A stretch of DNA of 64,000 bases, from contig NZ_CP049250.1 of NCBI RefSeq assembly GCF_011046895.1, positions 2,454,501 through 2,518,500 of the forward strand, written 5' to 3'. The notes below the pieces were generated by a model, which was not told where the DNA came from, did no database searches, and was given only the letters and a program-made list of their open reading frames with translations. The translations under genes were made by a program, and so were the position numbers. This document shows, in pieces, positions 1 through 64,000 of this stretch; within the stretch, counting starts at the first letter, position 1, and each line of letters begins with the position of its first letter. This stretch comes from Rhizobium rhizoryzae (GTDB lineage: Bacteria; Pseudomonadota; Alphaproteobacteria; Rhizobiales; Rhizobiaceae).

Positions 1-310
1 GCGCCCTTATGATCGCCAGATAGGTCTCGACGTGCGAATTGTAGAGTTCGTCCAGATATTGAACTGGCATATCCTCATCGATGGCTTCGATGACGGAGGC
101 GGCCGTGCCGCGGCAGCGATGTGCTGACGAACATAGAAGCAGATCCGGCCTGAACCCGCTACTGGCGGCCATGCGAGCAACGGCATTTGCCTCCGCTATG
201 CCACGCTCATCCAACGTGCGGTCGAAGTCGCGCTCTCCGGGCTTCGGCCAACCGGAATGGGCATGCCGCATCAGGTAGATTTCGAAAGGGGGCGGGTTCG
301 GTTTTTCCAT
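1..310 (-). CDS. SixA-like phosphohistidine phosphatase, partial (N-terminal part)
   Basis: Reverse-strand reading frame open from an ATG at 308-310 to the left edge of the window, so only about the first 103 residues are visible. The protein begins MEKPNPPPFEIYLMRHAHSG. The LMRHAHSGW segment matches the RHG-type phosphate-binding motif of the histidine-phosphatase superfamily, and the following DRTLDERG and LLCSSAHRC stretches fit the SixA branch, which removes phosphate from histidine phosphotransfer domains. The second catalytic histidine would lie beyond the edge. It is divergent from dksA across 274 bp. The family is clear; the substrate is not. Confidence 0.75.
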   Translation of the reverse strand, partial: MEKPNPPPFEIYLMRHAHSGWPKPGERDFDRTLDERGIAEANAVARMAASSGFRPDLLLCSSAHRCRGTAASVIEAIDEDMPVQYLDELYNSHVETYLAIIRA

Positions 311-584
311 AAAACATTCGTAAGATAAGGAGGCTCAAAGGGAAGTAACAAGATCGCGTTATGGCCGTCAACACCACTATCTTTAGCGGATAACATATCA
401 GCTACAGATCAGGGTTGAGGAGGCGGGTCTACATGACTCTGACTAAAAGCGCATAAAATATAGTCGTTTAGCCGAAATTTATGACAGATTTAAAAATGTA
501 TTGATAAGGCTCACAAGGCTTGTGCAAGTCTGGTGTGTTGGAGTATAGGACGCCGCGTGAGAGCTGTTCTCCAGGAGAATTGCG
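311..584. other. Divergent intergenic region, sixA-like / dksA
   Basis: 274 bp between two divergent genes, so both promoters must lie here. I see no convincing -35/-10 pair, operator or hairpin. The only clear element is the dksA ribosome-binding site (AGGAGA) at 573-578. Confidence 0.4.
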
Positions 585-1004
585 TTGAGTGAGAAGATCG
601 ACCTTAGCAGCTACGTCCTCTCGGAAGACGAAGAGTTCATGAATGCCAATCAGCGGGCATACTTCCGAGCAAAGCTCATAGCCTGGAAAAATGACATATT
701 GAGGGAAGCGCGCGAAACCCTCGACCATCTAGCTGAAGAAAGCGCCAATCATCCCGATCTTGCCGACCGGGCATCTTCCGAAACCGATAGAGCCATTGAG
801 CTGCGTGCTCGCGATCGACAGAGAAAGCTGATCTCCAAGATCGATGCAGCGCTCCAGCGCATTGAAGACGGTACCTACGGCTATTGTGAAGAAACCGGCG
901 AACCAATCGGGCTGAAGCGTCTGGATGCTCGGCCGATAGCGACGCTTTCGATCGAGGCGCAGGAGCGCCACGAGCGACGGGAAAAGGTTTATCGCGACGA
1001 ATAA
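585..1004 (+). CDS. dksA: RNA polymerase-binding transcription factor DksA (single-cysteine type)
   Basis: 139 residues. DksA enters the RNA polymerase secondary channel and, with ppGpp, adjusts transcription of rRNA and biosynthetic promoters. The start is TTG with AGGAGA 6 nt upstream; no in-frame ATG lies nearby that would keep the conserved N-terminus. A long helical region (about 20-95) forms the coiled coil and is followed by the zinc-finger-like region. Only the first of the four canonical cysteines is present (C101); the positions of the other three are T104, S122 and A125. This C-T-S-A arrangement is known from other alphaproteobacterial DksA proteins, which do not need zinc. A clear terminator follows the gene. 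Confidence 0.9.
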   Translation: MSEKIDLSSYVLSEDEEFMNANQRAYFRAKLIAWKNDILREARETLDHLAEESANHPDLADRASSETDRAIELRARDRQRKLISKIDAALQRIEDGTYGYCEETGEPIGLKRLDARPIATLSIEAQERHERREKVYRDE

Positions 1005-1037
1005 TCGCGCTCGACCCGATCCGACTTCAAACTTTCC

Positions 1038-1066
1038 AGGCACGCCAACAAGCGTGCCTTTTTTAT
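1038..1066 (+). terminator. Rho-independent terminator of dksA
   Basis: Perfect 8-bp stem AGGCACGC / GCGTGCCT with loop CAACAA, followed directly by a T run (TTTTTT, then ATTT). It lies 33 bp after the dksA stop codon. Confidence 0.85.
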
Positions 1067-1091
1067 TTCGGCCATAGATCTTCTGATCTAC

Positions 1092-2192
1092 TCACTTCCC
1101 ATCGCGCGTCACGGACATTTCACCGAAAATCCGCGCAATCTCGTTTTGAAGCATTGGCTCCGCCGTGGCGCCGGTAACCCGCGGATTTGCCGGATCCCTG
1201 CGCGGCAGCATGGGCGTGAAGCTATCTTTCGCCGGGTCGCTCTTTTGCGCTGACAGGTTGTTGGCCATTTCTTCCTCAAGGATGCGATCGAATTCGCTGC
1301 CAAGAGAACGTGGCTTTGCTGCCTCCATGTCCGGTTCTTTGGCAACCGGCTGGGGAGGAGGGGAAACCGGAGGATCGGCTTGAACCGGCTTATCTGCTGA
1401 AGCGGGATCAAGGACCGCCGGTTCTGTTTTCGCAGGCGCAGGTACGGGGCTGCGGTCCACGGTCGGTTGGAAGACGCGCCGGCGCGCTGCGTCCAGCGCA
1501 TCGCTGGCAGCACCAATATCCGGTGCCTTTGATACTTCGGTTGCGCCATTTGTCGGACGGACCGGCTCTGTCACTGTCTGAACGGTGGGAACTGGCTCCA
1601 TCACGACTGGCTCGATGACGGTAGGCTTCTTCTGCCCTGCCTGCGGACGCTTTGCCGCCTCCACCACCGGCTCAAAGGATTTGGCCGGTTGGGCCCGTTG
1701 CGATGGCGTGGAAGGCGCCTGCGCCTCGGCAGGTGGGCTCTTGGGCTGAATTGAAGCTGTCGGTGCAGTGGGCGCGACATTAACGTCAGGTTTGGCGGCG
1801 GCGATTTGAGGCTGTGGAGCGGGAGCTTCGAGCCGAACATCTGAACTTGCTGCGGATGGCAGAGCGGTCGCCGTTGAGTAGGCAAGCGTTTCGCCATCCC
1901 GCGGCGCACCAATGCCGCTTTCGATAACGACATCCGTTGGACCGCCGATCATGACGAGATGTTCCACGTTGTCACGCCGGATCAAAACGATACGACGACG
2001 GGCGTCGACTGCCGCCGCGTCCAACACCTGGAGGCGTGGCTGACGGTTCTTTCCGCCACGCAGAAAGGGAGAGGGTCCGCTGCGACGGCGGATGAGATAA
2101 AGAATGCCGATCAAAAGCATGAGGCCAATGCCGACGCCAAGGACGGCGATGACCAGGCGGCTCCCGTAGGCAGTCATGAATTCATCCACCAT
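1092..2192 (-). CDS. FliO-like flagellar biosynthesis / membrane-anchored protein
   Basis: 366 residues. One strong transmembrane helix lies near the N-terminus (about 12-34), followed by a basic stretch and a compact domain (about 48-95) containing LQVLDAAAVDARRRIVLIRR and EHLVMIGGPTDVVIE. This is the pattern of the FliO/MopB family, which assists assembly of the flagellar export gate. The remaining 250 residues are low-complexity, rich in Pro, Ala and Val, and probably disordered. Rhizobia carry such FliO-domain proteins outside the flagellar cluster, so a flagellar role is uncertain. It is divergent from cckA. A second possible start is the ATG at 2177. Confidence 0.65.
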   Translation of the reverse strand: MVDEFMTAYGSRLVIAVLGVGIGLMLLIGILYLIRRRSGPSPFLRGGKNRQPRLQVLDAAAVDARRRIVLIRRDNVEHLVMIGGPTDVVIESGIGAPRDGETLAYSTATALPSAASSDVRLEAPAPQPQIAAAKPDVNVAPTAPTASIQPKSPPAEAQAPSTPSQRAQPAKSFEPVVEAAKRPQAGQKKPTVIEPVVMEPVPTVQTVTEPVRPTNGATEVSKAPDIGAASDALDAARRRVFQPTVDRSPVPAPAKTEPAVLDPASADKPVQADPPVSPPPQPVAKEPDMEAAKPRSLGSEFDRILEEEMANNLSAQKSDPAKDSFTPMLPRRDPANPRVTGATAEPMLQNEIARIFGEMSVTRDGK

Positions 2193-2498
2193 GGTTGTCT
2201 TCTACTCCAACTGTTTCAGCAATCTCGACCCGTACGGCAGGAAGCTCACCCTACCAGCAGGCCTGAGCAAGCGGCAAGATATGGATCAAGTAGCCATGCG
2301 TAGCACCGCTTCGGCCATCCTGCAGTGCGAGATATGGCCGGAATCAGAAGCGAGACAATGCCGTAGACTGCTTTCTCAACGGGTTTCTTTGCTGCGGCGC
2401 TTTTTGCGGCCTCGCCAAATTGCTATGGAAGTTGTTGGATCGATTCCACGTTCGCGCTTGGCGCGGGTCTGGGCTCGGCTTCGAGAGTGCGAGGTGTG
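2193..2498. other. Divergent intergenic region, fliO-like / cckA
   Basis: 306 bp between divergent genes. I find no recognisable operator, terminator, repeat or small gene. A weak GAGG ribosome-binding site at 2491-2494 serves cckA. Promoters must be present but I cannot place them by eye. Confidence 0.35.
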
Positions 2499-5129
2499 AT
2501 GACGAAATCGCAGCCGACAGGCAGCATGGATGCGCCGCTGGTGGATCGCGGCAGACGCAGCGGAACCGTTTTGCGGCTGCTTGTGCTTGCGCTGATTCTC
2601 GTGGGCGTTTCGATTGCGTTCGTCCTGTTCAAGGAGGCCATGAACAACGAGTTCGTCCTTGGCGTCCTTGGCATCCTCGCTATGGTCGGCATCTTCTTTA
2701 TCGTTTCGTCGATCATCGGTCTTGTGGAGGTCATGCCGCAGAGCCGTTCGGACGAATTCGCGGGCACCTACCTGGCCAGTCATCCCGACGGCATTCTGGT
2801 GACCGATGAGCGAGGCCGAATTCTCTATGCCAACGCGGCCTATGGCCGGCTGACCGGCGCAACCAAGGCTGCCAATGCTCAATCCCTCGAGGCGCTGCTT
2901 TCAAAGAACAAGGAAGCGACCGAGGCGCTTTACAGATTGACGGCGGCGCTACGCGAGGGGCGGGAGAGCCATGAGGAGTTTCGCCTGCTGAAACCGCTCG
3001 GACGCAGTTCGGGCAGCGGATCGGGTGCGCACTGGTATCGGCTGAAAGCCCGTATTCTAAAGTCCGCCAACCAGAAGCAGCCTTTCGACGTTTGGCAGCT
3101 TTCCGACATTACCGCTGAACGGGACGATCAGGAGCGGTTTTTCCGCGAACTCCAGAATGCCATCGATTATCTGGATCACGCCCCTGCGGGCTTCTTCTCT
3201 GCGGGCAAAAAAGGCGAGATCTTCTACCTGAATGCGACGCTTGCGGAATGGCTGGCTCTCGACCTGACCAAGTTTGCACCCGGTTCGATGAACATCACCG
3301 ACATTGTTGCGGGCGAGGGGATGGCGCTTATCCAGTCTGTGCAGCCGGGTGCCGGCCAGACGCGGACAGAGACGCTCGATCTCGACCTTCGACGCGCGAA
3401 CGGGCAGAGCTTGCCCGTCAGGCTGGTGCACAGTGTATCTTCCATGCGAGACGGTGCTCCGGGCGAGAGCCGGACCATTGTTCTCGACCGGCCACGCGGA
3501 GAGGGTGCCGACGGCTCTGCCTCGGCGATGCGTTTTACACGCTTCTTCAACAATACGCCGATGGCTATCGCGTCGATCGGGGGCGACGGCAAGATCCTGC
3601 GTATCAATGCACCATTCCTGCGGCTGTTTGCGGGCGTGGTCTCGCGCGATGATGTTGACCGAGGCGTAACGCTTGATGTCATCATCCATGAAGGCGCGCG
3701 CGCCGACCTGATGCGTGCGCTGGCGGCTGCGAAGGATCGCCAGGGCGATATCGCGCCGATTGATTGCCGCCATCCAGGTGACGAAGCGCGTCACGTGCGT
3801 TTCTACGTCAACGCGGTGATCGACGAGAGCGATGAGGCACCGGAAGAGGTTGCAATCATCTATGCTGTAGAAACGACCGAGCAGAAAGCGCTCGAGACGC
3901 AGATGGCGCAGACGCAGAAGATGAATGCTGTCGGCACCCTCGCCGGCGGCATTGCGCATGATTTCAACAATGTCCTGACGGCCATTCTCCTATCGTCGGA
4001 TCATCTCTTGCTGCAGGCGCGTCCGTCCGATGCGAGTTTTGCGGATCTCATGGAGATCAAGCGGAATGCAAATCGTGCGGCCGTGCTGGTTCGCCAGTTG
4101 CTGGCATTCTCGCGCAAGCAGACCATGCGTCCGGCCGTTCTGAACCTGACCGATGTGGTCGGCGACCTGCGCATGCTTGTGGATCGCCTGATTTCCGGCA
4201 CCAATGTGAAGCTCGACGTGCAATATGGCCGCGATCTCTGGCCGGTGCGGACTGACCTGTCGCAGTTCGAACAGGTGCTGATCAACCTGTGTGTTAACGC
4301 GCGCGACGCCATGCCGAGTGGCGGCCAGATTCGTATCAGGACGAGGAATGTCTCGTGGGACGAAGTTGGCGGCTTCGCCAATGCAAGGCTCCCGAACGAG
4401 GACTTCGTTCTGGTTGAAGTGTCCGACAATGGCACCGGCATTCCGCCGGAAATCATGGACAAGATCTTCGAACCCTTCTTCACGACCAAGGAAGTCGGCA
4501 AGGGAACCGGTCTCGGCCTTTCCATGGTCTATGGAATCGTCAAGCAATCGGGCGGATACATCTATCCGGAATCAGAAGTCGGTGTCGGTACGACTTTCCG
4601 CGTCTTCCTTCCCCGCCACATTCCAGAAGTTCAGCCAGTCGTTCCGGGGGCGACCGGTTCTGCCAGTGGGGCAGCAGCGGAAGCGCCGCCGTCCGCCGCT
4701 GTATCTGAACAGGCCGTATCCGCTGCCAGCAACGAGAACGTCGATCTCACCGGTAACTCTGCCGTCGTCCTTTTGGTGGAGGATGAGGAGGCGGTACGGC
4801 GGGGCGGCAAGCGCATGCTCGAGACCAGAGGGTATACGGTCCACGAAGCTGGCTCGGGAACCGAAGCACTTGAAATAATGGAAGAGCTTGAGGGCAAGGT
4901 CGATATCGTCGTTTCAGACGTCGTCATGCCGGAGATGGATGGGCCGAGCCTGTTGCGGGAATTGCGGAAATCCTATCCCGATCTCAAGTTCATCTTTGTT
5001 TCCGGCTACGCGGAAGATGCGTTCGCCAAGAACCTTCCGGCCGATGCGAAGTTTGGTTTCCTGCCGAAGCCCTTCTCGCTGAAGCAACTGGCTGTCGCCG
5101 TGCGGGAAATGCTCGACCGGAACGATTGA
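2499..5129 (+). CDS. cckA: Hybrid sensor histidine kinase CckA
   Basis: 876 residues. CckA is the bifunctional kinase/phosphatase that passes phosphate through ChpT to CtrA and CpdR and so controls the alphaproteobacterial cell cycle. Two transmembrane helices (about 24-44 and 51-74) are followed by PAS-like domains (about 80-450), a HisKA domain with the phospho-accepting histidine in GGIAHDFNN (H487), an ATPase domain with DNGTGIP and [11 protein letters not shown] (about 640-690), a Pro/Ala-rich linker, and a C-terminal receiver domain with the phospho-accepting aspartate in [12 protein letters not shown] (D807). The order and length match rhizobial CckA. I chose the ATG at 2499; an in-frame GTG at 2487 is an alternative. 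recA follows after about 185 bp with its own SOS control. Confidence 0.92.
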
Positions 5130-5146
5130 GAACAAAAGGTGGTTGG

Positions 5147-5161
5147 GAACAAACGGCGTAC
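5147..5161 (+). promoter_or_regulatory. LexA (SOS) box 1 upstream of recA, GAAC-N7-GTAC
   Basis: GAAC at 5147-5150 and GTAC at 5158-5161, spaced by exactly 7 bp. This matches the rhizobial SOS operator type described for recA (GAACN7GTAC). It lies 18 bp after the cckA stop codon and 153 bp before the recA start. The motif match is direct; LexA binding is inferred. Confidence 0.6.
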
Positions 5162-5175
5162 GCTAAATTAGTGGC

Positions 5176-5190
5176 GAACGCAGAGTGAAC
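5176..5190 (+). promoter_or_regulatory. LexA (SOS) box 2 upstream of recA, GAAC-N7-GAAC
   Basis: GAAC at 5176-5179 and GAAC at 5187-5190, separated by 7 bp: the direct-repeat form of the alphaproteobacterial LexA box (equivalent to GTTCN7GTTC read on the other strand). Confidence 0.6.
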
Positions 5191-5243
5191 AAGATCGCGT
5201 TTTTCCATTGTTGTCAGGCTCTTAGCTGGGGCTTGCCAAATGA

Positions 5244-5258
5244 GAACAAAATAGGTAC
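5244..5258 (+). promoter_or_regulatory. LexA (SOS) box 3 upstream of recA, GAAC-N7-GTAC
   Basis: GAAC at 5244-5247 and GTAC at 5255-5258 with 7 bp between them. It is the copy closest to the recA start (57 bp) and so the most likely to overlap the promoter. Confidence 0.7.
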
Positions 5259-5314
5259 AAATGATTCATCGGCTGGTTCGTTGCGAGCCCTGCTGCTTAA
5301 CCCAGAGGTGAATC

Positions 5315-6403
5315 ATGGCTCAGAATTCGTTGCGGCTCGTAGAGGAAAAGTCAGTGGATAAAAGTAAGGCGTTGGAGGCAGCACTTTCTCAGATCGAACG
5401 ATCCTTTGGTAAGGGTTCGATCATGAAGCTTGGCGCGAACGAAAGTGTCGTCGAAATCGAGACTGTGTCGACGGGTTCGCTCAGTCTCGATATCGCGCTT
5501 GGTATTGGTGGTCTGCCGAAGGGGCGTATCATCGAAATCTATGGACCGGAAAGCTCTGGTAAGACGACGCTCGCCCTTCAGACGATCGCTGAAGCCCAGA
5601 AGAAGGGTGGCGTGTGTGCTTTCGTTGACGCCGAGCACGCTCTCGATCCGGTCTATGCCCGTAAGCTGGGTGTCGATCTCCAGAACCTCCTGATCTCGCA
5701 GCCTGACACGGGCGAACAGGCGCTGGAGATCACCGATACGCTGGTTCGCTCCGGTGCGGTTGATGTTCTCGTGGTCGATTCGGTTGCTGCCTTGACGCCT
5801 CGTGCAGAAATCGAAGGCGAGATGGGTGATAGCCTTCCGGGCCTTCAGGCGCGCCTGATGAGCCAGGCTCTGCGCAAGCTGACTGCTTCGATTTCCCGTT
5901 CGAATTGCATGGTCATCTTCATCAACCAGATCCGCATGAAGATCGGCGTCATGTTCGGTTCGCCCGAAACCACGACAGGCGGCAATGCGCTAAAGTTCTA
6001 TGCTTCGGTTCGTCTCGATATCCGCCGTATCGGCGCGGTCAAGGAGCGTGAAGAGGTTGTCGGCAACCAGACCCGTGTGAAGGTTGTCAAGAACAAGATG
6101 GCGCCTCCCTTCAAGCAGGTTGAGTTCGACATCATGTACGGCGAAGGCGTGTCCAAGACTGGTGAACTTGTTGACCTGGGTGTGAAGGCGGGTATCGTCG
6201 AAAAGTCGGGCGCCTGGTTCTCTTACAACAGCCAGCGGCTGGGGCAGGGACGTGAGAACGCCAAGACGTTCCTTCGCGAAAATCCGGAACTGGCGCGCGA
6301 GATCGAAACCGCCCTTCGCCAGAACGCCGGTCTGATAGCAGATCGCTTCCTGCAGAATGGTGGGCCGGACAGCAATGCTGACGATGGCGATCCGGATGCC
6401 TGA
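5315..6403 (+). CDS. recA: Recombinase A
   Basis: 362 residues, normal for RecA. It is the ATP-dependent DNA strand-exchange protein and the co-protease that triggers LexA self-cleavage. Walker [10 protein letters not shown] is near residue 75, the [19 protein letters not shown] region is intact, and the DNA-binding loop region [20 protein letters not shown] is present. The C-terminus is acidic ([10 protein letters not shown]). The ATG is preceded by GAGGTG. The sequence closely resembles Agrobacterium/Rhizobium RecA. Expression is probably SOS-controlled through the three boxes upstream, and a strong terminator follows. Confidence 0.98.
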
Positions 6404-6436
6404 TGCATCGTTTGCAGTGATTGCATGATCATTGGA

Positions 6437-6475
6437 ATGGCTGCGTGGTGTAAACCGCGTGGCCATTTTCTTGTT
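6437..6475 (+). terminator. Rho-independent terminator of recA
   Basis: A 13-bp RNA stem (6437-6449 with 6454-6466, several G-U pairs) closed by a GTAA tetraloop and followed by TTTTCTTGTT. It lies between recA and alaS. Confidence 0.8.
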
Positions 6476-6560
6476 AAGCTGGACAGTATTCAGCGAGAAC
6501 GTTAAAAGCCAAAAGCTTTGAAAGATGGGGACCGCGGTTGGCGGTATAGAAGGGTTTTGC

Positions 6561-9221
6561 ATGAGTGGCGTGAATGAGATCCGGTCGACCTTCCTCGACT
6601 ATTTCCGGAAGAACGGTCACGAAATTGTTTCGTCGAGCCCGCTGGTGCCGCGCAACGACCCCACCCTCATGTTCACCAATGCCGGCATGGTGCAGTTCAA
6701 GAACGTATTCACCGGACTTGAGACGAGACCGTACACGACAGCTTCGACTTCCCAGAAGGTCGTGCGCGCCGGCGGCAAGCATAACGACCTCGACAATGTC
6801 GGCTATACGGCGCGCCATCTGACCTTCTTCGAAATGCTCGGCAATTTCTCGTTCGGCGACTACTTCAAGGAACGGGCAATCGAACTTGCATGGAACCTGG
6901 TGACTAAGGGTTTCGACCTTCCGAAGGATCGCCTGCTGGTAACCGTTTATGCGGATGATGACGAGGCAGCATCGCTTTGGAAGAAGATCGCCGGTTTCTC
7001 GGATGACAAGATTATTCGCATCCCGACCTCCGACAATTTCTGGCAGATGGGTGACACCGGCCCGTGCGGTCCCTGCTCTGAAATCTTCATCGATCAGGGT
7101 GAACATGTCTGGGGCGGCCCTCCGGGTTCTCCGGAAGAAGATGGCGACCGCTTCCTCGAATTCTGGAACCTCGTCTTCATGCAGTTCGAGCAGACGGCGC
7201 CGGGTGAGCGTACACCTCTACCACGTCCGTCGATTGATACCGGTCTCGGTCTCGAGCGCATGGCCTGCATCCTGCAGGGCGTGCAGAGCGTGTTCGAAAC
7301 CGATCTCTTCAAGACCCTGATCTCCGCGACGGAAGATGTTGTAGGCGCCAAGGCTGAGGGTGATCAGGCCGCAAGCTTCCGGGTCATTGCCGATCACCTG
7401 CGCTCTTCGGCGTTCCTGATTGCCGACGGTGTTCTGCCTTCAAACGAAGGTCGCGGTTATGTTTTGCGTCGCATCATGCGTCGCGGCATGCGCCACATGC
7501 AATTGCTCGGCGCGCGCGAGCCCCTGATGTACAAGCTTCTTCCGGCTCTGGTCGGTGAGATGGGGCGCGCCTATCCGGAACTCAATCGGGCCGAAGCGCT
7601 GATTTCCGAGACGCTGAAGCTGGAAGAATCGAAGTTCCGCACCACGCTGGCCCGCGGCCTTTCGCTTCTGTCGGATGCGACCGAGACCTTGCACAAGGGT
7701 GACTCGCTTGATGGCGAAACCGCCTTCAAGCTCTACGATACCTATGGTTTCCCGCTCGATCTGACGCAGGATGCTCTGCGTGCACGCGGGATCGGCGTCG
7801 ACCTGACGGGCTTCAACGATGCGATGCAGCGCCAGAAGGCTGAGGCGCGCGCAAACTGGGCGGGTTCCGGCGAAAAAGCGACGGAAGGTGTCTGGTTTGA
7901 ACTCAAGGAGAAATTCGGCGCCACCGAATTCCTGGGCTATGACACAGAGGCTGCGGAAGGCGTTGTTCTGGCGATCGTTCGTGACGGTGTGGCAATCGAC
8001 AAGGCGGTTGCCGGCGACAAGATCCAGATCGTTGTCAACCAGACACCGTTCTATGGCGAATCGGGTGGTCAGATGGGCGATACCGGTATGATCTCGACGG
8101 ATCATGCCAAGGTGATTGTTTCCGACACGCAGAAGAAGGGTGAAGGGCTGTTCGTTCACTCGGCCACCATTGCCGAAGGCGGTCTGAAGGTCGGAGATGC
8201 AGTTGTCTTGACGGTCGATCATACTCGCCGGTCGAGGCTGCGTGCCAACCATTCCGCAACGCACCTGCTGCATGAGGCGCTGCGTGAAGTTCTCGGCACG
8301 CACGTCGCTCAGAAGGGCTCTTTGGTCGCGCCGGAGCGCCTTCGCTTCGACGTCTCTCATCCAAAGCCGATGTCTGCGGAGGAACTGCAGAAGGTCGAAG
8401 ACATGGCCAATGCCATCATCTTGCAGAACGCGCCGGTCACAACGCGCTTGATGAGTGTGGATGATGCCATTGCCGAAGGCGCCATGGCGCTTTTCGGCGA
8501 GAAGTACGGCGATGAGGTTCGTGTCGTGTCTATGGGCACCGGCATTGAGGGTAGCAAGGCCGGTAAGCCGTATTCCATCGAACTTTGCGGTGGCACCCAT
8601 GTTTCCGCTACGGGCGATATCGGTCTGGTGCGTGTGCTGGGCGAAAGCGCGGTCGGTTCGGGCGTGCGTCGCGTCGAGGCTGTTACTGGTGAAGGCGCTC
8701 GGGCCTATCTTGCTGAGCAGGATGAGCGCGTGAAGGCTCTGGCGGGGCTGCTGAAGGTGCAGCCAACCGATGTCTATTCCCGTGTCGAAGCCTTGATGGA
8801 TGAACGCAAGAAGCTCGAGAAGGAGCTTGCGGATGCGCGCCGGAAACTTGCCATGGGTGGATCTCAAGGCGCAGCTGCACCAGAGGCTCGTGACGTCAAC
8901 GGCGTCAAGTACATTGGTAGGGCCGTAACCGGCGTCGATGCAAAGGACCTTAAGGGTCTTGTCGACGACGCCAAGTCTTCTCTCGGTTCCGGGGTCGTGC
9001 TGCTGATTGCTGTCAGTGATGATGGTAAGGCGAGCGCGGTTGTCGGTGTGACCGAAGATCTGACGGCTCGCCTCAGTGCCGTCGATCTCGTCCGTGTTGC
9101 CTCGGCAAGTCTTGGCGGAAAGGGCGGCGGTGGTCGTGCTGACATGGCGCAGGCCGGTGGTCCTGACGGAAGTCAAGCCGAGGCGGCGATCGAGGCCGTT
9201 GCCGCGGCGATCGCAGGCTGA
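6561..9221 (+). CDS. alaS: Alanyl-tRNA synthetase
   Basis: 886 residues, full length for AlaRS, which charges tRNA-Ala and hydrolyses mischarged Ser/Gly-tRNA. The catalytic domain starts with [16 protein letters not shown] and contains the class II motif 2 region around [19 protein letters not shown]. The editing domain carries [12 protein letters not shown] (HxxxH) and [13 protein letters not shown], the zinc-coordinating part. A C-terminal oligomerisation/C-Ala region ends the protein with [17 protein letters not shown] place the start at the ATG at 6561 because AGAAGG lies 7 nt upstream; an in-frame extension back to 6525 lacks a ribosome-binding site. Transcribed separately from recA, given the terminator between them. 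Confidence 0.97.
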
Positions 9222-9234
9222 GACGCGAATAAGA

Positions 9235-9266
9235 GAGCCCGGTTTCTTTTCTTGCGAGACCGGGTT
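9235..9266 (+). other. Stem-loop between alaS and ttcA
   Basis: An 11-bp imperfect RNA stem (AGCCCGGTTTC pairing with GAGACCGGGTT, including G-U pairs) just after alaS. No T run follows, so it is either a weak terminator or a processing/stability hairpin ahead of ttcA. Confidence 0.4.
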
Positions 9267-9285
9267 CATTCGGATGGAGAAAAGC

Positions 9286-10158
9286 GTGACGCTGGCAGCG
9301 CCGATTGAAGATATGGACGACGCGGCTGACGTTGAGAATTCTTTTCCCAACGATCTCTATGCGCATGCTCCACAGACAACAGCGTTTAACAAGCTGAGAA
9401 AGCGGCTTCTGCGGCAGGTCCGTCAGGCGATTGAAGATTTCAATATGCTTGGCTCGCAGAAGCGGTGGCTGATCGGCCTTTCAGGCGGCAAGGATTCCTA
9501 TTCATTGCTGGCGCTGCTGATGGATCTCAAATGGCGCGGCTTGCTGCCGGTCGATCTCATCGCCTGCAACCTCGACCAAGGTCAGCCGAATTTTCCAAAG
9601 CATGTCCTGCCGGATTATCTCAAGGGTATCAACGTCCCGCATCGGATCGAGTATCGCGATACCTATTCCGTCGTGAAGGAAAAGGTGCCAGAGGGCGCAA
9701 CCTATTGCTCGCTCTGTTCCAGGCTGCGGCGCGGCAATCTGTATCGTATTGCCCGCGAGGAGAGCTGCGACGCGCTGGTTCTGGGTCATCACCGGGATGA
9801 TATTCTCGAAACCTTCTTCATGAACCTCTTTCACGGCGGACGCCTGGCGGCGATGCCGGCGAAGCTGTTGAATGACGAGGGCGATCTGTTCGTGTTACGG
9901 CCGCTTGCCTACTGCGCGGAAGAAGATCTGGCCAAGTTTGCAGCGCTGATGCAGTTTCCCATTATTCCGTGTGATCTCTGCGGTTCCCAGGATGGGCTAC
10001 AGCGCAATGCCATGAAGCAGATGCTATCGACCATGGAACTGCAGATGCCCGGTCGCAAGGACCGGATGCTGCGGGCGCTTTCCCATGTCAATCCTTCCCA
10101 TTTGCTGGACCCGAACCTGTTCGACTTTGCGGGTCTGACGCCTTCCCCCAAGAGTTGA
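9286..10158 (+). CDS. ttcA: tRNA 2-thiocytidine(32) synthetase TtcA
   Basis: 290 residues. TtcA is an Fe-S-dependent PP-loop ATPase that thiolates cytidine 32 of some tRNAs. The P-loop SGGKDS and the two conserved cysteine pairs, CSLC and CDLC, are present, with the LGHHRDD motif between them. The start is uncertain: GTG at 9286 has a good GGAG 6 nt upstream, while an ATG at 9274 in the same frame has none. It follows alaS by 64 bp and could be co-transcribed with it; the next gene starts 8 bp after the stop. The cluster needs Fe-S assembly, which the suf operon in this window supplies. Confidence 0.92.
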
Positions 10159-10166
10159 GGTCATTC

Positions 10167-10982
10167 ATGCCCGTTGATGTTATTGTACTTGCGGATGTTC
10201 TGAGACAGGCCGCAAAAAGCGAAATCGTGCCTCGTTTCCGGCGCCTGGAGGCCCATGACGTGCGTCGGAAATCGGAGCCTTCGGATCTGGTGACCGAGGC
10301 TGATGAACAGGCAGAGCGCTTCATCAAGGCGGAGGTCGAGCGTCTGGCACCGCAGGCGCTTTTTATTGGCGAGGAAACTGTTGCGTCAGACCCGGATCTA
10401 TTGGGGAAGCTGAAGGATGCAGAACTCGCGGTCATCGTCGATCCGGTAGATGGCACTTTCAATTTCGCCAGCGGCATTCCGGCGTTCGGCGTCATGGCGT
10501 CGGTTGTCTACAAAGGTGAGGCCGTGGCCGGGATCATTTATGATCCGATGAGTGATGACTGGGTCATGGCCGAGAAGGGAGGCGGTGCTTTCGCTCGCAG
10601 GCCGGATGGGCAGTCAGCGCGTCTTGCCGTCGCAGAGGCCAAGCCGCTTGACCAGATGTATGGGATGGCATCGGGCGCCTATTTCTTTGATGAGGAGCGT
10701 TTACGCGTCCTCACCAACCTTGCGAAGGTCCGCTTCTTTGCCAGTTACCGGTGCTCCGCGCAGGAGTACAGAACGATCGCAAGCGGCCATGTTGACTTTG
10801 TGATCTACAATAAGCTGATGCCGTGGGATCATGTGGCCGGTTCACTGATCGTGCAGGAAGCGGGAGGGCATGTCGCAAAATTCGATGGCTCGCCCTACAG
10901 ACCGTCGGAATTTACGGGCGGTCTGCTTGCGGCAACCAGCAAGGACAGCTGGGAGATCCTGCGCCGCGAAATCATTGGCTGA
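10167..10982 (+). CDS. Inositol monophosphatase family protein
   Basis: 271 residues. The Mg-dependent phosphatase signature is complete: GEETVA near residue 70, VDPVDGTFNFASG near 95, and the C-terminal MPWDHVAGSLIVQEAGG. These place it in the IMPase/FIG/HisN superfamily. Substrates in the family range from inositol phosphates to histidinol phosphate and 3'-phosphoadenosine 5'-phosphate, and nothing here decides between them. The ATG has GAGG 6 nt upstream. It starts 8 bp after ttcA, so the two are probably one transcript, and it ends convergently with a transporter gene across a hairpin. Confidence 0.85.
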   Translation: MPVDVIVLADVLRQAAKSEIVPRFRRLEAHDVRRKSEPSDLVTEADEQAERFIKAEVERLAPQALFIGEETVASDPDLLGKLKDAELAVIVDPVDGTFNFASGIPAFGVMASVVYKGEAVAGIIYDPMSDDWVMAEKGGGAFARRPDGQSARLAVAEAKPLDQMYGMASGAYFFDEERLRVLTNLAKVRFFASYRCSAQEYRTIASGHVDFVIYNKLMPWDHVAGSLIVQEAGGHVAKFDGSPYRPSEFTGGLLAATSKDSWEILRREIIG

Positions 10983-10997
10983 CAAAGCCGTCGAGAT

Positions 10998-11025
10998 CGA
11001 CCCCGAGGCAGACGCATCGGGGTCG
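10998..11025. terminator. Hairpin between convergent genes (possible bidirectional terminator)
   Basis: Perfect 9-bp stem CGACCCCGA / TCGGGGTCG with a 10-nt loop, in the 49-bp gap between the IMPase gene and the MFS gene. No T run on either side, so intrinsic termination is uncertain. Confidence 0.45.
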
Positions 11026-11031
11026 CTTGGA

Positions 11032-12279
11032 TCAAACGCGTGGATTGTGCTGCTGGAAGAGCTTCCCCTTCTCCGCGATCAGCACAAAGATCAATCCAAT
11101 GATCGAAACGCTGAAGAAGCCCGCGACCATGGGAAGGGCTGTTCCGTTAAACGCTTGTCCGATCACTGCGCCGATGGCGGCACCTCCGATCGTGCTCATG
11201 AAGCCGAGGACAGACGATGCTGTTCCGGCGACATGTCCGAGTGGTTCCATGGCCAGTGAGTTGAAGTTTGCTCCGATCCAGCCGAACTGGAACATGGCCA
11301 GCGCGAAGAAACCCAGGAACAGCAGGAATGGCATCGGTTCCGTGCTGAGCAGTTGAACTGTCAGCCAGACGAACGTCACCAGAATGAACCCGAGAAGAGA
11401 GCCGTGTGACAGCTTGCGCATTCCGAAACGACCCACGAGCCGGGCGTTGATGAATGAAGCCAGAGACATGAAGGCTGCCACCGCTGCGAAGGCGACTGGA
11501 AACCATGGTCCCAACCCGTATATCCCGACATAGATCTGCTGCGCTGAATTGATGAACCCGAAAAGCGCCCCGAAGATGAATGTCGCAGAGATCGTGTAGC
11601 ACAGCGCGACGCGGTTCGTCAGAACGATGCGGAATCCGCCGAGGATCGAATTGAGCGTCAGTGGACGGATGTCCTCTTTCGCCAGTGTTTCCGGTAGGCG
11701 CATCATCATCCACGCCATGATCGCGGCGGCCATGATGGCGATGAAAAGGAAGATCATATGCCAGTTGCCGCCCAGCATGATGACCTGTCCCGTGCCCGGT
11801 GCGATGATGGGTACAATCATGAAGACCATCATGATGAGTGACATGACCTCGGCCATGGCACGACCACCGAACACGTCACGGACGATAGAGACAGTGATGA
11901 CGCGAGTCGAGGCCGCTCCGGCACCCTGAATGAACCGCAGGAGCAGGAGCATGCCGAATGAGGGGACGATCACGATCATTAGCGAGCAGATAATATAGAC
12001 CGCAAGACCGAAGATCATCGGTGCACGTCGTCCGAAGCGATCGGAAATTGGTCCGTAGACCAACTGGGCAAAACCGAAGCCGAAGAGGTAGGAGGACACG
12101 ATGAACTGCCGCTCATTCACGTCTTCGACCTTGAGGTCGGCACCGATTTCCTGAAGAGCAGGAAGCATGATGTCGATGGCCAAGGCGTTCAATGCCATCA
12201 GCATTGCCATCATGCCAATGAACTCCGCCTTGCCCATGCCCTGAAGGCGTGCAGGAGCTGTGTTGGTCGCAGGTTTCAC
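11032..12279 (-). CDS. MFS transporter, Bcr/CflA-type drug efflux
   Basis: 415 residues with about twelve hydrophobic segments. The N-terminal part contains MALNALAIDIMLPALQEIG and the YGPISDRFGRR loop-2/3 motif of the 12-TM drug:H+ antiporter-1 group, as in Bcr and CflA. It is probably an inner-membrane proton-driven exporter with unknown substrate. The start is judged to be GTG at 12277-12279; the ATG at 12237 is an alternative and would begin just before the first helix. A longer frame reaching 12327 would run through the terminator hairpin of grxD and is not credible. Confidence 0.85.
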   Translation of the reverse strand: MKPATNTAPARLQGMGKAEFIGMMAMLMALNALAIDIMLPALQEIGADLKVEDVNERQFIVSSYLFGFGFAQLVYGPISDRFGRRAPMIFGLAVYIICSLMIVIVPSFGMLLLLRFIQGAGAASTRVITVSIVRDVFGGRAMAEVMSLIMMVFMIVPIIAPGTGQVIMLGGNWHMIFLFIAIMAAAIMAWMMMRLPETLAKEDIRPLTLNSILGGFRIVLTNRVALCYTISATFIFGALFGFINSAQQIYVGIYGLGPWFPVAFAAVAAFMSLASFINARLVGRFGMRKLSHGSLLGFILVTFVWLTVQLLSTEPMPFLLFLGFFALAMFQFGWIGANFNSLAMEPLGHVAGTASSVLGFMSTIGGAAIGAVIGQAFNGTALPMVAGFFSVSIIGLIFVLIAEKGKLFQQHNPRV

Positions 12280-12294
12280 GAAAAAATCCCGAAA

Positions 12295-12324
12295 ATGAAA
12301 AGGCGCCGCAAAACAGCGGCGCCT
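12295..12324 (-). terminator. Rho-independent terminator of grxD (minus strand)
   Basis: Perfect 9-bp stem AGGCGCCGC / GCGGCGCCT with a 6-nt loop. On the minus strand it is followed by TTTTCATTTTC. It separates grxD from the downstream MFS gene, whose start lies only about 16 bp further on. Confidence 0.75.
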
Positions 12325-12363
12325 CAAACTTGAAGTTAGCCAGCAGAGCTGGTTGAGGCCCGT

Positions 12364-12699
12364 TTAGGCCGCGCCGCGTACGGCGATGCCCTGATCCTGG
12401 AAATGGGTCTGCAGTTCGCCAGACTGGAACATCTCGCGCACAATATCGCAGCCGCCTACGAATTCGCCCTTGATGTAGAGCTGGGGAATGGTCGGCCAGT
12501 TTGAATAGTCCTTGATACCCTGGCGGATTTCTGCGTCGGCAAGAACGTTGACGCCTTTGTAATCCACGCCGAGGTAATCGAGAATCTGTACGACCTGGCC
12601 AGAGAAACCACATTGCGGGAACTGAGGTGTTCCCTTCATGAAAAGCACGACATCGTTGCTCTTCACTTCGCTGTCGATCAGCTCATGAATACCGCTCAT
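12364..12699 (-). CDS. grxD: Monothiol glutaredoxin GrxD (CGFS type)
   Basis: 111 residues, the normal size of bacterial Grx4. The CGFS active site (PQCGFSGQ), the WPTIPQLYI segment and GGCDIV glutathione-binding region are all present. CGFS glutaredoxins bind a [2Fe-2S] cluster with glutathione and pass it to apo-proteins, commonly in a heterodimer with BolA proteins. The start ATG is preceded by AGGAAA. The gene directly follows bolA on the same strand, with 144 bp between, and ends at a strong terminator. Confidence 0.95.
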
Positions 12700-12843
12700 G
12701 ATCGATTTCCTTTTCTTATCTGGAGTCAAGGTCCAGATATTATGGTTAGCTTATTATCACGAAATCCGCTGAATTCCAGTCGGTAAATGCGATTGCATCT
12801 ATGATTTCGTGTGATGGTTCTATCGACGAAGTCCGGGTGAAGA

Positions 12844-13077
12844 TCAGTCTGGAGCTGATGTTTGCAAGGCCAGCGCGTGCAAAACGCCGCCCATATTGCC
12901 CCTCAAGGCCTCATAGACCATTTGATGCTGCTGGACCCGGCTTTTGCCTCGAAATGCTTCTGCAACAACCTCGGCTGCGTAATGGTCCCCGTCGCCTGCC
13001 AGATCCCGGATTGTGACTTTGGCACCCGGAATCCCTGCCTTGATCATGTCTTCAATTTCACCGGGACGCATCGGCAT
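12844..13077 (-). CDS. bolA: BolA family protein (partner of GrxD)
   Basis: 77 residues, beginning MPMRPGEIEDMIKAGIPGAK. The VTIRDLAGDGDHYAAEVVA and the RVQQHQMVYEAL segment with its conserved histidine are typical of the short BolA2/IbaG-like class. BolA proteins form [2Fe-2S]-bridged complexes with CGFS glutaredoxins. The gene lies between purL and grxD on the same strand, and the adjacency to grxD supports the functional pairing. It is not the stress-morphogene BolA1 class as far as length shows. Confidence 0.9.
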   Translation of the reverse strand: MPMRPGEIEDMIKAGIPGAKVTIRDLAGDGDHYAAEVVAEAFRGKSRVQQHQMVYEALRGNMGGVLHALALQTSAPD

Positions 13078-13161
13078 CTGGTCGTTCCTTCCTTGTTAGG
13101 TATGGTTGTTTTCGACCAGAGTGCCAAATTTCCGCGGATTCTCAAAGCGTCTTGATGCCTG

Positions 13162-15369
13162 TCACGCCATAAAGGTGGGGAACCAGCCTTCGTGTGCCTC
13201 AACAAGCTGCGCAACCTCAACCCGTACCAGGGTGTCAACCTCAAGGGTGTTGCCACCGACATTTCCAAGGGTACGGAAAGGAACGCCCGCCGACTCTGCG
13301 CTTGCGCAGACGAAGTTCGCCAGATCGGCCGGTACAGCGATGACATAGCGGGCCTGGTCTTCGCCAAAGAGCAGTGCATGAGGCAGCCCCTTGCATTCAC
13401 CAAGCGAAAGCTTCGCACCCTTTCCGGAGGCCATCGCCATTTCTGCCAGCGCGAGCAACAATCCGCCGGAGGAGATATCGTGGCAGGCCGTGACCTGATC
13501 GTTGCGGATGAGCCCGCGGACAAAATCGCCGTGGCGACGCTCAGCCTTCAGATCGACCTGCGGAGCTGGCCCTTCCGACGAACCCAGGATATCACGGAGG
13601 TAGATTGACGATCCCAGATGGGAACCATCGACGCCGATCATGATCACAACATCGCCGTCCTTGGCTGTTCCGATCCGCGCCATTTTCGACCAGTCTGGCA
13701 AAAGGCCAACGCCCGCAATGGTGGGTGTCGGCAGGATCGCGACGCCGTTGGTCTCGTTATACAGCGAGACGTTGCCGGAGACGATCGGGAAGTCCAGCGC
13801 GCGGCAGGCTTCACCGATACCCTGAATTGCGCCAACCAATTGGCCCATGATCTCTGGCTTTTCCGGATTGCCGAAGTTCAGGTTGTCTGTTGCAGCCAGA
13901 GGCTCGGCACCGGTTGCGGTAATGTTGCGCCAGCATTCCGCAACAGCCTGCTTGCCGCCTTCGACCGGGTCAGCCTCGACATAGCGGGGCGTGACGTCCG
14001 ACGAAAACGCAAGCGCCTTGCTTGCATGGCCTTCCACGCGCACGACACCTGCATCGCCGCCGGGCAGCTGCAAGGAATTGCCCTGGATCAGGGTGTCATA
14101 CTGCTCATAGACCCAGCGTCGGCTGGACTGGTTCGGCGAACCGACAAGCTTGAGCAGCGCATCATTATAATCGCCTGGAGCGGCAACGTTTTCCGCGGGC
14201 AGGGCAGGCCGCGCAGCAGAAGGCTGCCACGGGCGGTCGTATTCCGGTGCTTCGTCACCGAGTTCCTTGATGGGAAGATTTGCTACTTCCTCGCCCTGAT
14301 GAAGGATACGGAAGCGCAGGTCATCGGTCGTCTTGCCGACGATCGCGAAATCCAGTCCCCACTTGACGAAGATGGCCTTGGCCACCTCTTCCTTCTCGGG
14401 ACGCAGAACCATGAGCATACGCTCCTGGCTTTCCGACAGCATCATCTCATAGGCGGTCATGCGCTCTTCGCGAACCGGGACCTTGTCGAGATCGAGTTCG
14501 ATGCCGAGGTCGCCCTTGGCGCCCATTTCGACAGCAGAGCAGGTGAGGCCAGCCGCGCCCATGTCCTGGATCGCGATCACGGCGCCGGTTGCCATGAGTT
14601 CCAGGCAGGCTTCCAGCAGGCATTTTTCGGTGAAGGGATCACCGACCTGCACGGTGGGACGCTTCTCCTCGATGGATTCGTCGAATTCCGCCGATGCCAT
14701 GGTTGCACCGCCGACGCCATCGCGGCCCGTCTTAGCGCCAAGATAGACGACAGGGAGGCCGACACCTTCAGCCTTCGAATAGAAAATGGCATCACTCTTT
14801 GCGAGGCCAGCGGCAAAGGCATTGACGAGAATATTGCCGTTATAACGCGGGTCGAACTCGACTTCGCCACCGACAGTGGGAACGCCGAAGGAGTTACCGT
14901 AACCGCCGACGCCGGATACGACACCCGAAACGAGATGGCGTGTCTTTGGATGATCCGGTGCGCCGAAACGCAAGGCGTTCATGGCTGCTACCGGACGCGC
15001 ACCCATGGTGAAGACGTCGCGGAGAATGCCACCGACGCCGGTTGCCGCGCCCTGGTAGGGCTCAATGTAGGACGGATGGTTATGGCTTTCCATCTTGAAG
15101 ACAACGCAGTCACCGTCATCGATGTCCACCACGCCAGCGTTTTCGCCAGGGCCCTGAATGACGCGCGGGCCCTTGGTCGGCAGCGTGCGCAGCCAGCGCT
15201 TGGAAGACTTGTATGAGCAATGTTCATTCCACATTGCAGAAAAGATGCCGAGTTCGGTGAAGGTCGGTTCGCGGCCGATCAAGTCAAGAATGCGCTGATA
15301 TTCATCAGGCTTCAGTCCGTGGGCAGCAACAAGTTCTGGTGTAATGGCGATCTGGTTCGGAATAGTCAT
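13162..15369 (-). CDS. purL: Phosphoribosylformylglycinamidine synthase subunit II (PurL)
   Basis: 735 residues, the small PurL form that works with separate PurQ and PurS. It converts FGAR to FGAM with ATP and glutamine-derived ammonia in purine synthesis. The EHCSYKSS segment near residue 50, [12 protein letters not shown], and the glycine-rich [16 protein letters not shown] segment fit the AIR-synthase-related fold. The ATG has AGGGAAG upstream. Partners purS and purQ lie about 2 kb upstream on the same strand, separated by a lipoprotein gene and a PagL-like gene. bolA and grxD follow. Confidence 0.96.
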
Positions 15370-15420
15370 CGTCTTCCCTACAGGCGGTCCGGGCTGGCGT
15401 CTCTTTATCCTAGAAGAAGC

Positions 15421-15454
15421 ATGGGCGCGACAGGAAATTTCCTGCCACGCCCAT
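15421..15454 (-). other. Near-perfect 17-bp inverted repeat in the purL leader
   Basis: 15421-15437 and 15438-15454 are complementary. Two positions are mismatched on the plus strand but become G-U pairs on the minus strand, so the minus-strand RNA can fold into an unbroken hairpin. It is about 50 bp upstream of purL and 177 bp after the PagL-like gene. It could terminate the latter or act in the purL leader. Confidence 0.5.
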
Positions 15455-15574
15455 ATGATTCACTTCGAATGCGCAGGGCTGTGGGTGGCCCTTAGGATGT
15501 GTGGTTCAGCGACCGGTTTGCGGGCGAAAGCGTTTCGCGATCTTTCAGATTCGCTCCTGGCGCTTTGTCTCTTT

Positions 15575-15635
15575 GTTTCAACGCATGTCGTTTTCGCAAA
15601 ACCGCTGCGCACTTTTAGCTACGGCATGCTTCAGA
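15575..15635. repeat. Possible degenerate Rhizobiaceae intergenic palindromic element
   Basis: Contains CGCATGTCGTTTTCGC followed by AAAACCGCTGCGCACTTTT and a closing GGCATGCT, with GCATG/CATGC ends. From memory this resembles a short sequence repeated many times between genes in Agrobacterium and Rhizobium. There is no second copy in this window that I noticed, so the call rests on recall. Confidence 0.35.
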
Positions 15636-16215
15636 ACTTGTAGCCGACGAGCACGCCTGCGCGCGTGAGGCCGCTGTTCCAATCGCCGCAAAGCCCGGCA
15701 TGGGACGAGTGCTCGACCTGGGCGATGACGCGCCAGTTATCGTTTACGTTGACGCCTGCCGCCATGTATTCGTGAAACAGCGCATGGCAGCCAAGATAGG
15801 GGCCGCGTCCCCCATCAAATCGGAGCTTGCCATCATTCACGCTCCCGCCGAAACCGGCCTCAAGAAAGAAGCGTTCGTTCAGGTCGAAGGTCCAGGAAAA
15901 ACCGGCATAGGCCTGGTTGGTTTCGCCAGCGGTACTGATGTCAGCACCGACATGGACACGGGGGCGGGCGAGCTTCTGCCATCCTTGTGCATTGTCATGA
16001 TCCCACGGATCGAAAAACAGCATGCCGGTGACGAAGAACCCCTTTTCATCGTTGCTGTATGTATTATCGATTGCGCCATAGGCTCCGAAGCGGGCTTCGT
16101 CGAAGATGGGGCCGGCTCCAGGGGCGATTGCGGTGTCTGCCGCCATCACCGGCGAACACAGTGCAAGCAGAATGGCAGTTGTTCCGATCAGGCTCGAAAC
16201 CAGCTTGTGCGTCAT
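15631..16215 (-). CDS. PagL-like lipid A 3-O-deacylase (acyloxyacyl hydrolase family)
   Basis: 194 residues with a signal peptide (cleavage probably after PVMAAD, near 25) and alternating hydrophobic strands ending in aromatic GYKF, as in outer-membrane beta-barrels. The C-terminal block VEHSSHAGLCGDWNSGLTRA matches the PagL active-site block: His-x-Ser followed by an Asn-x-Gly segment. PagL removes the 3-O acyl chain of lipid A in the outer membrane. The gene sits between purine genes on the same strand with no functional link to them. An imperfect CtrA-like half-site pair lies upstream (16271-16285). Confidence 0.75.
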   Translation of the reverse strand: MTHKLVSSLIGTTAILLALCSPVMAADTAIAPGAGPIFDEARFGAYGAIDNTYSNDEKGFFVTGMLFFDPWDHDNAQGWQKLARPRVHVGADISTAGETNQAYAGFSWTFDLNERFFLEAGFGGSVNDGKLRFDGGRGPYLGCHALFHEYMAAGVNVNDNWRVIAQVEHSSHAGLCGDWNSGLTRAGVLVGYKF

Positions 16216-16375
16216 AGATCTACCGCCCCCGTGGCCGCCTTCGGTAAGGCAGCGAATCTCTGGAGGTAGATTAGGCGTTAGTTAACTATAGCGGCAAGCA
16301 ACCTTGAACGAACCGGAGTCCCGCTCGGGCGATTGTTTTCGAAGATCACATTTTTGCCACAACAGGGCGGGCGGT

Positions 16376-16765
16376 TCAGCAGTTTTTGCCGCCGTTTGCC
16401 CAGCGCACCACATCCTGCTTGATGCGGGCGCCCTGGGGGCCATCGGCAAGCGGGCCAAATGCGTCCAGCCGAGCGGGATTCCCCTCCGCCTGGACGACGA
16501 GAAGGGGTCTTGATTCGGGACTGTGGCGCGGCACCGCCAGAATACGAGGACGGCCGGAGAAGGAATTCAGTTCTGGCGCGAGACGATAATCCTTGAACGC
16601 CGCGTCACCCGATTTGAACCAGCAGGAATTGGCCGCGAGCGCTACCCTTTCCATGGTGGGCAGCGCAGCCCGGTTCTGGGGCTGAGGCTGTTGACGATCG
16701 GACTGACAGGCCGTGACCGCTGTTGCTGCCAGAATTGTCACGAGGCCGGTCGTCAACTTGTGCAT
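16376..16765 (-). CDS. Small lipoprotein, function unknown
   Basis: 129 residues. It starts MHKLTTGLVTILAATAVTAC, with a lipobox VTAC, so it is probably a lipid-anchored periplasmic or outer-membrane protein of about 110 mature residues. The mature part holds a conserved-looking CWFKSGDAAFKDYRLAPELN segment. I do not recognise a named family. The ATG at 16763-16765 with GAGAAGA upstream fixes the start; the longer open frame reaches into purQ and is not credible. It starts 28 bp after purQ and is probably co-transcribed. Confidence 0.75.
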   Translation of the reverse strand: MHKLTTGLVTILAATAVTACQSDRQQPQPQNRAALPTMERVALAANSCWFKSGDAAFKDYRLAPELNSFSGRPRILAVPRHSPESRPLLVVQAEGNPARLDAFGPLADGPQGARIKQDVVRWANGGKNC

Positions 16766-16793
16766 ATGTCTTCTCGATATTTCTGGCGGTTGG

Positions 16794-17468
16794 TCAGGCA
16801 GCCGCAACGACTTCGAGAGCCGAGGCGAAGATGCCGCGTCCATCATTACCGCCGTGGGCGGCTTCGATGAGATTTTCCGGGTGCGGCATCATGCCAAGCA
16901 CATTGCCCTGCTTGTTCACCACGCCAGCGATATCCGACAGCGAACCGTTAGGGTTGGTGCCTTCGGCATAGCGGAAGACGATCTGGTTGTTGTCTTCGAG
17001 CGACTTGAGCGTTTCGCTTTCCACGAAATAGTTGCCATCATGGTGAGCTACCGGGCAGCGGATGATTTGGCCCGTCTCGTAAGCGCGGGTGAAATCCGTA
17101 TCGGCGTTCACGACCTCAAGCTTGATTTCCTTGCAGACGAACTTCAGCGAGACATTCCGCATCAGCGCGCCGGGAAGCATGCCTGCTTCCACCAGGATCT
17201 GAAAACCATTGCAGACCCCAAGCACCTTCACGCCAGCCTCGGCCTTGCGGCGGATAGCGTCCATGACAGGCATCCGGGCGGCGATTGCACCGCAGCGCAG
17301 ATAGTCGCCGTAGGAGAAGCCGCCGGGGATGACGATCAGATCCACATCCGGGATATCCGTTTCGGTCTGCCAAACGGTGACTGGCGCCTGACCGGAAATG
17401 CGCGTGAGAGCTGCAATCATGTCACGGTCGCGGTTCAGACCGGGCAATTGAACGACGGCGGATTTCAT
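16794..17468 (-). CDS. purQ: Phosphoribosylformylglycinamidine synthase subunit I (PurQ)
   Basis: 224 residues, a class I glutamine amidotransferase that supplies ammonia to PurL. The nucleophile is in GVCNGFQ (C about 86), and the catalytic His-Glu is in [29 protein letters not shown] is the family signature near the oxyanion region. The start [16 protein letters not shown] at 17468 matches family N-termini. It lies downstream of purS on the minus strand, with a 121-bp gap that holds a strong hairpin. Confidence 0.96.
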
Positions 17469-17557
17469 GGGCTTGACCTCAACAGAATTTTGCAAAGAAG
17501 GCAGTCTACTCAATACGCATTATGTTCGAGCCCTGCAGGGACTCGCACAATGGGGAC

Positions 17558-17582
17558 TTCGGGCAGGGATGAGCTGCCCGAA
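17558..17582 (-). other. Hairpin inside the purS-purQ gap
   Basis: Perfect 9-bp stem TTCGGGCAG / CTGCCCGAA with a 7-nt loop. A second small palindrome, CCCTGCAGGG, lies at 17531-17540. No T run follows on the minus strand, so it is better read as an intra-operon attenuation, processing or stability element than a full terminator. Confidence 0.45.
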
Positions 17583-17589
17583 AAATGGT

Positions 17590-17832
17590 TTAAGCAAGAC
17601 TAATCGAATAGTTCTCGATCACAGTGTTGGCCAAAAGCTTTTCGCACATGGCCTTGATTTCTTCTTCGGCCTTCGCACGATCGCCGGTTTCGACCTCGAG
17701 ATCGAAAACCTTGCCCTGCCGAACCTGATGGACACCTTCGAAACCGAGGCTGCCCAGCGCGCCTTCAATGGCCTTGCCCTGTGGGTCCAGAACACCGTTC
17801 CTCAAAGTGACGGTAACACGTGCCTTGATCAC
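17590..17832 (-). CDS. purS: Phosphoribosylformylglycinamidine synthase subunit PurS
   Basis: 80 residues, the normal size. PurS bridges PurL and PurQ and channels ammonia between them. The sequence MIKARVTVTLRNGVLDPQGK and the EGVHQVRQGKVFDLEVE segment are typical. It begins 18 bp after the purC stop codon, so purC-purS is one transcription unit. Confidence 0.95.
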   Translation of the reverse strand: MIKARVTVTLRNGVLDPQGKAIEGALGSLGFEGVHQVRQGKVFDLEVETGDRAKAEEEIKAMCEKLLANTVIENYSISLA

Positions 17833-17850
17833 TGCTTGCTCCCTGACGGC

Positions 17851-18615
17851 TTACTGTACGAGAACCGGACCCGTTCCGCGGATCGGCTCGTTTTCGTTGA
17901 TGATTCCGAGACGGCGCGCAACTTCGGAATAGGCCTCCAGAAGGCCGCCCAGATCCCGGCGGAAGCGATCCTTGTCCATTTTTTCCCTGGTCTCGATATC
18001 CCAGAGGCGGCAGCTGTCTGGCGAGATTTCATCGGCCAGAATGATGCGCATCATGTCGCCTTCGAACAGGCGTCCGCATTCGATCTTGAAATCGATCAGC
18101 TGGATGCCAACACCGAGGAAGAGACCGGACAGGAAGTCGTTGACGCGAATGGCGAGCGCCATGATGTCGTCGAGTTCCGCAGGATTCGCCCATCCGAAAG
18201 CAGTGATGTGCTCTTCGGAAACCATTGGATCGGCAAGGGCATCGGACTTGTAGTAGAATTCGATAATCGAACGGGGGAGAACAGTGCCTTCCTCGATACC
18301 CAAACGCTCCGACAATGATCCGGCCGCGACATTGCGTACAACGATCTCCAGCGGAATGATTTCCACTTCGCGGATCAGCTGCTCACGCATGTTGAGGCGG
18401 CGAATGAAATGAGTAGGGATGCCAATCTTGTTCAGATGGGTGAAGATATACTCGGAAATTCGGTTGTTGAGCACACCCTTGCCATCGATCACCTCATGCT
18501 TCTTCTTGTTGAAGGCGGTGGCATCGTCCTTGAAGAACTGAATCAGCGTGCCCGGTTCGGGACCTTCATAAAGGATCTTGGCCTTGCCTTCGTAAATACG
18601 GCGGCGACGGTTCAT
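17851..18615 (-). CDS. purC: Phosphoribosylaminoimidazole-succinocarboxamide synthase (SAICAR synthetase)
   Basis: 254 residues. PurC joins aspartate to CAIR using ATP in step 8 of purine synthesis. The N-terminal [16 protein letters not shown] with its GKAK motif, the DDATAFN segment, the [20 protein letters not shown] block and the late [14 protein letters not shown] signature are all intact. It heads the purC-purS-purQ set on the minus strand and is divergent from a DUF1476 gene. Confidence 0.96.
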
Positions 18616-18852
18616 GACATCTTGTCTCGTTGTTCGTGCGCATTGCGCTGCGCTGTGGAATAGGATTGAGCGGTCCCATAACGGAAATTGTCTCGTTTCA
18701 CAATGCGCGTGGATGGAGAACCGGTCTGTTGATTGTCAATTGGAAGCATTTATTCACCGTGCCGTTACACGCTTCCGCAAATATTGGTGTGCATCATTCT
18801 ATCGGCCTTCAATAATTCGCTTCTGAACGAAGGGCTGAAACAGGGGATGTTG

Positions 18853-19164
18853 ATGATTACGATGCGTGACCGCGCGCAAGCGCTCGAAATGAAATACACC
18901 CAGGAACAGACTTGGCTTTTCCGCGCGGAAGCGCGACGAAACAAGCTGATCGGCCTTTGGGCGGCAGAAACCATGGGGGCGCAGGATCCTTTGGGCTATG
19001 CAACCAATCTTGCTGAATGGGGTGTCGAGCATCCCACTGATGTTCAGCTTATCGACAGATTGCGGCAAGACTTTACTGCTGCCAACGTCGTTTTGAATGA
19101 AGACGAAATCACATCGCGCATGCATGCACTCTTGATCGAAATCCTTGAAGAGATGCGCACCTGA
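18853..19164 (+). CDS. DUF1476 protein, likely F1Fo-ATPase inhibitor zeta subunit
   Basis: 103 residues. A charged amphipathic N-terminal helix (RDRAQALEMKYTQEQTWLFR) is followed by the family hallmark EARRNKLIGLWAAETMG. DUF1476 proteins of alphaproteobacteria are the zeta subunits that inhibit ATP hydrolysis by F1Fo-ATP synthase, first described in Paracoccus. Three closely spaced ATGs exist; 18853 is best placed relative to AGGGG (6 nt). No ATP synthase genes are nearby. Rhizobial zeta proteins may be weak inhibitors, so strength of function is open. Confidence 0.8.
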   Translation: MITMRDRAQALEMKYTQEQTWLFRAEARRNKLIGLWAAETMGAQDPLGYATNLAEWGVEHPTDVQLIDRLRQDFTAANVVLNEDEITSRMHALLIEILEEMRT

Positions 19165-19213
19165 CAAGCCTTTCCGAGGCAGCGGGAACGTTGCCTCGGC
19201 CCCCGATTCTGTG

Positions 19214-20980
19214 TCAGCGACATGCCGCCGCGTCGAAGACTGCATGGCGCCCCTTGCCGCTGTGCTTGGCCTCGTAGAGTGCCGTGTCCGCATCCAGCAA
19301 AATCTGATGACCGTTAATGGATGAGCCGGATGCGTAGGCCACGCCAATACTCGCGCCGAAGTGGCAAAGCGTGTCGCCATATCGGAAGGGCCTGCTCATC
19401 GCCACAACGATCCTGTTTGCCAGAATGGAAAGCCTGTCGGGCGTTCCAGCGAAGGGCACGAGCACCACGAACTCATCGCCGCCCGCGCGCGCTACGAAGT
19501 TTCTCGCCCCAGCAATCTGCCGCAACTGTTCGGCAACGTGGGAAAGGACGGCATCACCCACACTATGGCCGAATCCGTCATTGATCTGCTTGAAGCCATC
19601 AAGATCGATATGCAGCAGACCAAGACTGCGATTTTTCAGGCTGCAGCTTTTCGACAACTGATCCAGCGCCAGATCCAGATAGCGACGGTTCGGCAGGCCT
19701 GTCAGGTAATCGTGAAGCGCATTGTGCTCGATCTGATCGCGGGTTGCTTCCAGTTCTGCATTGCGCGCCTCGGCGAGGCTTTTTGCTCTTTCCAGTTCCT
19801 GTTGCAGCAAAACGTCATTCGTCACGTCCCAATTCGCGCCAACCAGCTTCAGATGACCGTCAACGTCAGTAAACGTCATGCTGCAGCTTTTGATGATGCG
19901 CTCTTCGCCGCCGGCAAGAGTGACATGATAGCGATCCCAGAAGCATCCTTCGCGCCCGTGATGCGCGCTGACATTGGCCAGCACGCGTTCCCGATCGTCC
20001 GGACGGAGAAAGCTCTCCCACGTTACACCAAGGCGGATTTTTTCGCCTTTGGGAACCCCGAAAATTTCGTACATGCGGACATCCCAGTCCACCTCGCCGG
20101 CCGTCAAATCCGCTTCGAAGACGCCGACGCCGGAGATGGCGAGCGCCATCTCGAGGCGGCGCGCGATTTTGGCGGCACGGTGTTCTGCATCCTTCCGGGG
20201 TGTAATGTCATTGTCTGTGCCGACGACGCGCATGGCGCGTCCATTTTCGTCACGATCAATGCAGGCGCCACGACATTCGATCCATACCCAATGGCCGTCC
20301 TTGTGACGCTCGCGGTATTCAAAGACCTGGAAAGCCGGATCTCCGGCCTCCTGTCGCTCCATGGCATGAAGCGTGAAGGAGCGGTCGTCCGGGTGAACCA
20401 GATTGAGCCAGGCTTCCTTGGAGGCGGGCAGGGGATCGGCAGGCGACATTCCGCGGATCCACCGCCAGATTGGCGAATAATACTTGCGGCCTGCGCGATA
20501 ATCGTGGTCCCAGACGCCGGATTCCGAGCTGACCAGTGCGCTGTTCCAACGCGTTTCTCGTGCGACGAGATCATCCACCATCAGCTTGTCGTCCGTAAAG
20601 TCGACAAGTTGCACCATGAGCAGGGTTGCATTCGGCGCCAGATCAAGTCGAAACGGGCTGACGAAGGCTTTCGCCCATCGAGTGCTGCCGTCGATCATCG
20701 GAACGCGTATCAGTGTCGAGCGCGTGGTTTCGGGTGACGTATCTGCCGGTCTCTCCGAAAGAAGTGCTGAAACACTGACCAGATCGTCGCTATGGATGAG
20801 GGATGTCAGATCCGAGACACTGCGGGCCACCCACTGCTGTTTGAAAGCCTGGTTCGCGTGAACAAAGCGACCGACTCCAGGCTCAACAACAGCTGTTGGC
20901 AGAGGAAGAGTATCGATGCAGGTGATATATGCAGCCAGTTCCCCCTGTTTAGGAGAAACGGCCATCGTCTCAGGTTTCAT
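19214..20980 (-). CDS. PAS-domain diguanylate cyclase (GGDEF)
   Basis: 588 residues, no transmembrane segment. Probable PAS domains lie at about 15-140, 145-270 (ending GTDNDITPRKDAE) and 275-395, followed by a short coiled coil and a GGDEF domain (about 420-588) with the active site ARAGGDEFVVL. No EAL domain follows. The inhibitory RxxD site upstream of GGDEF is absent. The enzyme would make cyclic di-GMP in response to a signal sensed by the PAS domains; the ligand is unknown. A perfect hairpin sits 12 nt upstream of the start, and a perfect CtrA-type box lies about 50 bp upstream. Confidence 0.88.
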   Translation of the reverse strand: MKPETMAVSPKQGELAAYITCIDTLPLPTAVVEPGVGRFVHANQAFKQQWVARSVSDLTSLIHSDDLVSVSALLSERPADTSPETTRSTLIRVPMIDGSTRWAKAFVSPFRLDLAPNATLLMVQLVDFTDDKLMVDDLVARETRWNSALVSSESGVWDHDYRAGRKYYSPIWRWIRGMSPADPLPASKEAWLNLVHPDDRSFTLHAMERQEAGDPAFQVFEYRERHKDGHWVWIECRGACIDRDENGRAMRVVGTDNDITPRKDAEHRAAKIARRLEMALAISGVGVFEADLTAGEVDWDVRMYEIFGVPKGEKIRLGVTWESFLRPDDRERVLANVSAHHGREGCFWDRYHVTLAGGEERIIKSCSMTFTDVDGHLKLVGANWDVTNDVLLQQELERAKSLAEARNAELEATRDQIEHNALHDYLTGLPNRRYLDLALDQLSKSCSLKNRSLGLLHIDLDGFKQINDGFGHSVGDAVLSHVAEQLRQIAGARNFVARAGGDEFVVLVPFAGTPDRLSILANRIVVAMSRPFRYGDTLCHFGASIGVAYASGSSINGHQILLDADTALYEAKHSGKGRHAVFDAAACR

Positions 20981-20992
20981 CCGCAGCCAACC

Positions 20993-21020
20993 CTAGCGTT
21001 GATGCTTTTATCAACGCTAG
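20993..21020 (-). other. Perfect 11-bp hairpin directly upstream of the PAS-GGDEF start codon
   Basis: CTAGCGTTGAT / ATCAACGCTAG with a 6-nt loop, ending 12 nt before the ATG on the minus strand. In the mRNA it would abut the ribosome-binding region (GGGTTGG). Confidence 0.6.
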
Positions 21021-21030
21021 CAAGTGCGTG

Positions 21031-21046
21031 TTAAGCATCTCTTAAC
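21031..21046. promoter_or_regulatory. CtrA-type box, TTAA-N7-TTAAC
   Basis: TTAA at 21031-21034, 7 bp, then TTAAC at 21042-21046: a full match to the CtrA consensus. It lies 51 bp upstream of the PAS-GGDEF start codon. Binding is inferred from the motif and the presence of a CckA pathway. Confidence 0.5.
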
Positions 21047-21096
21047 GTAACGCATATCCGTGGTTGTGAATGCGAAAGGCCCGAGCGCGGCATTCG

Positions 21097-21651
21097 TCAC
21101 GGCTTGAGATTTGCCAGAAACTTGGCAAAAACCATCGTCCCTTCCGGCCACGGACCGTGACCCGACTCCGCATTGATATGGCCCGACTCGCCAGCATCAA
21201 TCAGCAGCGAACCCCAGGCATTGCTGATGTCGTCTGCATGATCGTAGCTGCCGAACGGATCGTTACGGCTTGCAATCGTGAGCGATGGGAACGGCAGAGG
21301 ATCCCGCGGATAGGGCCCGAATGTCATCAGATGCTTCGGTCGAATCTCCGGATTGGTGACATCGGGCGGCGCAACGAGAAAGGCGCCTGCGACCTTCTTG
21401 CGGAAATGAGGGATCGCATGAATGGCCGTCGGAACGCCCAGCGAATGGGCTACGATCACGACCGGACGCGTTGCTGAATTCACTTCCTCAACGATGCGAG
21501 CAACCCAGTCCTCGCGAACGGGCTTCGACCATTCGGCCTGCTCCACACGCCGCGCCGTTTGCAACCGGCTCTGCCATCGGGTTTGCCAATGTTCGGGCCC
21601 GGAATTCGTGTAGCCAGGAACGATGAGAATATCTGCGTCTGATGCTTTCAT
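21097..21651 (-). CDS. RBBP9/YdeN family alpha/beta hydrolase
   Basis: 184 residues. The N-terminal ILIVPGYTNSGPEHWQTRWQ is diagnostic of this serine-hydrolase family. The nucleophile is in VAHSLGVPT, followed by SRNDPFGSYD (acidic residue) and the histidine in GESGHINAESGHGPWPEG. Family members act on small esters or have no known substrate. AAGGGG precedes the ATG. It is oriented divergently from the tannase-family gene. Confidence 0.85.
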   Translation of the reverse strand: MKASDADILIVPGYTNSGPEHWQTRWQSRLQTARRVEQAEWSKPVREDWVARIVEEVNSATRPVVIVAHSLGVPTAIHAIPHFRKKVAGAFLVAPPDVTNPEIRPKHLMTFGPYPRDPLPFPSLTIASRNDPFGSYDHADDISNAWGSLLIDAGESGHINAESGHGPWPEGTMVFAKFLANLKP

Positions 21652-21791
21652 GGCCCCTTAATTGCGACTGACGAGCGAATGCGTCAAGCCCGGATCAGAG
21701 ACGATTTTTGTTTTCAGTTATTACTGTTGCGAATGAAATTGTTATGTTAGCCTCACTTCGGGAATGAAGCTCACACTTCGAGGAGGAAAGT

Positions 21792-23447
21792 ATGAAGTCA
21801 GTCATTTTCATGAGTGCGTCCTGCCTGACAGTTTTTGCCGCAACTGATGCCGCCTATGCTTTGACTTGTGCGGACCTGCCGAAGGGGGAGAGCTTTGTGG
21901 CAGGGCTTAACGTAACGGAGGCCGTTGCAACACCCGCTACAGACGAGATGCCGGTTGCGCATTGCATCGTTCGCGGCTTGACCGGGCAGCGAACAGGTGT
22001 CGACGGCAAGAGCTATGCGATCCGTTTCGAGCTGCGACTGCCAGACACCTGGAACGGACGTTTCGTTCATCAGTTCAACGGCGGCAATGATGGAACCGTG
22101 GTTCCAGCCCTCGGCCCTGTCATGGGCGGAGACAAGAAACAGACGGCACTCTCTCGCGGCTATGCTGTGGTTTCCAGCGATGCAGGACATGACGGCAAGG
22201 CGTATGCCGAGCGAGGTATTGCCGGTGGTGCGGCCTTTGGCTTCGATCCGCAGGCCCGCATCGATTATGGCTATGGCGCTGTTGCCAAGCTGCAACCGCT
22301 AGCCCGCGCGGCGGTCGAGACATATTACGGAAAGCCGGTGGCCTTTGCCTACGGCATGGGGTCATCCAATGGCGGACGACATGCATTGGTGGCCGCGTCC
22401 CGCATGCCTGCCGCCTTCGACGGTCTGCTCGCCGGATATCCGGGGTTGAACCTGCCGAAGGCAGCGGTGCAGCATGCCTGGGACGTGCAGACATGGGCTA
22501 GCCTGAACCCCGACATTGCCAAGGCCTTTTCCCGTGACGACATGAACCTTCTGGCCAAAGGCATTCTGGCTGCGTGCGATATGACGGACGGCGTGAAGGA
22601 TGGTATCGTTTCCAATGCAGATGCCTGCGAGACCACGTTCAAGCCGCAGGCGCTTCAATGCGCCAAGGAAGGCGACAAGGAATGCCTGACGGCTGCGCAA
22701 GTTGCCGCACTGGTGAAAATTCAGGGCGGACCGAAAAACAGAAAAGGTGAAAATCTCTATAGTTCCTGGACCTGGGATCCCGGCATGGCGTCCGGCAACT
22801 GGCGGGGGTGGAAGCTGGAAAGCGCCGTTGACGCCTGGGGAAAGAAGCCGATCATCGGTGTTCAAGGTGCGTCCTCGCTGGCACAGATTTTTACAACGCC
22901 ACCCGTCAAGGTGGGCGGCACCCCGGATGAGCTGCAAAACTTCCTGCTCAAGTTCGACTTCGACAAGGATGCGCCCAAGATCTTCGCCTCTGAGCCACCT
23001 TTCACCGAATCCTCAGTTCAGTTCATGATACCGCCGGGTACGGACAATCCGGACCTCAAGGCATTCAGGGAGGCCGGACACAAGTTGATTGTCTTCCACG
23101 GCAATGCCGACCCAGTGTTTTCGGTAGTCGACACGGTCAACTGGTATCAGAAGCTCGACCAGAACAACGGCGGCAAGGCCTCAGATTTCGCCCGCCTTTA
23201 TCGGATTCCCGGCATGCCCCATGGCGCCGGTGGTCCATCCTACGATGATTTCGACTTCTTCTCGCCGCTGGTGGCGTGGGTCGAACAAGGCACAAAGCCC
23301 GAGAGCATTGCTGCGGGTGTTACGCCCGGAAACAAGGAAGCGGCGCACCTGTCTGGGTCCAGGTATGTCTATTGCCCTTACCCCAGCGTGACAGTTGCGT
23401 CGGGTGCGACCGGTGCCAAGGACGAAGGGCGTTATGCCTGCAAGTGA
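21792..23447 (+). CDS. Tannase/feruloyl esterase family secreted hydrolase
   Basis: 551 residues with a signal peptide (cleavage probably near AAYA, residue 23), so periplasmic or exported. The fold is the tannase family: the serine is in GMGSSNGGRHAL (about residue 195), the acid in VFHGNADPVF, and the histidine in RIPGMPHGAGG. The family often carries cysteines adjacent to the catalytic Ser and His (CS-D-HC); these are absent here, so the disulfide that links them in tannases is missing. It probably cleaves esters of plant phenolics. A strong GAGGAGGAAAG ribosome-binding site precedes the ATG. Confidence 0.82.
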   Translation: MKSVIFMSASCLTVFAATDAAYALTCADLPKGESFVAGLNVTEAVATPATDEMPVAHCIVRGLTGQRTGVDGKSYAIRFELRLPDTWNGRFVHQFNGGNDGTVVPALGPVMGGDKKQTALSRGYAVVSSDAGHDGKAYAERGIAGGAAFGFDPQARIDYGYGAVAKLQPLARAAVETYYGKPVAFAYGMGSSNGGRHALVAASRMPAAFDGLLAGYPGLNLPKAAVQHAWDVQTWASLNPDIAKAFSRDDMNLLAKGILAACDMTDGVKDGIVSNADACETTFKPQALQCAKEGDKECLTAAQVAALVKIQGGPKNRKGENLYSSWTWDPGMASGNWRGWKLESAVDAWGKKPIIGVQGASSLAQIFTTPPVKVGGTPDELQNFLLKFDFDKDAPKIFASEPPFTESSVQFMIPPGTDNPDLKAFREAGHKLIVFHGNADPVFSVVDTVNWYQKLDQNNGGKASDFARLYRIPGMPHGAGGPSYDDFDFFSPLVAWVEQGTKPESIAAGVTPGNKEAAHLSGSRYVYCPYPSVTVASGATGAKDEGRYACK

Positions 23448-23461
23448 TCTGAAAAAACGAA

Positions 23462-23488
23462 ATCAGCCGGGGAAAGACCCCGGCTGAT
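23462..23488. terminator. Terminator hairpin between convergent tannase-family gene and purB
   Basis: Perfect 11-bp stem ATCAGCCGGGG / CCCCGGCTGAT with loop AAAGA. On the minus strand it is followed closely by TTTCGTTTTTTCAG, so it is a good terminator for purB; on the plus strand no T run follows. Confidence 0.8.
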
Positions 23489-23514
23489 ATGCTCTCGATA
23501 AAAATCGCTCGGAC

Positions 23515-24816
23515 TTAGCCGAAGACTCGCTTGAAGATCGTGTCGACGTGCTTGGTGTGGTAACCGAGATCAAACTTCTCGCGGATTGCTTCTTCAGGAA
23601 GTGCGGCACGGACTTCAGCATCGCCCAGCAATTCCTCCAGGAAATCGGCGCCCTTTTCCCAGACCTTCATCGCATTGCGCTGAACCAGACGGTAGGAGTC
23701 CTCACGCGATACACCGGCTTGCGTAAGGGCAAGCAGAACGCGCTGCGAGTGAACCAGTCCACGGAACTTGTTGAGGTTCTTCAACATGTTGTCCGGATAG
23801 ATCACCAGCTTTTCGATGACGCCTGCAAGACGGTTCAGCGCGAAATCGAGCGTGATCGTCGTATCGGGGCCGATGCCGCGCTCAACGGAAGAGTGGCTGA
23901 TATCGCGCTCGTGCCACAGTGCAACATTTTCCATGGCAGGGGTTACGGCCATGCGCACGAGGCGGGCGAGACCGGTGAGATTTTCCGTCAGAACCGGATT
24001 GCGCTTGTGCGGCATGGCCGAGGAGCCCTTCTGGCCGGGCGAGAAGAACTCTTCCGCTTCCAGGACTTCTGTGCGCTGCATGTGGCGAATTTCGATGGCC
24101 ACGTTTTCGATCGACGATGCAATGACGCCGAGGGTGGCGAAGAACATGGCATGACGATCGCGCGGGATGACCTGCGTCGAAACCGGCTCCGGCGCAAGGC
24201 CAAGCTTGGCGCAGACATGTTCTTCGACGCGCGGATCGATGTTTGCAAAGGTACCGACCGCGCCCGAGATGGCGCCGGTTGCAATTTCCGCACGGGCATT
24301 GATGAGGCGGGCGCGGTTACGGTCCATTTCGGCGTAGAAGCGCGCGAAGGTAAGGCCCATGGTCGTCGGTTCGGCATGGATGCCGTGGCTGCGACCGATG
24401 CGGATAGTATCCTTGTGCTCGAAGGCGCGTGTCTTCAAGGCCGCCAGGACGCGGTCCATATCGGCAATCAGAAGATCCGCCGCGCGGACGAGCTGGATGT
24501 TCAGCGTCGTATCCAGAACGTCAGACGAGGTCATGCCTTGATGCACGAAACGGCTGTCCGGGCCAATGAATTCCGCCAGATGCGTCAGGAAGGCGATGAC
24601 GTCGTGCTTGGTAACGGCTTCAATTTCATCGATGCGAGCCACGTCGAATTCCGCAGCGCCACCTTTTTCCCAGATGGTCCGGGCGGATTCCTTCGGAATC
24701 ACGCCGAGATCTGCGAGAGCATCACAGGCGTGAGCCTCGATTTCGAACCAGATGCGAAACTTGGTTTCAGGGGACCAGATGGCGACCATCTCTGGCCGGG
24801 AATAGCGCGGGATCAT
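23515..24816 (-). CDS. purB: Adenylosuccinate lyase
   Basis: 433 residues. PurB splits SAICAR and adenylosuccinate, so it acts twice in AMP synthesis. It starts MIPRYSRPEMVAIWSPETKF. The RSHGIHAEPTTMG segment carries the catalytic histidine, and the fumarase-superfamily signature GSSAMPHKRNPVLTE is intact. The start is the ATG at 24814-24816 with AGGAA upstream; a longer frame reaching 24861 is unlikely. It ends at a strong terminator. Confidence 0.96.
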   Translation of the reverse strand: MIPRYSRPEMVAIWSPETKFRIWFEIEAHACDALADLGVIPKESARTIWEKGGAAEFDVARIDEIEAVTKHDVIAFLTHLAEFIGPDSRFVHQGMTSSDVLDTTLNIQLVRAADLLIADMDRVLAALKTRAFEHKDTIRIGRSHGIHAEPTTMGLTFARFYAEMDRNRARLINARAEIATGAISGAVGTFANIDPRVEEHVCAKLGLAPEPVSTQVIPRDRHAMFFATLGVIASSIENVAIEIRHMQRTEVLEAEEFFSPGQKGSSAMPHKRNPVLTENLTGLARLVRMAVTPAMENVALWHERDISHSSVERGIGPDTTITLDFALNRLAGVIEKLVIYPDNMLKNLNKFRGLVHSQRVLLALTQAGVSREDSYRLVQRNAMKVWEKGADFLEELLGDAEVRAALPEEAIREKFDLGYHTKHVDTIFKRVFG

Positions 24817-24876
24817 CGAAGCTCGTTCCTTACGGCTGTCAAAGTTGGCCCGCTTTACCAAACGCGGCAGGTAATC

Positions 24877-25386
24877 TCAACGCACGGAGCGAACAAGAAT
24901 GGCTGCTGCGCCAAGTAAAAGCGGCATTCCCAGCGGAAAATAGTAACGAAGACCGATAACGAGGAACTGGTACACGGCAGATGCAGATGTGAACAGGAAC
25001 TGAAGTATCCAGATCCGGGTGAACGCATGCTCGTGCCATTGGGCATAGAAGCTGCGATATTGGAGTGCGAAGAGGCCGGAGGTCACCGCGACAGTGGCTG
25101 TGGCGAGCAGCGTGACCGCCAACAGGTAGAGCAGCCAGTTTCTCCAGAACAGCCGCCGCACGCCGAAGAGACCAACGGCGGCAACAAGCCAGCCGGATGA
25201 TGCGCCGACGCCATAGAGAACTATGAGGTCTGAAAGGTGGAAGCCGTGAAAGCGCTCCAAGCTAAACATCTGCCATGCTATGAGGGCAGAACAGCAGGCG
25301 CCCCACAAGAGCGCGAAGCCGAGATTGGTTACAGCCGATGAGACGAGGCTGACGCGCAGCATTCGGTTTGCGTCAGCCTTCGTCAT
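24877..25386 (-). CDS. Small integral membrane protein, unknown function
   Basis: 169 residues with four predicted transmembrane helices (about 14-37, 50-72, 79-100, and a last one near 130-160). The helices are separated by aromatic loops such as YRSFYAQWHEHAFTRI. I do not recognise a named family. The start is the ATG at 25384-25386; the longer frame runs back through rpe. It begins only 7 bp after the rpe stop codon, so the two are probably one transcript. Confidence 0.65.
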   Translation of the reverse strand: MTKADANRMLRVSLVSSAVTNLGFALLWGACCSALIAWQMFSLERFHGFHLSDLIVLYGVGASSGWLVAAVGLFGVRRLFWRNWLLYLLAVTLLATATVAVTSGLFALQYRSFYAQWHEHAFTRIWILQFLFTSASAVYQFLVIGLRYYFPLGMPLLLGAAAILVRSVR

Positions 25387-25393
25387 GTTTTTC

Positions 25394-26062
25394 TTATGCT
25401 CCAGCAGCTGACCGAAGGGCGGAAATATTGGCAGAATAGCTCTCGACGCTATTGCCCTTGAACACCGCAGAACCCGCCACGAAGACATTGGCGCCAGCCT
25501 TCGTGGCTGCGCCGATTGTCTCCGCTGTAATGCCGCCATCGACCTGGATGTCGATCGGACGGTTGCCGATCAACGCGCGCGCGGAACGGATCTTCTCGTT
25601 CATCGCCGGAATGAATTTCTGTCCGCCAAAGCCGGGATTGACGCTCATGATCAGGATCAGGTCCACGTCGTCCAGCACGTTTTCCAGCACGGACAGGGGA
25701 GTTGCCGGGTTCAGCGTGACGCCGACCTTCTTGCCGAGGCCCCGAATGGTTTGCAACGAGCGATGCAGGTGCGGGCTGGCTTCTGCGTGCACCGTAATGC
25801 TGTCGCAGCCAGCCTTGGCGAAGGCCTCGAGATAGGGGTCGGCGGGGGCGATCATCAGATGGCAGTCGAAATAGGCGTCCGTGTGCGGGCGCAGCGATTT
25901 GATGACATCCGGACCGAAAGAAATATTGGGTACGAAGTGACCGTCCATGACATCGAGATGGATCCAGTCGGCGCCTGCCGCCACGACATCACGCACCTCC
26001 TGCCCGAGTTTGGAAAAATCGGCAGCCAGAACCGAGGGGGCGATAAGAACAGGGGCAGACAT
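25394..26062 (-). CDS. rpe: Ribulose-phosphate 3-epimerase
   Basis: 222 residues, normal for Rpe, which interconverts ribulose-5-phosphate and xylulose-5-phosphate in the pentose-phosphate pathway. The metal-binding [12 protein letters not shown], the DCHLMI segment, [12 protein letters not shown] and DGGI motifs are all present in the TIM-barrel order. GGAGGA lies before the ATG at 26060-26062. It is followed by the four-helix membrane protein. Confidence 0.96.
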
Positions 26063-26144
26063 CAGGATCCTCCAGAAGAATGTATGCCGCGCCTCTAGCA
26101 CCCAAGCAAGACCTGCACAATTACCGGATTTAGCAGGGACGCAG

Positions 26145-27242
26145 CTACTCGGTCGGCGTCTGCTCCATTGACCAGCCGTTCTGGCGCCAGGTTTGCAGTG
26201 TGAACAGGTTCTGCTTCAGTTCGCCATTGCTCTGGAAAGCAACCGGGCCGATGGCGCTTTGAACGGTTTCCTGCCGCAGTGCATCTGTCAGCGAGAGAGC
26301 GTGGGTTTGAGCGGCGTTGAGCGCCTGCTCGGCCACCTGCACTGCGGCATAGGCGGGCAGGGTGTAGCCATCGGGATCGACGCCTGCGACGCGCAGGATT
26401 GAAACGGCACCATCCGCATCGACTTCCTTGCTGAAATCGGGAAGTGCTACGGCCATGACGCCTTCCGGGAGGCTGACGGGCCGGTTGGCCGCGCGCATCA
26501 CATCCCCACCAACGAAGGTCAGTTTCGCGCCGTCCTTTTCCGCGTCTCTCGCCATCACGGCAATGTCTGTGCGATCTCCTCCGACGATGACCCGCGTTGC
26601 ACCGGCCTTGGCCAATCTTCGAACGAGAGACAGCTGTTGTTCCTGACCGGGCCGGAAGGTATCGACGAAAACCGGCTTTATGCCTCCAGCTTCGATCCGG
26701 CTACGAACCGCGGCGATCAGGTCACGTGCGTAGATCGTGCCATCGTCGATGAGCGCTATCGGCTGGTTCTGCCACCGTCCGAGGATAACGTCCGACAGGG
26801 CTGCGGCTTCCTGGCCTTCCGCAGGTGCAAGGCGAAAGAACGACCAGCCTTGACGTTGCGCGTCTTCCGATAGAATACGCGAGCGAACGGAGACCGTGAT
26901 AGCAGGGATCCCGGTTCCTTTCAGCAAAGGCAGCGCATCCGTCAGTGTTTCGACGCAGAGAAAGCCGATGGCGATGCTGACGCCCTGTGTCTTCAGCTGC
27001 TCCGCCACCTGTTTGCCGCTGCCGGGCTCGCATGTTTCCGGAACGACGACGATCTGGTTGCCATCACCGACCGCCGCGCTTGCACCATGCTGGATCTGCT
27101 CGCCGAGCCGGGCATAGGGTCCAGACGTCGGAGCTACGACGCCGATAACCGCCGCCGAGGCCGGTTGCGCAAGAAGCGCGCAAAGAGCCGCAGACAGGAT
27201 AGCACTGGAACGGATAAAGGAAGAGTGGCGCATGAATGACAT
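26145..27242 (-). CDS. Periplasmic solute-binding protein, branched-chain amino-acid/amide type
   Basis: 365 residues with a signal peptide (cleavage near PASAA, about residue 30). The sequence is a Leu/Ile/Val-binding (peripla_BP_6) fold: [21 protein letters not shown] at the start and [21 protein letters not shown] in the middle. No permease or ATPase gene lies nearby, so it is an orphan binding protein or works with a distant transporter. Cysteines in the [11 protein letters not shown] and IGFLCVETL segments could form a disulfide. An in-frame second ATG at 27233 is possible. Confidence 0.78.
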
Positions 27243-27375
27243 TTATCCGTTCACCAAGGCGCGTCAAAGACTTTTGCGTATTAACTTCAACTCACGTGTC
27301 GGCATTGCGTGGAAAACTGCAAGCAGGTTATCCATATGCGAGAGATCACACGGCCACCGGCCGGGGAGAAGATGT

Positions 27376-27885
27376 GTGGATATTTCCGAAAGACTGGCCG
27401 CTGAAGCGATCGATCCTGCACGCTATCGGGATGGCATGGCGCGATATGCCGGTCATGTTCAGGCCGTCACGACTGAGTGGGAAGGCGTGCGGCGTGGTGT
27501 GACTGCGACCGCTGCGTGCTCGATTTCTGATAGTCCCGCAACAGTGTTGGCTTGTCTTAATGCAGACAATGCCAAGAACGAGATTTTCGAGAAGAGCGGG
27601 CGTTTCGTTCTGAATGCGCTTGCCGTTCACCATCAACCGCTGGCGCGGGCGCTTGCCGGTTTCGAGAACCTGCCGAACGACCAGAGATTTGCGCTGGGTG
27701 ACTGGATGGAGCTTACCACAGGTGCACCGGTCCTTTCGGACGCGCTTGCGGCTTTCGATTGCCGTCTGGTGGAGGTGCGCCGTATCGCGACCCATTTCGT
27801 CATGATCGGCACCGTCGTCGGCTTGCATCTTGGACCTGCCAACCCTCCGTTGATCTATCTGGACCGTGCGTTCCACTCGCTGTAG
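27376..27885 (+). CDS. Flavin reductase domain protein (RutF/HpaC-like)
   Basis: 169 residues in an FMN-binding split-barrel. GHVQAVTTEWEGVRRGVTATA and CSISDSPATVLACLN are the flavin-contact strands of the reductase component of two-component monooxygenases. The GTG at 27376 with GGGGAGAAG upstream is the best start; the open frame continues back to 27232 but without a ribosome-binding site. No oxygenase partner is adjacent. It precedes the molybdenum-enzyme maturation set by 26 bp and could be part of that transcript. Confidence 0.78.
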   Translation: MDISERLAAEAIDPARYRDGMARYAGHVQAVTTEWEGVRRGVTATAACSISDSPATVLACLNADNAKNEIFEKSGRFVLNALAVHHQPLARALAGFENLPNDQRFALGDWMELTTGAPVLSDALAAFDCRLVEVRRIATHFVMIGTVVGLHLGPANPPLIYLDRAFHSL

Positions 27886-27911
27886 CATCATCTGAAACAT
27901 GGGGAGGAACC

Positions 27912-28841
27912 ATGCCGGATATGACCGCGACTGCCACGCCTTTTTCAATCGAGGAGACCATCAGCCTTCTGGCGCAGCAGGATTATCTGGCTGGACGAAG
28001 CCTCGGGACAGTCGTGTTTCTGGCTCTACGGATGAAGCGTCCGCTTTTTCTCGAGGGTGAGGCGGGTGTTGGCAAGACCGAGATTGCCAAGGCGTTGGCG
28101 AAAGGGTTGAACCGGCCGCTGATCCGTATGCAGTGCTACGAAGGTCTCGATGTTTCGTCTGCGGTCTATGAGTGGAATTATCCGGCGCAGATGCTCGATA
28201 TCCGCCTGTCGGAAGCGGCGGGTCTGGACGATCGCGACAGGATCGAATCGAGCCTCTATTCCGAGCGCCATCTGATCCGTCGACCCGTGCTGCAGGCTTT
28301 GGCGCAGGCGGGCGAGATTGCCCCCGTCTTCCTGATCGACGAACTCGACCGAACCGACGAAGCCTTCGAAGCGTTTTTGCTGGAGGTTCTTTCCGATTTT
28401 CAGGTGACCATTCCCGAACTCGGGACGATCAAGGCTAGCGAGCCGCCAATCGTCATCATCACCACCAACCGCACCCGCGAGATCCATGACGCCCTGAAGC
28501 GGCGCTGCCTCTATCACTGGGTCGACTATCCGGACGCTGAGCAGGAACTTGCCATTCTGCGTCGCAAGCTGCCCCATGCGGCGGAGGCGTTGTCACGTGA
28601 GGTTGTTGCTTATGTTCAGAAGCTCAGGACGATCGATCTCTTCAAAAACCCAGGTATCGCGGAGACGATCGACTGGGCGACAGCCCTGACGGAACTCGAT
28701 CGGATTGCTCTCGATCCCGAAACGATTGCCGATACGCTTGGAACGCTGCTCAAGTACCAGGATGATATCGCGCGTATGAAAGAGGGTGAAGGAGCAAAGC
28801 TTCTGTCTGAAGTGAAGGCCGAACTGCTGGCTGCGGGTTGA
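27912..28841 (+). CDS. MoxR-type AAA+ ATPase, CoxD-like
   Basis: 309 residues. Walker A is GEAGVGKTE (about residue 50), Walker B VFLIDELDR, sensor 1 IITTNRTREIHDALKRRC. In CO dehydrogenase maturation CoxD is the AAA+ chaperone that, with the VWA protein CoxE, helps build the Cu-S-Mo centre. A strong GGGGAGGAAC ribosome-binding site precedes the ATG. It is followed 3 bp later by a CoxE-like gene. No CO dehydrogenase structural gene is present, so the client may be another molybdenum hydroxylase. Confidence 0.85.
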   Translation: MPDMTATATPFSIEETISLLAQQDYLAGRSLGTVVFLALRMKRPLFLEGEAGVGKTEIAKALAKGLNRPLIRMQCYEGLDVSSAVYEWNYPAQMLDIRLSEAAGLDDRDRIESSLYSERHLIRRPVLQALAQAGEIAPVFLIDELDRTDEAFEAFLLEVLSDFQVTIPELGTIKASEPPIVIITTNRTREIHDALKRRCLYHWVDYPDAEQELAILRRKLPHAAEALSREVVAYVQKLRTIDLFKNPGIAETIDWATALTELDRIALDPETIADTLGTLLKYQDDIARMKEGEGAKLLSEVKAELLAAG

Positions 28842-28844
28842 GCA

Positions 28845-30122
28845 ATGAATGGCCCGAATGCCAGCGATGGTGCGATCTTGCCTCCGCTACCGATGGGGGA
28901 CGGAAAGCTCGCCGAAAACATTGCCCATTTTGCTCGCGTTTTACGACGGGCAGGGCTTAAGACCTCGCCTCAATCCACGATGGATGCGGTGGAAGCGGTG
29001 CAGGCAATCGGTCTTGGATCAAGGCAGGAGTTCAAGGCAATTCTTGCGGCCATCTTCGTCAAGCGTCGCGAGGATATTCCGGTTTTCGACGAAGCCTTTG
29101 GCATCTTCTGGCGCCGTCGCGATCTCGTGGAAAAAATGATCCAGATGATGTCGCCGAAGATTGCGGATCATCGCGAGAATGAAAAACCGAAGCCCGCCGC
29201 CGCGAGAGTGAGCGATGCCCTGACCGCCAACAGACAGAGACCGGCAAAGCAGGAGGTCCGCGAAGAGATCGAGACGGATGCGCGTTTCACCGCTTCGTTT
29301 TCCGAAGTGCTGCGGAAGATGGATTTCGCGCAGATGAATGCCGCCGAGTTGAAGCAGGCGCGTCAGGTCATATCCGGGCTCGTCATGCCGTTACAGACGG
29401 TGCGGACACGAAGGTTCCAGCCCAGTCGGCAACCGTGCAGGATCGATGCACGCGCCACCCTGCGCCATGCCATGCGAAGCGGGGGCGACCTGCTGCTGCC
29501 GAAGTTCAAGACGGTGCGGTGGCGTGAGCCGCCCTTGGTCGTTCTGGCGGATATTTCCGGCTCCATGAGCCAGTATACCCGCATCTTCCTGCATTTCTGT
29601 CACGCATTGATGGAGCGTCGGCGGCGGATGCATGTCTTCCTGTTTGGGACGCGGCTGACAAATGTAACCCGGAGCCTGAAGCATCGTGACCCTGATGAGG
29701 CTATGGCTGCCTGCACTGCCTCTGTCTCCGACTGGTCAGGGGGGACGCGGATAGGGCCAGCGCTTGCCCGGTTCAACAAGGATTGGAGCCGGCGTGTCAT
29801 GAGCGGTGGCGCGGTCGTCTTGCTGATCACGGACGGATTGGAGCGGGACGATGTGGGTGAGTTGTCTAGACAAGTAGACAGGTTGCATCGAAGCACCCGT
29901 CGGCTCATCTGGCTCAACCCTTTGCTGCGCTTCGACGGCTTCGAGGCAAAGGCCAAAGGCGTACGTGCCATGTTGCCGCATGTGGACGAATTCAGGGCGG
30001 CGCACAATATAAGCTCGATCAGCGAACTTGCAGAAGCACTCAACGGCCAAGGTTTCAACCGAGACCATGATCCCCGCCGCTTCCTGGAAAGGAACCACCA
30101 GCATGTCAGCCGCATCCCTTGA
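28845..30122 (+). CDS. VWA-domain protein, CoxE-like
   Basis: 425 residues. The C-terminal half is a von Willebrand A domain with the metal-site motif ADISGSMSQYTR (D-x-S-x-S) near residue 235, the threonine position in SGGTRIGPAL and the late aspartate in LLITDGLERDD. The N-terminal half is helical. In CoxE/MoxR pairs the VWA protein is the adaptor of the AAA+ ATPase. It starts 3 bp after the CoxD-like stop and overlaps the next gene by 20 bp, a strong sign of translational coupling. Confidence 0.85.
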   Translation: MNGPNASDGAILPPLPMGDGKLAENIAHFARVLRRAGLKTSPQSTMDAVEAVQAIGLGSRQEFKAILAAIFVKRREDIPVFDEAFGIFWRRRDLVEKMIQMMSPKIADHRENEKPKPAAARVSDALTANRQRPAKQEVREEIETDARFTASFSEVLRKMDFAQMNAAELKQARQVISGLVMPLQTVRTRRFQPSRQPCRIDARATLRHAMRSGGDLLLPKFKTVRWREPPLVVLADISGSMSQYTRIFLHFCHALMERRRRMHVFLFGTRLTNVTRSLKHRDPDEAMAACTASVSDWSGGTRIGPALARFNKDWSRRVMSGGAVVLLITDGLERDDVGELSRQVDRLHRSTRRLIWLNPLLRFDGFEAKAKGVRAMLPHVDEFRAAHNISSISELAEALNGQGFNRDHDPRRFLERNHQHVSRIP

Positions 30123-30426
30123 TCCTCTCACTCTTGCCGAAACCTGGAAAGCGGAAGGTCGCGATGTGGCGATTGCGACCGTCATCGAAACCTGGGGTTC
30201 GGCGCCGCGTCCCGTTGGCAGTCACCTCATCATCGATGCGGAGGGGAACTTCGAGGGCTCGGTTTCCGGTGGCTGTGTCGAGGGGGCGGTGATCACCGAG
30301 GCTCTGGACGTGCTTGAGGCGGGAACGCCAAAGCTGCTGGAATTTGGCGTGGCGGACGAAACCGCGTGGCGCGTCGGCCTATCCTGTGGTGGGCGTATCC
30401 GCGTCTATGTGGAGAAGCTCAACTGA
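30103..30426 (+). CDS. XdhC/CoxI N-terminal-domain protein
   Basis: 107 residues. The sequence ATVIETWGSAPRPVGSHLII and SGGCVEGAVITEALDVL is the XdhC/CoxI N-terminal domain (PF02625-like), with its conserved cysteine in the SGGCVE loop and a second in GLSCGGRI. XdhC binds molybdenum cofactor and promotes its sulfuration before insertion into xanthine-dehydrogenase-type enzymes. Here the domain stands alone; the C-terminal Rossmann part is in the next gene. The stop TGA overlaps the next ATG. Confidence 0.85.
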   Translation: MSAASLDPLTLAETWKAEGRDVAIATVIETWGSAPRPVGSHLIIDAEGNFEGSVSGGCVEGAVITEALDVLEAGTPKLLEFGVADETAWRVGLSCGGRIRVYVEKLN

Positions 30427-31124
30427 TGCAGATCGAAGTTCTCAAACAGGTGAATTCTGCGCGGCAGGCCCGTCAGGCCGTCGTCATCGTAACGGATCTT
30501 GCCGCAGGTTCGACCGCGGTTTTTACCGAAGGTCAGCCGGTGCCGGACGGTTTGCGCGATGTGGTGGGTAAAGCTCTGCAAACGGGGAAATCCGGCCTGG
30601 CAGAGGCGGATGGCGCTCAGGTTTTCCTGAATGTCTACCTGCCGCCGCCGCGTATCGTCGCCATCGGTGCCGTACACATCACACAGGCTCTGGCGCGTCT
30701 GGCGCCGATGATGAATTTCGACCTGTCGATCATCGATCCCCGCACGGCTTTCGCCACGCCGGAGCGTTTCGAAGGTGTCGACCTGATCGCCGACTGGCCG
30801 GAGGACGTGCTGAAGGATCGCGGGCTTGACGCCTATACAGCGCTTGTGGCCGTGACGCACGATCCGAAAATTGATGACTATCCAATCGCGGACGCTTTGC
30901 GCAGCCGATGCTTCTATGTCGGGGCGCTCGGTAGTCGCAAGACCCATGCCAAGCGCATCGAGCGATTGAAGGAGGTGGGACTCAGTGACGAAGACATTTC
31001 ATCAATTCGTGCGCCGATCGGTCTTGATATCGGTGCCTCCAGCCCGGAAGAGATTGCACTCGCCATCATGGCGGAGATCGTGCAGGCCTTTCGTCGGCGT
31101 CCTATCTCCGGGCAAAGCGCATGA
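30426..31124 (+). CDS. XdhC-type protein with Rossmann domain
   Basis: 232 residues. A degenerate N-terminal part (1-70) is followed by a Rossmann-like domain beginning IVAIGAVHITQALARLAP and holding GALGSRKTHAKRIERL and IGLDIGASSPEEIALAIMAE, the signature of the XdhC C-terminal domain (PF13478-like). It carries none of the cysteines of the first XdhC gene. Together the two genes look like a split XdhC. It overlaps the neighbours at both ends (TGATG and ATGA), so co-translation is expected. Confidence 0.85.
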   Translation: MQIEVLKQVNSARQARQAVVIVTDLAAGSTAVFTEGQPVPDGLRDVVGKALQTGKSGLAEADGAQVFLNVYLPPPRIVAIGAVHITQALARLAPMMNFDLSIIDPRTAFATPERFEGVDLIADWPEDVLKDRGLDAYTALVAVTHDPKIDDYPIADALRSRCFYVGALGSRKTHAKRIERLKEVGLSDEDISSIRAPIGLDIGASSPEEIALAIMAEIVQAFRRRPISGQSA

Positions 31125-32752
31125 AATTCGGTCCGGTTGGGGTTGAAGAGGCGCAGGGAGCAATTCTCGCACACAGCATGATGGTAGCGACCGGCAAGCT
31201 GCAAAAAGGGCGACGCCTGTCAGCCATCGATGTCGAGGCGCTTCGCGATCACGGTGTGAAGCATGTGATCGTTGCCCGTCTTGATCATGACGATTTGACG
31301 GAGGACGAGGCGGCAGAACAGCTCGCTCGTCTTCTGCAACGGGAGAACCTGCGGCTCTCTCCAGCGGCGACCGGACGGGTTAATGTCTACGCGACCCGTA
31401 AGGGTTTGTTCCGCGCTGATAAACAGCTCGTGGACCGTTTCAATCGCGTTGATCCGGCAATCACATTGGCGTGCCTGAAGGACTACAGCCAGGTCTCGGA
31501 TGGCGATATGGTCGCGACGATCAAAATCATACCGCTCGGTGTCAGCAAGCGTCTCGTGGATCAGGCAGCAGAGATTCTCACCCTTGCCGACGCGGTCACC
31601 GTTCATGCCTTCCAACCGCATTCCGTCGCTCTCATTCAGACGCAATTGCCGTCGGTAAAGCCGTCGGTCCTCGACAAGACGGTGCAGGTTCTGCGACGAC
31701 GTCTGGCGCCGTCCGGCAGCGTCATCGTCTCAGAACGTCGGGTAGTCCATGAAGAGAATGCGGTGGCGCGTGCCATCTTGGACGCCGAACGTGAGTTCGA
31801 CGGCAGCGGACCGCGCATGATCATTCTGTTCGGAGCGTCGGCTGTCTGTGATGCCGAAGACGTGCTTCCGAACGCATTGCGGCTGGCAGGCGGTATAGTG
31901 GATCACGTCGGCTTACCGGTCGATCCCGGTAATTTGCTGGTTCTTGGACACAAGGCAGATACAGCCATCATCGTCGCGCCGGGATGCGCACGTTCGCCCA
32001 AGGAAAATGGCTTTGACTGGGTTCTGGATCGAATACTGGCAGGACAGCCGCCGACGCCGGACGACCTGATGGGGCTTGGCGTGGGAGGGCTGCTTATGGA
32101 AATACCAAGTCGACCGCAACCCAGGGAGCTTGCAGGCCATGCGCATAAGCTGCAGCTGGGCGTAGTGCTGCTTGCGGCCGGTCAGGCGCGGCGCATGGCG
32201 AGGGCAGGGCACAAGTTGCTGGCGGAATTTGACGGCGTTCCACTGGTCAGAAGGATGGCAGAACGGGCGGTGAAGGCCGATATTGGCCCTGTTACGGTAG
32301 TAACAGGCTATCGCGCTATCGATGTTAGCGCTGCGCTTGAGGGACTGGACGTCGAAATCCTTCATAACGAATTATTCGAAACGGGGATGGCGAGCTCGAT
32401 CAAGTGCGGGCTTTCCTCTGCGTCCCGTCAACAGTGCGATGGTCTGATGGTTGTGCTAGCGGATATGCCGGGGATCACGAGCCACGATCTCAAGGCTCTG
32501 GCTGATGCCTTCGTTCAGGCTGAGGGGCGTGCCATTGTTCGCGCTGTGGCGTCCGGCAAACGCGGCAATCCGGTCATATTGCCACGAGCGACCTTCGACG
32601 ATCTTGAACTCCTGGACGGAGATGTGGGTGCGCGGCATGTCATCGAAACTTGTGGCCTGCCGATCATCGACGTGGAGCTTGGTGCGTCTGCCCATCTTGA
32701 TGTCGACACTCCGGAGGCTGTCGAGCGGGCTGGCGGGATTCTAAGGGGATAG
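31121..32752 (+). CDS. MoeA-like plus MobA/MocA-like fusion protein
   Basis: 543 residues. The N-terminal 340 residues contain a molybdopterin-binding fold (VIVSERRVVHEENAV, MIILFGASAVCDAEDVLPNA, VDPGNLL), as in MoeA/MogA. The C-terminal 190 residues are a nucleotidyltransferase domain: GVVLLAAGQARRMARAGHKLL, then VVLADMPGI, like MocA/MobA. MocA makes molybdopterin cytosine dinucleotide for xanthine-dehydrogenase-family enzymes, so this gene suggests an MCD-type client. It overlaps the XdhC gene by 4 bp and closes the set. Confidence 0.82.
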   Translation: MKFGPVGVEEAQGAILAHSMMVATGKLQKGRRLSAIDVEALRDHGVKHVIVARLDHDDLTEDEAAEQLARLLQRENLRLSPAATGRVNVYATRKGLFRADKQLVDRFNRVDPAITLACLKDYSQVSDGDMVATIKIIPLGVSKRLVDQAAEILTLADAVTVHAFQPHSVALIQTQLPSVKPSVLDKTVQVLRRRLAPSGSVIVSERRVVHEENAVARAILDAEREFDGSGPRMIILFGASAVCDAEDVLPNALRLAGGIVDHVGLPVDPGNLLVLGHKADTAIIVAPGCARSPKENGFDWVLDRILAGQPPTPDDLMGLGVGGLLMEIPSRPQPRELAGHAHKLQLGVVLLAAGQARRMARAGHKLLAEFDGVPLVRRMAERAVKADIGPVTVVTGYRAIDVSAALEGLDVEILHNELFETGMASSIKCGLSSASRQQCDGLMVVLADMPGITSHDLKALADAFVQAEGRAIVRAVASGKRGNPVILPRATFDDLELLDGDVGARHVIETCGLPIIDVELGASAHLDVDTPEAVERAGGILRG

Positions 32753-32758
32753 AGAGCG

Positions 32759-33082
32759 ATGGATAACGAGGCGATCGAGGAAATGTTCGAGGCGGTTTCG
32801 CCGATCTCCATTCGAAAGATGTTCGGTGGCAAGGGAATTTACCGCGATGGCGTTATCTTCGCGCTGGAACTTCGCGACGAGATCCTTTTGAAGGCCGACG
32901 CGGAAACGGCTCCGCTGTTCAGCGCTGCCGGAGCGCGCCAATGGACCTATGAAGGCAAGAAGGGCAAGCCTGTTCTCATGCCCTATTGGTCAGTGCCGGA
33001 TGAGGCGCTGGATGATCCCGACGAGATGGCGAAGTGGGCGCGTCTGGCCTGCGAAGCCGGTTTCAGGACAGCCAAGACGTAG
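32759..33082 (+). CDS. TfoX N-terminal-domain protein
   Basis: 107 residues. ISIRKMFGGKGIYRDGVIFALE and LLKADAETAPLFSAAGARQW define the TfoX/Sxy N-terminal domain. The domain is widespread and, outside Haemophilus and Vibrio competence, its function is not known. It begins 6 bp after the MoeA-MobA fusion stop and may be read from the same transcript. It ends 9 bp from the convergent NUDIX gene. Confidence 0.85.
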   Translation: MDNEAIEEMFEAVSPISIRKMFGGKGIYRDGVIFALELRDEILLKADAETAPLFSAAGARQWTYEGKKGKPVLMPYWSVPDEALDDPDEMAKWARLACEAGFRTAKT

Positions 33083-33091
33083 TTCGGTTGC

Positions 33092-33505
33092 TCATTTCAA
33101 GAACCGGATTGCGTCCTGCGTAAAGGCGGAGAGGGGCGCGGGCAACGCATCCAAAGGAAACCAACCGAATTCCGAAAGCTTGTCCGGCTCTGTCAGTCGC
33201 GGTTCACCGGTGAAATCATCCGTCCGGTAGATCACCGATACCCAATGCTGCCGATCTGCCTGAATGATCTGTTCCGACAGACACAGAAAATCGACGGAAT
33301 GAATCGTGAGTCCGGTTTCCTCCTCCGCCTCGCGGCGGGCAGCGTCAGCCGAATGCTCAAGGTGATCGACCTTGCCGCCGACAATATTCCAGAAACCGGC
33401 TTCAGGGGCACGAAGACGCTTGTACAAAAGAATATGGCCATCCGCATTGCGGATGACCAGTCCTGTACCGACGCCCGGAAAATCCACACCAGGACGTAAT
33501 GTCAT
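33092..33505 (-). CDS. NUDIX hydrolase
   Basis: 137 residues. The NUDIX box is present as GGKVDHLEHSADAARREAEE with the EETGL end. The class resembles small ADP-sugar, 8-oxo-dGTP or CTP-type hydrolases; the substrate cannot be decided from sequence. The gene starts 8 bp after the helicase stop on the same strand, so both probably share a transcript. Confidence 0.85.
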   Translation of the reverse strand: MTLRPGVDFPGVGTGLVIRNADGHILLYKRLRAPEAGFWNIVGGKVDHLEHSADAARREAEEETGLTIHSVDFLCLSEQIIQADRQHWVSVIYRTDDFTGEPRLTEPDKLSEFGWFPLDALPAPLSAFTQDAIRFLK

Positions 33506-33513
33506 GGGCTGGA

Positions 33514-35013
33514 TCAGCCCTTGGCGTTTGCGACGATCAGCATGAATGCCGGGATATCATCGCCAAAGCCAACCGGTGTCGGACCATCGTCATGGTCACG
33601 GTGGTGGCTGCGGCGGCGGCTCTGATTATCGTCGTTCGCCGGGTAAGGACGGCTGTTGCGGCCCTGGTTGCTGCGGCGATTGTCGATCTTGGCCTGTTCT
33701 GCGTTCACGCTTTCTGTCCTTGCTTCAGGTGTTGCTGCCACGTTGCTCTTCGGAGACTCTTCCTGAGTGCGAGCCTCTGTCTTGGAGCCCGAACCGCGTT
33801 TTCCGCGACCCCGGTCCTTGTCACGATCACGGCCCTTTTTGCCGCGATCATTGTCATGGCTTTCCATCGGAGCCGGCAGGGCGGACAGATCACCTTCGTG
33901 CCATTCGATTTCCTGACCGATCAGTTTTTCGATGGCGTCTACATATTTTGCGTCCGCTTTGGTCACAAGCGTAAAGGCGCGGCCTGAGCGACCGGCGCGG
34001 CCCGTACGACCAATGCGGTGGACATAGTCTTCGGCGTGGATTGGTACGTCGAAGTTGAACACGTGACCGACATCAGGAATGTCGAGGCCGCGCGCAGCAA
34101 CATCCGAAGCGACCAGCAGCGTGATATTGTTGTCCTTGAAGTTCGCGAGCATCGTCGTGCGGGACCGCTGGTCCATATCCCCGTGAAGGGCGCCGACTGA
34201 AAAGCCGTGACGATCCAGCGAACGGAAGAGATCGGCCACATCTTTCTTGCGGTTGCAGAAGATGATGGCGTTCTTCAGATCATCCTGCGCACGGATGAGG
34301 TCGCGCAGCTTCGCGCGCTTCTCGTAATCCTTGTTGTGGGATGCAACCAGACGCTGGGTAACCGTTTTCGCCGTAGAGGATGGCGGGGCCACCTCGATAC
34401 GTTCCGGATTCTGGAGGAAACGATCAGCCAGTTTCTGGATTTCCGGCGGCATTGTGGCCGAGAAGAACAGTGTCTGACGCGTGAACGGGATCATCTTGGC
34501 GATCCGCTCGATATCCGGAATGAAGCCCATGTCCAGCATGCGGTCGGCTTCGTCGATGACGAAGACTTCGACGCCGGTCATCAGCAGTTTGCCGCGCTCG
34601 CAATGATCGAGCAACCGGCCTGGCGTACAGATGAGAACGTCAGCGCCACGCTCGAGCTTGCGATCCTGCTCTTCGAACGAGACGCCACCAATCAGAAGAG
34701 CCACGTTGAGCTTGTGGTTCTTGCCATATTTCTCGAAATTCTCTGCGACCTGGGCTGCCAATTCGCGCGTCGGCTCCAGAATGAGCGTACGCGGCATGCG
34801 GGCACGGGCGCGTCCCTTTTCCAGAAGGGTCAACATCGGCAGCACGAAGGAGGCTGTCTTTCCGGTCCCGGTCTGCGCAATTCCGCAGATATCACGGCGC
34901 TGCAAAGCATGCGGGATGGCGCCCGCCTGAATAGGCGTCGGGATCGTGTAACCCGCGTCGGTTACAGCAGAGAGGACTTTCTGGCTCAGGCCGAGATCAG
35001 CAAATGTGGTCAA
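33514..35013 (-). CDS. rhlE: DEAD-box RNA helicase, RhlE-like
   Basis: 499 residues. The core is complete: Q-motif around YTIPTPIQ, AQTGTGKTA, PTRELAAQ, GG, TPGRLLD, DEAD (VIDEADRMLD), SAT, and the C-terminal RecA-like domain with ARGLDIP and HRIGRTGRAG. A basic, low-complexity tail (about 375-490) follows. It acts in ribosome assembly or RNA turnover, often in the cold. The start reads as TTG at 35011-35013; no ATG fits the family N-terminus FADLGLS. The upstream 177 bp holds an imperfect CtrA-like half-site pair (TAAA-N7-TTAAC at 35142-35157). Confidence 0.92.
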   Translation of the reverse strand: MTTFADLGLSQKVLSAVTDAGYTIPTPIQAGAIPHALQRRDICGIAQTGTGKTASFVLPMLTLLEKGRARARMPRTLILEPTRELAAQVAENFEKYGKNHKLNVALLIGGVSFEEQDRKLERGADVLICTPGRLLDHCERGKLLMTGVEVFVIDEADRMLDMGFIPDIERIAKMIPFTRQTLFFSATMPPEIQKLADRFLQNPERIEVAPPSSTAKTVTQRLVASHNKDYEKRAKLRDLIRAQDDLKNAIIFCNRKKDVADLFRSLDRHGFSVGALHGDMDQRSRTTMLANFKDNNITLLVASDVAARGLDIPDVGHVFNFDVPIHAEDYVHRIGRTGRAGRSGRAFTLVTKADAKYVDAIEKLIGQEIEWHEGDLSALPAPMESHDNDRGKKGRDRDKDRGRGKRGSGSKTEARTQEESPKSNVAATPEARTESVNAEQAKIDNRRSNQGRNSRPYPANDDNQSRRRSHHRDHDDGPTPVGFGDDIPAFMLIVANAKG

Positions 35014-35190
35014 TGAGAAAACAATTTCCGTTCAGGTTCGCAAGGAACTCAGGTGAATCGGAACCGCTTTGCGTCCGATGATGGCCGCGAGATAAGCGCA
35101 AAGTGTGACAAAGTCAAGAAAACTGCCCGGATACCAAGCGTAAATGGTAAATTAACAAGTGTTTTTGAGCGATTTTGACAAAATCCAAGC

Positions 35191-36474
35191 TCAGTTCATG
35201 TAAGTGGTGAGCTTGAGGCCTGCATTCAGAAAGCGCATTGGATCGACGGCGTCTCCGTCTCGGCGAACTTCATAGTGGACATGCGGGCCCGTGGAGCGGC
35301 CAGTGCTTCCTGCCCGTCCGATCACCGAACCTGCCTCGACCTTATCGCCCACGGACACGAGAATGCTGGACATGTGACCGTAGCGTGTCGTGATACCCTG
35401 ACCGTGGTCGATCTCGACCATATTGCCATAGCCACCGCTCATCCCAGCCGCAATGACTTCGCCTGCGCCGGTCGACTTCACGCTCGCACCCGTATCGGCC
35501 TGAAAATCCACGCCTGCGTGCAGGGCCAGTCTTCCGAGAAACGGATCGATGCGGTTACCGAAGCCGCTCGTGATCTCCCGCCCGGGTGCCGGATTGCCGA
35601 AGGGCAGCTTCTGCGCCGCCTCCCGCACCGCGTCCAGACGATTGAGGGCGGTATCCAGATCGGTCAGTGACGTTTCGAACCGGTTGATTCCGAGGGGTTC
35701 GACGAAGGGGCCGCCCATGCCGGCCTGCTTGCCGGAGGCCGCATCAGGCACATCCACGCCAGTCCGGCGCATGATTGTCGCCATGGCATCTGCGGTGCGA
35801 TAGGCATCGTCTGCAAGGCCGCGTATCCGGCGAAGCTGTTCTTGCTCGATGTTCTTCAGCGAGAGCGTGACTTTGGAAAATACGCGATCTGCGCGATCCG
35901 CAATGCTGCCCGACTGAGGAGCCACTCCGCCGGGCTTTGCCCCGGAGGCTGCTTTCCCATCCTGTGCCAGCAGGCGATCGATTGCCTTCAGACCGCCCGT
36001 TACGCTCGTTTGCTTTTCCTTCAGTTCTGGCTGGAGAGCGGAAGCTGGTGCTTCAGGCACAGCAATGCCTGATTCCTCCGCGCGCTGGAGCAGGCTGCCG
36101 AGTTTGCCGTGGCGGGAAAACAGAGCATTCTGTTGCTCGAGCAGTTGCTCTACCTTCTGTTCGACAACCTGCTGATCGAGAAGCTGGCGGGAGGTAATGC
36201 GATCGAGCTGGGCACGAAGCGCTGAAATGCGATCTTCGTAATCATATTGGATGCGTGCCTGACGCGCCATTGCCGCGCCGATCAGGTCATCGCGCAGTAC
36301 GAGATATGTCGTGGCGCCCAGATAGGCGGTGGTGAGCAGGGCTGCGAAAGCAACACAGAATGCAGTCATCCAGGGACGGATTGTCATATGCCGGACGCGA
36401 TCGCCGGAGGCCAGGATGAGAACGTGTTCAGTCGGCTGCTTGCCAAAGATGCGGTGTCCGTCACCCTTCGCCAC
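35191..36474 (-). CDS. Membrane-anchored M23 (LytM) peptidoglycan peptidase
   Basis: 427 residues. One N-terminal transmembrane helix (about 34-57) anchors a periplasmic coiled coil (about 75-130) and a C-terminal LytM domain with the zinc-site residues HAGVDF and HVHYE and the GYGNMVEIDHG segment. It would cut, or regulate cutting of, peptidoglycan cross-links. The metal ligands look intact, so it may be active. The start is GTG at 36472-36474 with GGAGAA upstream. A perfect CtrA-type box lies 59 bp upstream, suggesting cell-cycle control. The gene resembles the essential rhizobial polar-growth LytM proteins, but I cannot confirm orthology. Confidence 0.85.
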   Translation of the reverse strand: MAKGDGHRIFGKQPTEHVLILASGDRVRHMTIRPWMTAFCVAFAALLTTAYLGATTYLVLRDDLIGAAMARQARIQYDYEDRISALRAQLDRITSRQLLDQQVVEQKVEQLLEQQNALFSRHGKLGSLLQRAEESGIAVPEAPASALQPELKEKQTSVTGGLKAIDRLLAQDGKAASGAKPGGVAPQSGSIADRADRVFSKVTLSLKNIEQEQLRRIRGLADDAYRTADAMATIMRRTGVDVPDAASGKQAGMGGPFVEPLGINRFETSLTDLDTALNRLDAVREAAQKLPFGNPAPGREITSGFGNRIDPFLGRLALHAGVDFQADTGASVKSTGAGEVIAAGMSGGYGNMVEIDHGQGITTRYGHMSSILVSVGDKVEAGSVIGRAGSTGRSTGPHVHYEVRRDGDAVDPMRFLNAGLKLTTYMN

Positions 36475-36532
36475 GTCGTTCTCCTGCCGTGAATCGCTCG
36501 CCCCTAACTGTCGCGATTACATCCTGTTAGGG

Positions 36533-36548
36533 TTAACGGGCAGTTAAC
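36533..36548. promoter_or_regulatory. CtrA-type box, TTAA-N7-TTAAC
   Basis: TTAA 36533-36536, 7 bp, TTAAC 36544-36548, a full match to the CtrA consensus. It lies 59 bp upstream of the M23 peptidase start and near the 3' end of the DUF455 gene, so the peptidase is the likely target. Confidence 0.55.
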
Positions 36549-36557
36549 TATTCACGC

Positions 36558-37400
36558 TTACGCGGAACTTATGGGGCTGAGAGAGCGGTAGAACGATGGG
36601 GTCAGGCCAGCCTCTGCCCTGGCCAGATCATTGAACGGCGGTTTCAGAGGTCCGCGGAAATTTTCCCGCACCAGACGTTTGAAGGTTTCAGCCGGATCCT
36701 TGCGTTCGCGGGCACAGAGAAAGCGGAACCATTTCGCGCCAATCGCGACATGACCCTTCTCGTCATTGTAGATGACGTCGAGAATATCCGCCGTTTCGTG
36801 GTCGCCCGTTTCCCGCATCTTGGCCTGGAGCGAAGGTGTCACATCCAGACCTCGCGCCTCCAGAATGAGCGGTACGACGGCGAGGCGGGCGGTCAGGTCA
36901 TTGCGCGTGGAGTGGGCGGCTTTCCACAAACCGTCATGGGCTGGCATGTCGCCATAGTCAGCACCCAGTTGGCGCAGGCGGTCGCGAACCAAGTTGAAGT
37001 GCTTGGCTTCTTCGAATGCGACCTGCATCCAGCCATCGAAAAACGAGTGCGGAACGGGCTCACTCACGTAGCGGGCAACGATGTCCAACGCCAGATCAAC
37101 CGCATTAAGTTCGATATGCGCGATGGCGTGCAGCGTTGCAATTCGGCCGTTCATCGTATGCAGCGAACGCTTTTCGACCGCTTTCGGCGGCACGAGCTCC
37201 GGCTTTTCAGGTCTCCCCGGCCTGTCTGGAACCGGCGGATCAAGCGGTGAGCGCAGCGACAGTTTTCGCTCGAACCAGCGGGTCGCCACCTGCTGCGCGA
37301 GGCGTGTCTTGATGTCGAGGTCGTCCGAGGAGACGGCGGCAATTGCGCCGCCGCGCAGCGTCGTCACAGGAGGAAGTTCGAGATCCGGAGCCTTTGTCAT
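36558..37400 (-). CDS. DUF455 ferritin-like protein
   Basis: 280 residues. HAIAHIELNAVDLALDIVAR, VAFEEAKHFNLVRDRL and YNDEKGHVAIGAKWF carry the carboxylate/histidine residues of a di-iron ferritin-like bundle (EEAKH and DEKGH). The DUF455 family is of unknown function. The start ATG at 37398-37400 is preceded by AGAGG; a GTG at 37416-37418 that overlaps the bcp stop is an alternative. It follows bcp closely, so the two are probably co-transcribed, which would fit an oxidative-stress role. Confidence 0.8.
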   Translation of the reverse strand: MTKAPDLELPPVTTLRGGAIAAVSSDDLDIKTRLAQQVATRWFERKLSLRSPLDPPVPDRPGRPEKPELVPPKAVEKRSLHTMNGRIATLHAIAHIELNAVDLALDIVARYVSEPVPHSFFDGWMQVAFEEAKHFNLVRDRLRQLGADYGDMPAHDGLWKAAHSTRNDLTARLAVVPLILEARGLDVTPSLQAKMRETGDHETADILDVIYNDEKGHVAIGAKWFRFLCARERKDPAETFKRLVRENFRGPLKPPFNDLARAEAGLTPSFYRSLSPISSA

Positions 37401-37414
37401 GGCTCCGACCTCTG

Positions 37415-37882
37415 TCACAAGGTTTTCACTGCTTCAAGCACTTCCTGTGCATGGCCTGTGACTTTTACCTTAGGCCAGATGCGGGCGAGATTGCCGTCAG
37501 CGTCAATCAGGAAGGTGGAGCGCTCGATGCCCATGTAGGTCTTGCCGTACATGCTTTTTTCTTTCCAGACGCCATAGGAATTGGCGGCCACCTGCTCCTC
37601 GTCCGCTGCAAGGATGATGCCCAGGCCATGCTTCTTGATAAACTTGTCGTGCTTGGTGACGGAGTCCGGGGAGATGCCGATAACGGTTGCACCAGCCTTT
37701 TCGAAATCTGGAATCAGCGCCGTGAAATCAAGTGCTTCCGTCGTGCAGCCGCTGGTGTCGTCCTTGGGGTAGAAATACACGACAACGGGCTTGCCCTTCA
37801 GGCTGGAAAGCGAGACGGTACCGCCGCCATCGCGCGGCAGGCTGAAATCCGGTGCGGGGTTGCCGGGTTGAAGTTCGGACAT
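37415..37882 (-). CDS. bcp: Peroxiredoxin, Bcp/PrxQ type
   Basis: 155 residues. The peroxidatic cysteine is in PKDDTSGCTTEALDF, and PGNPAPDFSLPRDGGGTVSL starts the thioredoxin fold. Bcp reduces hydrogen and organic peroxides. A resolving cysteine five residues later is replaced by Leu/Asp-type residues, so it is probably a 1-Cys form. The ATG at 37880-37882 with AAGGAA upstream is a good start. The gene is divergent from the AsmA-like protein across 113 bp. Confidence 0.93.
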   Translation of the reverse strand: MSELQPGNPAPDFSLPRDGGGTVSLSSLKGKPVVVYFYPKDDTSGCTTEALDFTALIPDFEKAGATVIGISPDSVTKHDKFIKKHGLGIILAADEEQVAANSYGVWKEKSMYGKTYMGIERSTFLIDADGNLARIWPKVKVTGHAQEVLEAVKTL

Positions 37883-37995
37883 GATATTCCTTTCTTTGGA
37901 GAACGAGCACAGCAATCTTGCCGCAATCGGTATATACTGGCGCGCGTCTGGTCCAGATCACATGATTCTGATGAGCCTTCACTGCGCGGAGAGAC

Positions 37996-40900
37996 ATGGC
38001 GGAAATTCGAGGTGAAAAAGTCAGTTTCCGCCGTAAGGATCTGATTCCGTTGCATGATCTTCCTTCGGCGCAGGCGCATGATCCAATGATCGTGCATTGC
38101 CCGCCGCCGGTATCGCGCTGGCGGGGGATCTTCAGGCTCTGCGTGATCTTCATCCTTCTCGTGGTTGCGGCAATCGGAAGCGGCTTTTTCGCAATCGAAG
38201 GTGGCTTCATCGACAGCGCTTTGAATGCGCGCGCGCAGGCCTCTCTCAATGCAGCGATTGGTCCTCGCTATCAGGCGACCGTAGGCTCTACCGTCATCCG
38301 TTTCGATTCGGATTTCCGCCTGGCACTCGAAGCACGCGAAGTGGACATTATCGAGGTGGCGACGAAGGCCCATTTGACGAATACGGGTGCCATTCGCCTC
38401 ACCATAGATCCGCTGGCGCTGGTCAGTGGTCGCGTCTCCATCCGGCATCTCGAAGCCGAAAAGATCAACCTCGATACAGCCTTGCTACCGGCTGGCGACC
38501 CGATGGATCTGTCCAAGGCGCGCGTGGATCGTTGGCCTTCCACCATGGAGCAGGCGTTCCAGCGTCTTGATGAGGCGCGAGGGCTGATCGAGAGGACTCG
38601 AACCGGCTCGGTCAATATATCCGGTATCAACATTCAGTTTCCGCCGGATCGGGAGGGTCGCGTATCCACGCTCCTGATCGATGACCTGACATTGACGCTG
38701 GATGACCAGGGGCAGGTGCAGCTCAAAGGTCTGATGCATCTGGATGGACGGCGCGCGGATCTGCAGGTGAATGCGACTGCGCAAAACGGCGTCACCAAGG
38801 CGCTGATGGCCCAGATCTCCGGGTTGGACCTGACGCCCTTTCTCCTGCAACGCATGGAAGGCGGCCTGCCGCGTGAAGGTCTGGAGGGGTCGATCAACAT
38901 CACGCTGAACGCATCGCGCGATACGGCAGAAACGAAACCTTCCATTCGAGCCGATATCCACCATGCTCCCGGCAAGATCTACTTCGATGGCGTGCCGCAG
39001 GATCTGACAGGAGCCGAAGTCCGGGTTGCCTATAATTTCGCACGCAATTCGATCGAGATCTTGCCCTCCGAAATGCGATTTGGGCCAACAGTGGTTCCAC
39101 TCACAGGCGCGATTGTCGATCTGAACCGGTTGAACGCGCAAGACACCCGTCCGGGCTTCGGTCTGGATCTGCTGGTGAGCGGCGGCCGCGCGCAAGGTGC
39201 GGTGGGCGGTGAAGCGCCGGTTCTCTTCGATCTTCGGGCAGCCGGCCGGTTCCTGACGGCTGAGCGACGCCTCGAATTCAACGATATGCAGGTATCCAGT
39301 CCTCTTGGGCAAATGGCGGGTTCGCTGCAAATGCGCTTTCTCGGAGCGCAATCGCCGGAGATCAGTTTTGGCGCGCAGCTGCCACGTATGGATGTCGCGG
39401 GCGTCAAGCAGCTATGGCCGTTCTGGATGGCCCACAAGGCGCGCGACTGGGTGGTGGCCAACATGTTCGGAGGCACCGTAACCAACGGTTCCATAGCCGT
39501 CTTCATCCCGGCAGGCCGGATGAAGGGGCCCAACGTACCATTGGAACTTGCCGCCAACGAATTGCGGATCGCCTTCGATATTGCAGACAACCGGTTGAAT
39601 CTTCCCGGCGAGCTTCCCCCGGTTCGAAACGTAGCCGGACACTTTGACCTCGTAGGCGAGCGTTTGAAGTTTGATGTACGGCAGGCTGCCTCCTACTTCG
39701 GATCCGACCGGTCAGTCGATATTCAGGGCGGTTCGTTCAGGATACAATCCACCTATGCGAAACCGCTCATGGCGGAGCTTGACCTTCAGATCGCGGGGAA
39801 TGCGGACGCGATCGCGGAAGTTGCCTCCTTCAAGCCGATCAACGGGTTGAAGAATACCGAATTTGCGCCTGCGGATTTCTCGGGCAAGGCGGTTGCTTCA
39901 GTCAGTGCACGTTTCGGGCTGGTCAACGATCAACATCCGCCGCCGCCACAGTTCAAGGGCAAGATTGCACTTCAGGATGTGAAGATATCCAAGAAGATTG
40001 CCGATCGGAGCGTCTCTGCCATCAATGGTGATTTGCAGGTGGATTCTGACGCTGCGCGGCTGGATGCCAAGGCGGAGATCGATGGCGTTCCGGCCGAAAT
40101 CTCGATGGTTGAACCGTTCAACGGACAGTCCAAGATCCAGCGCGAGCTGACGGTGAATGCAACACTCAACAACGACCAGCGCGACAAGCTATTGCCGGGG
40201 CTTGGCGATATCGTCAACGGTCCTGTGGAACTGGAACTGTCACGCATTGATTCAGATCGACAGGGGGTCACTCTGGATCTGTCCAAGGCGAAGCTCTCAG
40301 TACCGTGGCTGGGCTGGACCAAGGGCAGTGGAATTCCAGCCAAGGCCTCGCTTGAGGTTGCCTCGAAGGACGGAAATATCAATGTCCGCAATCTTGCGAT
40401 TTCCGGAGACGGCTTCGGCGTTGCCGGTGACCTCAGTCTGAAAAACGGTGCTCTCTCCAGCGCGGAGTTTTCAAGGGTCAAGCTTTCGCCCGCAGACAGT
40501 TTTGCGATTTCCATTCGCCGTGCAAAAGGCGGGCTTGAGGTTTCCGCATCGGGTGATGCCGCCGACATCCGGCCTGTTCTCTCCAAACTGAAAGGTCAGG
40601 GCGCGTCTGAGCCTCGATCTGGTGCAGCCGCCAAGGCGAGCGATGCTGCGCGGGTACGTCTGAAGCTCGACAAGATCATTGGTTTCAATGATGAGGTTCT
40701 GTTCAATACGACAGGAGATATTGCGGTCAGTGGCGGCGATCTGCAGTCCATTGCATTTTCCGGTGTCACTGAGAGCCGACAGGCCGTCGTGGCGCAGACT
40801 GCTGGCAGCGGGCAGGGAAGCGTGTTGACGCTGACCAGTGGCGACGCAGGCTCGCTGGCGCGGTTTGCCAACCTCTACGGCCATATGCGCGGCGGCCTGC

Positions 40901-41412
40901 TCAACGTGCGTTTGAACAATGAAAGCGGTTCGAACTGGAGCGGAAACATCGATATCCGCAGCTTCGCCCTGGTCGAAGAAAACCGACTGCAATCCATCGT
41001 CTCCACCCCGGGTCAGGATGGACGCAGCCTGAATTCGGCAGTCAAGCGTGACATCGACGTCAGCTCCGCAAAGTTTCAACGGGCCTTCGCCCGTATCGTC
41101 TATCGGGATGGGACGCTCTCGGCAGAAAACGGCATTGTGCGCGGCGAGCAGATTGGCGCAACATTCCAGGGCATGATCCGCGATGCGGTCGGCAATCTCG
41201 ATATGACGGGCACGTTCATGCCCGCCTATGGGCTTAACCGTCTCTTCGCAGAACTTCCCGTGATCGGCACTCTTCTCGGCAATGGTCGGGATCGCGGCCT
41301 GCTGGGGATTACATTCAAGGTAACCGGTTCGATCGACAAGCCGCAGCTCACCGTCAATCCGCTCTCTCTTATTGCGCCGGGCGTGTTCCGCCAGATTTTC
41401 GAGTTTCAGTAG
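37996..41412 (+). CDS. Large AsmA/YhdP-like membrane protein
   Basis: 1138 residues. A cytoplasmic N-terminus (1-44) is followed by a single transmembrane helix (about 45-65) and a long periplasmic region made of repeated beta segments. The end, VTGSIDKPQLTVNPLSLIAP, is typical of the AsmA C-terminal/DUF3971 region. Such proteins are candidates for phospholipid transport between inner and outer membrane (AsmA-YhdP-TamB class). The ATG is preceded by GGAGAGAC. The ABC transporter genes downstream start 10 bp after the stop, so they are probably one transcript. Confidence 0.85.
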   Translation: MAEIRGEKVSFRRKDLIPLHDLPSAQAHDPMIVHCPPPVSRWRGIFRLCVIFILLVVAAIGSGFFAIEGGFIDSALNARAQASLNAAIGPRYQATVGSTVIRFDSDFRLALEAREVDIIEVATKAHLTNTGAIRLTIDPLALVSGRVSIRHLEAEKINLDTALLPAGDPMDLSKARVDRWPSTMEQAFQRLDEARGLIERTRTGSVNISGINIQFPPDREGRVSTLLIDDLTLTLDDQGQVQLKGLMHLDGRRADLQVNATAQNGVTKALMAQISGLDLTPFLLQRMEGGLPREGLEGSINITLNASRDTAETKPSIRADIHHAPGKIYFDGVPQDLTGAEVRVAYNFARNSIEILPSEMRFGPTVVPLTGAIVDLNRLNAQDTRPGFGLDLLVSGGRAQGAVGGEAPVLFDLRAAGRFLTAERRLEFNDMQVSSPLGQMAGSLQMRFLGAQSPEISFGAQLPRMDVAGVKQLWPFWMAHKARDWVVANMFGGTVTNGSIAVFIPAGRMKGPNVPLELAANELRIAFDIADNRLNLPGELPPVRNVAGHFDLVGERLKFDVRQAASYFGSDRSVDIQGGSFRIQSTYAKPLMAELDLQIAGNADAIAEVASFKPINGLKNTEFAPADFSGKAVASVSARFGLVNDQHPPPPQFKGKIALQDVKISKKIADRSVSAINGDLQVDSDAARLDAKAEIDGVPAEISMVEPFNGQSKIQRELTVNATLNNDQRDKLLPGLGDIVNGPVELELSRIDSDRQGVTLDLSKAKLSVPWLGWTKGSGIPAKASLEVASKDGNINVRNLAISGDGFGVAGDLSLKNGALSSAEFSRVKLSPADSFAISIRRAKGGLEVSASGDAADIRPVLSKLKGQGASEPRSGAAAKASDAARVRLKLDKIIGFNDEVLFNTTGDIAVSGGDLQSIAFSGVTESRQAVVAQTAGSGQGSVLTLTSGDAGSLARFANLYGHMRGGLLNVRLNNESGSNWSGNIDIRSFALVEENRLQSIVSTPGQDGRSLNSAVKRDIDVSSAKFQRAFARIVYRDGTLSAENGIVRGEQIGATFQGMIRDAVGNLDMTGTFMPAYGLNRLFAELPVIGTLLGNGRDRGLLGITFKVTGSIDKPQLTVNPLSLIAPGVFRQIFEFQ

Positions 41413-41422
41413 AGGAATCTTG

Positions 41423-42322
41423 ATGAGCGCAATATCCTTATCCCAGCTCTCCAAGGGTTTTGGCTGGGGCGCTCGACGGCTTCAGGCTTTGGATGCGGTG
41501 AGTTTTGAAGTGCCGGATGCAGGCGTCTATGGCCTGCTGGGACCCAATGGGGCCGGCAAGAGCACGCTGTTGCGTATGATTTGCGGGCTCATTCAGCCGG
41601 ATAAGGGAGAAATCAGGCTTTTCGGTAAACCCGCCAATCCGCATTCTCGAAAGAAGCTCGGAGCGCTGATCGATTCCCCGACCTTCTATCCATTCATGAC
41701 GGCGCGGCAATTTCTGTTCCTGCTCACGGACACTTCGGGAGTGCGGGCGGATATTGAATCAGTGTTGAAGAGGGTGGATCTGGTCAGCGCTTCAAATCAG
41801 AGGATCGGTAGCTTCTCGCTGGGCATGCGCCAGCGCCTAGGCATCGCATCAGCCCTCATTGCGAAACCAAGGGCGGTCATTCTCGACGAGCCCACCAATG
41901 GGCTCGATCCAGATGGAATGATAGAGATGCGCGACCTTATCCGGCATCTGGCCCAGGACGAAGGGGTTGCCGTGCTCTTGTCCAGCCATCTTCTTGATGA
42001 GGTGGAAAAAGTGGCGGATAGGGTTGCCATTCTCAGCCACGGGCGTCTGGCGGCAGAGGGCAGGGTCTCCGATCTGCTCGGAGGTGGCGAATATTTGTGG
42101 CTTGATGTTCGCCCCTTAAATCCCGTGCTGGCGAAACTCGGCGATCTGGCTTGGAAGGAGGGGAATGGATTGGGAGTCCGCGTTCCTCGGGAGCAAGTGC
42201 CGGAACTCGTCAAAGCGCTCGTTCTTCAGGGAATGGATCTACACGAAGTGAAGTGGATCAGACCCAATTTGGAAAGCTTCTTTCTGGCGGAAACGCGTCA
42301 CACACAAGCGGCTGGTGTTTGA
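41423..42322 (+). CDS. ABC transporter ATP-binding protein
   Basis: 299 residues. Walker A is GPNGAGKST, signature FSLGMRQRLG, Walker B AVILDEPTNGLDPDG, H-loop SSHLLDE. The layout matches the single-domain ATPases of DrrA/bacitracin-resistance-type exporters, in which a C-terminal tail follows the ATPase core. AGAGGAATCT precedes the ATG. The permease begins 1 bp after its stop. The substrate is unknown. Confidence 0.88.
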   Translation: MSAISLSQLSKGFGWGARRLQALDAVSFEVPDAGVYGLLGPNGAGKSTLLRMICGLIQPDKGEIRLFGKPANPHSRKKLGALIDSPTFYPFMTARQFLFLLTDTSGVRADIESVLKRVDLVSASNQRIGSFSLGMRQRLGIASALIAKPRAVILDEPTNGLDPDGMIEMRDLIRHLAQDEGVAVLLSSHLLDEVEKVADRVAILSHGRLAAEGRVSDLLGGGEYLWLDVRPLNPVLAKLGDLAWKEGNGLGVRVPREQVPELVKALVLQGMDLHEVKWIRPNLESFFLAETRHTQAAGV

Positions 42323-42323
42323 C

Positions 42324-43106
42324 ATGGTTCGTCTTGTTGGAGCAGAATTGAAGAAATTTGCGGCGCAGCGCAGCTTGTTCATGGCTGCGGTCTTTATCGT
42401 GCCAGCCTTCGCCACCCTCATCAAGATTTTGATGCAGGTTGTCGTATTCAGGCGTGTCGGCCAATCCAATCTCGGCAGTTCGGTTGATCTTGTTGCGGAA
42501 GCGAGCCGATCGTTCGGCCTATCGGGAAACACGCTGGCGCACCTGTTCTTTGCCTTGGCTGTCGCCTCCATTTTCGTTGTCGATTATCGTTTCTCCACTT
42601 GGCGTCACTTTGTGCCCCGACGCAGCCGAAGCCAGCTGTGGCTGGCAAAATTTCTGGCTGCATGCTGCTGCCTGATTCTTAGCCTGCTGCTGGTTACTTT
42701 CAGCGATCTGTTCGTCACGATGCTCGTTATGGCAGTCGATGGAACTGTGTTGACGCCTTTGGCTGGTCTCGACCAGCTGTTTTTGCTTTTTTCAGTCGCC
42801 GTTCTGGAACTCTTGGCTTTGGTGAGTGTGACCGCGCTCCTGACAGTCCTGTTCCGATCATCCATGGCCGCCGTTTTAATCGCATTTCTGCTGACATTGG
42901 GTAGCGTGCTGGTCCAGGCCTATCTTGGCGCAGGACAGGACCTCTGGTGGTTGCCGTCAATCGCCGCCAATGATTTGCGCATCCTTGTCACCAGTTCGGC
43001 GTCATCCGGGGCGGTCACGCCTCTGGCAGCGCTATTGGCGTGGATGATCGTGCCCGGCGTGCTTGGCCTTGTGCTTTTCAACCGACAGGAGCTTGCAACA
43101 GAATAA
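42324..43106 (+). CDS. ABC transporter permease (ABC-2 type)
   Basis: 260 residues with about six hydrophobic helices. The N-terminus MVRLVGAELKKFAAQRSLF is a typical amphipathic ABC-2 type start, and a hydrophobic segment LFFALAVASIFVVDYRFSTW precedes the intracellular loop SRSQLWLAKFLAA. It is the partner of the preceding ATPase, in a BcrB/NatB-like two-gene exporter. A GTG at 42315 in frame is an alternative start. It ends at a terminator shared with the convergent tyrS. Confidence 0.82.
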   Translation: MVRLVGAELKKFAAQRSLFMAAVFIVPAFATLIKILMQVVVFRRVGQSNLGSSVDLVAEASRSFGLSGNTLAHLFFALAVASIFVVDYRFSTWRHFVPRRSRSQLWLAKFLAACCCLILSLLLVTFSDLFVTMLVMAVDGTVLTPLAGLDQLFLLFSVAVLELLALVSVTALLTVLFRSSMAAVLIAFLLTLGSVLVQAYLGAGQDLWWLPSIAANDLRILVTSSASSGAVTPLAALLAWMIVPGVLGLVLFNRQELATE

Positions 43107-43133
43107 GGGCTGGCGATGTTTCGCGCCAGCCCT
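43106..43133. terminator. Terminator hairpin between ABC permease and tyrS
   Basis: Perfect 10-bp stem AGGGCTGGCG / CGCCAGCCCT with an 8-nt loop in the 50-bp gap between convergent genes. No long T run on either side. Confidence 0.55.
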
Positions 43134-43156
43134 CGAAATTCTGGGGATTGTGCAGA

Positions 43157-44410
43157 TCAAGCCGGGCGAACGAGAATGTGCTTCTTCTTGCCAAGCGAGA
43201 GCTTGATGACGCCCTCTGCCGAAATCTCGCCCGTTCCGATATTCATGCGCTCATCGGTCACCGCCACGTCGTTGATCTTCACCGCACCACCCTGAACATG
43301 TCTGCGGGCTTCGCCGTTGGATGCAGCGAGACCTGCGCGAACGATCAGGTTCAGCAAGCCAATCCCCGCTTCGAGATCCGGCTTGGCAATGTCGATCGAC
43401 GGAAGCGTGTCGGCCAGAGCGCCTTCCTCGAAGGTCTTTCTCGCGGTTTCGGCGGCCTGCTCTGATGCTGCACGACCGTGCAGGATGGCCGTGACTTCTG
43501 TCGCGAGAATCTTCTTGGCCTCGTTGATTTCCGATCCGCCGAGAGCTGCGAGACGGGCGATTTCGTCCATCGGAAGCGTTGTGAAGAGCTTCAGGAAGCG
43601 GCCGACATCCGCATCCTCCGTGTTGCGCCAGTACTGCCAGAAATCATAGACTGGCATCAGATCGGCATTCAACCAGACGGCACCGGAGGCAGACTTGCCC
43701 ATCTTCGCGCCGGAAGAGGTGGTGAGGAGCGGCGAGGTCAAGGCATAGAGCTGCTTGGTACCCATGCGGTGACCAAGATCGATGCCATTGACGATGTTGC
43801 CCCACTGGTCGGATCCGCCCATCTGCAGGCGGCATTCGTAGCGCTTCGCCAGTTCGACGAAATCATAGGCCTGGAGGATCATGTAGTTGAATTCCAGGAA
43901 GGACAACGATTGCTCGCGATCAAGGCGCGTCTTCACGCTATCGAAGGAGAGCATGCGGTTGACGGAGAAATGGCGGCCGACATCCCGCAGGAATTCAAGA
44001 TAGTTCAGTGCGCGCAGCCACTCCGCATTGTTGATCATTAATGCAGCGTTCTGCGGCCGCCCGTAATCGAGGTACTTCGAGAAGGCGGTCTTGATCGAGG
44101 CGATGTTCTCTTCGATCATTTCGACAGTCATCAGCTTGCGGGCTTCTTCCTTGAACGAAGGGTCGCCGACCATGCCGGTTCCCCCGCCCATCAGCGAAAT
44201 CGGACGGTGTCCGGTTTGCTGGAACCAGTGCAGCATCATGATCTGGGTCAGATGGCCGACGTGAAGACTGGATGCCGTCGGATCATAGCCGATATAGGCA
44301 GTCACGCTTTCCTTGTTCAGCAATTCATCGAGGCCGGCTTCATCAGAAACCTGATGGATGAAGCCCCGCTCATCGAGCGTGCGGAGAAAATCGGACTTGA
44401 ACCTGGACAT
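43157..44410 (-). CDS. tyrS: Tyrosyl-tRNA synthetase
   Basis: 417 residues. The class I motif HVGH is in [12 protein letters not shown], and the KMSKS-equivalent is GAKMGKSA. The C-terminal S4 RNA-binding domain is present ([19 protein letters not shown]). It charges tRNA-Tyr. The gene is divergent from a GGDEF cyclase across 199 bp. Confidence 0.96.
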
Positions 44411-44609
44411 GATACGACTCTGACAGGATGGTGTTGGAATTATTCGTTGGGGCCTCTAACACTGTTTGAGGGGAGAATCACTCCAAAAGTGACAGGAAAG
44501 TCATTGGCATGTCCTGAGTAGAGCATAAGCTCCCATGCGGTTGGTAAGAGTTGATTATGCTCTTGCTGCTAAGTTTCGGGAGCCCAATGAGTTCGGGCAT
44601 TGAAGGCCA

Positions 44610-45794
44610 GTGGATGTGTTCAACGGCGCTAATCTATATCTGATCGTCAACTTCGTGATCGCGATGTCCTTCGCGGGCGTCTTCTTCGCTGTTTCTCGGC
44701 GGAGCAGGTCGCGTGCCGCTGCGCGTTGGATCGGGCTGGGTTTCGCTGTAGCGTCGCTTTCGGTGCCTGCCGAACTCGTTATCGCGTATACACCGTTCGT
44801 CAGGCCAGGAGCGGCGGTCGCTTTCGCCGCCGTACTGGCAGGCTTGCTCCTGATCCGCATGGGTGTCGGCAGTCTTTACAACGTAACTACACGGCCAGCT
44901 CCATTGGCGATCTTCTTGGTCGTCTGCACGGCCATCGTGATCGCCATTTACGACCAGCCACGCAGTACGCTCTCGCATTCGATTCCCTACCAGACGCCGT
45001 TTGCCATATCCTGTCTGCTCAGCGCGGCGGCGATCGCATTCTCGTCCCATCGCGCCCCTGTCGATCGTTGGATGATGTTCGTCTTCAGTCTGACTGGAGC
45101 CCACTTCTTTCTCAAGGCTTACCTCGCCGCGGCGGTGGGCGCCGGTCGCGTGGCCAGTGACTATCTGTTTTCCAATTATGCCGTCATTTCCCAGAGCCTG
45201 ACCGCAGTGCTCATGGTGATGACGGGCCTCTCCCTGCTCGCTGTACTAGTCCTCCAGATCATGGCGGACGAGCGGAGCAATTCCGAAATTGACTCTCTGA
45301 GCAGGCTTCTGAACCGCCGTGGTTTTGAAAAGCATGCCGGTGAAGCGCTCCGGCGCAGTCCAATCGGACCGCACTCGGTGATCTTCTGCGATATCGATCA
45401 TTTCAAGCGTGTGAACGATACCTATGGTCACTACGCCGGGGACGCGGTTATACGGACGGTCGGGCAACTTCTTGCCGAAAGCGTCTCAGATTCGGCGGTC
45501 GTCGGTCGTTTAGGGGGCGAGGAGTTTGGAATTCTGTTGCCGCGCGTACAGCTGGACGCTGCCATGCTTCTTGCCCACGCTATCCGCGGCGCAATTGCGG
45601 TGCACAAGGGCAGCGGGATGCCTGACACGCTCAGCATCACGGCGAGTTTCGGCGTATCGACGTTCAGCGAGACCGGCGGATTCGCGCGGGCGATGCGCCT
45701 TGCGGACAACGCGCTTTACGATGCGAAGGCGGCTGGCCGAAACTGTGTAAAGTACAGGCTTGAGCCTCTGGCGATAGTTCCTGCTGTAGGGTGA
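44610..45794 (+). CDS. Membrane-bound diguanylate cyclase (GGDEF)
   Basis: 394 residues. About six transmembrane helices (roughly 7-225) form an unnamed MASE-like sensor region, followed by a GGDEF domain. The active site is GRLGGEEFGILLPR, an allowed GGEEF variant. The metal-site aspartates are in FCDIDHFKRVNDTYGHYAGD. The inhibitory RxxD site is not seen. No EAL domain follows. The start is GTG at 44610, with a second GTG at 44616 better spaced from GAAGG. Confidence 0.85.
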   Translation: MDVFNGANLYLIVNFVIAMSFAGVFFAVSRRSRSRAAARWIGLGFAVASLSVPAELVIAYTPFVRPGAAVAFAAVLAGLLLIRMGVGSLYNVTTRPAPLAIFLVVCTAIVIAIYDQPRSTLSHSIPYQTPFAISCLLSAAAIAFSSHRAPVDRWMMFVFSLTGAHFFLKAYLAAAVGAGRVASDYLFSNYAVISQSLTAVLMVMTGLSLLAVLVLQIMADERSNSEIDSLSRLLNRRGFEKHAGEALRRSPIGPHSVIFCDIDHFKRVNDTYGHYAGDAVIRTVGQLLAESVSDSAVVGRLGGEEFGILLPRVQLDAAMLLAHAIRGAIAVHKGSGMPDTLSITASFGVSTFSETGGFARAMRLADNALYDAKAAGRNCVKYRLEPLAIVPAVG

Positions 45795-45805
45795 TCAGCC
45801 TTCGG

Positions 45806-45834
45806 CAAAAAGAAAGGCCCCTTGCGGAGCCTTT
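45806..45834 (-). terminator. Rho-independent terminator of the hydrolase gene (minus strand)
   Basis: On the minus strand a 9-bp stem AAAGGCTCC / GGGGCCTTT (one U-G pair) with a GCAA tetraloop is followed by CTTTTTGCC. It serves the hydrolase gene ending at 45860. Confidence 0.8.
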
Positions 45835-45859
45835 CGAAAACACTGACGTTTAAATCCGA

Positions 45860-46537
45860 TCAACGGATCCGCTTGGCCGCCGGTTCGGGAACCAGCTCGC
45901 CGTTCAGGCGGCGATCGAGGTAGTCCTCGCACTCGCCCATCAGCGGTTCGACCTTGTTGTTGAAGAAATGATTTGCCCCTTCAACAGTGCGGTGCGTGAT
46001 AAGGATACCCTTCTGGGTCTTCAGCTTTTCGACGAGACCGTTCACATCTTTTTCAGGCGCGACCTTGTCGGAATCACCGTTGATGATCAGACCGGAGGAT
46101 GGGCAGGGGGCCAGGAACGAGAAGTCATAAATGTTCGGCTGCGGCGCGATCGACATGAAGCCTTCAATCTCCGGACGACGCATCAGGAGTTGCATGCCGA
46201 TCCAGGCGCCGAAGGAGTAGCCCGCGACCCAGCAGCTCTTGGAATCCGGATGCAGGCTCTGCACCCAGTCAAGCGCGGAAGCCGCATCCGACAATTCGCC
46301 TGCACCATGGTCAAACTCGCCCTGGCTTCTGCCAATGCCGCGGAAGTTGAACCGCAGTGTCGTAAAGCCGCGCTTCTGGAACATATAGAAGAGCTGATAG
46401 ACGATCTGGTTGTTCATCGTGCCGCCAAACTGCGGATGCGGGTGCAGGATGATGGCGATCGGGGCGCTCTTTTCCTTGGAAGGCTGATAGCGGCCCTCAA
46501 GGCGGCCGGCAGGGCCGTTGAAAATGACTTCAGGCAT
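45860..46537 (-). CDS. Alpha/beta hydrolase, dienelactone-hydrolase-like
   Basis: 225 residues. HPHPQFGGTMNNQIVYQLF near the start and the RFNFRGIGRSQGEFDHG segment are typical of a conserved alpha/beta hydrolase group annotated as hydrolases or esterases. The nucleophile position is in VAGYSFGAWIGMQ (GYSFG). The late histidine is in VEGANHFFNNK and the acid in INGDSDKVAP. The substrate is unknown. GGAG lies 8 nt before the ATG at 46535-46537. It is divergent from the suf operon, and the iron-responsive motifs lie between. Confidence 0.85.
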   Translation of the reverse strand: MPEVIFNGPAGRLEGRYQPSKEKSAPIAIILHPHPQFGGTMNNQIVYQLFYMFQKRGFTTLRFNFRGIGRSQGEFDHGAGELSDAASALDWVQSLHPDSKSCWVAGYSFGAWIGMQLLMRRPEIEGFMSIAPQPNIYDFSFLAPCPSSGLIINGDSDKVAPEKDVNGLVEKLKTQKGILITHRTVEGANHFFNNKVEPLMGECEDYLDRRLNGELVPEPAAKRIR

Positions 46538-46589
46538 CGGTACTCCGGTCAGCTTTTCATGTTTCCAATGTTTCATTGACGCCGAGACT

Positions 46590-46604
46590 TGACGAAGCCG
46601 GTCA
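46590..46604. promoter_or_regulatory. Possible RirA iron-responsive operator, TGA-N9-TCA
   Basis: TGA at 46590-46592 and TCA at 46602-46604, exactly 9 bp apart, the IRO-box pattern described for rhizobial RirA. Six fixed bases make chance occurrence likely in itself, but it sits 17 bp from a probable Irr box upstream of the suf operon. Confidence 0.35.
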
Positions 46605-46620
46605 TCTTTTCTAGAAACAG

Positions 46621-46637
46621 TTTAGAACCATTCGAAA
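46621..46637. promoter_or_regulatory. Probable Irr box (ICE motif) upstream of the suf operon
   Basis: TTTAGAA-CCA-TTCGAAA: a 7-3-7 inverted repeat that differs by one base from the ICE consensus of the rhizobial iron regulator Irr (TTTAGAA-N3-TTCTAAA). It lies 115 bp upstream of the first suf gene. Confidence 0.5.
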
Positions 46638-46751
46638 GTTGGGCTGCGCAAGACGTGCCGCCCAGTTGGTCGTCTCATACGGCATGCGCGGCGAAAATTT
46701 CAAGGAAAATGCGTCGCCAAGCGTTAAGTAGACTTTAAACCGGATCGGACA

Positions 46752-47918
46752 ATGGCTTTTGATCGCGTATATCTGGACTGGAACGCGACAGCGCCCCTGA
46801 GCGGCGTTGCTCGTGAAGCCATGTTGAGTGCGCTGGAACTGCCGGGTAATGCATCTTCCGTGCATGCAGAAGGGCGTGCGGCGCGAGCGGCAATCGACAA
46901 GGCGCGTCGGCAGGTGGCGGCTCTCGTCGGTGCTGATCCGCAACACGTCATCTTTACCAGTGGTGCGACTGAAGCGGCAAACTGGGTTTTGACGCCTTCG
47001 TTCAAGATGGGGCGCTCGCCGCTCACCATCGGACATCTTTATGTTTCGGCAATCGAGCATCCGGCCATCCGGGAGGGCGGCAGGTTTGTGCGTGAGCAGG
47101 TGAGCGAGATCCCTGTCTTGGCGACTGGGCTCGTTGATCTCGATGCGCTTAAAGTCTTGCTTGACCGTCACGATAGTGGGGCCGGCCTGCCGATGGTGGC
47201 GGTCATGCTGGTCAATAATGAGACCGGCGTCATCCAGCCCGTCGCGGAGGCGGCAAAGCTTGTGCGCGCTGCGGGTGGATTGCTTGTCGTGGACGCCGTC
47301 CAGGCCGTTGGACGCATTGCGGTCGACATCACTGAGCTGGATGCTGATTTCCTGATCCTTTCCTCCCACAAGATCGGTGGCCCCAAGGGCGTCGGCGCGC
47401 TTGTCATACGGGGTGAGGTGATGATGCCATCGGTACTGGTTCGCGGTGGTGGCCAGGAGAAGGGGCATCGGTCCGGTACTGAAAATTTTCCGGGAATCGT
47501 GGGTTTTGGTGCCGCCGCTGAGGCCGTCCTTCGCGATCTGGACCTCACGCGTGAACGCTTGCTGCAACATCGGCAAAGACTGGAAGCCGGTATGCGCGCC
47601 GTTGCTCCAGATGTGATCATCCATGGTGAAGGCTCCGAGCGCGTGTGTAATACCACGTTCTTCACGCTTCCAGGCCTGAAGTCAGAAACGGGCCAGATCG
47701 CCTTCGACCTTGAAGGGGTGGCTTTGTCCGCGGGATCGGCTTGCTCCTCCGGCAAAGTCGGGCAAAGCCAGGTGCTGATGGCGATGGGGCAGGATCCAGC
47801 GATGGGCGCGCTTCGTATTTCTCTCGGAGCGACAACCGACGACATTGCAATAGATCGTGCGTTGACTGCCTTCCAGCGAATAGCTGCGCGCCGAAAGATG
47901 CCTGAACGGGCCGCGTGA
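46752..47918 (+). CDS. sufS2: Cysteine desulfurase, NifS/IscS class (first suf gene)
   Basis: 388 residues. A PLP enzyme that releases sulfur from cysteine for cluster assembly. The PLP lysine is in LSSHKIGGPKGVG, and the catalytic cysteine is in SAGSACSSGKVGQSQ. That longer cysteine loop is the IscS/NifS class, different from the SufS class encoded at the end of the same operon. It is the first gene of the operon; 144 bp separate it from sufB. In related rhizobia the operon is called sufS2BCDS1XA, hence the symbol. Confidence 0.88.
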   Translation: MAFDRVYLDWNATAPLSGVAREAMLSALELPGNASSVHAEGRAARAAIDKARRQVAALVGADPQHVIFTSGATEAANWVLTPSFKMGRSPLTIGHLYVSAIEHPAIREGGRFVREQVSEIPVLATGLVDLDALKVLLDRHDSGAGLPMVAVMLVNNETGVIQPVAEAAKLVRAAGGLLVVDAVQAVGRIAVDITELDADFLILSSHKIGGPKGVGALVIRGEVMMPSVLVRGGGQEKGHRSGTENFPGIVGFGAAAEAVLRDLDLTRERLLQHRQRLEAGMRAVAPDVIIHGEGSERVCNTTFFTLPGLKSETGQIAFDLEGVALSAGSACSSGKVGQSQVLMAMGQDPAMGALRISLGATTDDIAIDRALTAFQRIAARRKMPERAA

Positions 47919-48020
47919 TTGGTCCAGGAGTTGCGGAAACGCAAAAAATTAGCTTGCCAAAAGGTGTTAAAACCTCCTTCTGGCGCCTACATACGGGGCT
48001 GATCCCCGCCAACAGATGAC

Positions 48021-48044
48021 AACCTGCCGGACCCTTGATTCCGG
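48021..48044 (+). other. Stem-loop upstream of sufB (shared with sufA)
   Basis: AACCT followed by a 6-bp stem GCCGGA / TCCGGC around loop CCCTTGAT, ending 18 nt before the sufB ATG. A very similar element lies before sufA at 53876-53897. Confidence 0.55.
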
Positions 48045-48062
48045 CGAGATTGGAGAATGAGT

Positions 48063-49532
48063 ATGGCTGCCGTGCAGGAAACGATCGATCAGGTCCGCCA
48101 GATCGATGTTGACCAGTACAAATACGGTTTCGAGACCGTAATCGAAGTCGACAAGGCCCCAAAAGGTCTATCGGAGGAAATTATCCGCTTCATTTCGGCC
48201 AAGAAGGATGAGCCGGAATGGATGCTGGAATGGCGCCTCGATGCCTATCGCCGCTGGTTGACGATGGAGGAGCCGACCTGGGCGCGTGTCGACTACCCGA
48301 AGATCGACTTCAACGATCTCTACTATTATGCGGCACCGAAGAACACGCCCGGCCCGAAGTCACTGGATGAAGTCGATCCCGAACTTCTCAAGGTTTACGA
48401 GAAGCTGGGCATTCCGCTGAAGGAGCAGGAAATTCTTGCTGGCGTGGACAAGCCCCGCGTTGCCGTGGACGCTGTCTTCGACTCCGTCTCTGTCGTGACG
48501 ACCTTCAAGAAAGAACTTGCCAAGGCCGGCGTCATCTTCATGTCGATTTCGGAGGCTGTTCGCGAACATCCGGACCTTGTGAAGAAGTACCTCGGCTCCG
48601 TCGTTCCGACCTCTGACAACTACTATGCGACGCTGAATTCCGCCGTCTTCACGGATGGGTCTTTCGTGTTCGTGCCAAAGGGCGTGCGTTGCCCGATGGA
48701 GCTGTCGACCTATTTCCGCATCAACGAAAAGAACACCGGACAGTTTGAGCGGACACTGATCATCGCTGAAGAAGGCGCTTACGTGTCCTATCTTGAGGGC
48801 TGCACGGCACCGCAGCGCGATGAGAACCAGCTTCACGCGGCTGTCGTTGAACTTGTGGCTCTCGACGATGCCGAGATCAAGTATTCGACGGTGCAGAACT
48901 GGTACCCGGGCGATGCCCAGGGCAAGGGTGGTATCTACAACTTCGTGACGAAGCGTGGCGATTGCCGTGGCCATCGCTCCAAGATTTCATGGACGCAGGT
49001 CGAAACCGGCTCTGCGATTACGTGGAAATATCCAAGCTGCATTCTGCGTGGCGATGACAGCCGTGGCGAGTTCTACTCGATCGCCGTTTCGAACGGCCAT
49101 CAGCAGATCGACAGCGGCACCAAGATGATCCATCTCGGCAAGAACACGTCGAGCCGCATCATCTCCAAGGGCATTGCCGCCGGCGTTTCGCAGAACACCT
49201 ATCGCGGACAGGTTTCGGCGCACCGCAAGGCAACGAATGCTCGCAATTTCACACAGTGCGACTCGTTGCTGATCGGCGACCGTTGCGGCGCACACACCGT
49301 GCCTTACATCGAGGCAAAGAATTCGTCGGCTCAGTTCGAGCACGAAGCGACGACGTCCAAGATCTCGGAAGACCAGCTGTTCTACTGCCTGCAGCGCGGC
49401 ATTCCGGAAGAGGCGGCTATCGCTCTCATCGTGAACGGCTTCGTCAAGGAAGTCATTCAGGAACTTCCGATGGAATTCGCGGTCGAGGCGCAGAAGCTGA
49501 TCGGCATTTCGCTTGAGGGTTCGGTGGGTTGA
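48063..49532 (+). CDS. sufB: Fe-S cluster assembly scaffold SufB
   Basis: 489 residues. SufB forms the SufBCD scaffold that assembles Fe-S clusters with SufC ATPase. [34 protein letters not shown] and [21 protein letters not shown]-like segments are typical. The ATG at 48063 has GGAGA at the right distance; a second ATG at 48057 is 1 nt from it. It is followed by a GIY-YIG nuclease cassette that splits the operon from sufC. Confidence 0.95.
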
Positions 49533-49561
49533 TGGATGAAGCCTCGCGTTGATAGCTCTGT

Positions 49562-49589
49562 CGTCATCCTCGGGCTTGTCCCGAGGATC
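49562..49589 (+). repeat. Left terminal palindrome of the GIY-YIG cassette
   Basis: Contains a 9-bp stem ATCCTCGGG / CCCGAGGAT around loop CTTGT at 49566-49588. The whole 28-bp core 49562-49589 is repeated exactly, in inverted orientation, at 49955-49982. Confidence 0.9.
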
Positions 49590-49603
49590 CGCTGAGGGTT
49601 GCT

Positions 49604-49945
49604 ATGGTCGGATTCGCTTACATGATGTCCGATAAGCCGCGCGGAGTCATATACACTGGTGTTACCTCTGATCTTGCCGGGCGTGCGTGGCAACATCGAA
49701 ATGAGATAACGAAGGGCTTCACCTCGAAATACAATGCCAGGCTCCTCGTTTGGTTCGAAAGGCACCCCAATATTGTGCTGGCCATCCAACGAGAGAAATC
49801 GCTGAAGCGTTATAAACGAGAGTGGAAGATAAAGCTGATTGAAGGGTTCAACCCGACTTGGCTCGATCTTTATGAGGCACTGGATCAAAGGGATAACCCA
49901 TACATGCCGCACCCCAATACGAGGGAGTGGCATCACTACAATTGA
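49604..49945 (+). CDS. GIY-YIG endonuclease-domain protein
   Basis: 113 residues of the UPF0213/YhbQ-like GIY-YIG family. GFAYMMSDKPRGVIYTGVTS carries the two beta strands, WQHRNE the conserved arginine/histidine, and REKSLKRYKREWKIKLIE the catalytic glutamate. Stand-alone proteins of this size are thought to be nucleases. It lies in the 520-bp gap between sufB and sufC, with an exact 28-bp inverted repeat on each side, so it looks like a mobile or REP-like cassette inserted into the suf operon. Confidence 0.88.
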   Translation: MVGFAYMMSDKPRGVIYTGVTSDLAGRAWQHRNEITKGFTSKYNARLLVWFERHPNIVLAIQREKSLKRYKREWKIKLIEGFNPTWLDLYEALDQRDNPYMPHPNTREWHHYN

Positions 49946-49954
49946 ACGACGGTA

Positions 49955-49982
49955 GATCCTCGGGACAAGCCCGAGGATGACG
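49955..49982 (-). repeat. Right terminal palindrome of the GIY-YIG cassette
   Basis: Exact inverted copy of the left 28-bp core: stem ATCCTCGGG / CCCGAGGAT around loop ACAAG, at 49956-49978. It starts 10 bp after the nuclease stop codon. Confidence 0.9.
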
Positions 49983-50052
49983 GACATGGAGCGCTAGAGG
50001 CGCTGAAGGAACGGACAGGCGGCTCTTTAACCGCCCTATGAAGGAAGTGATC

Positions 50053-50808
50053 ATGCTTGAAATTCGCAATCTGCACGCACGTATCGCCGAAGACGGTACC
50101 GAGATCATCCGCGGCCTGAACCTCACGGTGAAGGCCGGCGAAGTTGCCGCCATCATGGGCCCCAATGGCTCGGGCAAGTCGACACTGTCCTACATTCTGT
50201 CTGGCCGTGAAGACTACGAAGTGACCGAAGGTGAGATCCTCTATAATGGCGAAAGCATTCTGGAACTCGATCCGGCCGAGCGCGCTGCCAAGGGCATCTT
50301 CCTGGCGTTCCAATATCCGGTTGAAATTCCCGGCGTTGCGACGATGCAGTTCCTGAAGGTTGCCATGAACGAGCAGCGCAAGGCGCGCGGTGAGGCTGAG
50401 CTTTCTACGCCTGATTTCATCCGCAAGGTCAAAGAAGCGGCTGCCGAGTTGAAGATTAACCCGGACATGCTGAAGCGTCCTCTGAACGTCGGTTTCTCCG
50501 GTGGCGAAAAGAAGCGCGCCGAAATCCTGCAGATGGCTCTTCTGGAGCCGAAGCTGTGCGTTCTGGATGAGACGGATTCCGGTCTCGACATCGACGCTCT
50601 GAAGATCGTTGCCGACGGCGTGAATGCTCTGAAGTCTCCCGACCGCGCCGTGATCGTGATCACGCACTATCAGCGCCTGCTGGATTACATTGTGCCGGAT
50701 ACGGTGCACGTTCTCTACAAGGGCCAGATCATCCGGACCGGCGACAAGGAACTGGCGCTGGAACTGGAAGCCAATGGCTACGCCGACATCATCGGCCAGG
50801 CCGCCTGA
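50053..50808 (+). CDS. sufC: Fe-S cluster assembly ATPase SufC
   Basis: 251 residues, an ABC-type ATPase that drives SufBCD. Walker A GPNGSGKST, signature FSGGEKKRAE, Walker B LCVLDETDSGLDID, H-loop ITHYQRLLD. The ATG at 50053 follows AAGGAAGTGATC; an upstream ATG at 50038 is less well placed. It starts about 70 bp after the right repeat of the cassette. sufD begins 25 bp after its stop. Confidence 0.96.
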   Translation: MLEIRNLHARIAEDGTEIIRGLNLTVKAGEVAAIMGPNGSGKSTLSYILSGREDYEVTEGEILYNGESILELDPAERAAKGIFLAFQYPVEIPGVATMQFLKVAMNEQRKARGEAELSTPDFIRKVKEAAAELKINPDMLKRPLNVGFSGGEKKRAEILQMALLEPKLCVLDETDSGLDIDALKIVADGVNALKSPDRAVIVITHYQRLLDYIVPDTVHVLYKGQIIRTGDKELALELEANGYADIIGQAA

Positions 50809-50833
50809 GCTCTCCCGCGGAAGGAAATTTGGC

Positions 50834-52108
50834 ATGAATATGCAGGCACAAAACCGCCAGACGGCGGCGGAAACTGCGCTTCTGGATAGCTATAATGCCC
50901 AGATCGGCGAATTGCCGGGCAATGGAGCTGTCATCAGCGCGCGAGACCGCCTTGTCGATGATCTCAAGACCAACGGGCTTCCCACACGTCGTGTCGAGGC
51001 CTGGCACTACACGGATCTCAAGACCTTGCTGCGCTCTATTCCCGCCAGCGGTCCTGCGAGCTCGGTGCGCAACCCGGCCCCGCTTGTCGATGCTGCGGCG
51101 CTGATCAAGACGCGTCAGGGCGAAGCGGATGGAAACGTTTCGGTTGATGGCATCGTGGTCGGTTCCTACGCGGATATGCTGCGGGAAGGGACGGCGGCAC
51201 CGGGTCTTTCTGTGATCGACAAGGATGATACGATCGGCAAGATCAATGGCAGCTTCGTGCGCGATGGTTATGTCCTGGAGTTTCCAGCAGGAGCCGAGAT
51301 TGCACAGCCGATCGAGATTCAGGCGCTGCATGGTGCTGGCCAGGCCCATACCCGGTTCCCGGTCAGCTTTGGCGCCGGCTCCAAGGCAACGGTGATCGAG
51401 CGGCATATCCAGACGACCGATGGCCAGGCGTTTGTCTCCTCGGTTAGCGATATCTCGCTGGAGGATGGCGCCGAGGTTACCTGGATTGTCGTGCAGGAGC
51501 AGGGCGCCGATGATACGCATCTGGCACAGGTGCGCGTGCGTGTTGGCGATAACGCCAAGCTTCGCCTGTTCGTCATTAATGCCGGTGGCAAGCTGGTGCG
51601 CCAGGAACTGCGCATTGACGTTGCGGGTGAGGGTGCTGATCTCCAACTGCGGGGTGTGAACCTTCTGGGTGGTGATACCCATACGGACGTGACGCTGGTG
51701 CTGGGGCACAACGTGCCGAACACGACGTCGACGGAAATTTTCCGCAACGTGGTGTTCGACCGCGCGCGAGGCGTTTTCCAGGGCATGATCAAGGTCGCGC
51801 TTGATGCGCAGAAGACCGATGCGCGCATGGCCTGCAATACGCTTCTGATGTCCGATGATGCCGAGTTTGCTGCGAAACCGGAACTCGAAATCTTTGCTGA
51901 CGATGTACAGTGCGGCCATGGTGCTACGGTTGCCGATATCGACGACAACCATCTGTACTATTTGATGGCCCGCGGTATTCCCCGCAACAAGGCACGCGCT
52001 ATGCTGGTCAATGCGTTCGTGGCTGAGATCGTGGAAGAGCTGGAAGACGAGGCGCTTGTCGAAGCGCTTGAGGCTATCATTTCCAATTGGCTGGAAAAGC
52101 ATGCCTGA
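50834..52108 (+). CDS. sufD: Fe-S cluster assembly protein SufD
   Basis: 424 residues. SufD pairs with SufB in the scaffold. The end of the beta-helix core carries HGATVADIDDNHLYYLMARG, the SufBD signature, and GHNVPNTTSTEIFRNVVFD precedes it. Start ATG at 50834 with AAGGAA upstream. sufS follows after 92 bp containing a strong hairpin. Confidence 0.94.
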   Translation: MNMQAQNRQTAAETALLDSYNAQIGELPGNGAVISARDRLVDDLKTNGLPTRRVEAWHYTDLKTLLRSIPASGPASSVRNPAPLVDAAALIKTRQGEADGNVSVDGIVVGSYADMLREGTAAPGLSVIDKDDTIGKINGSFVRDGYVLEFPAGAEIAQPIEIQALHGAGQAHTRFPVSFGAGSKATVIERHIQTTDGQAFVSSVSDISLEDGAEVTWIVVQEQGADDTHLAQVRVRVGDNAKLRLFVINAGGKLVRQELRIDVAGEGADLQLRGVNLLGGDTHTDVTLVLGHNVPNTTSTEIFRNVVFDRARGVFQGMIKVALDAQKTDARMACNTLLMSDDAEFAAKPELEIFADDVQCGHGATVADIDDNHLYYLMARGIPRNKARAMLVNAFVAEIVEELEDEALVEALEAIISNWLEKHA

Positions 52109-52117
52109 TTGACTTTA

Positions 52118-52148
52118 CCGCAGGCAGGGGCGCGGGCCCTTGCCTGCG
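52118..52148 (+). other. Hairpin between sufD and sufS
   Basis: 12-bp stem CCGCAGGCAGGG pairing with CCCTTGCCTGCGG (one bulged T) around a 7-nt G/C loop. No T run follows, so it more likely protects or processes the operon mRNA than ends it. Confidence 0.5.
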
Positions 52149-52200
52149 GGCGACGCAGATGATGGTGCGGCCGATTGAGCCGCCGGTGAGATAGCTGCCC

Positions 52201-53421
52201 ATGACCTATGATGTCGAAGCGATCCGTCGCGACTTCCCTATTCTGTCCACGTCTGTTCACGGCAAGCCACTTGTCTACCTCGACAACGGGGCTTCTGCGC
52301 AAAAACCGCAGTCCGTGATCGACGCGATCAGCCATGCTTATTCTTCCGAGTATGCAAATGTGCACCGCGGGCTTCATTACCTGTCCAATGCCGCTACCGA
52401 AGCCTATGAGGCAGCGCGGCAGAAGGTGTGTAATTTCCTGAATGCCGGATCTGTGGACAATGTGGTGTTCACCAAAAATTCGACCGAGGCCATAAACACG
52501 GTTGCCTATGGCTGGGCGATGCCACACCTGAAGGAAGGCGATGAAATCGTTCTGACGATCCTCGAGCACCACTCCAATATCGTGCCGTGGCATTTCCTGC
52601 GCGAGCGTCAGGGCGTGAAACTGGTGTGGGTGCCGGTGGATGATGACGGCGCTTTCCATCTTGATGAGTTCGAGAAGTGCCTGACTGAACGAACGCGTCT
52701 GATTGCGATCACACAGATGTCGAATGCGCTCGGCACCGTGGTTCCGGTGAAGGATGTTTGCCGTATCGCCAAGGAACGCGGCATCCGTGTTCTCGTCGAT
52801 GGGAGCCAGGGCGCTGTCCATATGCCGGTCGACGTGAAGGACATCGATTGCGACTGGTACGTGATGACCGGTCACAAGCTTTACGGTCCATCTGGCATCG
52901 GTGTCCTGTACGGCAAGCCAGAGCGTTTGCACGAGATGCGCCCCTTCCAGGGTGGCGGCGAGATGATCATCGATGTCGCGGAAGATTTCGTGACCTACAA
53001 CGACCCGCCGCACCGTTTCGAAGCTGGAACACCGCCTATTGTTCAGGCGATCGGGTTGGGTCATGCGCTCGACTATATCGAGAAGGTCGGCAGAGACGCG
53101 ATCGCTGCGCACGAAGCTGATTTGACGGCCTATGCCAATGAACGCTTGCGGTCCATCAACTCGCTTCGCATCATCGGGAACGCACCCGGGAAGGGCGCGA
53201 TCTTCTCCTTCGAGCTTGCGGGCATCCACGCTCATGATGTCTCGATGGTGATAGATCGGAAGGGTGTTGCCGTTCGCGCTGGGACACATTGCGCCATGCC
53301 GCTCTTGAAACGCTTTGGCGTAACTTCCACTTGCCGTGCATCATTCGCGATGTACAACACACGCGCCGAAGTCGATGCGCTGGCCGATGCGCTGGACTAT
53401 GCGCGAAATTTCTTTGCTTAG
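52201..53421 (+). CDS. sufS: Cysteine desulfurase SufS
   Basis: 406 residues, the SufS/SelA class of cysteine desulfurase. The PLP lysine is in MTGHKLYGPSGIG and the catalytic cysteine in AGTHCAMPLLKRFG, a short loop without the IscS-type extension. It is the second desulfurase of the operon, complementing the IscS-class gene at its start. sufT follows after about 10 bp. Confidence 0.94.
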   Translation: MTYDVEAIRRDFPILSTSVHGKPLVYLDNGASAQKPQSVIDAISHAYSSEYANVHRGLHYLSNAATEAYEAARQKVCNFLNAGSVDNVVFTKNSTEAINTVAYGWAMPHLKEGDEIVLTILEHHSNIVPWHFLRERQGVKLVWVPVDDDGAFHLDEFEKCLTERTRLIAITQMSNALGTVVPVKDVCRIAKERGIRVLVDGSQGAVHMPVDVKDIDCDWYVMTGHKLYGPSGIGVLYGKPERLHEMRPFQGGGEMIIDVAEDFVTYNDPPHRFEAGTPPIVQAIGLGHALDYIEKVGRDAIAAHEADLTAYANERLRSINSLRIIGNAPGKGAIFSFELAGIHAHDVSMVIDRKGVAVRAGTHCAMPLLKRFGVTSTCRASFAMYNTRAEVDALADALDYARNFFA

Positions 53422-53431
53422 GGACGAAATG

Positions 53432-53812
53432 ATGTCGACCGAAGAAACCATACCGAAGTGGGATGCTCGTGAGGGCATCATCCAGTCCGCCATTCCGCCT
53501 GAAGAAGTAGCCCGCCTGTCGGATGACATCATTGCGGCGCTTAAGACCGTCTATGATCCGGAAATCCCGGCGGACATCTTCGAACTTGGCCTTATTTACA
53601 AGATCGATATTGAAGACGACCGCATGGTCAAGATCGTGATGACCCTGACGGCACCTGGCTGCCCGGTGGCAGGCGAGATGCCGGGCTGGGTTGAAAACGC
53701 TGTTGGCGCGGTTGAAGGCGTTTCTGGAGTTGAAGTCGAAATGACGTTCGATCCGCCGTGGACGCCTGAGCGCATGTCGGAAGAGGCGCAGGTTGCCGTC
53801 GGCTGGTATTAA
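53432..53812 (+). CDS. sufT: Fe-S assembly protein SufT (DUF59/MIP18-like)
   Basis: 126 residues. The DUF59 core ALKTVYDPEIPADIFELGLIY and the MTLTAPGCPVAGEMP cysteine motif match SufT/PaaD-like proteins, which help maturation of [4Fe-4S] proteins. Two adjacent ATGs (53429, 53432) are possible starts. It lies between sufS and sufA, where other rhizobia have sufX. Confidence 0.9.
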   Translation: MSTEETIPKWDAREGIIQSAIPPEEVARLSDDIIAALKTVYDPEIPADIFELGLIYKIDIEDDRMVKIVMTLTAPGCPVAGEMPGWVENAVGAVEGVSGVEVEMTFDPPWTPERMSEEAQVAVGWY

Positions 53813-53875
53813 CTTGTTCCGCCGATCCTTCGGAATCATTGATCCTTAAGCCTCAAGCGACTACATTCAGACCGA

Positions 53876-53897
53876 AACCTCCGGACCTTGAATCCGG
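53876..53897 (+). other. Stem-loop upstream of sufA (shared with sufB)
   Basis: AACCT followed by a 5-bp stem CCGGA / TCCGG around CCTTGAA, ending 22 nt before the sufA ATG. It matches the element before sufB (48021-48044) in sequence and placement. Confidence 0.55.
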
Positions 53898-53919
53898 ATG
53901 TGTGAAGGAGATCAGGCCC

Positions 53920-54312
53920 ATGGGCTTTGCAGTAATGAGCATGACAGACGCTGCCGCAGGTCGCGTCAAGGCAATCGTCGAAAAGTCAGGTCCGAATGCC
54001 AAAGGCATTCGCGTCGGCATCAAGAAGGGCGGCTGCGCCGGTATGGAATATACCGTTGATCTGGTGACCGAGCCGAACCCAAGGGATGACCTGATTGAGC
54101 ATGCCGGGGCAAAGGTCTGGATCGAACCTTCCGCTGTGCTTTACCTTCTTGGTACACAGATGGATTTTGAAACGACACAGATGCGCTCCGGTTTCATCTT
54201 CACGAATCCGAACCAGACCTCGGCCTGTGGATGCGGTGAGTCAGTCGAGCTGAAGCCCGCCGATTTGGCGGCACTTGCCAAGCAGCGCGCAACAGAAAGC
54301 CCGTCTGCCTGA
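53920..54312 (+). CDS. sufA: A-type Fe-S carrier SufA (HesB/IscA family)
   Basis: 130 residues. The conserved cysteines are in KKGGCAGMEY and ACGCGES. A-type carriers take clusters from SufBCD to target proteins. The ATG at 53920 has GAAGGAG upstream. A strong terminator ends the operon here. Confidence 0.95.
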   Translation: MGFAVMSMTDAAAGRVKAIVEKSGPNAKGIRVGIKKGGCAGMEYTVDLVTEPNPRDDLIEHAGAKVWIEPSAVLYLLGTQMDFETTQMRSGFIFTNPNQTSACGCGESVELKPADLAALAKQRATESPSA

Positions 54313-54345
54313 TTTAATCGGTAACACAGCAATAGTGCAAATCAG

Positions 54346-54371
54346 ACCTCGCGCTCGTTGCGGGGTTTTTT
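54346..54371 (+). terminator. Rho-independent terminator of the suf operon
   Basis: 7-bp stem ACCTCGC / GCGGGGT (one U-G pair) followed by a run of T (TTTTTTG). It lies 33 bp after the sufA stop. Confidence 0.85.
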
Positions 54372-54380
54372 GTTGGCGTA

Positions 54381-55025
54381 TCAGATGTTCTCACTCATGT
54401 AATCAAGCAGCTGCTCTGTCGCTGTAGCGGCTTCAGCACCGTTTCGCTGCTGTATTGCACGAATGATGCTGACATGAAGTGTGACCGACCGATCCATGGA
54501 TGAGGTCGTTGCCGTGGAGAACCACAGCCTGCGGGCGTGCGTTTGTAGTGGCGCCAGGGAGCCGACAAGAAACTTGTTGGGGCAGGCCTCCTCGACAATC
54601 TCGTCAAAACGCTTATCGGCAGACAGGAACGCATTCACGTCTCCTGTTGCGGCCGCAGCGCCCATGTCTCGCGCGCAGTTTACCATCCTGCGACGCTGCT
54701 CTTCGTTGGCATGTGTCGCCACCAATTCTGCCGCCATGGGTTCCAGTCGACGGCGAACGCAGAGAATATCCCGATAGTCGGACGGATTGATTTCGGAGAT
54801 CTGCAGCCCGATACGGGCGCGAACCGCGAGCAGACCTTGCCATTCCAGCTTCTGGATCGCTTCGCGGACAGGCGTGCGTCCATGACCGGAAAGATCAATC
54901 AACTGCTTCTCTGTCACCAGCGCGCCCGGTTTGAGTTTCAGCGTGACAATCAGGTGCTCGAGAGCCCGGTAGGCTTGGCGACTGTAGGATTCCTGTGCTG
55001 CGGGGGAGGCGTCGACTTCATCCAT
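54381..55025 (-). CDS. GntR-family transcriptional regulator (FadR/FCD subfamily)
   Basis: 214 residues. N-terminal winged helix (about 20-80) with the GntR signature GALVTEKQLIDLSGHGRTPV and REAIQKLEWQGLL, then an all-helical FCD domain. The ligand is unknown; FCD regulators commonly sense organic acids. Two copies of TTGATATA[C/T]CA lie just upstream (55032-55042 and 55069-55079) and probably form its operators. No metabolic genes are adjacent apart from a permease relic. Confidence 0.9.
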   Translation of the reverse strand: MDEVDASPAAQESYSRQAYRALEHLIVTLKLKPGALVTEKQLIDLSGHGRTPVREAIQKLEWQGLLAVRARIGLQISEINPSDYRDILCVRRRLEPMAAELVATHANEEQRRRMVNCARDMGAAAATGDVNAFLSADKRFDEIVEEACPNKFLVGSLAPLQTHARRLWFSTATTSSMDRSVTLHVSIIRAIQQRNGAEAATATEQLLDYMSENI

Positions 55026-55031
55026 GGTACG

Positions 55032-55042
55032 TTGATATACCA
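55032..55042. promoter_or_regulatory. Probable GntR operator, copy 1
   Basis: TTGATATACCA, a TGATATACCA near-palindrome, 6 bp upstream of the regulator start codon. Confidence 0.5.
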
Positions 55043-55068
55043 GTTGGAGACGCCTCTCAACGCGCCTG

Positions 55069-55079
55069 TTGATATATCA
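55069..55079. promoter_or_regulatory. Probable GntR operator, copy 2
   Basis: TTGATATATCA, containing the perfect palindrome TGATATATCA, 37 bp from copy 1. Both are in the same orientation, as expected for FCD-GntR autoregulation. Confidence 0.5.
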
Positions 55080-55164
55080 GTAACCAATCGTGCCATTCGT
55101 GGTGACGTGCAAGATTGGGTCCATCGTTGCTGCACGTGTCGCGTGAAATTTGCCAAAGATCATG

Positions 55165-55278
55165 CCGATCACCGCCGAAAAAGCGGAAACCGATTTCGCG
55201 GGCGCGTCCTGTGAGGGACACCAGCATGATGTTCATGATGCCAATGCCGTCGAACAGCAGGCTCACCGCAGTACCAAG
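55165..55278 (-). pseudogene. Relic of a MacB/FtsX-type ABC permease
   Basis: On the minus strand about 38 codons read [20 protein letters not shown] followed by SLTGRAREIGFRFFGG. This matches the C-terminal transmembrane and cytoplasmic loop region of MacB-like permeases ([20 protein letters not shown] type). No start, no remaining helices and no partner genes are present, so it is a decayed fragment. What lies beside it gives no hint when the gene was lost. Confidence 0.6.
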
Positions 55279-55427
55279 TTTCGGATGACATGAGTCGTCG
55301 GTCTTGCATAGTTAAAAATCCGTAAGGATAGCCGTTAGTGATGTTTCGAATTGAACATTGTTGAATGAAATTTGGTGAGCTAATGCTGATGGCGCCTCGA
55401 TGACGAGGTGATTTAGGGGATAATTCG

Positions 55428-55760
55428 ATGAAATTGCGACACGTTGTTGCGTTTTCTGCCGCATTTGCGGCTCTGACGTCTTCCGCAAAAGCGGAAGATC
55501 TGGTGTTTATGCTAACGAACAACACACGTTCTACGCTTGAACGCTTTTATACTTCACCTGTTGGTGTCAACGACTGGGAAGAAGACGTGTTCGGCAACGA
55601 CGTTCTTCAGCCCGGTGAAAGCATCAAGATCACCATTCGCGATGGCCGGACAGTGTGCAAGTACGACATGCGCTTCGAGTTCACTGAAGATTCTGACCTC
55701 GATACCACAGAAGATACGCAGAACCTCTGCGAGCTTGGCTCCTATACCATTCATGAATAA
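55428..55760 (+). CDS. Small secreted protein, unknown function
   Basis: 110 residues with a signal peptide (cleavage probably after SSAKA, residue 22). The mature part, starting EDLVFMLTNNTRSTLERFYT, contains TSPVGVNDWEEDVFGNDVL and a pair of cysteines (RTVCKYD and QNLCELG) likely to form a disulfide. I recall a family of such rhizobial proteins that databases sometimes mislabel as argininosuccinate lyase, but no function is known. AGGGGA precedes the ATG. It is followed by the DUF2171 gene. Confidence 0.75.
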   Translation: MKLRHVVAFSAAFAALTSSAKAEDLVFMLTNNTRSTLERFYTSPVGVNDWEEDVFGNDVLQPGESIKITIRDGRTVCKYDMRFEFTEDSDLDTTEDTQNLCELGSYTIHE

Positions 55761-55784
55761 GAGCGGCTCCCAAACGCTCTAAGG

Positions 55785-55836
55785 GGATCCTTTGCTGCAT
55801 GAATGCGTTCAATGCAGGTAGCAGCAAAGGAGATCC
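55785..55836 (+). promoter_or_regulatory. Hairpin sequestering the ribosome-binding site of the DUF2171 gene
   Basis: CCTTTGCTGC (55789-55798) pairs perfectly with GCAGCAAAGG (55821-55830). After a 2-nt bulge, GGAT (55785-55788) pairs with ATCC (55833-55836). The Shine-Dalgarno AAAGGAG (55826-55832) lies inside this stem, 8 nt before the ATG. The loop can form a further CTGCAT/ATGCAG helix. This layout is typical of RNA thermometers and other translational switches. Confidence 0.6.
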
Positions 55837-55840
55837 AGCA

Positions 55841-56101
55841 ATGATCGAACCAAGCCGTATCCGTGAGCATGCAGAAGTGATTGGAGCCGACGGAGTGCAT
55901 GTCGGCACAGTTGATCGCGTTGAAGGTGGCCGAATCAAACTTACGAAACGTGATAGCGGCGAAGGCCGCCACGAAGGGCATCACCATTTTATTGCACTTG
56001 ATTTGGTGGCTGATGTCGAGGGTGATCGCGTGCGTCTCTCAGCAAATGGCGCGGAGGCAGTCAGCTTCGAAGAAGAGCCTGATGGCAAAGGCATTCATTG
56101 A
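55841..56101 (+). CDS. DUF2171 protein
   Basis: 86 residues. IREHAEVIGADGVHVGTVDR, RIKLTKRDS and HHHFIALDLVADVEGDRV show the PRC-barrel-like DUF2171 fold; the function is unknown. The start is the ATG at 55841. Its Shine-Dalgarno lies inside a strong hairpin (55785-55836), so expression is probably controlled at translation. An in-frame ATG at 55799 lies in the hairpin loop and has no ribosome-binding site. Confidence 0.85.
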   Translation: MIEPSRIREHAEVIGADGVHVGTVDRVEGGRIKLTKRDSGEGRHEGHHHFIALDLVADVEGDRVRLSANGAEAVSFEEEPDGKGIH

Positions 56102-56131
56102 GAAAGATTGTTGTCCACAATCCAATTTTTT

Positions 56132-56158
56132 GCCCTTTGCGGGTTGACCGCAGAGGGC
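56132..56158 (+). terminator. Possible terminator after the DUF2171 gene
   Basis: 11-bp stem GCCCTTTGCGG / CCGCAGAGGGC (one G-U pair) with loop GTTGA, without a T run. It overlaps the -35 box of the tRNA-Lys promoter. Confidence 0.35.
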
Positions 56159-56172
56159 CATCTGCATATGTT
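56144..56172 (+). promoter_or_regulatory. Predicted promoter of tRNA-Lys
   Basis: TTGACC (56144-56149), 17 bp, TATGTT (56167-56172), ending 35 bp before the mature tRNA 5' end. Close to the sigma-70 consensus. Confidence 0.55.
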
Positions 56173-56207
56173 CCGCCCACTTTCAAGGCGCCAAGCGCTG
56201 TTGGTGA

Positions 56208-56283
56208 GAGAGCATAGCTCAGCCGGTAGAGCAACTGACTTTTAATCAGTAGGTCCAGGGTTCGAATCCCTGTGCTCTCACCA
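56208..56283 (+). tRNA. tRNA-Lys (anticodon TTT)
   Basis: 76 nt with the CCA encoded. The acceptor stem GAGAGCA pairs with TGCTCTC. The D arm begins TAGCTCAG, the anticodon loop is CTTTTAA with TTT at 56241-56243, and the T arm has GGTTCGAATCC. All stems close. Confidence 0.97.
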
Positions 56284-56341
56284 CTTTCTCCAAGACTTCC
56301 TGCAACATATCGATGGTGTGTTTCGCTGATGTCTCGAGATT

Positions 56342-56584
56342 TCAGAATGATCGGGAATATTTAAAGCGTGTTACCAGTCTAACGGTGTGATCCGCTTTGA
56401 CCTCATAAAGCTCCTGATATCGGTCACCAAACTCATCCCGGACATCATAGCTAAACGAACTTCCAACGGGCGCGTTCACGATGGGTGACCGTCCCCCATA
56501 GGTGAGGCTGGCCGGAAATGGCTTTATCGAATCGGTCGTCGTCGAGCATCCGGCTAGAGCCAGGAGGAAGATCAGGTATTTCAT
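56342..56584 (-). CDS. Small lipoprotein, unknown function
   Basis: 80 residues starting MKYLIFLLALAGCSTTT. The lipobox ALAGC makes it a lipoprotein of about 67 mature residues. The remainder, with GSSFSYDVRDEFGDRYQELY, is not a family I recognise. AAGGAA precedes the ATG at 56582-56584. It lies just downstream of tRNA-Lys on the opposite strand. Confidence 0.6.
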   Translation of the reverse strand: MKYLIFLLALAGCSTTTDSIKPFPASLTYGGRSPIVNAPVGSSFSYDVRDEFGDRYQELYEVKADHTVRLVTRFKYSRSF

Positions 56585-56843
56585 CTCAGGCATTCCTTCC
56601 ATGAACGCGCCGCATCCAAGCGTCATTCATCCAACATTCAGATTTGGCGATATTCTGCCACATTACCCCTCCAAGGTCTTACGCATCTTGCTCGCTCGCG
56701 CAGCATACAGTCAGTTGAGCGCAACTCGGAAAAAATGGGTTTGAAATGATACGCTTCAAGGGTGTCCATCCCGCTCGGCAGGAACAACTTCAAGCGCTGG
56801 ATGCCGGCGAATATCCAGTTCAGTTCACCAAAATGGCGGCATA

Positions 56844-57524
56844 ATGCCGTTCATTCATCCTATCGCTTGCTGTCGGCCCATGATCCTGCTCGGGTTCATT
56901 GCGATTCCTCTTGTGAGCCTGCACCCAACCGTAGGCGTGGCTGAGGACAGTGGGCTGATATGGAAACCGTCGAAGCTTTCCAACACATCCTACGAAGCGA
57001 GCATTGGACTCGCTGCTCCCGATTGGACCTATGTTAGCGGCGGAGTACAGATTGGTCTTGAGAGCGAAACGCCCGGCGGACGGGTTCGTGCGCCTGTCGC
57101 GTTCTGGGCGCGGATCGTGGACCAGTCATCCAACCTTGCGGCAATCAGAGCCGCCCGTGAGGTCAACTTCGGCTATGCGACCGAGACTGGCGTGGCAGAC
57201 GTAGCGATGTCCCAACAGGTGAAGCAGATCCTGACCGACAGTCTCGATATCGAGGTCAGACGACACCTTACGCTTCAATATGACCGAAACGGCAATCAGG
57301 TTGATTTTTCGGATCTGGAGCAATCACTTAAGTTAACCCATGTTCCTAGCGGCGCAGCTTTCGGCCTGCAGGTATCGGCGGAGCCAGGCCTGAGAACGCT
57401 GAGACCAGCCGTCACCCTCGAAAAACGGTTTTCATCGCATTTGAAAGTCGTTGGTACGCTTTCCAATATAACGAGCACACAGCCGAATGCTGCGGTCCGG
57501 GGACGCTATTCGATCCGCTGGTAG
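56844..57524 (+). CDS. Secreted protein with beta-rich repeats, unknown function
   Basis: 226 residues with an N-terminal signal-like hydrophobic segment (MILLGFIAIPLVSLHPTVGVAED, about 13-35). The remaining part has alternating hydrophobic strands (GGVQIGLESET, VNFGYATETGV, LKVVGTLSNIT) and ends with RGRYSIRW, an aromatic terminus like outer-membrane barrels. I do not recognise the family. Neither start nor ribosome-binding site is clear; a start at the second methionine (MILLGF, 56880) is possible. Codon use is normal. The sequence has no close parallel that I know of. Confidence 0.55.
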   Translation: MPFIHPIACCRPMILLGFIAIPLVSLHPTVGVAEDSGLIWKPSKLSNTSYEASIGLAAPDWTYVSGGVQIGLESETPGGRVRAPVAFWARIVDQSSNLAAIRAAREVNFGYATETGVADVAMSQQVKQILTDSLDIEVRRHLTLQYDRNGNQVDFSDLEQSLKLTHVPSGAAFGLQVSAEPGLRTLRPAVTLEKRFSSHLKVVGTLSNITSTQPNAAVRGRYSIRW

Positions 57525-57837
57525 GGTCACATCCCGGATTGGATGCGCTACCCCTGTGCTGATTGCGTACACTGGCTGCGGCTTTGAATGCTGTGTCCGC
57601 GCTCGGCCCGAAGCTGGCCACAAGCACTCTAGCGCCTCATTCGGTGGAGCTTTCCAGAACGAAAATGGCCGCGCCCTGGTTCAGGTGCGCGGCCTTATGT
57701 CTTTCGACTTGATAAAGAGGCATTTTCGATGCCTCCGTTGCCCTTGGGGACATTTCAAGCGAGATCTGGATCGCTCAAAATGCTACCAGTTCCCGTCACT
57801 CGATGCAAAACCACTCACGCGGTTCTGCTGGAGTGCG
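57525..57837. other. Intergenic region between secreted protein and aapP
   Basis: 313 bp. The only clear structure is a hairpin at 57667-57694. An open frame running through here and into aapP on the plus strand looks like chance and has no ribosome-binding site. Confidence 0.45.
57660..57694 (-). terminator. Probable terminator of the aap operon (minus strand)
   Basis: Perfect 8-bp stem GGCCGCGC / GCGCGGCC around a 12-nt loop at 57667-57694. On the minus strand it is followed by ATTTTCGTTC. It lies 144 bp beyond the aapP stop. Confidence 0.6.
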
Positions 57838-58617
57838 TTAGTGAAGGATCTGGCTCAGGAAGAGTTTGGTCCGTTCGTGCTGCGGATTATCGAAGAACTC
57901 TGCCGGTGAGTTCTGCTCGACAATCTGACCTTGGTCCATGAAGATAACCCGGTTTGCCACCTGGCGGGCGAAGCCCATTTCGTGGGTGACGCAGAGCATG
58001 GTCATGCCCTCTTCAGCGAGGCTGACCATGGTGTCCAGGACTTCCTTGACCATTTCCGGGTCAAGCGCCGATGTCGGCTCGTCGAACAGCATGATCTTTG
58101 GCTTCATGCAGAGCGAACGAGCAATAGCAACGCGCTGCTGCTGGCCGCCGGAAAGCTGTCCGGGATATTTATGAGCCTGCTCCGGAATCTTGACGCGCTT
58201 GAGGTAGTGCATCGCAATTTCTTCCGCGTCCTTCTTGGGCATCTTGCGGACCCAGATTGGGGCAAGCGTGCAATTCTCGAGAATTGTCAGATGCGGGAAG
58301 AGGTTGAAATGCTGGAAGACCATTCCAACTTCGCGGCGAACCTCATCAATCTTCTTGAGATCATTCGTCAATTCGATGCCGTCAACGACGATCTGGCCAG
58401 ATTGATGCTCTTCCAGTCGATTGATGCAGCGGATCATCGTGGACTTACCGGAACCGGACGGGCCTGCGATGACGATACGTTCGCCACGCATGACCTTCAG
58501 GTTTACATCCCGGAGGACGTGGAAGTCTCCGTACCACTTGTTCATATTGCTGATCTGAATTGCGACGTCGGTGTCGGAGACCGCCATGGTCGCGTTCTTG
58601 GTGTTCTGTGCGGACAT
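57838..58617 (-). CDS. aapP: General L-amino acid ABC transporter, ATP-binding protein AapP
   Basis: 259 residues. Walker [10 protein letters not shown], signature [10 protein letters not shown], Walker [16 protein letters not shown]. The [18 protein letters not shown] start is typical of polar-amino-acid importers. AGGAGA precedes the ATG. Last gene of aapJQMP, the broad-range amino acid importer known in Rhizobium leguminosarum, which also supports exchange of amino acids in nodules. Confidence 0.95.
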
Positions 58618-58629
58618 GAAATTCTCCTA

Positions 58630-59784
58630 TTAACGCTTGTGACCGGTATCGAGATGACGCTCCATGAAGAGCGAGTAACGTGACATCCCGAAGCAGAAAA
58701 TCCAGAACACGAAGCCAGCAAACAGATAGCCGGTGACCGGGGTTACGGGCGTAGCCCAGTTCGCATCAGACTGGTTCAGGGTCACGATGCCGAGCAGATC
58801 GAACATACCGATGATCGATACCAGCGAGGTATCCTTGAAGAGACCAATGAAGGTGTTGACGATACCGGGGATGACCAGTTTCAGGGCCTGAGGCAGGATG
58901 ACAAGGCGTGTCTTCTGCCAGTAACTCAGGCCAAGCGAGTCGGCACCTTCATATTGTCCGCGTGGCATAGCCTGCAGACCACCGCGTACCACTTCCGCCA
59001 TGTAGGCTGATGCGAAGATTGAAACACCGATCAAGGCGCGGAGCAGTTTGTCGAACGTCCAGCCATCCGGCAGGAACAATGGCAGCATGACGCTGGCAAA
59101 GAACAGAACCGTGATCAACGGTATGCCACGAACGACCTCGATGAACAGGATGCAAAGCATCTTGATGGCCGGGAGGTTCGACCGTCTTCCCAGAGCCAGG
59201 AGAATACCGAAGGGCAGGGACACCGTGATCCCGAAGAAGGACAGGACCAGGGTGACCATGAGGCCGCCCCACAGCTGCGTTTCGACATAAGGCAGACCAA
59301 ACCCGCCAGTCAGCAGGAAGAACGATACCGTTGGCAGAACGATGAACAGCGCCAACGCATTCCAACCCTTGAACGGTGCCTTGGGGATGAGCATCGGAAT
59401 GAGGAGGAGCGTGAAGGCAACCATGACGGTGATTGGACGCCAGCGTTCCTCAAGCGGATAGCGACCGAAGATAAACTGCTCGAACTTCGCCGAAACGAAA
59501 GCCCAGCAGGCACCATATTGACCATCTGGCAGGGCACCGCCCTGCGACACTGTCGTGCAGGCTGTGCGGTTTTCGCCAGTCCAGACCGCATCGATGAAGA
59601 CGAAGCGGAAAATGGAAGGAAGAATGTAGGCCAGCAATGCAATAGCAAGAATGGAGAAGATGATATCGCGGGGTGTCGCGAACAGATTGACCTTCAGCCA
59701 ATGGCCAATGCCTTTTGCATTCGATGGCGCTTCGCGCGCGGCGACCATTTCCTTACGAACGTAGGTAAAATCAACATTCGCCAT
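58630..59784 (-). CDS. aapM: General L-amino acid ABC transporter, permease AapM
   Basis: 384 residues with about eight hydrophobic helices; the C-terminal half carries the conserved permease loop [20 protein letters not shown] and the EAA-type sequence. AapM pairs with AapQ to form the membrane channel. The long N-terminal extension before the core permease domain is usual for AapM/AapQ. It begins 1 bp after aapQ. Confidence 0.94.
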
Positions 59785-59785
59785 C

Positions 59786-60979
59786 TTATCTCTCCACCAA
59801 TGCCATCTTGGCGTTGAACCAGTTCATGAACAGCGCTGTCGTCAGCGAGAGTGACAGATAGATAACCAGCCAGATCGCGACGATTTCAACCGCCTGTCCT
59901 GTCTGGTTCAGCATGGTCCCGCCAACCGCAACGATGTCAGCGAAGCCAACCGCGACGGCCAAAGACGAGTTTTTCGTAAGATTCAGGAACTGGCTTGTGA
60001 GCGGCGGAATGATGATCCGCATCGCCTGGGGAACAACGACAAGGCGGGTAATGATGTTGGCACGCAGACCAAGGGCATTGGCAGCCTCCGTCTGACCCTT
60101 CGGTACCGCCTTGATGCCGCCGCGAACGATTTCCGCGATGAATGAGGCTGTATAGAAGGACAAAGCCAGGTAGAGCGAGATGAATTCAGGTCCGATACTG
60201 GTTCCGCCAGACAGATTGAAGCGACCAGCAACGGGGTAGTCGAAAGTCAGCGGCGCGCCAAGAGCCAGGAAAGCAACAGTCGGCAGCAGGATGATCAGGC
60301 CAAGAGAGGTCCATCCCGACCGGAACTGCTGACCGGTCCTTGCCTGTCGCGCACGTGCCCATTTGACAATGACGATGGAAGCGACGATCGCAACGCCGAG
60401 GGCCGCAACAATCATCCATGAGCCTTCGCCCCAGATTGCCTTCGGGAAGAACAGGCCACGATTGTTGAGGAAGCCGCCGAGTGGCAGCGCAACGGAATCA
60501 CGCGCCTGCGGAAGGATTGCGATAACCCCCTTGTACCAGAAGAAAATGACCAGAAGGGGTGGAATATTGCGGAAGATCTCAACGTAGGCCTGAGCCAGCT
60601 TCGCCAAAAGCCAGTTGTGGGACAAACGTGCGATACCAACCAGGAAGCCGAGAATGGTTGCGGTGATGATACCGAAGAACGCGACTTGCAGCGTATTCAG
60701 CAAACCGACGAGGAGCGCACGACCATATGTCGAGTCGCTGTTATATTCGATAGCCTGTTGACCAATGTCGAAACCTGCCCGCCCCTGCAGGAAGCCGAAA
60801 CCAGATGCAATGTTGGCTTTCTCGAGATTGTGGATCGTGTTCTGGGTGATGATCCAAACGAACAGGGCAACAGATGCCACTGTTACGACCTGGTAAAATA
60901 TTCCGCGCGCTTGCGGGTCATAAATCAGCGAAGAAAAACTCTTTCGAGGTTTCCCTGAGCTGAGCGCGTCGCCTGCCAT
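59786..60979 (-). CDS. aapQ: General L-amino acid ABC transporter, permease AapQ
   Basis: 397 residues with about eight hydrophobic helices. The conserved loop is [22 protein letters not shown] near residue 290. It pairs with AapM. Between aapJ and aapQ lies a 12-bp perfect hairpin. Confidence 0.94.
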
Positions 60980-61039
60980 GGGTATTTTCCCTCTTACATG
61001 CTCTTTTGAGCTTTTTGCCCTTTACGGGAATTGTTTAAG

Positions 61040-61067
61040 CCGAAGGCGGAGATTGCTCCGCCTTCGG
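61040..61067 (-). other. Hairpin between aapJ and aapQ
   Basis: Perfect 12-bp stem CCGAAGGCGGAG / CTCCGCCTTCGG with a 4-nt loop, 23 bp after the aapJ stop. No T run follows on the minus strand, so most transcription probably continues; such hairpins raise the level of the upstream binding-protein message in many transporter operons. Confidence 0.7.
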
Positions 61068-61090
61068 TATTGGTCAAATCTGTCGCTCGA

Positions 61091-62113
61091 TTAGCGGATC
61101 GGCGGGCCGTACTGCAGGCCGCCCTTGGTCCACAGTGCGTTGATGCCACGCTTGATTTTCAGCGGGCTGCTCGGGCCGACGTTGCGCTCGAACACTTCGC
61201 CGTAGTTACCAACCTGCTTGATGATGTTGTATGCCCAATCATTCGTCAAACCGAGGTCTGTACCGATCTTCGTGCCTTCTTCGGCACCGAGCATGCGCTT
61301 GACGTCCGGACCGCCGGACTTCTTCATCTCGTCAACGTTCTTGGAGGTGATGCCGAATTCTTCAGCATTGACCATGGCGTAGTGAACCCATGAAACAACG
61401 TCGAACCACTGGTCGTCACCCTGGCGAACGGCCGGTCCGAGCGGCTCCTTGGAGATGACTTCCGGCAGAACTTCGTTTTCGTCCGGGTTCTTAAGCTTCA
61501 GACGGATGGCGTACAGGCCGGACTGGTCGGTCGTGTAAACGTCGCAACGGCCAGAGTCGTAGGCGCTGGTGGCGTCAGCTTCTTTTTCGAAAACCACCGG
61601 GTTGTACTTCAGGTTGTTTGCCTTGAAGTAGTCGGCGAGGTTGAGTTCGGTCGTGGTACCCTGCTGTACGCAAACTGCGGCGCCGGACAGTTCGAGCGCA
61701 GACTTGACGTTCAGGCCCTTCTTAACGATGAAGCCCTGGCCGTCGTAGTAGTTGACTGTCCGGAAGTTGAAACCGAGCGACGAGTCGCGGCTGATCGTCC
61801 AGGTCGTGTTGCGCGTCAGTACATCGACTTCTCCCGACTGCAATGCAGGGAAGCGGTCCTTACTGGACAGAGCAACGATCTTGAACTTCGATGCATCACC
61901 GAACACAGCTGCAGCGATGCCGCGGCAGTAGTCGATGTCGATACCGGACCATTCGCCCTTGTCGTTCGGGTTAGAGAAGCCCGGAATACCATTGCTACCG
62001 CCGCAGGTAACGAAACCCTTAGCCTTCACATCGGCAAGCGTGGCAGCGGATGCAGCCGAGGCGAAGCCCAGGACTGCCGCGCCAATCGCGGCTGACAGGA
62101 TTGTCTTTTTCAT
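61091..62113 (-). CDS. aapJ: General L-amino acid-binding periplasmic protein AapJ
   Basis: 340 residues. Signal peptide with cleavage near ASAAT (residue 23). GEWSGIDIDYCRGIAAAVFG and CVQQGTTTELNLADYF are typical of the class 3 solute-binding proteins of polar amino acid importers. The ATG at 62111-62113 has AAGGTTGGG upstream. It is the first gene of aapJQMP; the following hairpin may set its excess over the other subunits. A hairpin in the leader (62174-62200, GGCTCG...CGAGCC) has no clear function. Confidence 0.95.
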   Translation of the reverse strand: MKKTILSAAIGAAVLGFASAASAATLADVKAKGFVTCGGSNGIPGFSNPNDKGEWSGIDIDYCRGIAAAVFGDASKFKIVALSSKDRFPALQSGEVDVLTRNTTWTISRDSSLGFNFRTVNYYDGQGFIVKKGLNVKSALELSGAAVCVQQGTTTELNLADYFKANNLKYNPVVFEKEADATSAYDSGRCDVYTTDQSGLYAIRLKLKNPDENEVLPEVISKEPLGPAVRQGDDQWFDVVSWVHYAMVNAEEFGITSKNVDEMKKSGGPDVKRMLGAEEGTKIGTDLGLTNDWAYNIIKQVGNYGEVFERNVGPSSPLKIKRGINALWTKGGLQYGPPIR

Positions 62114-62206
62114 TTTCCCAACCTTTGTCTGTTTGTTTTTTAGCATGTTTATCCCGCACCATGGCGCAGGACCGGCTCGTAAGGCCTCCCGAAGCGAGCC
62201 GCGCCT

Positions 62207-62236
62207 ATCACAGTCGGAAATCTTCGCGAGGGTCAA
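62207..62236 (-). promoter_or_regulatory. Possible aapJ promoter (minus strand)
   Basis: On the minus strand TTGACC, 18 bp, TGTGAT; a partial match to the sigma-70 pattern, about 90 bp before the aapJ start. Confidence 0.3.
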
Positions 62237-62387
62237 GTCTCACACTTTATATTAGCGCCCAAAATTCGACAAATTTCGCTGAGCTGCTGATATATTAGGC
62301 TGGTTGTGCGTTTTTGCGCAGGCGTTGCCTCTTATTCGGCCAGCATCCATCGCAATTTTGCATGACTTCAGTGAGCGTTTTCGTATG

Positions 62388-62416
62388 TTGACGCGGCACC
62401 TGTGGATAGCCACAAT
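62388..62416 (+). promoter_or_regulatory. Predicted metC promoter
   Basis: TTGACG (62388-62393), 17 bp, CACAAT (62411-62416), 34 bp before the metC ATG. Confidence 0.4.
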
Positions 62417-62450
62417 GATGAGGCTATCATATTAGAAAGCTTCAGGTTTC

Positions 62451-63641
62451 ATGAGTAGAAATAAAGCAGAATCTGACACATTGGGTACGAGTACCCGGCT
62501 CGTTCATCTCGGAAATGACCCGCACAGTTTTCACGGCTTCGTCAATCCGCCCATCGTTCGGGGATCGACTGTGCTGTTTCCCGACTGCGCAACAATGGAG
62601 AGCCGCAACCAGAAGTACACTTACGGGACCCGTGGTACCCCGACGACAGACGCTCTGTGCGAGGCACTGAACGCGTTGGAAGGGGCTGCCGGGACAGTCC
62701 TCGTTCCCTCTGGCCTCGCGGCGATCACCGTTCCTTTCCTTGCATTTCTCTCTTCGGGAGATCATGCGCTCATTGTCGATTCCGTCTATGGACCGTGCCG
62801 TTATTTCTGCGACACGATGCTGAAGCGTCTGGGCATCGAAGTGGAATATTACGATCCAGAAATCGGCGCTGGCATCGAAGCGCTTCTTCGACCCAACACG
62901 CGCCTGGTGCACACGGAGGCTCCAGCCTCGAACACATTCGAGATGCAAGACATTCGAGCGATCTCGGATGCTGCGCATCGGCATGATTGCATCGTGACGA
63001 TGGACAATACATGGGCAACGCCGCTCTATTTCCGTCCGTTGGATTTTGGGATCGACGTTTCTATCCATGCGACGACTAAGTATCCGTCTGGTCATTCCGA
63101 TATCGTCATGGGTTCCGTATCTGCCAACGCTGCTGCATGGCCTCGGCTCCTGGAGGCGCAGACCACACTCGGTATCTGCGGTGCGCCTGAGGATTCCTAT
63201 CTGATTTTGCGGGGCTTGCGTTCCATGGCGGTGAGGCTCGACCACCATCAAAACAGCGCGCTTGCGGTTGCCCATTGGCTTGAAGGCATCGATGCAGTCG
63301 AACGTGTTTTGCATCCTGGCCTCGAGAGTTTCCCGGGCCACGAGATCTGGAAGCGTGACTTCAAGGGGTCTTCCGGCGTCTTCTCATTCGTACTGAAGGC
63401 GGCCACGCCCGATCAGTTCAAGCCAAAAGCCCACGCTTTCCTGAATGCCTTGTCCCTTTTCGGTCTTGGCTATTCCTGGGGCGGCTATGAGAGCCTGGCG
63501 CTGCATGTGAATCTCAACGACCGAACAATCAGGAAAGCGCCTTCGGCCGGACCGGTGATTCGTCTTCAGATAGGCCTTGAAAACATTGAAGATCTGAAGA
63601 GGGACCTGGAAGTGGGGTTCAGAGCCGCTGCGGCGGTTTGA
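62451..63641 (+). CDS. metC: Cystathionine beta-lyase
   Basis: 396 residues, a PLP enzyme of the Cys/Met metabolism family. The PLP lysine is in HATTKYPSGHSDIVMG, and the MDNTWATPLYFRPLDFG and YTYGTRGTPTTDALCEAL segments fit MetC, which makes homocysteine in methionine synthesis. In R. leguminosarum metC is beside the aap operon, as here. No classical -35/-10 alternatives were found apart from the predicted promoter. Confidence 0.93.
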   Translation: MSRNKAESDTLGTSTRLVHLGNDPHSFHGFVNPPIVRGSTVLFPDCATMESRNQKYTYGTRGTPTTDALCEALNALEGAAGTVLVPSGLAAITVPFLAFLSSGDHALIVDSVYGPCRYFCDTMLKRLGIEVEYYDPEIGAGIEALLRPNTRLVHTEAPASNTFEMQDIRAISDAAHRHDCIVTMDNTWATPLYFRPLDFGIDVSIHATTKYPSGHSDIVMGSVSANAAAWPRLLEAQTTLGICGAPEDSYLILRGLRSMAVRLDHHQNSALAVAHWLEGIDAVERVLHPGLESFPGHEIWKRDFKGSSGVFSFVLKAATPDQFKPKAHAFLNALSLFGLGYSWGGYESLALHVNLNDRTIRKAPSAGPVIRLQIGLENIEDLKRDLEVGFRAAAAV

Positions 63642-64000
63642 TCAGGCGCCGTAGCCGTAAAGCCAATCAAGGTCTGCCGCGAGTGATTGCGGCGGACGCA
63701 ACGACAAGACCAAGTCCCGTCCAAGCCGGATCGGCCCGCCGGCATGGTAGACGAAACGGTTGAAGTTACCTCGTGCCTTAACTTTGGCAGCGCGTCGCTG
63801 GCGGACACTCTCAAATTGGCTCAGGGCTGATGCAAGCGGCAGCGTTGTGACCGTCTGCGCCAGCTCCCAGGCGTCTTCGATTGCCATGGCAGCGCCTTGT
63901 GCCGCAAACGGCATCATTGCGTGCGCTGCATCACCGATCAGAACTTTCGAAACGTGATCGGTCCAGGCGCCGGCGCCCAGTTGGTAGAGGGGCCAGAAAC
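63642..64000 (-). CDS. FAD-dependent monooxygenase, partial (C-terminal part)
   Basis: About 119 codons visible, running off the right edge. LIGDAAHAMMPFAAQGAAMA is the second FAD-binding (GD) motif of PHBH-fold flavoprotein hydroxylases such as salicylate or ubiquinone hydroxylases; IEDAWELAQTV follows. The protein ends RPPQSLAADLDWLYGYGA. The N-terminal FAD-binding region is beyond the window. Convergent with metC without any gap beyond the stop codons. Confidence 0.85.
   Translation of the reverse strand, partial: FWPLYQLGAGAWTDHVSKVLIGDAAHAMMPFAAQGAAMAIEDAWELAQTVTTLPLASALSQFESVRQRRAAKVKARGNFNRFVYHAGGPIRLGRDLVLSLRPPQSLAADLDWLYGYGA

Follow-up and report, generated by a model that had tools for sequence, protein, structure and literature searches.

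Palindromic repeats carrying a CGTC tag were sorted by Di Nocera et al. (2013) into the families CGTC-1 to CGTC-4 (PMC3733652). As described there, CGTC REPs are common in alphaproteobacteria, with the tag lying outside an AT-first stem of 8–9 bp and a loop of 4–5 bases; the elements are found predominantly as head-to-head pairs, apparently with no transposase of their own (PMC3733652). The same authors proposed that dedicated CGTC units may have vanished early, and left undecided whether RAYTs or other transposases act as movers (PMC3733652). The locus described here, which lies in a stretch of 64,000 nucleotides of Rhizobium rhizoryzae DNA (the window, i.e. the whole stretch analysed), resembles these elements in its tag, stem, loop and head-to-head pairing, but differs in that its two REPs enclose a GIY-YIG gene, whereas the main text of PMC3733652, from which the term GIY-YIG is absent, names no enzyme for them. 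Nor does the term occur in passages of PMC12306157 and PMC6006769, and among the matches listed in a search of titles and abstract beginnings in the open literature, no paper joins GIY-YIG enzymes with CGTC REPs; bioRxiv lay outside this search, and an earlier report elsewhere is possible.

With the RAYT (TnpAREP) systems, the GTAG REPtrons and REPINs, the locus shares a small REP-flanked nuclease gene, dispersed gene-less pairs and type-specific repeats, although the RAYT REPtron has a Y1/HUH enzyme and a GTAG tag where we find a GIY-YIG enzyme and a CGTC tag. Since enzyme and tag do not fit, the unit is not a RAYT REPtron, and yet, by analogy, appears to work like one. Small bacterial GIY-YIG proteins such as those of UPF0213 (1zg2 and 1ywl) are similar in fold and size to the nuclease of the unit, and to our knowledge no repeat association is known for UPF0213 proteins. 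GIY-YIG domains also occur in homing endonucleases, and enzymes of the I-TevI type resemble that of the unit in their catalytic domain and in a possible capacity for self-spread; here, however, the unit is intergenic and bounded by palindromic REPs, and no interrupted gene, intron or intein is seen.

Anatomy of the unit and the encoded GIY-YIG protein

The features of the locus are as follows.

49562–49589, plus strand: left CGTC-tagged REP, with the tag CGTC at 49562–49565, the stem at 49566–49574 and 49580–49588 and the loop CTTGT at 49575–49579 (from the sequence and the family description in PMC3733652)
49604–49945, plus strand: GIY-YIG nuclease gene, 113 aa (from the ORF list, Pfam match, alignment and structure model)
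49955–49982, minus strand: right CGTC-tagged REP, an exact inverted copy of the left REP, with its tag outermost at 49979–49982
49562–49982, plus strand: the whole unit, REP–GIY-YIG–REP, 421 bp, in the sufB/sufC interval (from the sequence and the junction comparison)

An earlier note on this DNA had described a 421 bp unit in which two exactly inverted 28 bp palindromes enclose one GIY-YIG gene, and this is read directly from the sequence. The left end (49562–49589) is CGTCATCCTCGGGCTTGTCCCGAGGATC, and its exact reverse complement lies at 49955–49982. In each palindrome CGTC comes first and is followed by a 9 bp stem (ATCCTCGGG/CCCGAGGAT) that opens with AT and encloses the five loop bases CTTGT. 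When up to three mismatches are allowed, the 23-base core has two matches in the window, one on each strand, and 100 dinucleotide shuffles yield none, which rules out a chance origin of the pair. The neighbouring genes, which we take to be sufB (48057–49532) and sufC (start at 50038 or 50053) on the strength of the earlier note and of general background, lie on either side.

The 113-aa product matches the Pfam GIY-YIG family PF01541 (E=3.1e-10, 40.6 bits) above the cut-off of 22.6, in agreement with the identity first proposed for the inner gene, although a search of NCBIfam assigned it to no family. In 57 aligned homologues the invariant residues include Y17, R27, H31, E64, K68 and N83, and Y6 is conserved in at least 90 %; we take Y17, R27, H31, E64, N83 and Y6 to be the canonical GIY-YIG catalytic positions. 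Domain, fold and conserved catalytic residues are thus all those of the GIY-YIG class. An AlphaFold2 model of the nuclease has a mean pLDDT of 86.7, and its best Foldseek match among solved structures is the UPF0213 protein BH0048 (1zg2, E=3.9e-3), with 1ywl eighth, Slx1 chains from E=0.03 and no structure at E≤1e-3. A profile search against the PDB likewise gave 1zg2, 1ywl and UvrC as top matches, with I-TevI weak at E=0.28. Slx1 acts on branched DNA, according to the title of structure 6seh, and the likeness to it would, by analogy, fit nuclease action on a hairpin or cruciform.

Related palindromes and cassettes in this and other genomes

The genome (six contigs, rated 100 % complete) was searched with a general form of the tagged palindrome, giving 36 exact and seven one-mismatch matches; two of the seven were judged unrelated, leaving 41 palindromes, although the pattern misses more divergent copies such as those at L012. 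Paired by eye from their coordinates, these form 20 head-to-head pairs and one single. All 20 pairs have a plus-strand copy followed by a minus-strand copy with the tags outside; one encloses the GIY-YIG gene and 19 are gene-less, and in 17 of the 19 the two starts lie 57–58 bp apart. Stem differences between copies are compensated on both sides so that pairing is kept (CC/GG, GC/GC, TC/GA). Six REP pairs form one tandem array with a period of 175 bp (G000:C4:3275841-3276800). The dispersed copies for which the earlier note had proposed a search are thus present, and the idea of a palindrome unique to the sufB–sufC site is ruled out.

The palindromes have a CGTC tag beside an AT-first stem of 8–9 bp and a loop of 4–5 bases, as in the description in PMC3733652, and they are repeated in the genome mainly as head-to-head pairs; judged on their sequences, those of the window belong to the CGTC REPs. 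The 19 gene-less inverted pairs, dispersed and with a short spacer, have the form of REPINs, and the GIY-YIG unit itself is a long, gene-bearing form of inverted REP pair. A search of the genome with PF01541 found one further GIY-YIG frame, of 678 aa, presumably UvrC by its length. A RAYT was looked for as a partner of the REPs and none was found, there being no match to PF01797, the family covered by the search and the one that we take to be the Y1 transposase family that includes RAYTs.

Across the genus, homologues of the nuclease are found in 34 of 57 genomes, with 43 matches (three weak ones, in G044, G006 and G010:C6, were left unfetched), and 23 genomes have none. In the genome_contigs collection 166 stretches encode relatives, and the best 80 of these 166, selected by protein similarity alone, were scanned for palindromes. 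Head-to-head tagged palindromes within 200 bp surround the gene at 49 of the 80 loci and at none of 576 shifted positions, and at least one tagged palindrome lies near the gene at 68 of the 80 compared with 42 of the 576 (eight shifts pooled); at the other 12 loci the detector found no tagged palindrome. The figure of 49 is the union of a loosened form of a first detector (200 bp; stem start [AG][TC]) and a 5 bp-stem version of a second. Because this union was chosen after inspecting the flanks of loci that the first detector had missed, the stricter figure is 34 of 80, obtained with an 8 bp stem, the tag [CT][GC]TC and a distance of up to 150 bp, with no head-to-head pair at each of the eight shifts. 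The second detector (GTCAT, stem 6, long loops, 200 bp) was positive at 12 of 13 rhizobia-like loci and 23 of 67 others. As shifted positions often fall inside genes, where REPs are rare, we added as a control the remaining ORFs of these loci with a length of 100 aa or more: of these 251, two are flanked head-to-head, 17 lie between two palindromes and 111 have one on any side, and we attribute the palindromes near them largely to neighbours that share the cassette's own REPs.

Outside the rhizobia, the loci whose palindrome was labelled fall under 16 phylum-level names, among them several candidate phyla, although some of these cross-phylum labels are weak, with 5 bp stems and a palindrome on one side only. 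The rows L049, L053 and L058 probably duplicate the genomes of L020, L021 and L025. The spacing between gene and REP is often short and alike between loci; most loci of clade 1, for instance, have a downstream spacing of 9 bp. In the Planktothrix agardhii plasmid (L203) the homologue has a type IIL restriction-modification gene on one side and the DISARM gene drmA on the other. Phage carriage of the unit was considered and rejected, as there was no match in phages and none was confirmed in viral_contigs.

Three types of palindrome can be told apart in rhizobia: T1 has a CCTCGGG stem or close variants and a loop ending in GT, T2 has a T1-type stem and a loop ending in GA, and T3 has TTCCTGTG or close variants. 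The unpaired tail, which in CGTC REPs is mostly CCA, reads CCG and CTA in the REPs of the window and CCA in many T2 and T3 relatives. On a tree of 53 rhizobial nucleases, of which 46 were typed by the nearest palindrome in either orientation within 300 bp (five have none in range and two have another type), the three types require two changes, the minimum possible, compared with a mean of 20.5 on shuffling, and none of 200 shuffles was as low; the tree was made by a quick method, with a support of 80 for the T2 clade and a program warning that long branches meet. The match of clade 1 with T1 amounts to a single event, since every T1 member occupies the same orthologous site; T2 and T3 genes are found at various coordinates and contigs. 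Paralogues within one genome keep their own types, as in G026 (T1, T2 and two T3), G025 (T2 and T3) and G014 (T1 and T3, with a third gene that has no palindrome in range). Across phyla, palindrome geometry requires 17 changes on the tree compared with 46.3 on shuffling, and 13 compared with 20.7 for L062–L128 only; the 8/5 palindromes (five rows) are unclustered. In the Jiella sonneratiae locus L057 one compensatory stem change, CCTCGCC/GGCGAGG, is present in both of the REPs that flank the gene, as if they had changed in concert.

The numbers of REPs lying away from cassettes lean the same way: T1 copies are higher in genomes with a clade 1 gene (9 compared with 48 genomes, P=0.021) and T2 copies in those with a clade 2 gene (16 compared with 41, P=0.018), these P values ignoring relatedness and resting on hand-entered clade lists and subtracted flanking copies, with a generous subtraction for T2. 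The swapped combinations of clade and type gave P=0.83 and 0.36, and clade 3 against T1 gave P=0.33, while clade 3 showed the same leaning with T2 (P=0.07). Genus genomes without a homologue can be rich in REPs, for example G056 (18 T1 and 8 T2) and G054 (21 T2), and since many REPs are present in several of them, the gene is dispensable for REP persistence.

The sufB–sufC site and copies at other sites

Comparison of the sufB–sufC junction in relatives, proposed in the earlier note, finds the unit present in some and absent in others; the junction, at which suf genes normally adjoin according to that note, is variable among relatives and not always tight. The gene is at this site in 9 of the 57 genus genomes. 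Genome G016 has two T1 REPs around a 69 bp remnant of the gene, G033, G036 and G049 have a REP pair from which the gene is absent, and G018 has an 89 bp junction that shares the right-hand flank and contains no hairpin of 7 bp or more. In many genus genomes the junction is ~250–263 bp long rather than ~62 (e.g. L161, L178 and L180), such junction lengths being given for genomes other than G027 (unparsed) and G004, G046 and G055 (wrong upstream point); in several of the long junctions TGAACGA(A/G)AAGGTCGA comes immediately after the stop of sufB and resembles the beginning of a short conserved reading frame.

All 22 further close homologues that were checked, including those of Jiella and a Shinella (73 % identity), are also at sufB–sufC, although three of them appear to duplicate others; Jiella belongs to the Aurantimonadaceae according to the tree labels. 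The insertion is therefore old and fixed rather than a recent jump. Neither of the two outcomes that the earlier note named as refuting is fully seen: the palindrome is not unique, with 41 in the genome, and of the second outcome, fixation at this one site with no other copies, one half is found, the close homologues checked all being at sufB–sufC. For the nuclease gene, dN/dS is 0.03–0.14 in six estimable pairs (two of these, with dS above 2, are unsure), and dS is saturated in 11 of the 12 pairs that involve the window gene; these ratios suggest that the gene at sufB–sufC is under purifying selection. The suf copy has apparently been inherited or exchanged together with the suf region and kept intact by selection, and it either still acts on REPs in trans or has taken on a role in the host.

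Elsewhere, there are signs of possible movement. The chromosome of Rickettsia sp. MEAM1 has five matches, two of them degenerate, and the three that were compared are ~367 bp copies in unrelated surroundings, 85–94 % identical to one another; the similarity stops 2–7 bp beyond the tags, and the 60 bp flanks agree at only 10–23 positions. A second Rickettsia assembly, which is a metagenome bin, has two copies that show the same pattern (96 % over 351 bp). The Rickettsia copies have no consistent target-site duplication. The outer dinucleotides of five of them (L214, L227, L239, L212 and L226) are TA on both sides in three and TA/TT and GA/TC in the others; the TA may be a target duplication, may belong to the element or may be fortuitous, the DNA being AT-rich.

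At the junction between fnrL and a response regulator gene in Sphingobium megaplasmids, 11 records match both genes and seven of them have the cassette; eight of the 11 were aligned, and three further full records are 100.0 % identical to TomMM7A. Two records, TomTYG74 and TomTYG64, have instead one collapsed palindrome tagged on both sides, with a perfect 14 bp stem in TomTYG64, and TomTYG72 and TomTYG65 have neither the gene nor this palindrome, although hairpins of other sequence are present. A longer unit of ~850–890 bp is seen at two sites in G026 (L191 and L193) and in G027 (L039); that of L191 starts near the tag of a T3 REP and ends inside a T2 REP.

Autonomous element or guest of existing repeats

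We favour, with moderate confidence, the view that the unit is an autonomous CGTC-REP element, that is, a head-to-head REP pair carrying the gene for its own partner nuclease. By analogy, the GIY-YIG family is probably the cognate enzyme of CGTC REPs, working on them as RAYT does on GTAG REPs. The parallel with REP/RAYT systems drawn in the earlier note is upheld by the gene-less pairs in the genome, the flanking palindromes far beyond rhizobia, the pairing of clade with type, and the presence and absence of the unit at one site. In such an element the enzyme would recognize its own type of REP in folded form, as a hairpin or cruciform, and would cut it at the CGTC tag or close by; the REP-bounded segment would then be copied to a new place by repair or strand transfer. 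The gene-less REPIN-like pairs would be internal-deletion derivatives served in trans, and the suf copy, as an ancient insertion, may now act chiefly in trans or be partly domesticated.

The main rival, which we regard as possible but rather unlikely, is that a homing-type GIY-YIG endonuclease cuts and inserts into existing CGTC REP pairs that are spread by other means, so that the unit is an invaded pair. The weak profile match to I-TevI points in this direction, as does the ratio of 19 gene-less pairs to one gene-bearing pair in the genome of the window, and copies in different places can arise by homing too. Since REPs of the same family are alike anyway, both the pairing of clade with type and the ending of similarity near the tags are predicted equally well. 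However, the search for the Y1 family revealed no other carrier of REP movement in this genome, and insertion into existing pairs does not readily account for gene-to-REP distances as short and similar as those often seen, for example the 9 bp of most clade 1 loci. Gene-less alleles that lack a same-type REP (G018, TomTYG72 and TomTYG65) also speak against it, although they weigh little, as loss could explain them.

It is more doubtful still that the nuclease is a housekeeping gene, for example in repair, with the REPs gathered beside it as hairpins that function at the level of the transcript. The constancy of clade 1 at sufB–sufC, in the window and in 22 of 22 further loci, and the low dN/dS of the six pairs would be expected of a host gene, and a hairpin between operon genes could shape the mRNA. 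Such a gene should hardly be so patchy, occupying the site in 9 of 57 genus genomes, or be found in cassettes beside genes other than suf elsewhere (e.g. L200 and L204); nor would its palindromes be expected to be clade-specific, or head-to-head flanks to be so rare around other ORFs in the same loci. That an unrelated transposase moves CGTC REPs and the GIY-YIG gene was caught between two of them as an inert passenger agrees with the persistence of REPs in homologue-free genomes, but is very improbable, given the recurrence in many phyla with matched palindrome types and conserved catalytic residues and the description in PMC3733652 of CGTC elements with other transposase genes as few fortuitous associations.

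There is about an even chance that the unit represents a widespread minimal class of mobile DNA, consisting of a lone nuclease of ~100 residues between hairpin-pair ends and serving as the missing engine of CGTC REPs, evolved independently of RAYT, from rhizobia and Rickettsia to Bacteroidota, Ignavibacteriota and candidate phyla. The GIY-YIG enzyme is a candidate for the long-missing partner by which one of the two great families of palindromic repeats in bacteria is spread, and a cognate nuclease would make the question of what mobilizes CGTC REPs testable at the bench. If true, this would mean that REP-type repeats have gained mobilizing enzymes on two occasions, from folds that are unrelated, and would account for the small GIY-YIG genes without an assigned role that are scattered over so many genomes.
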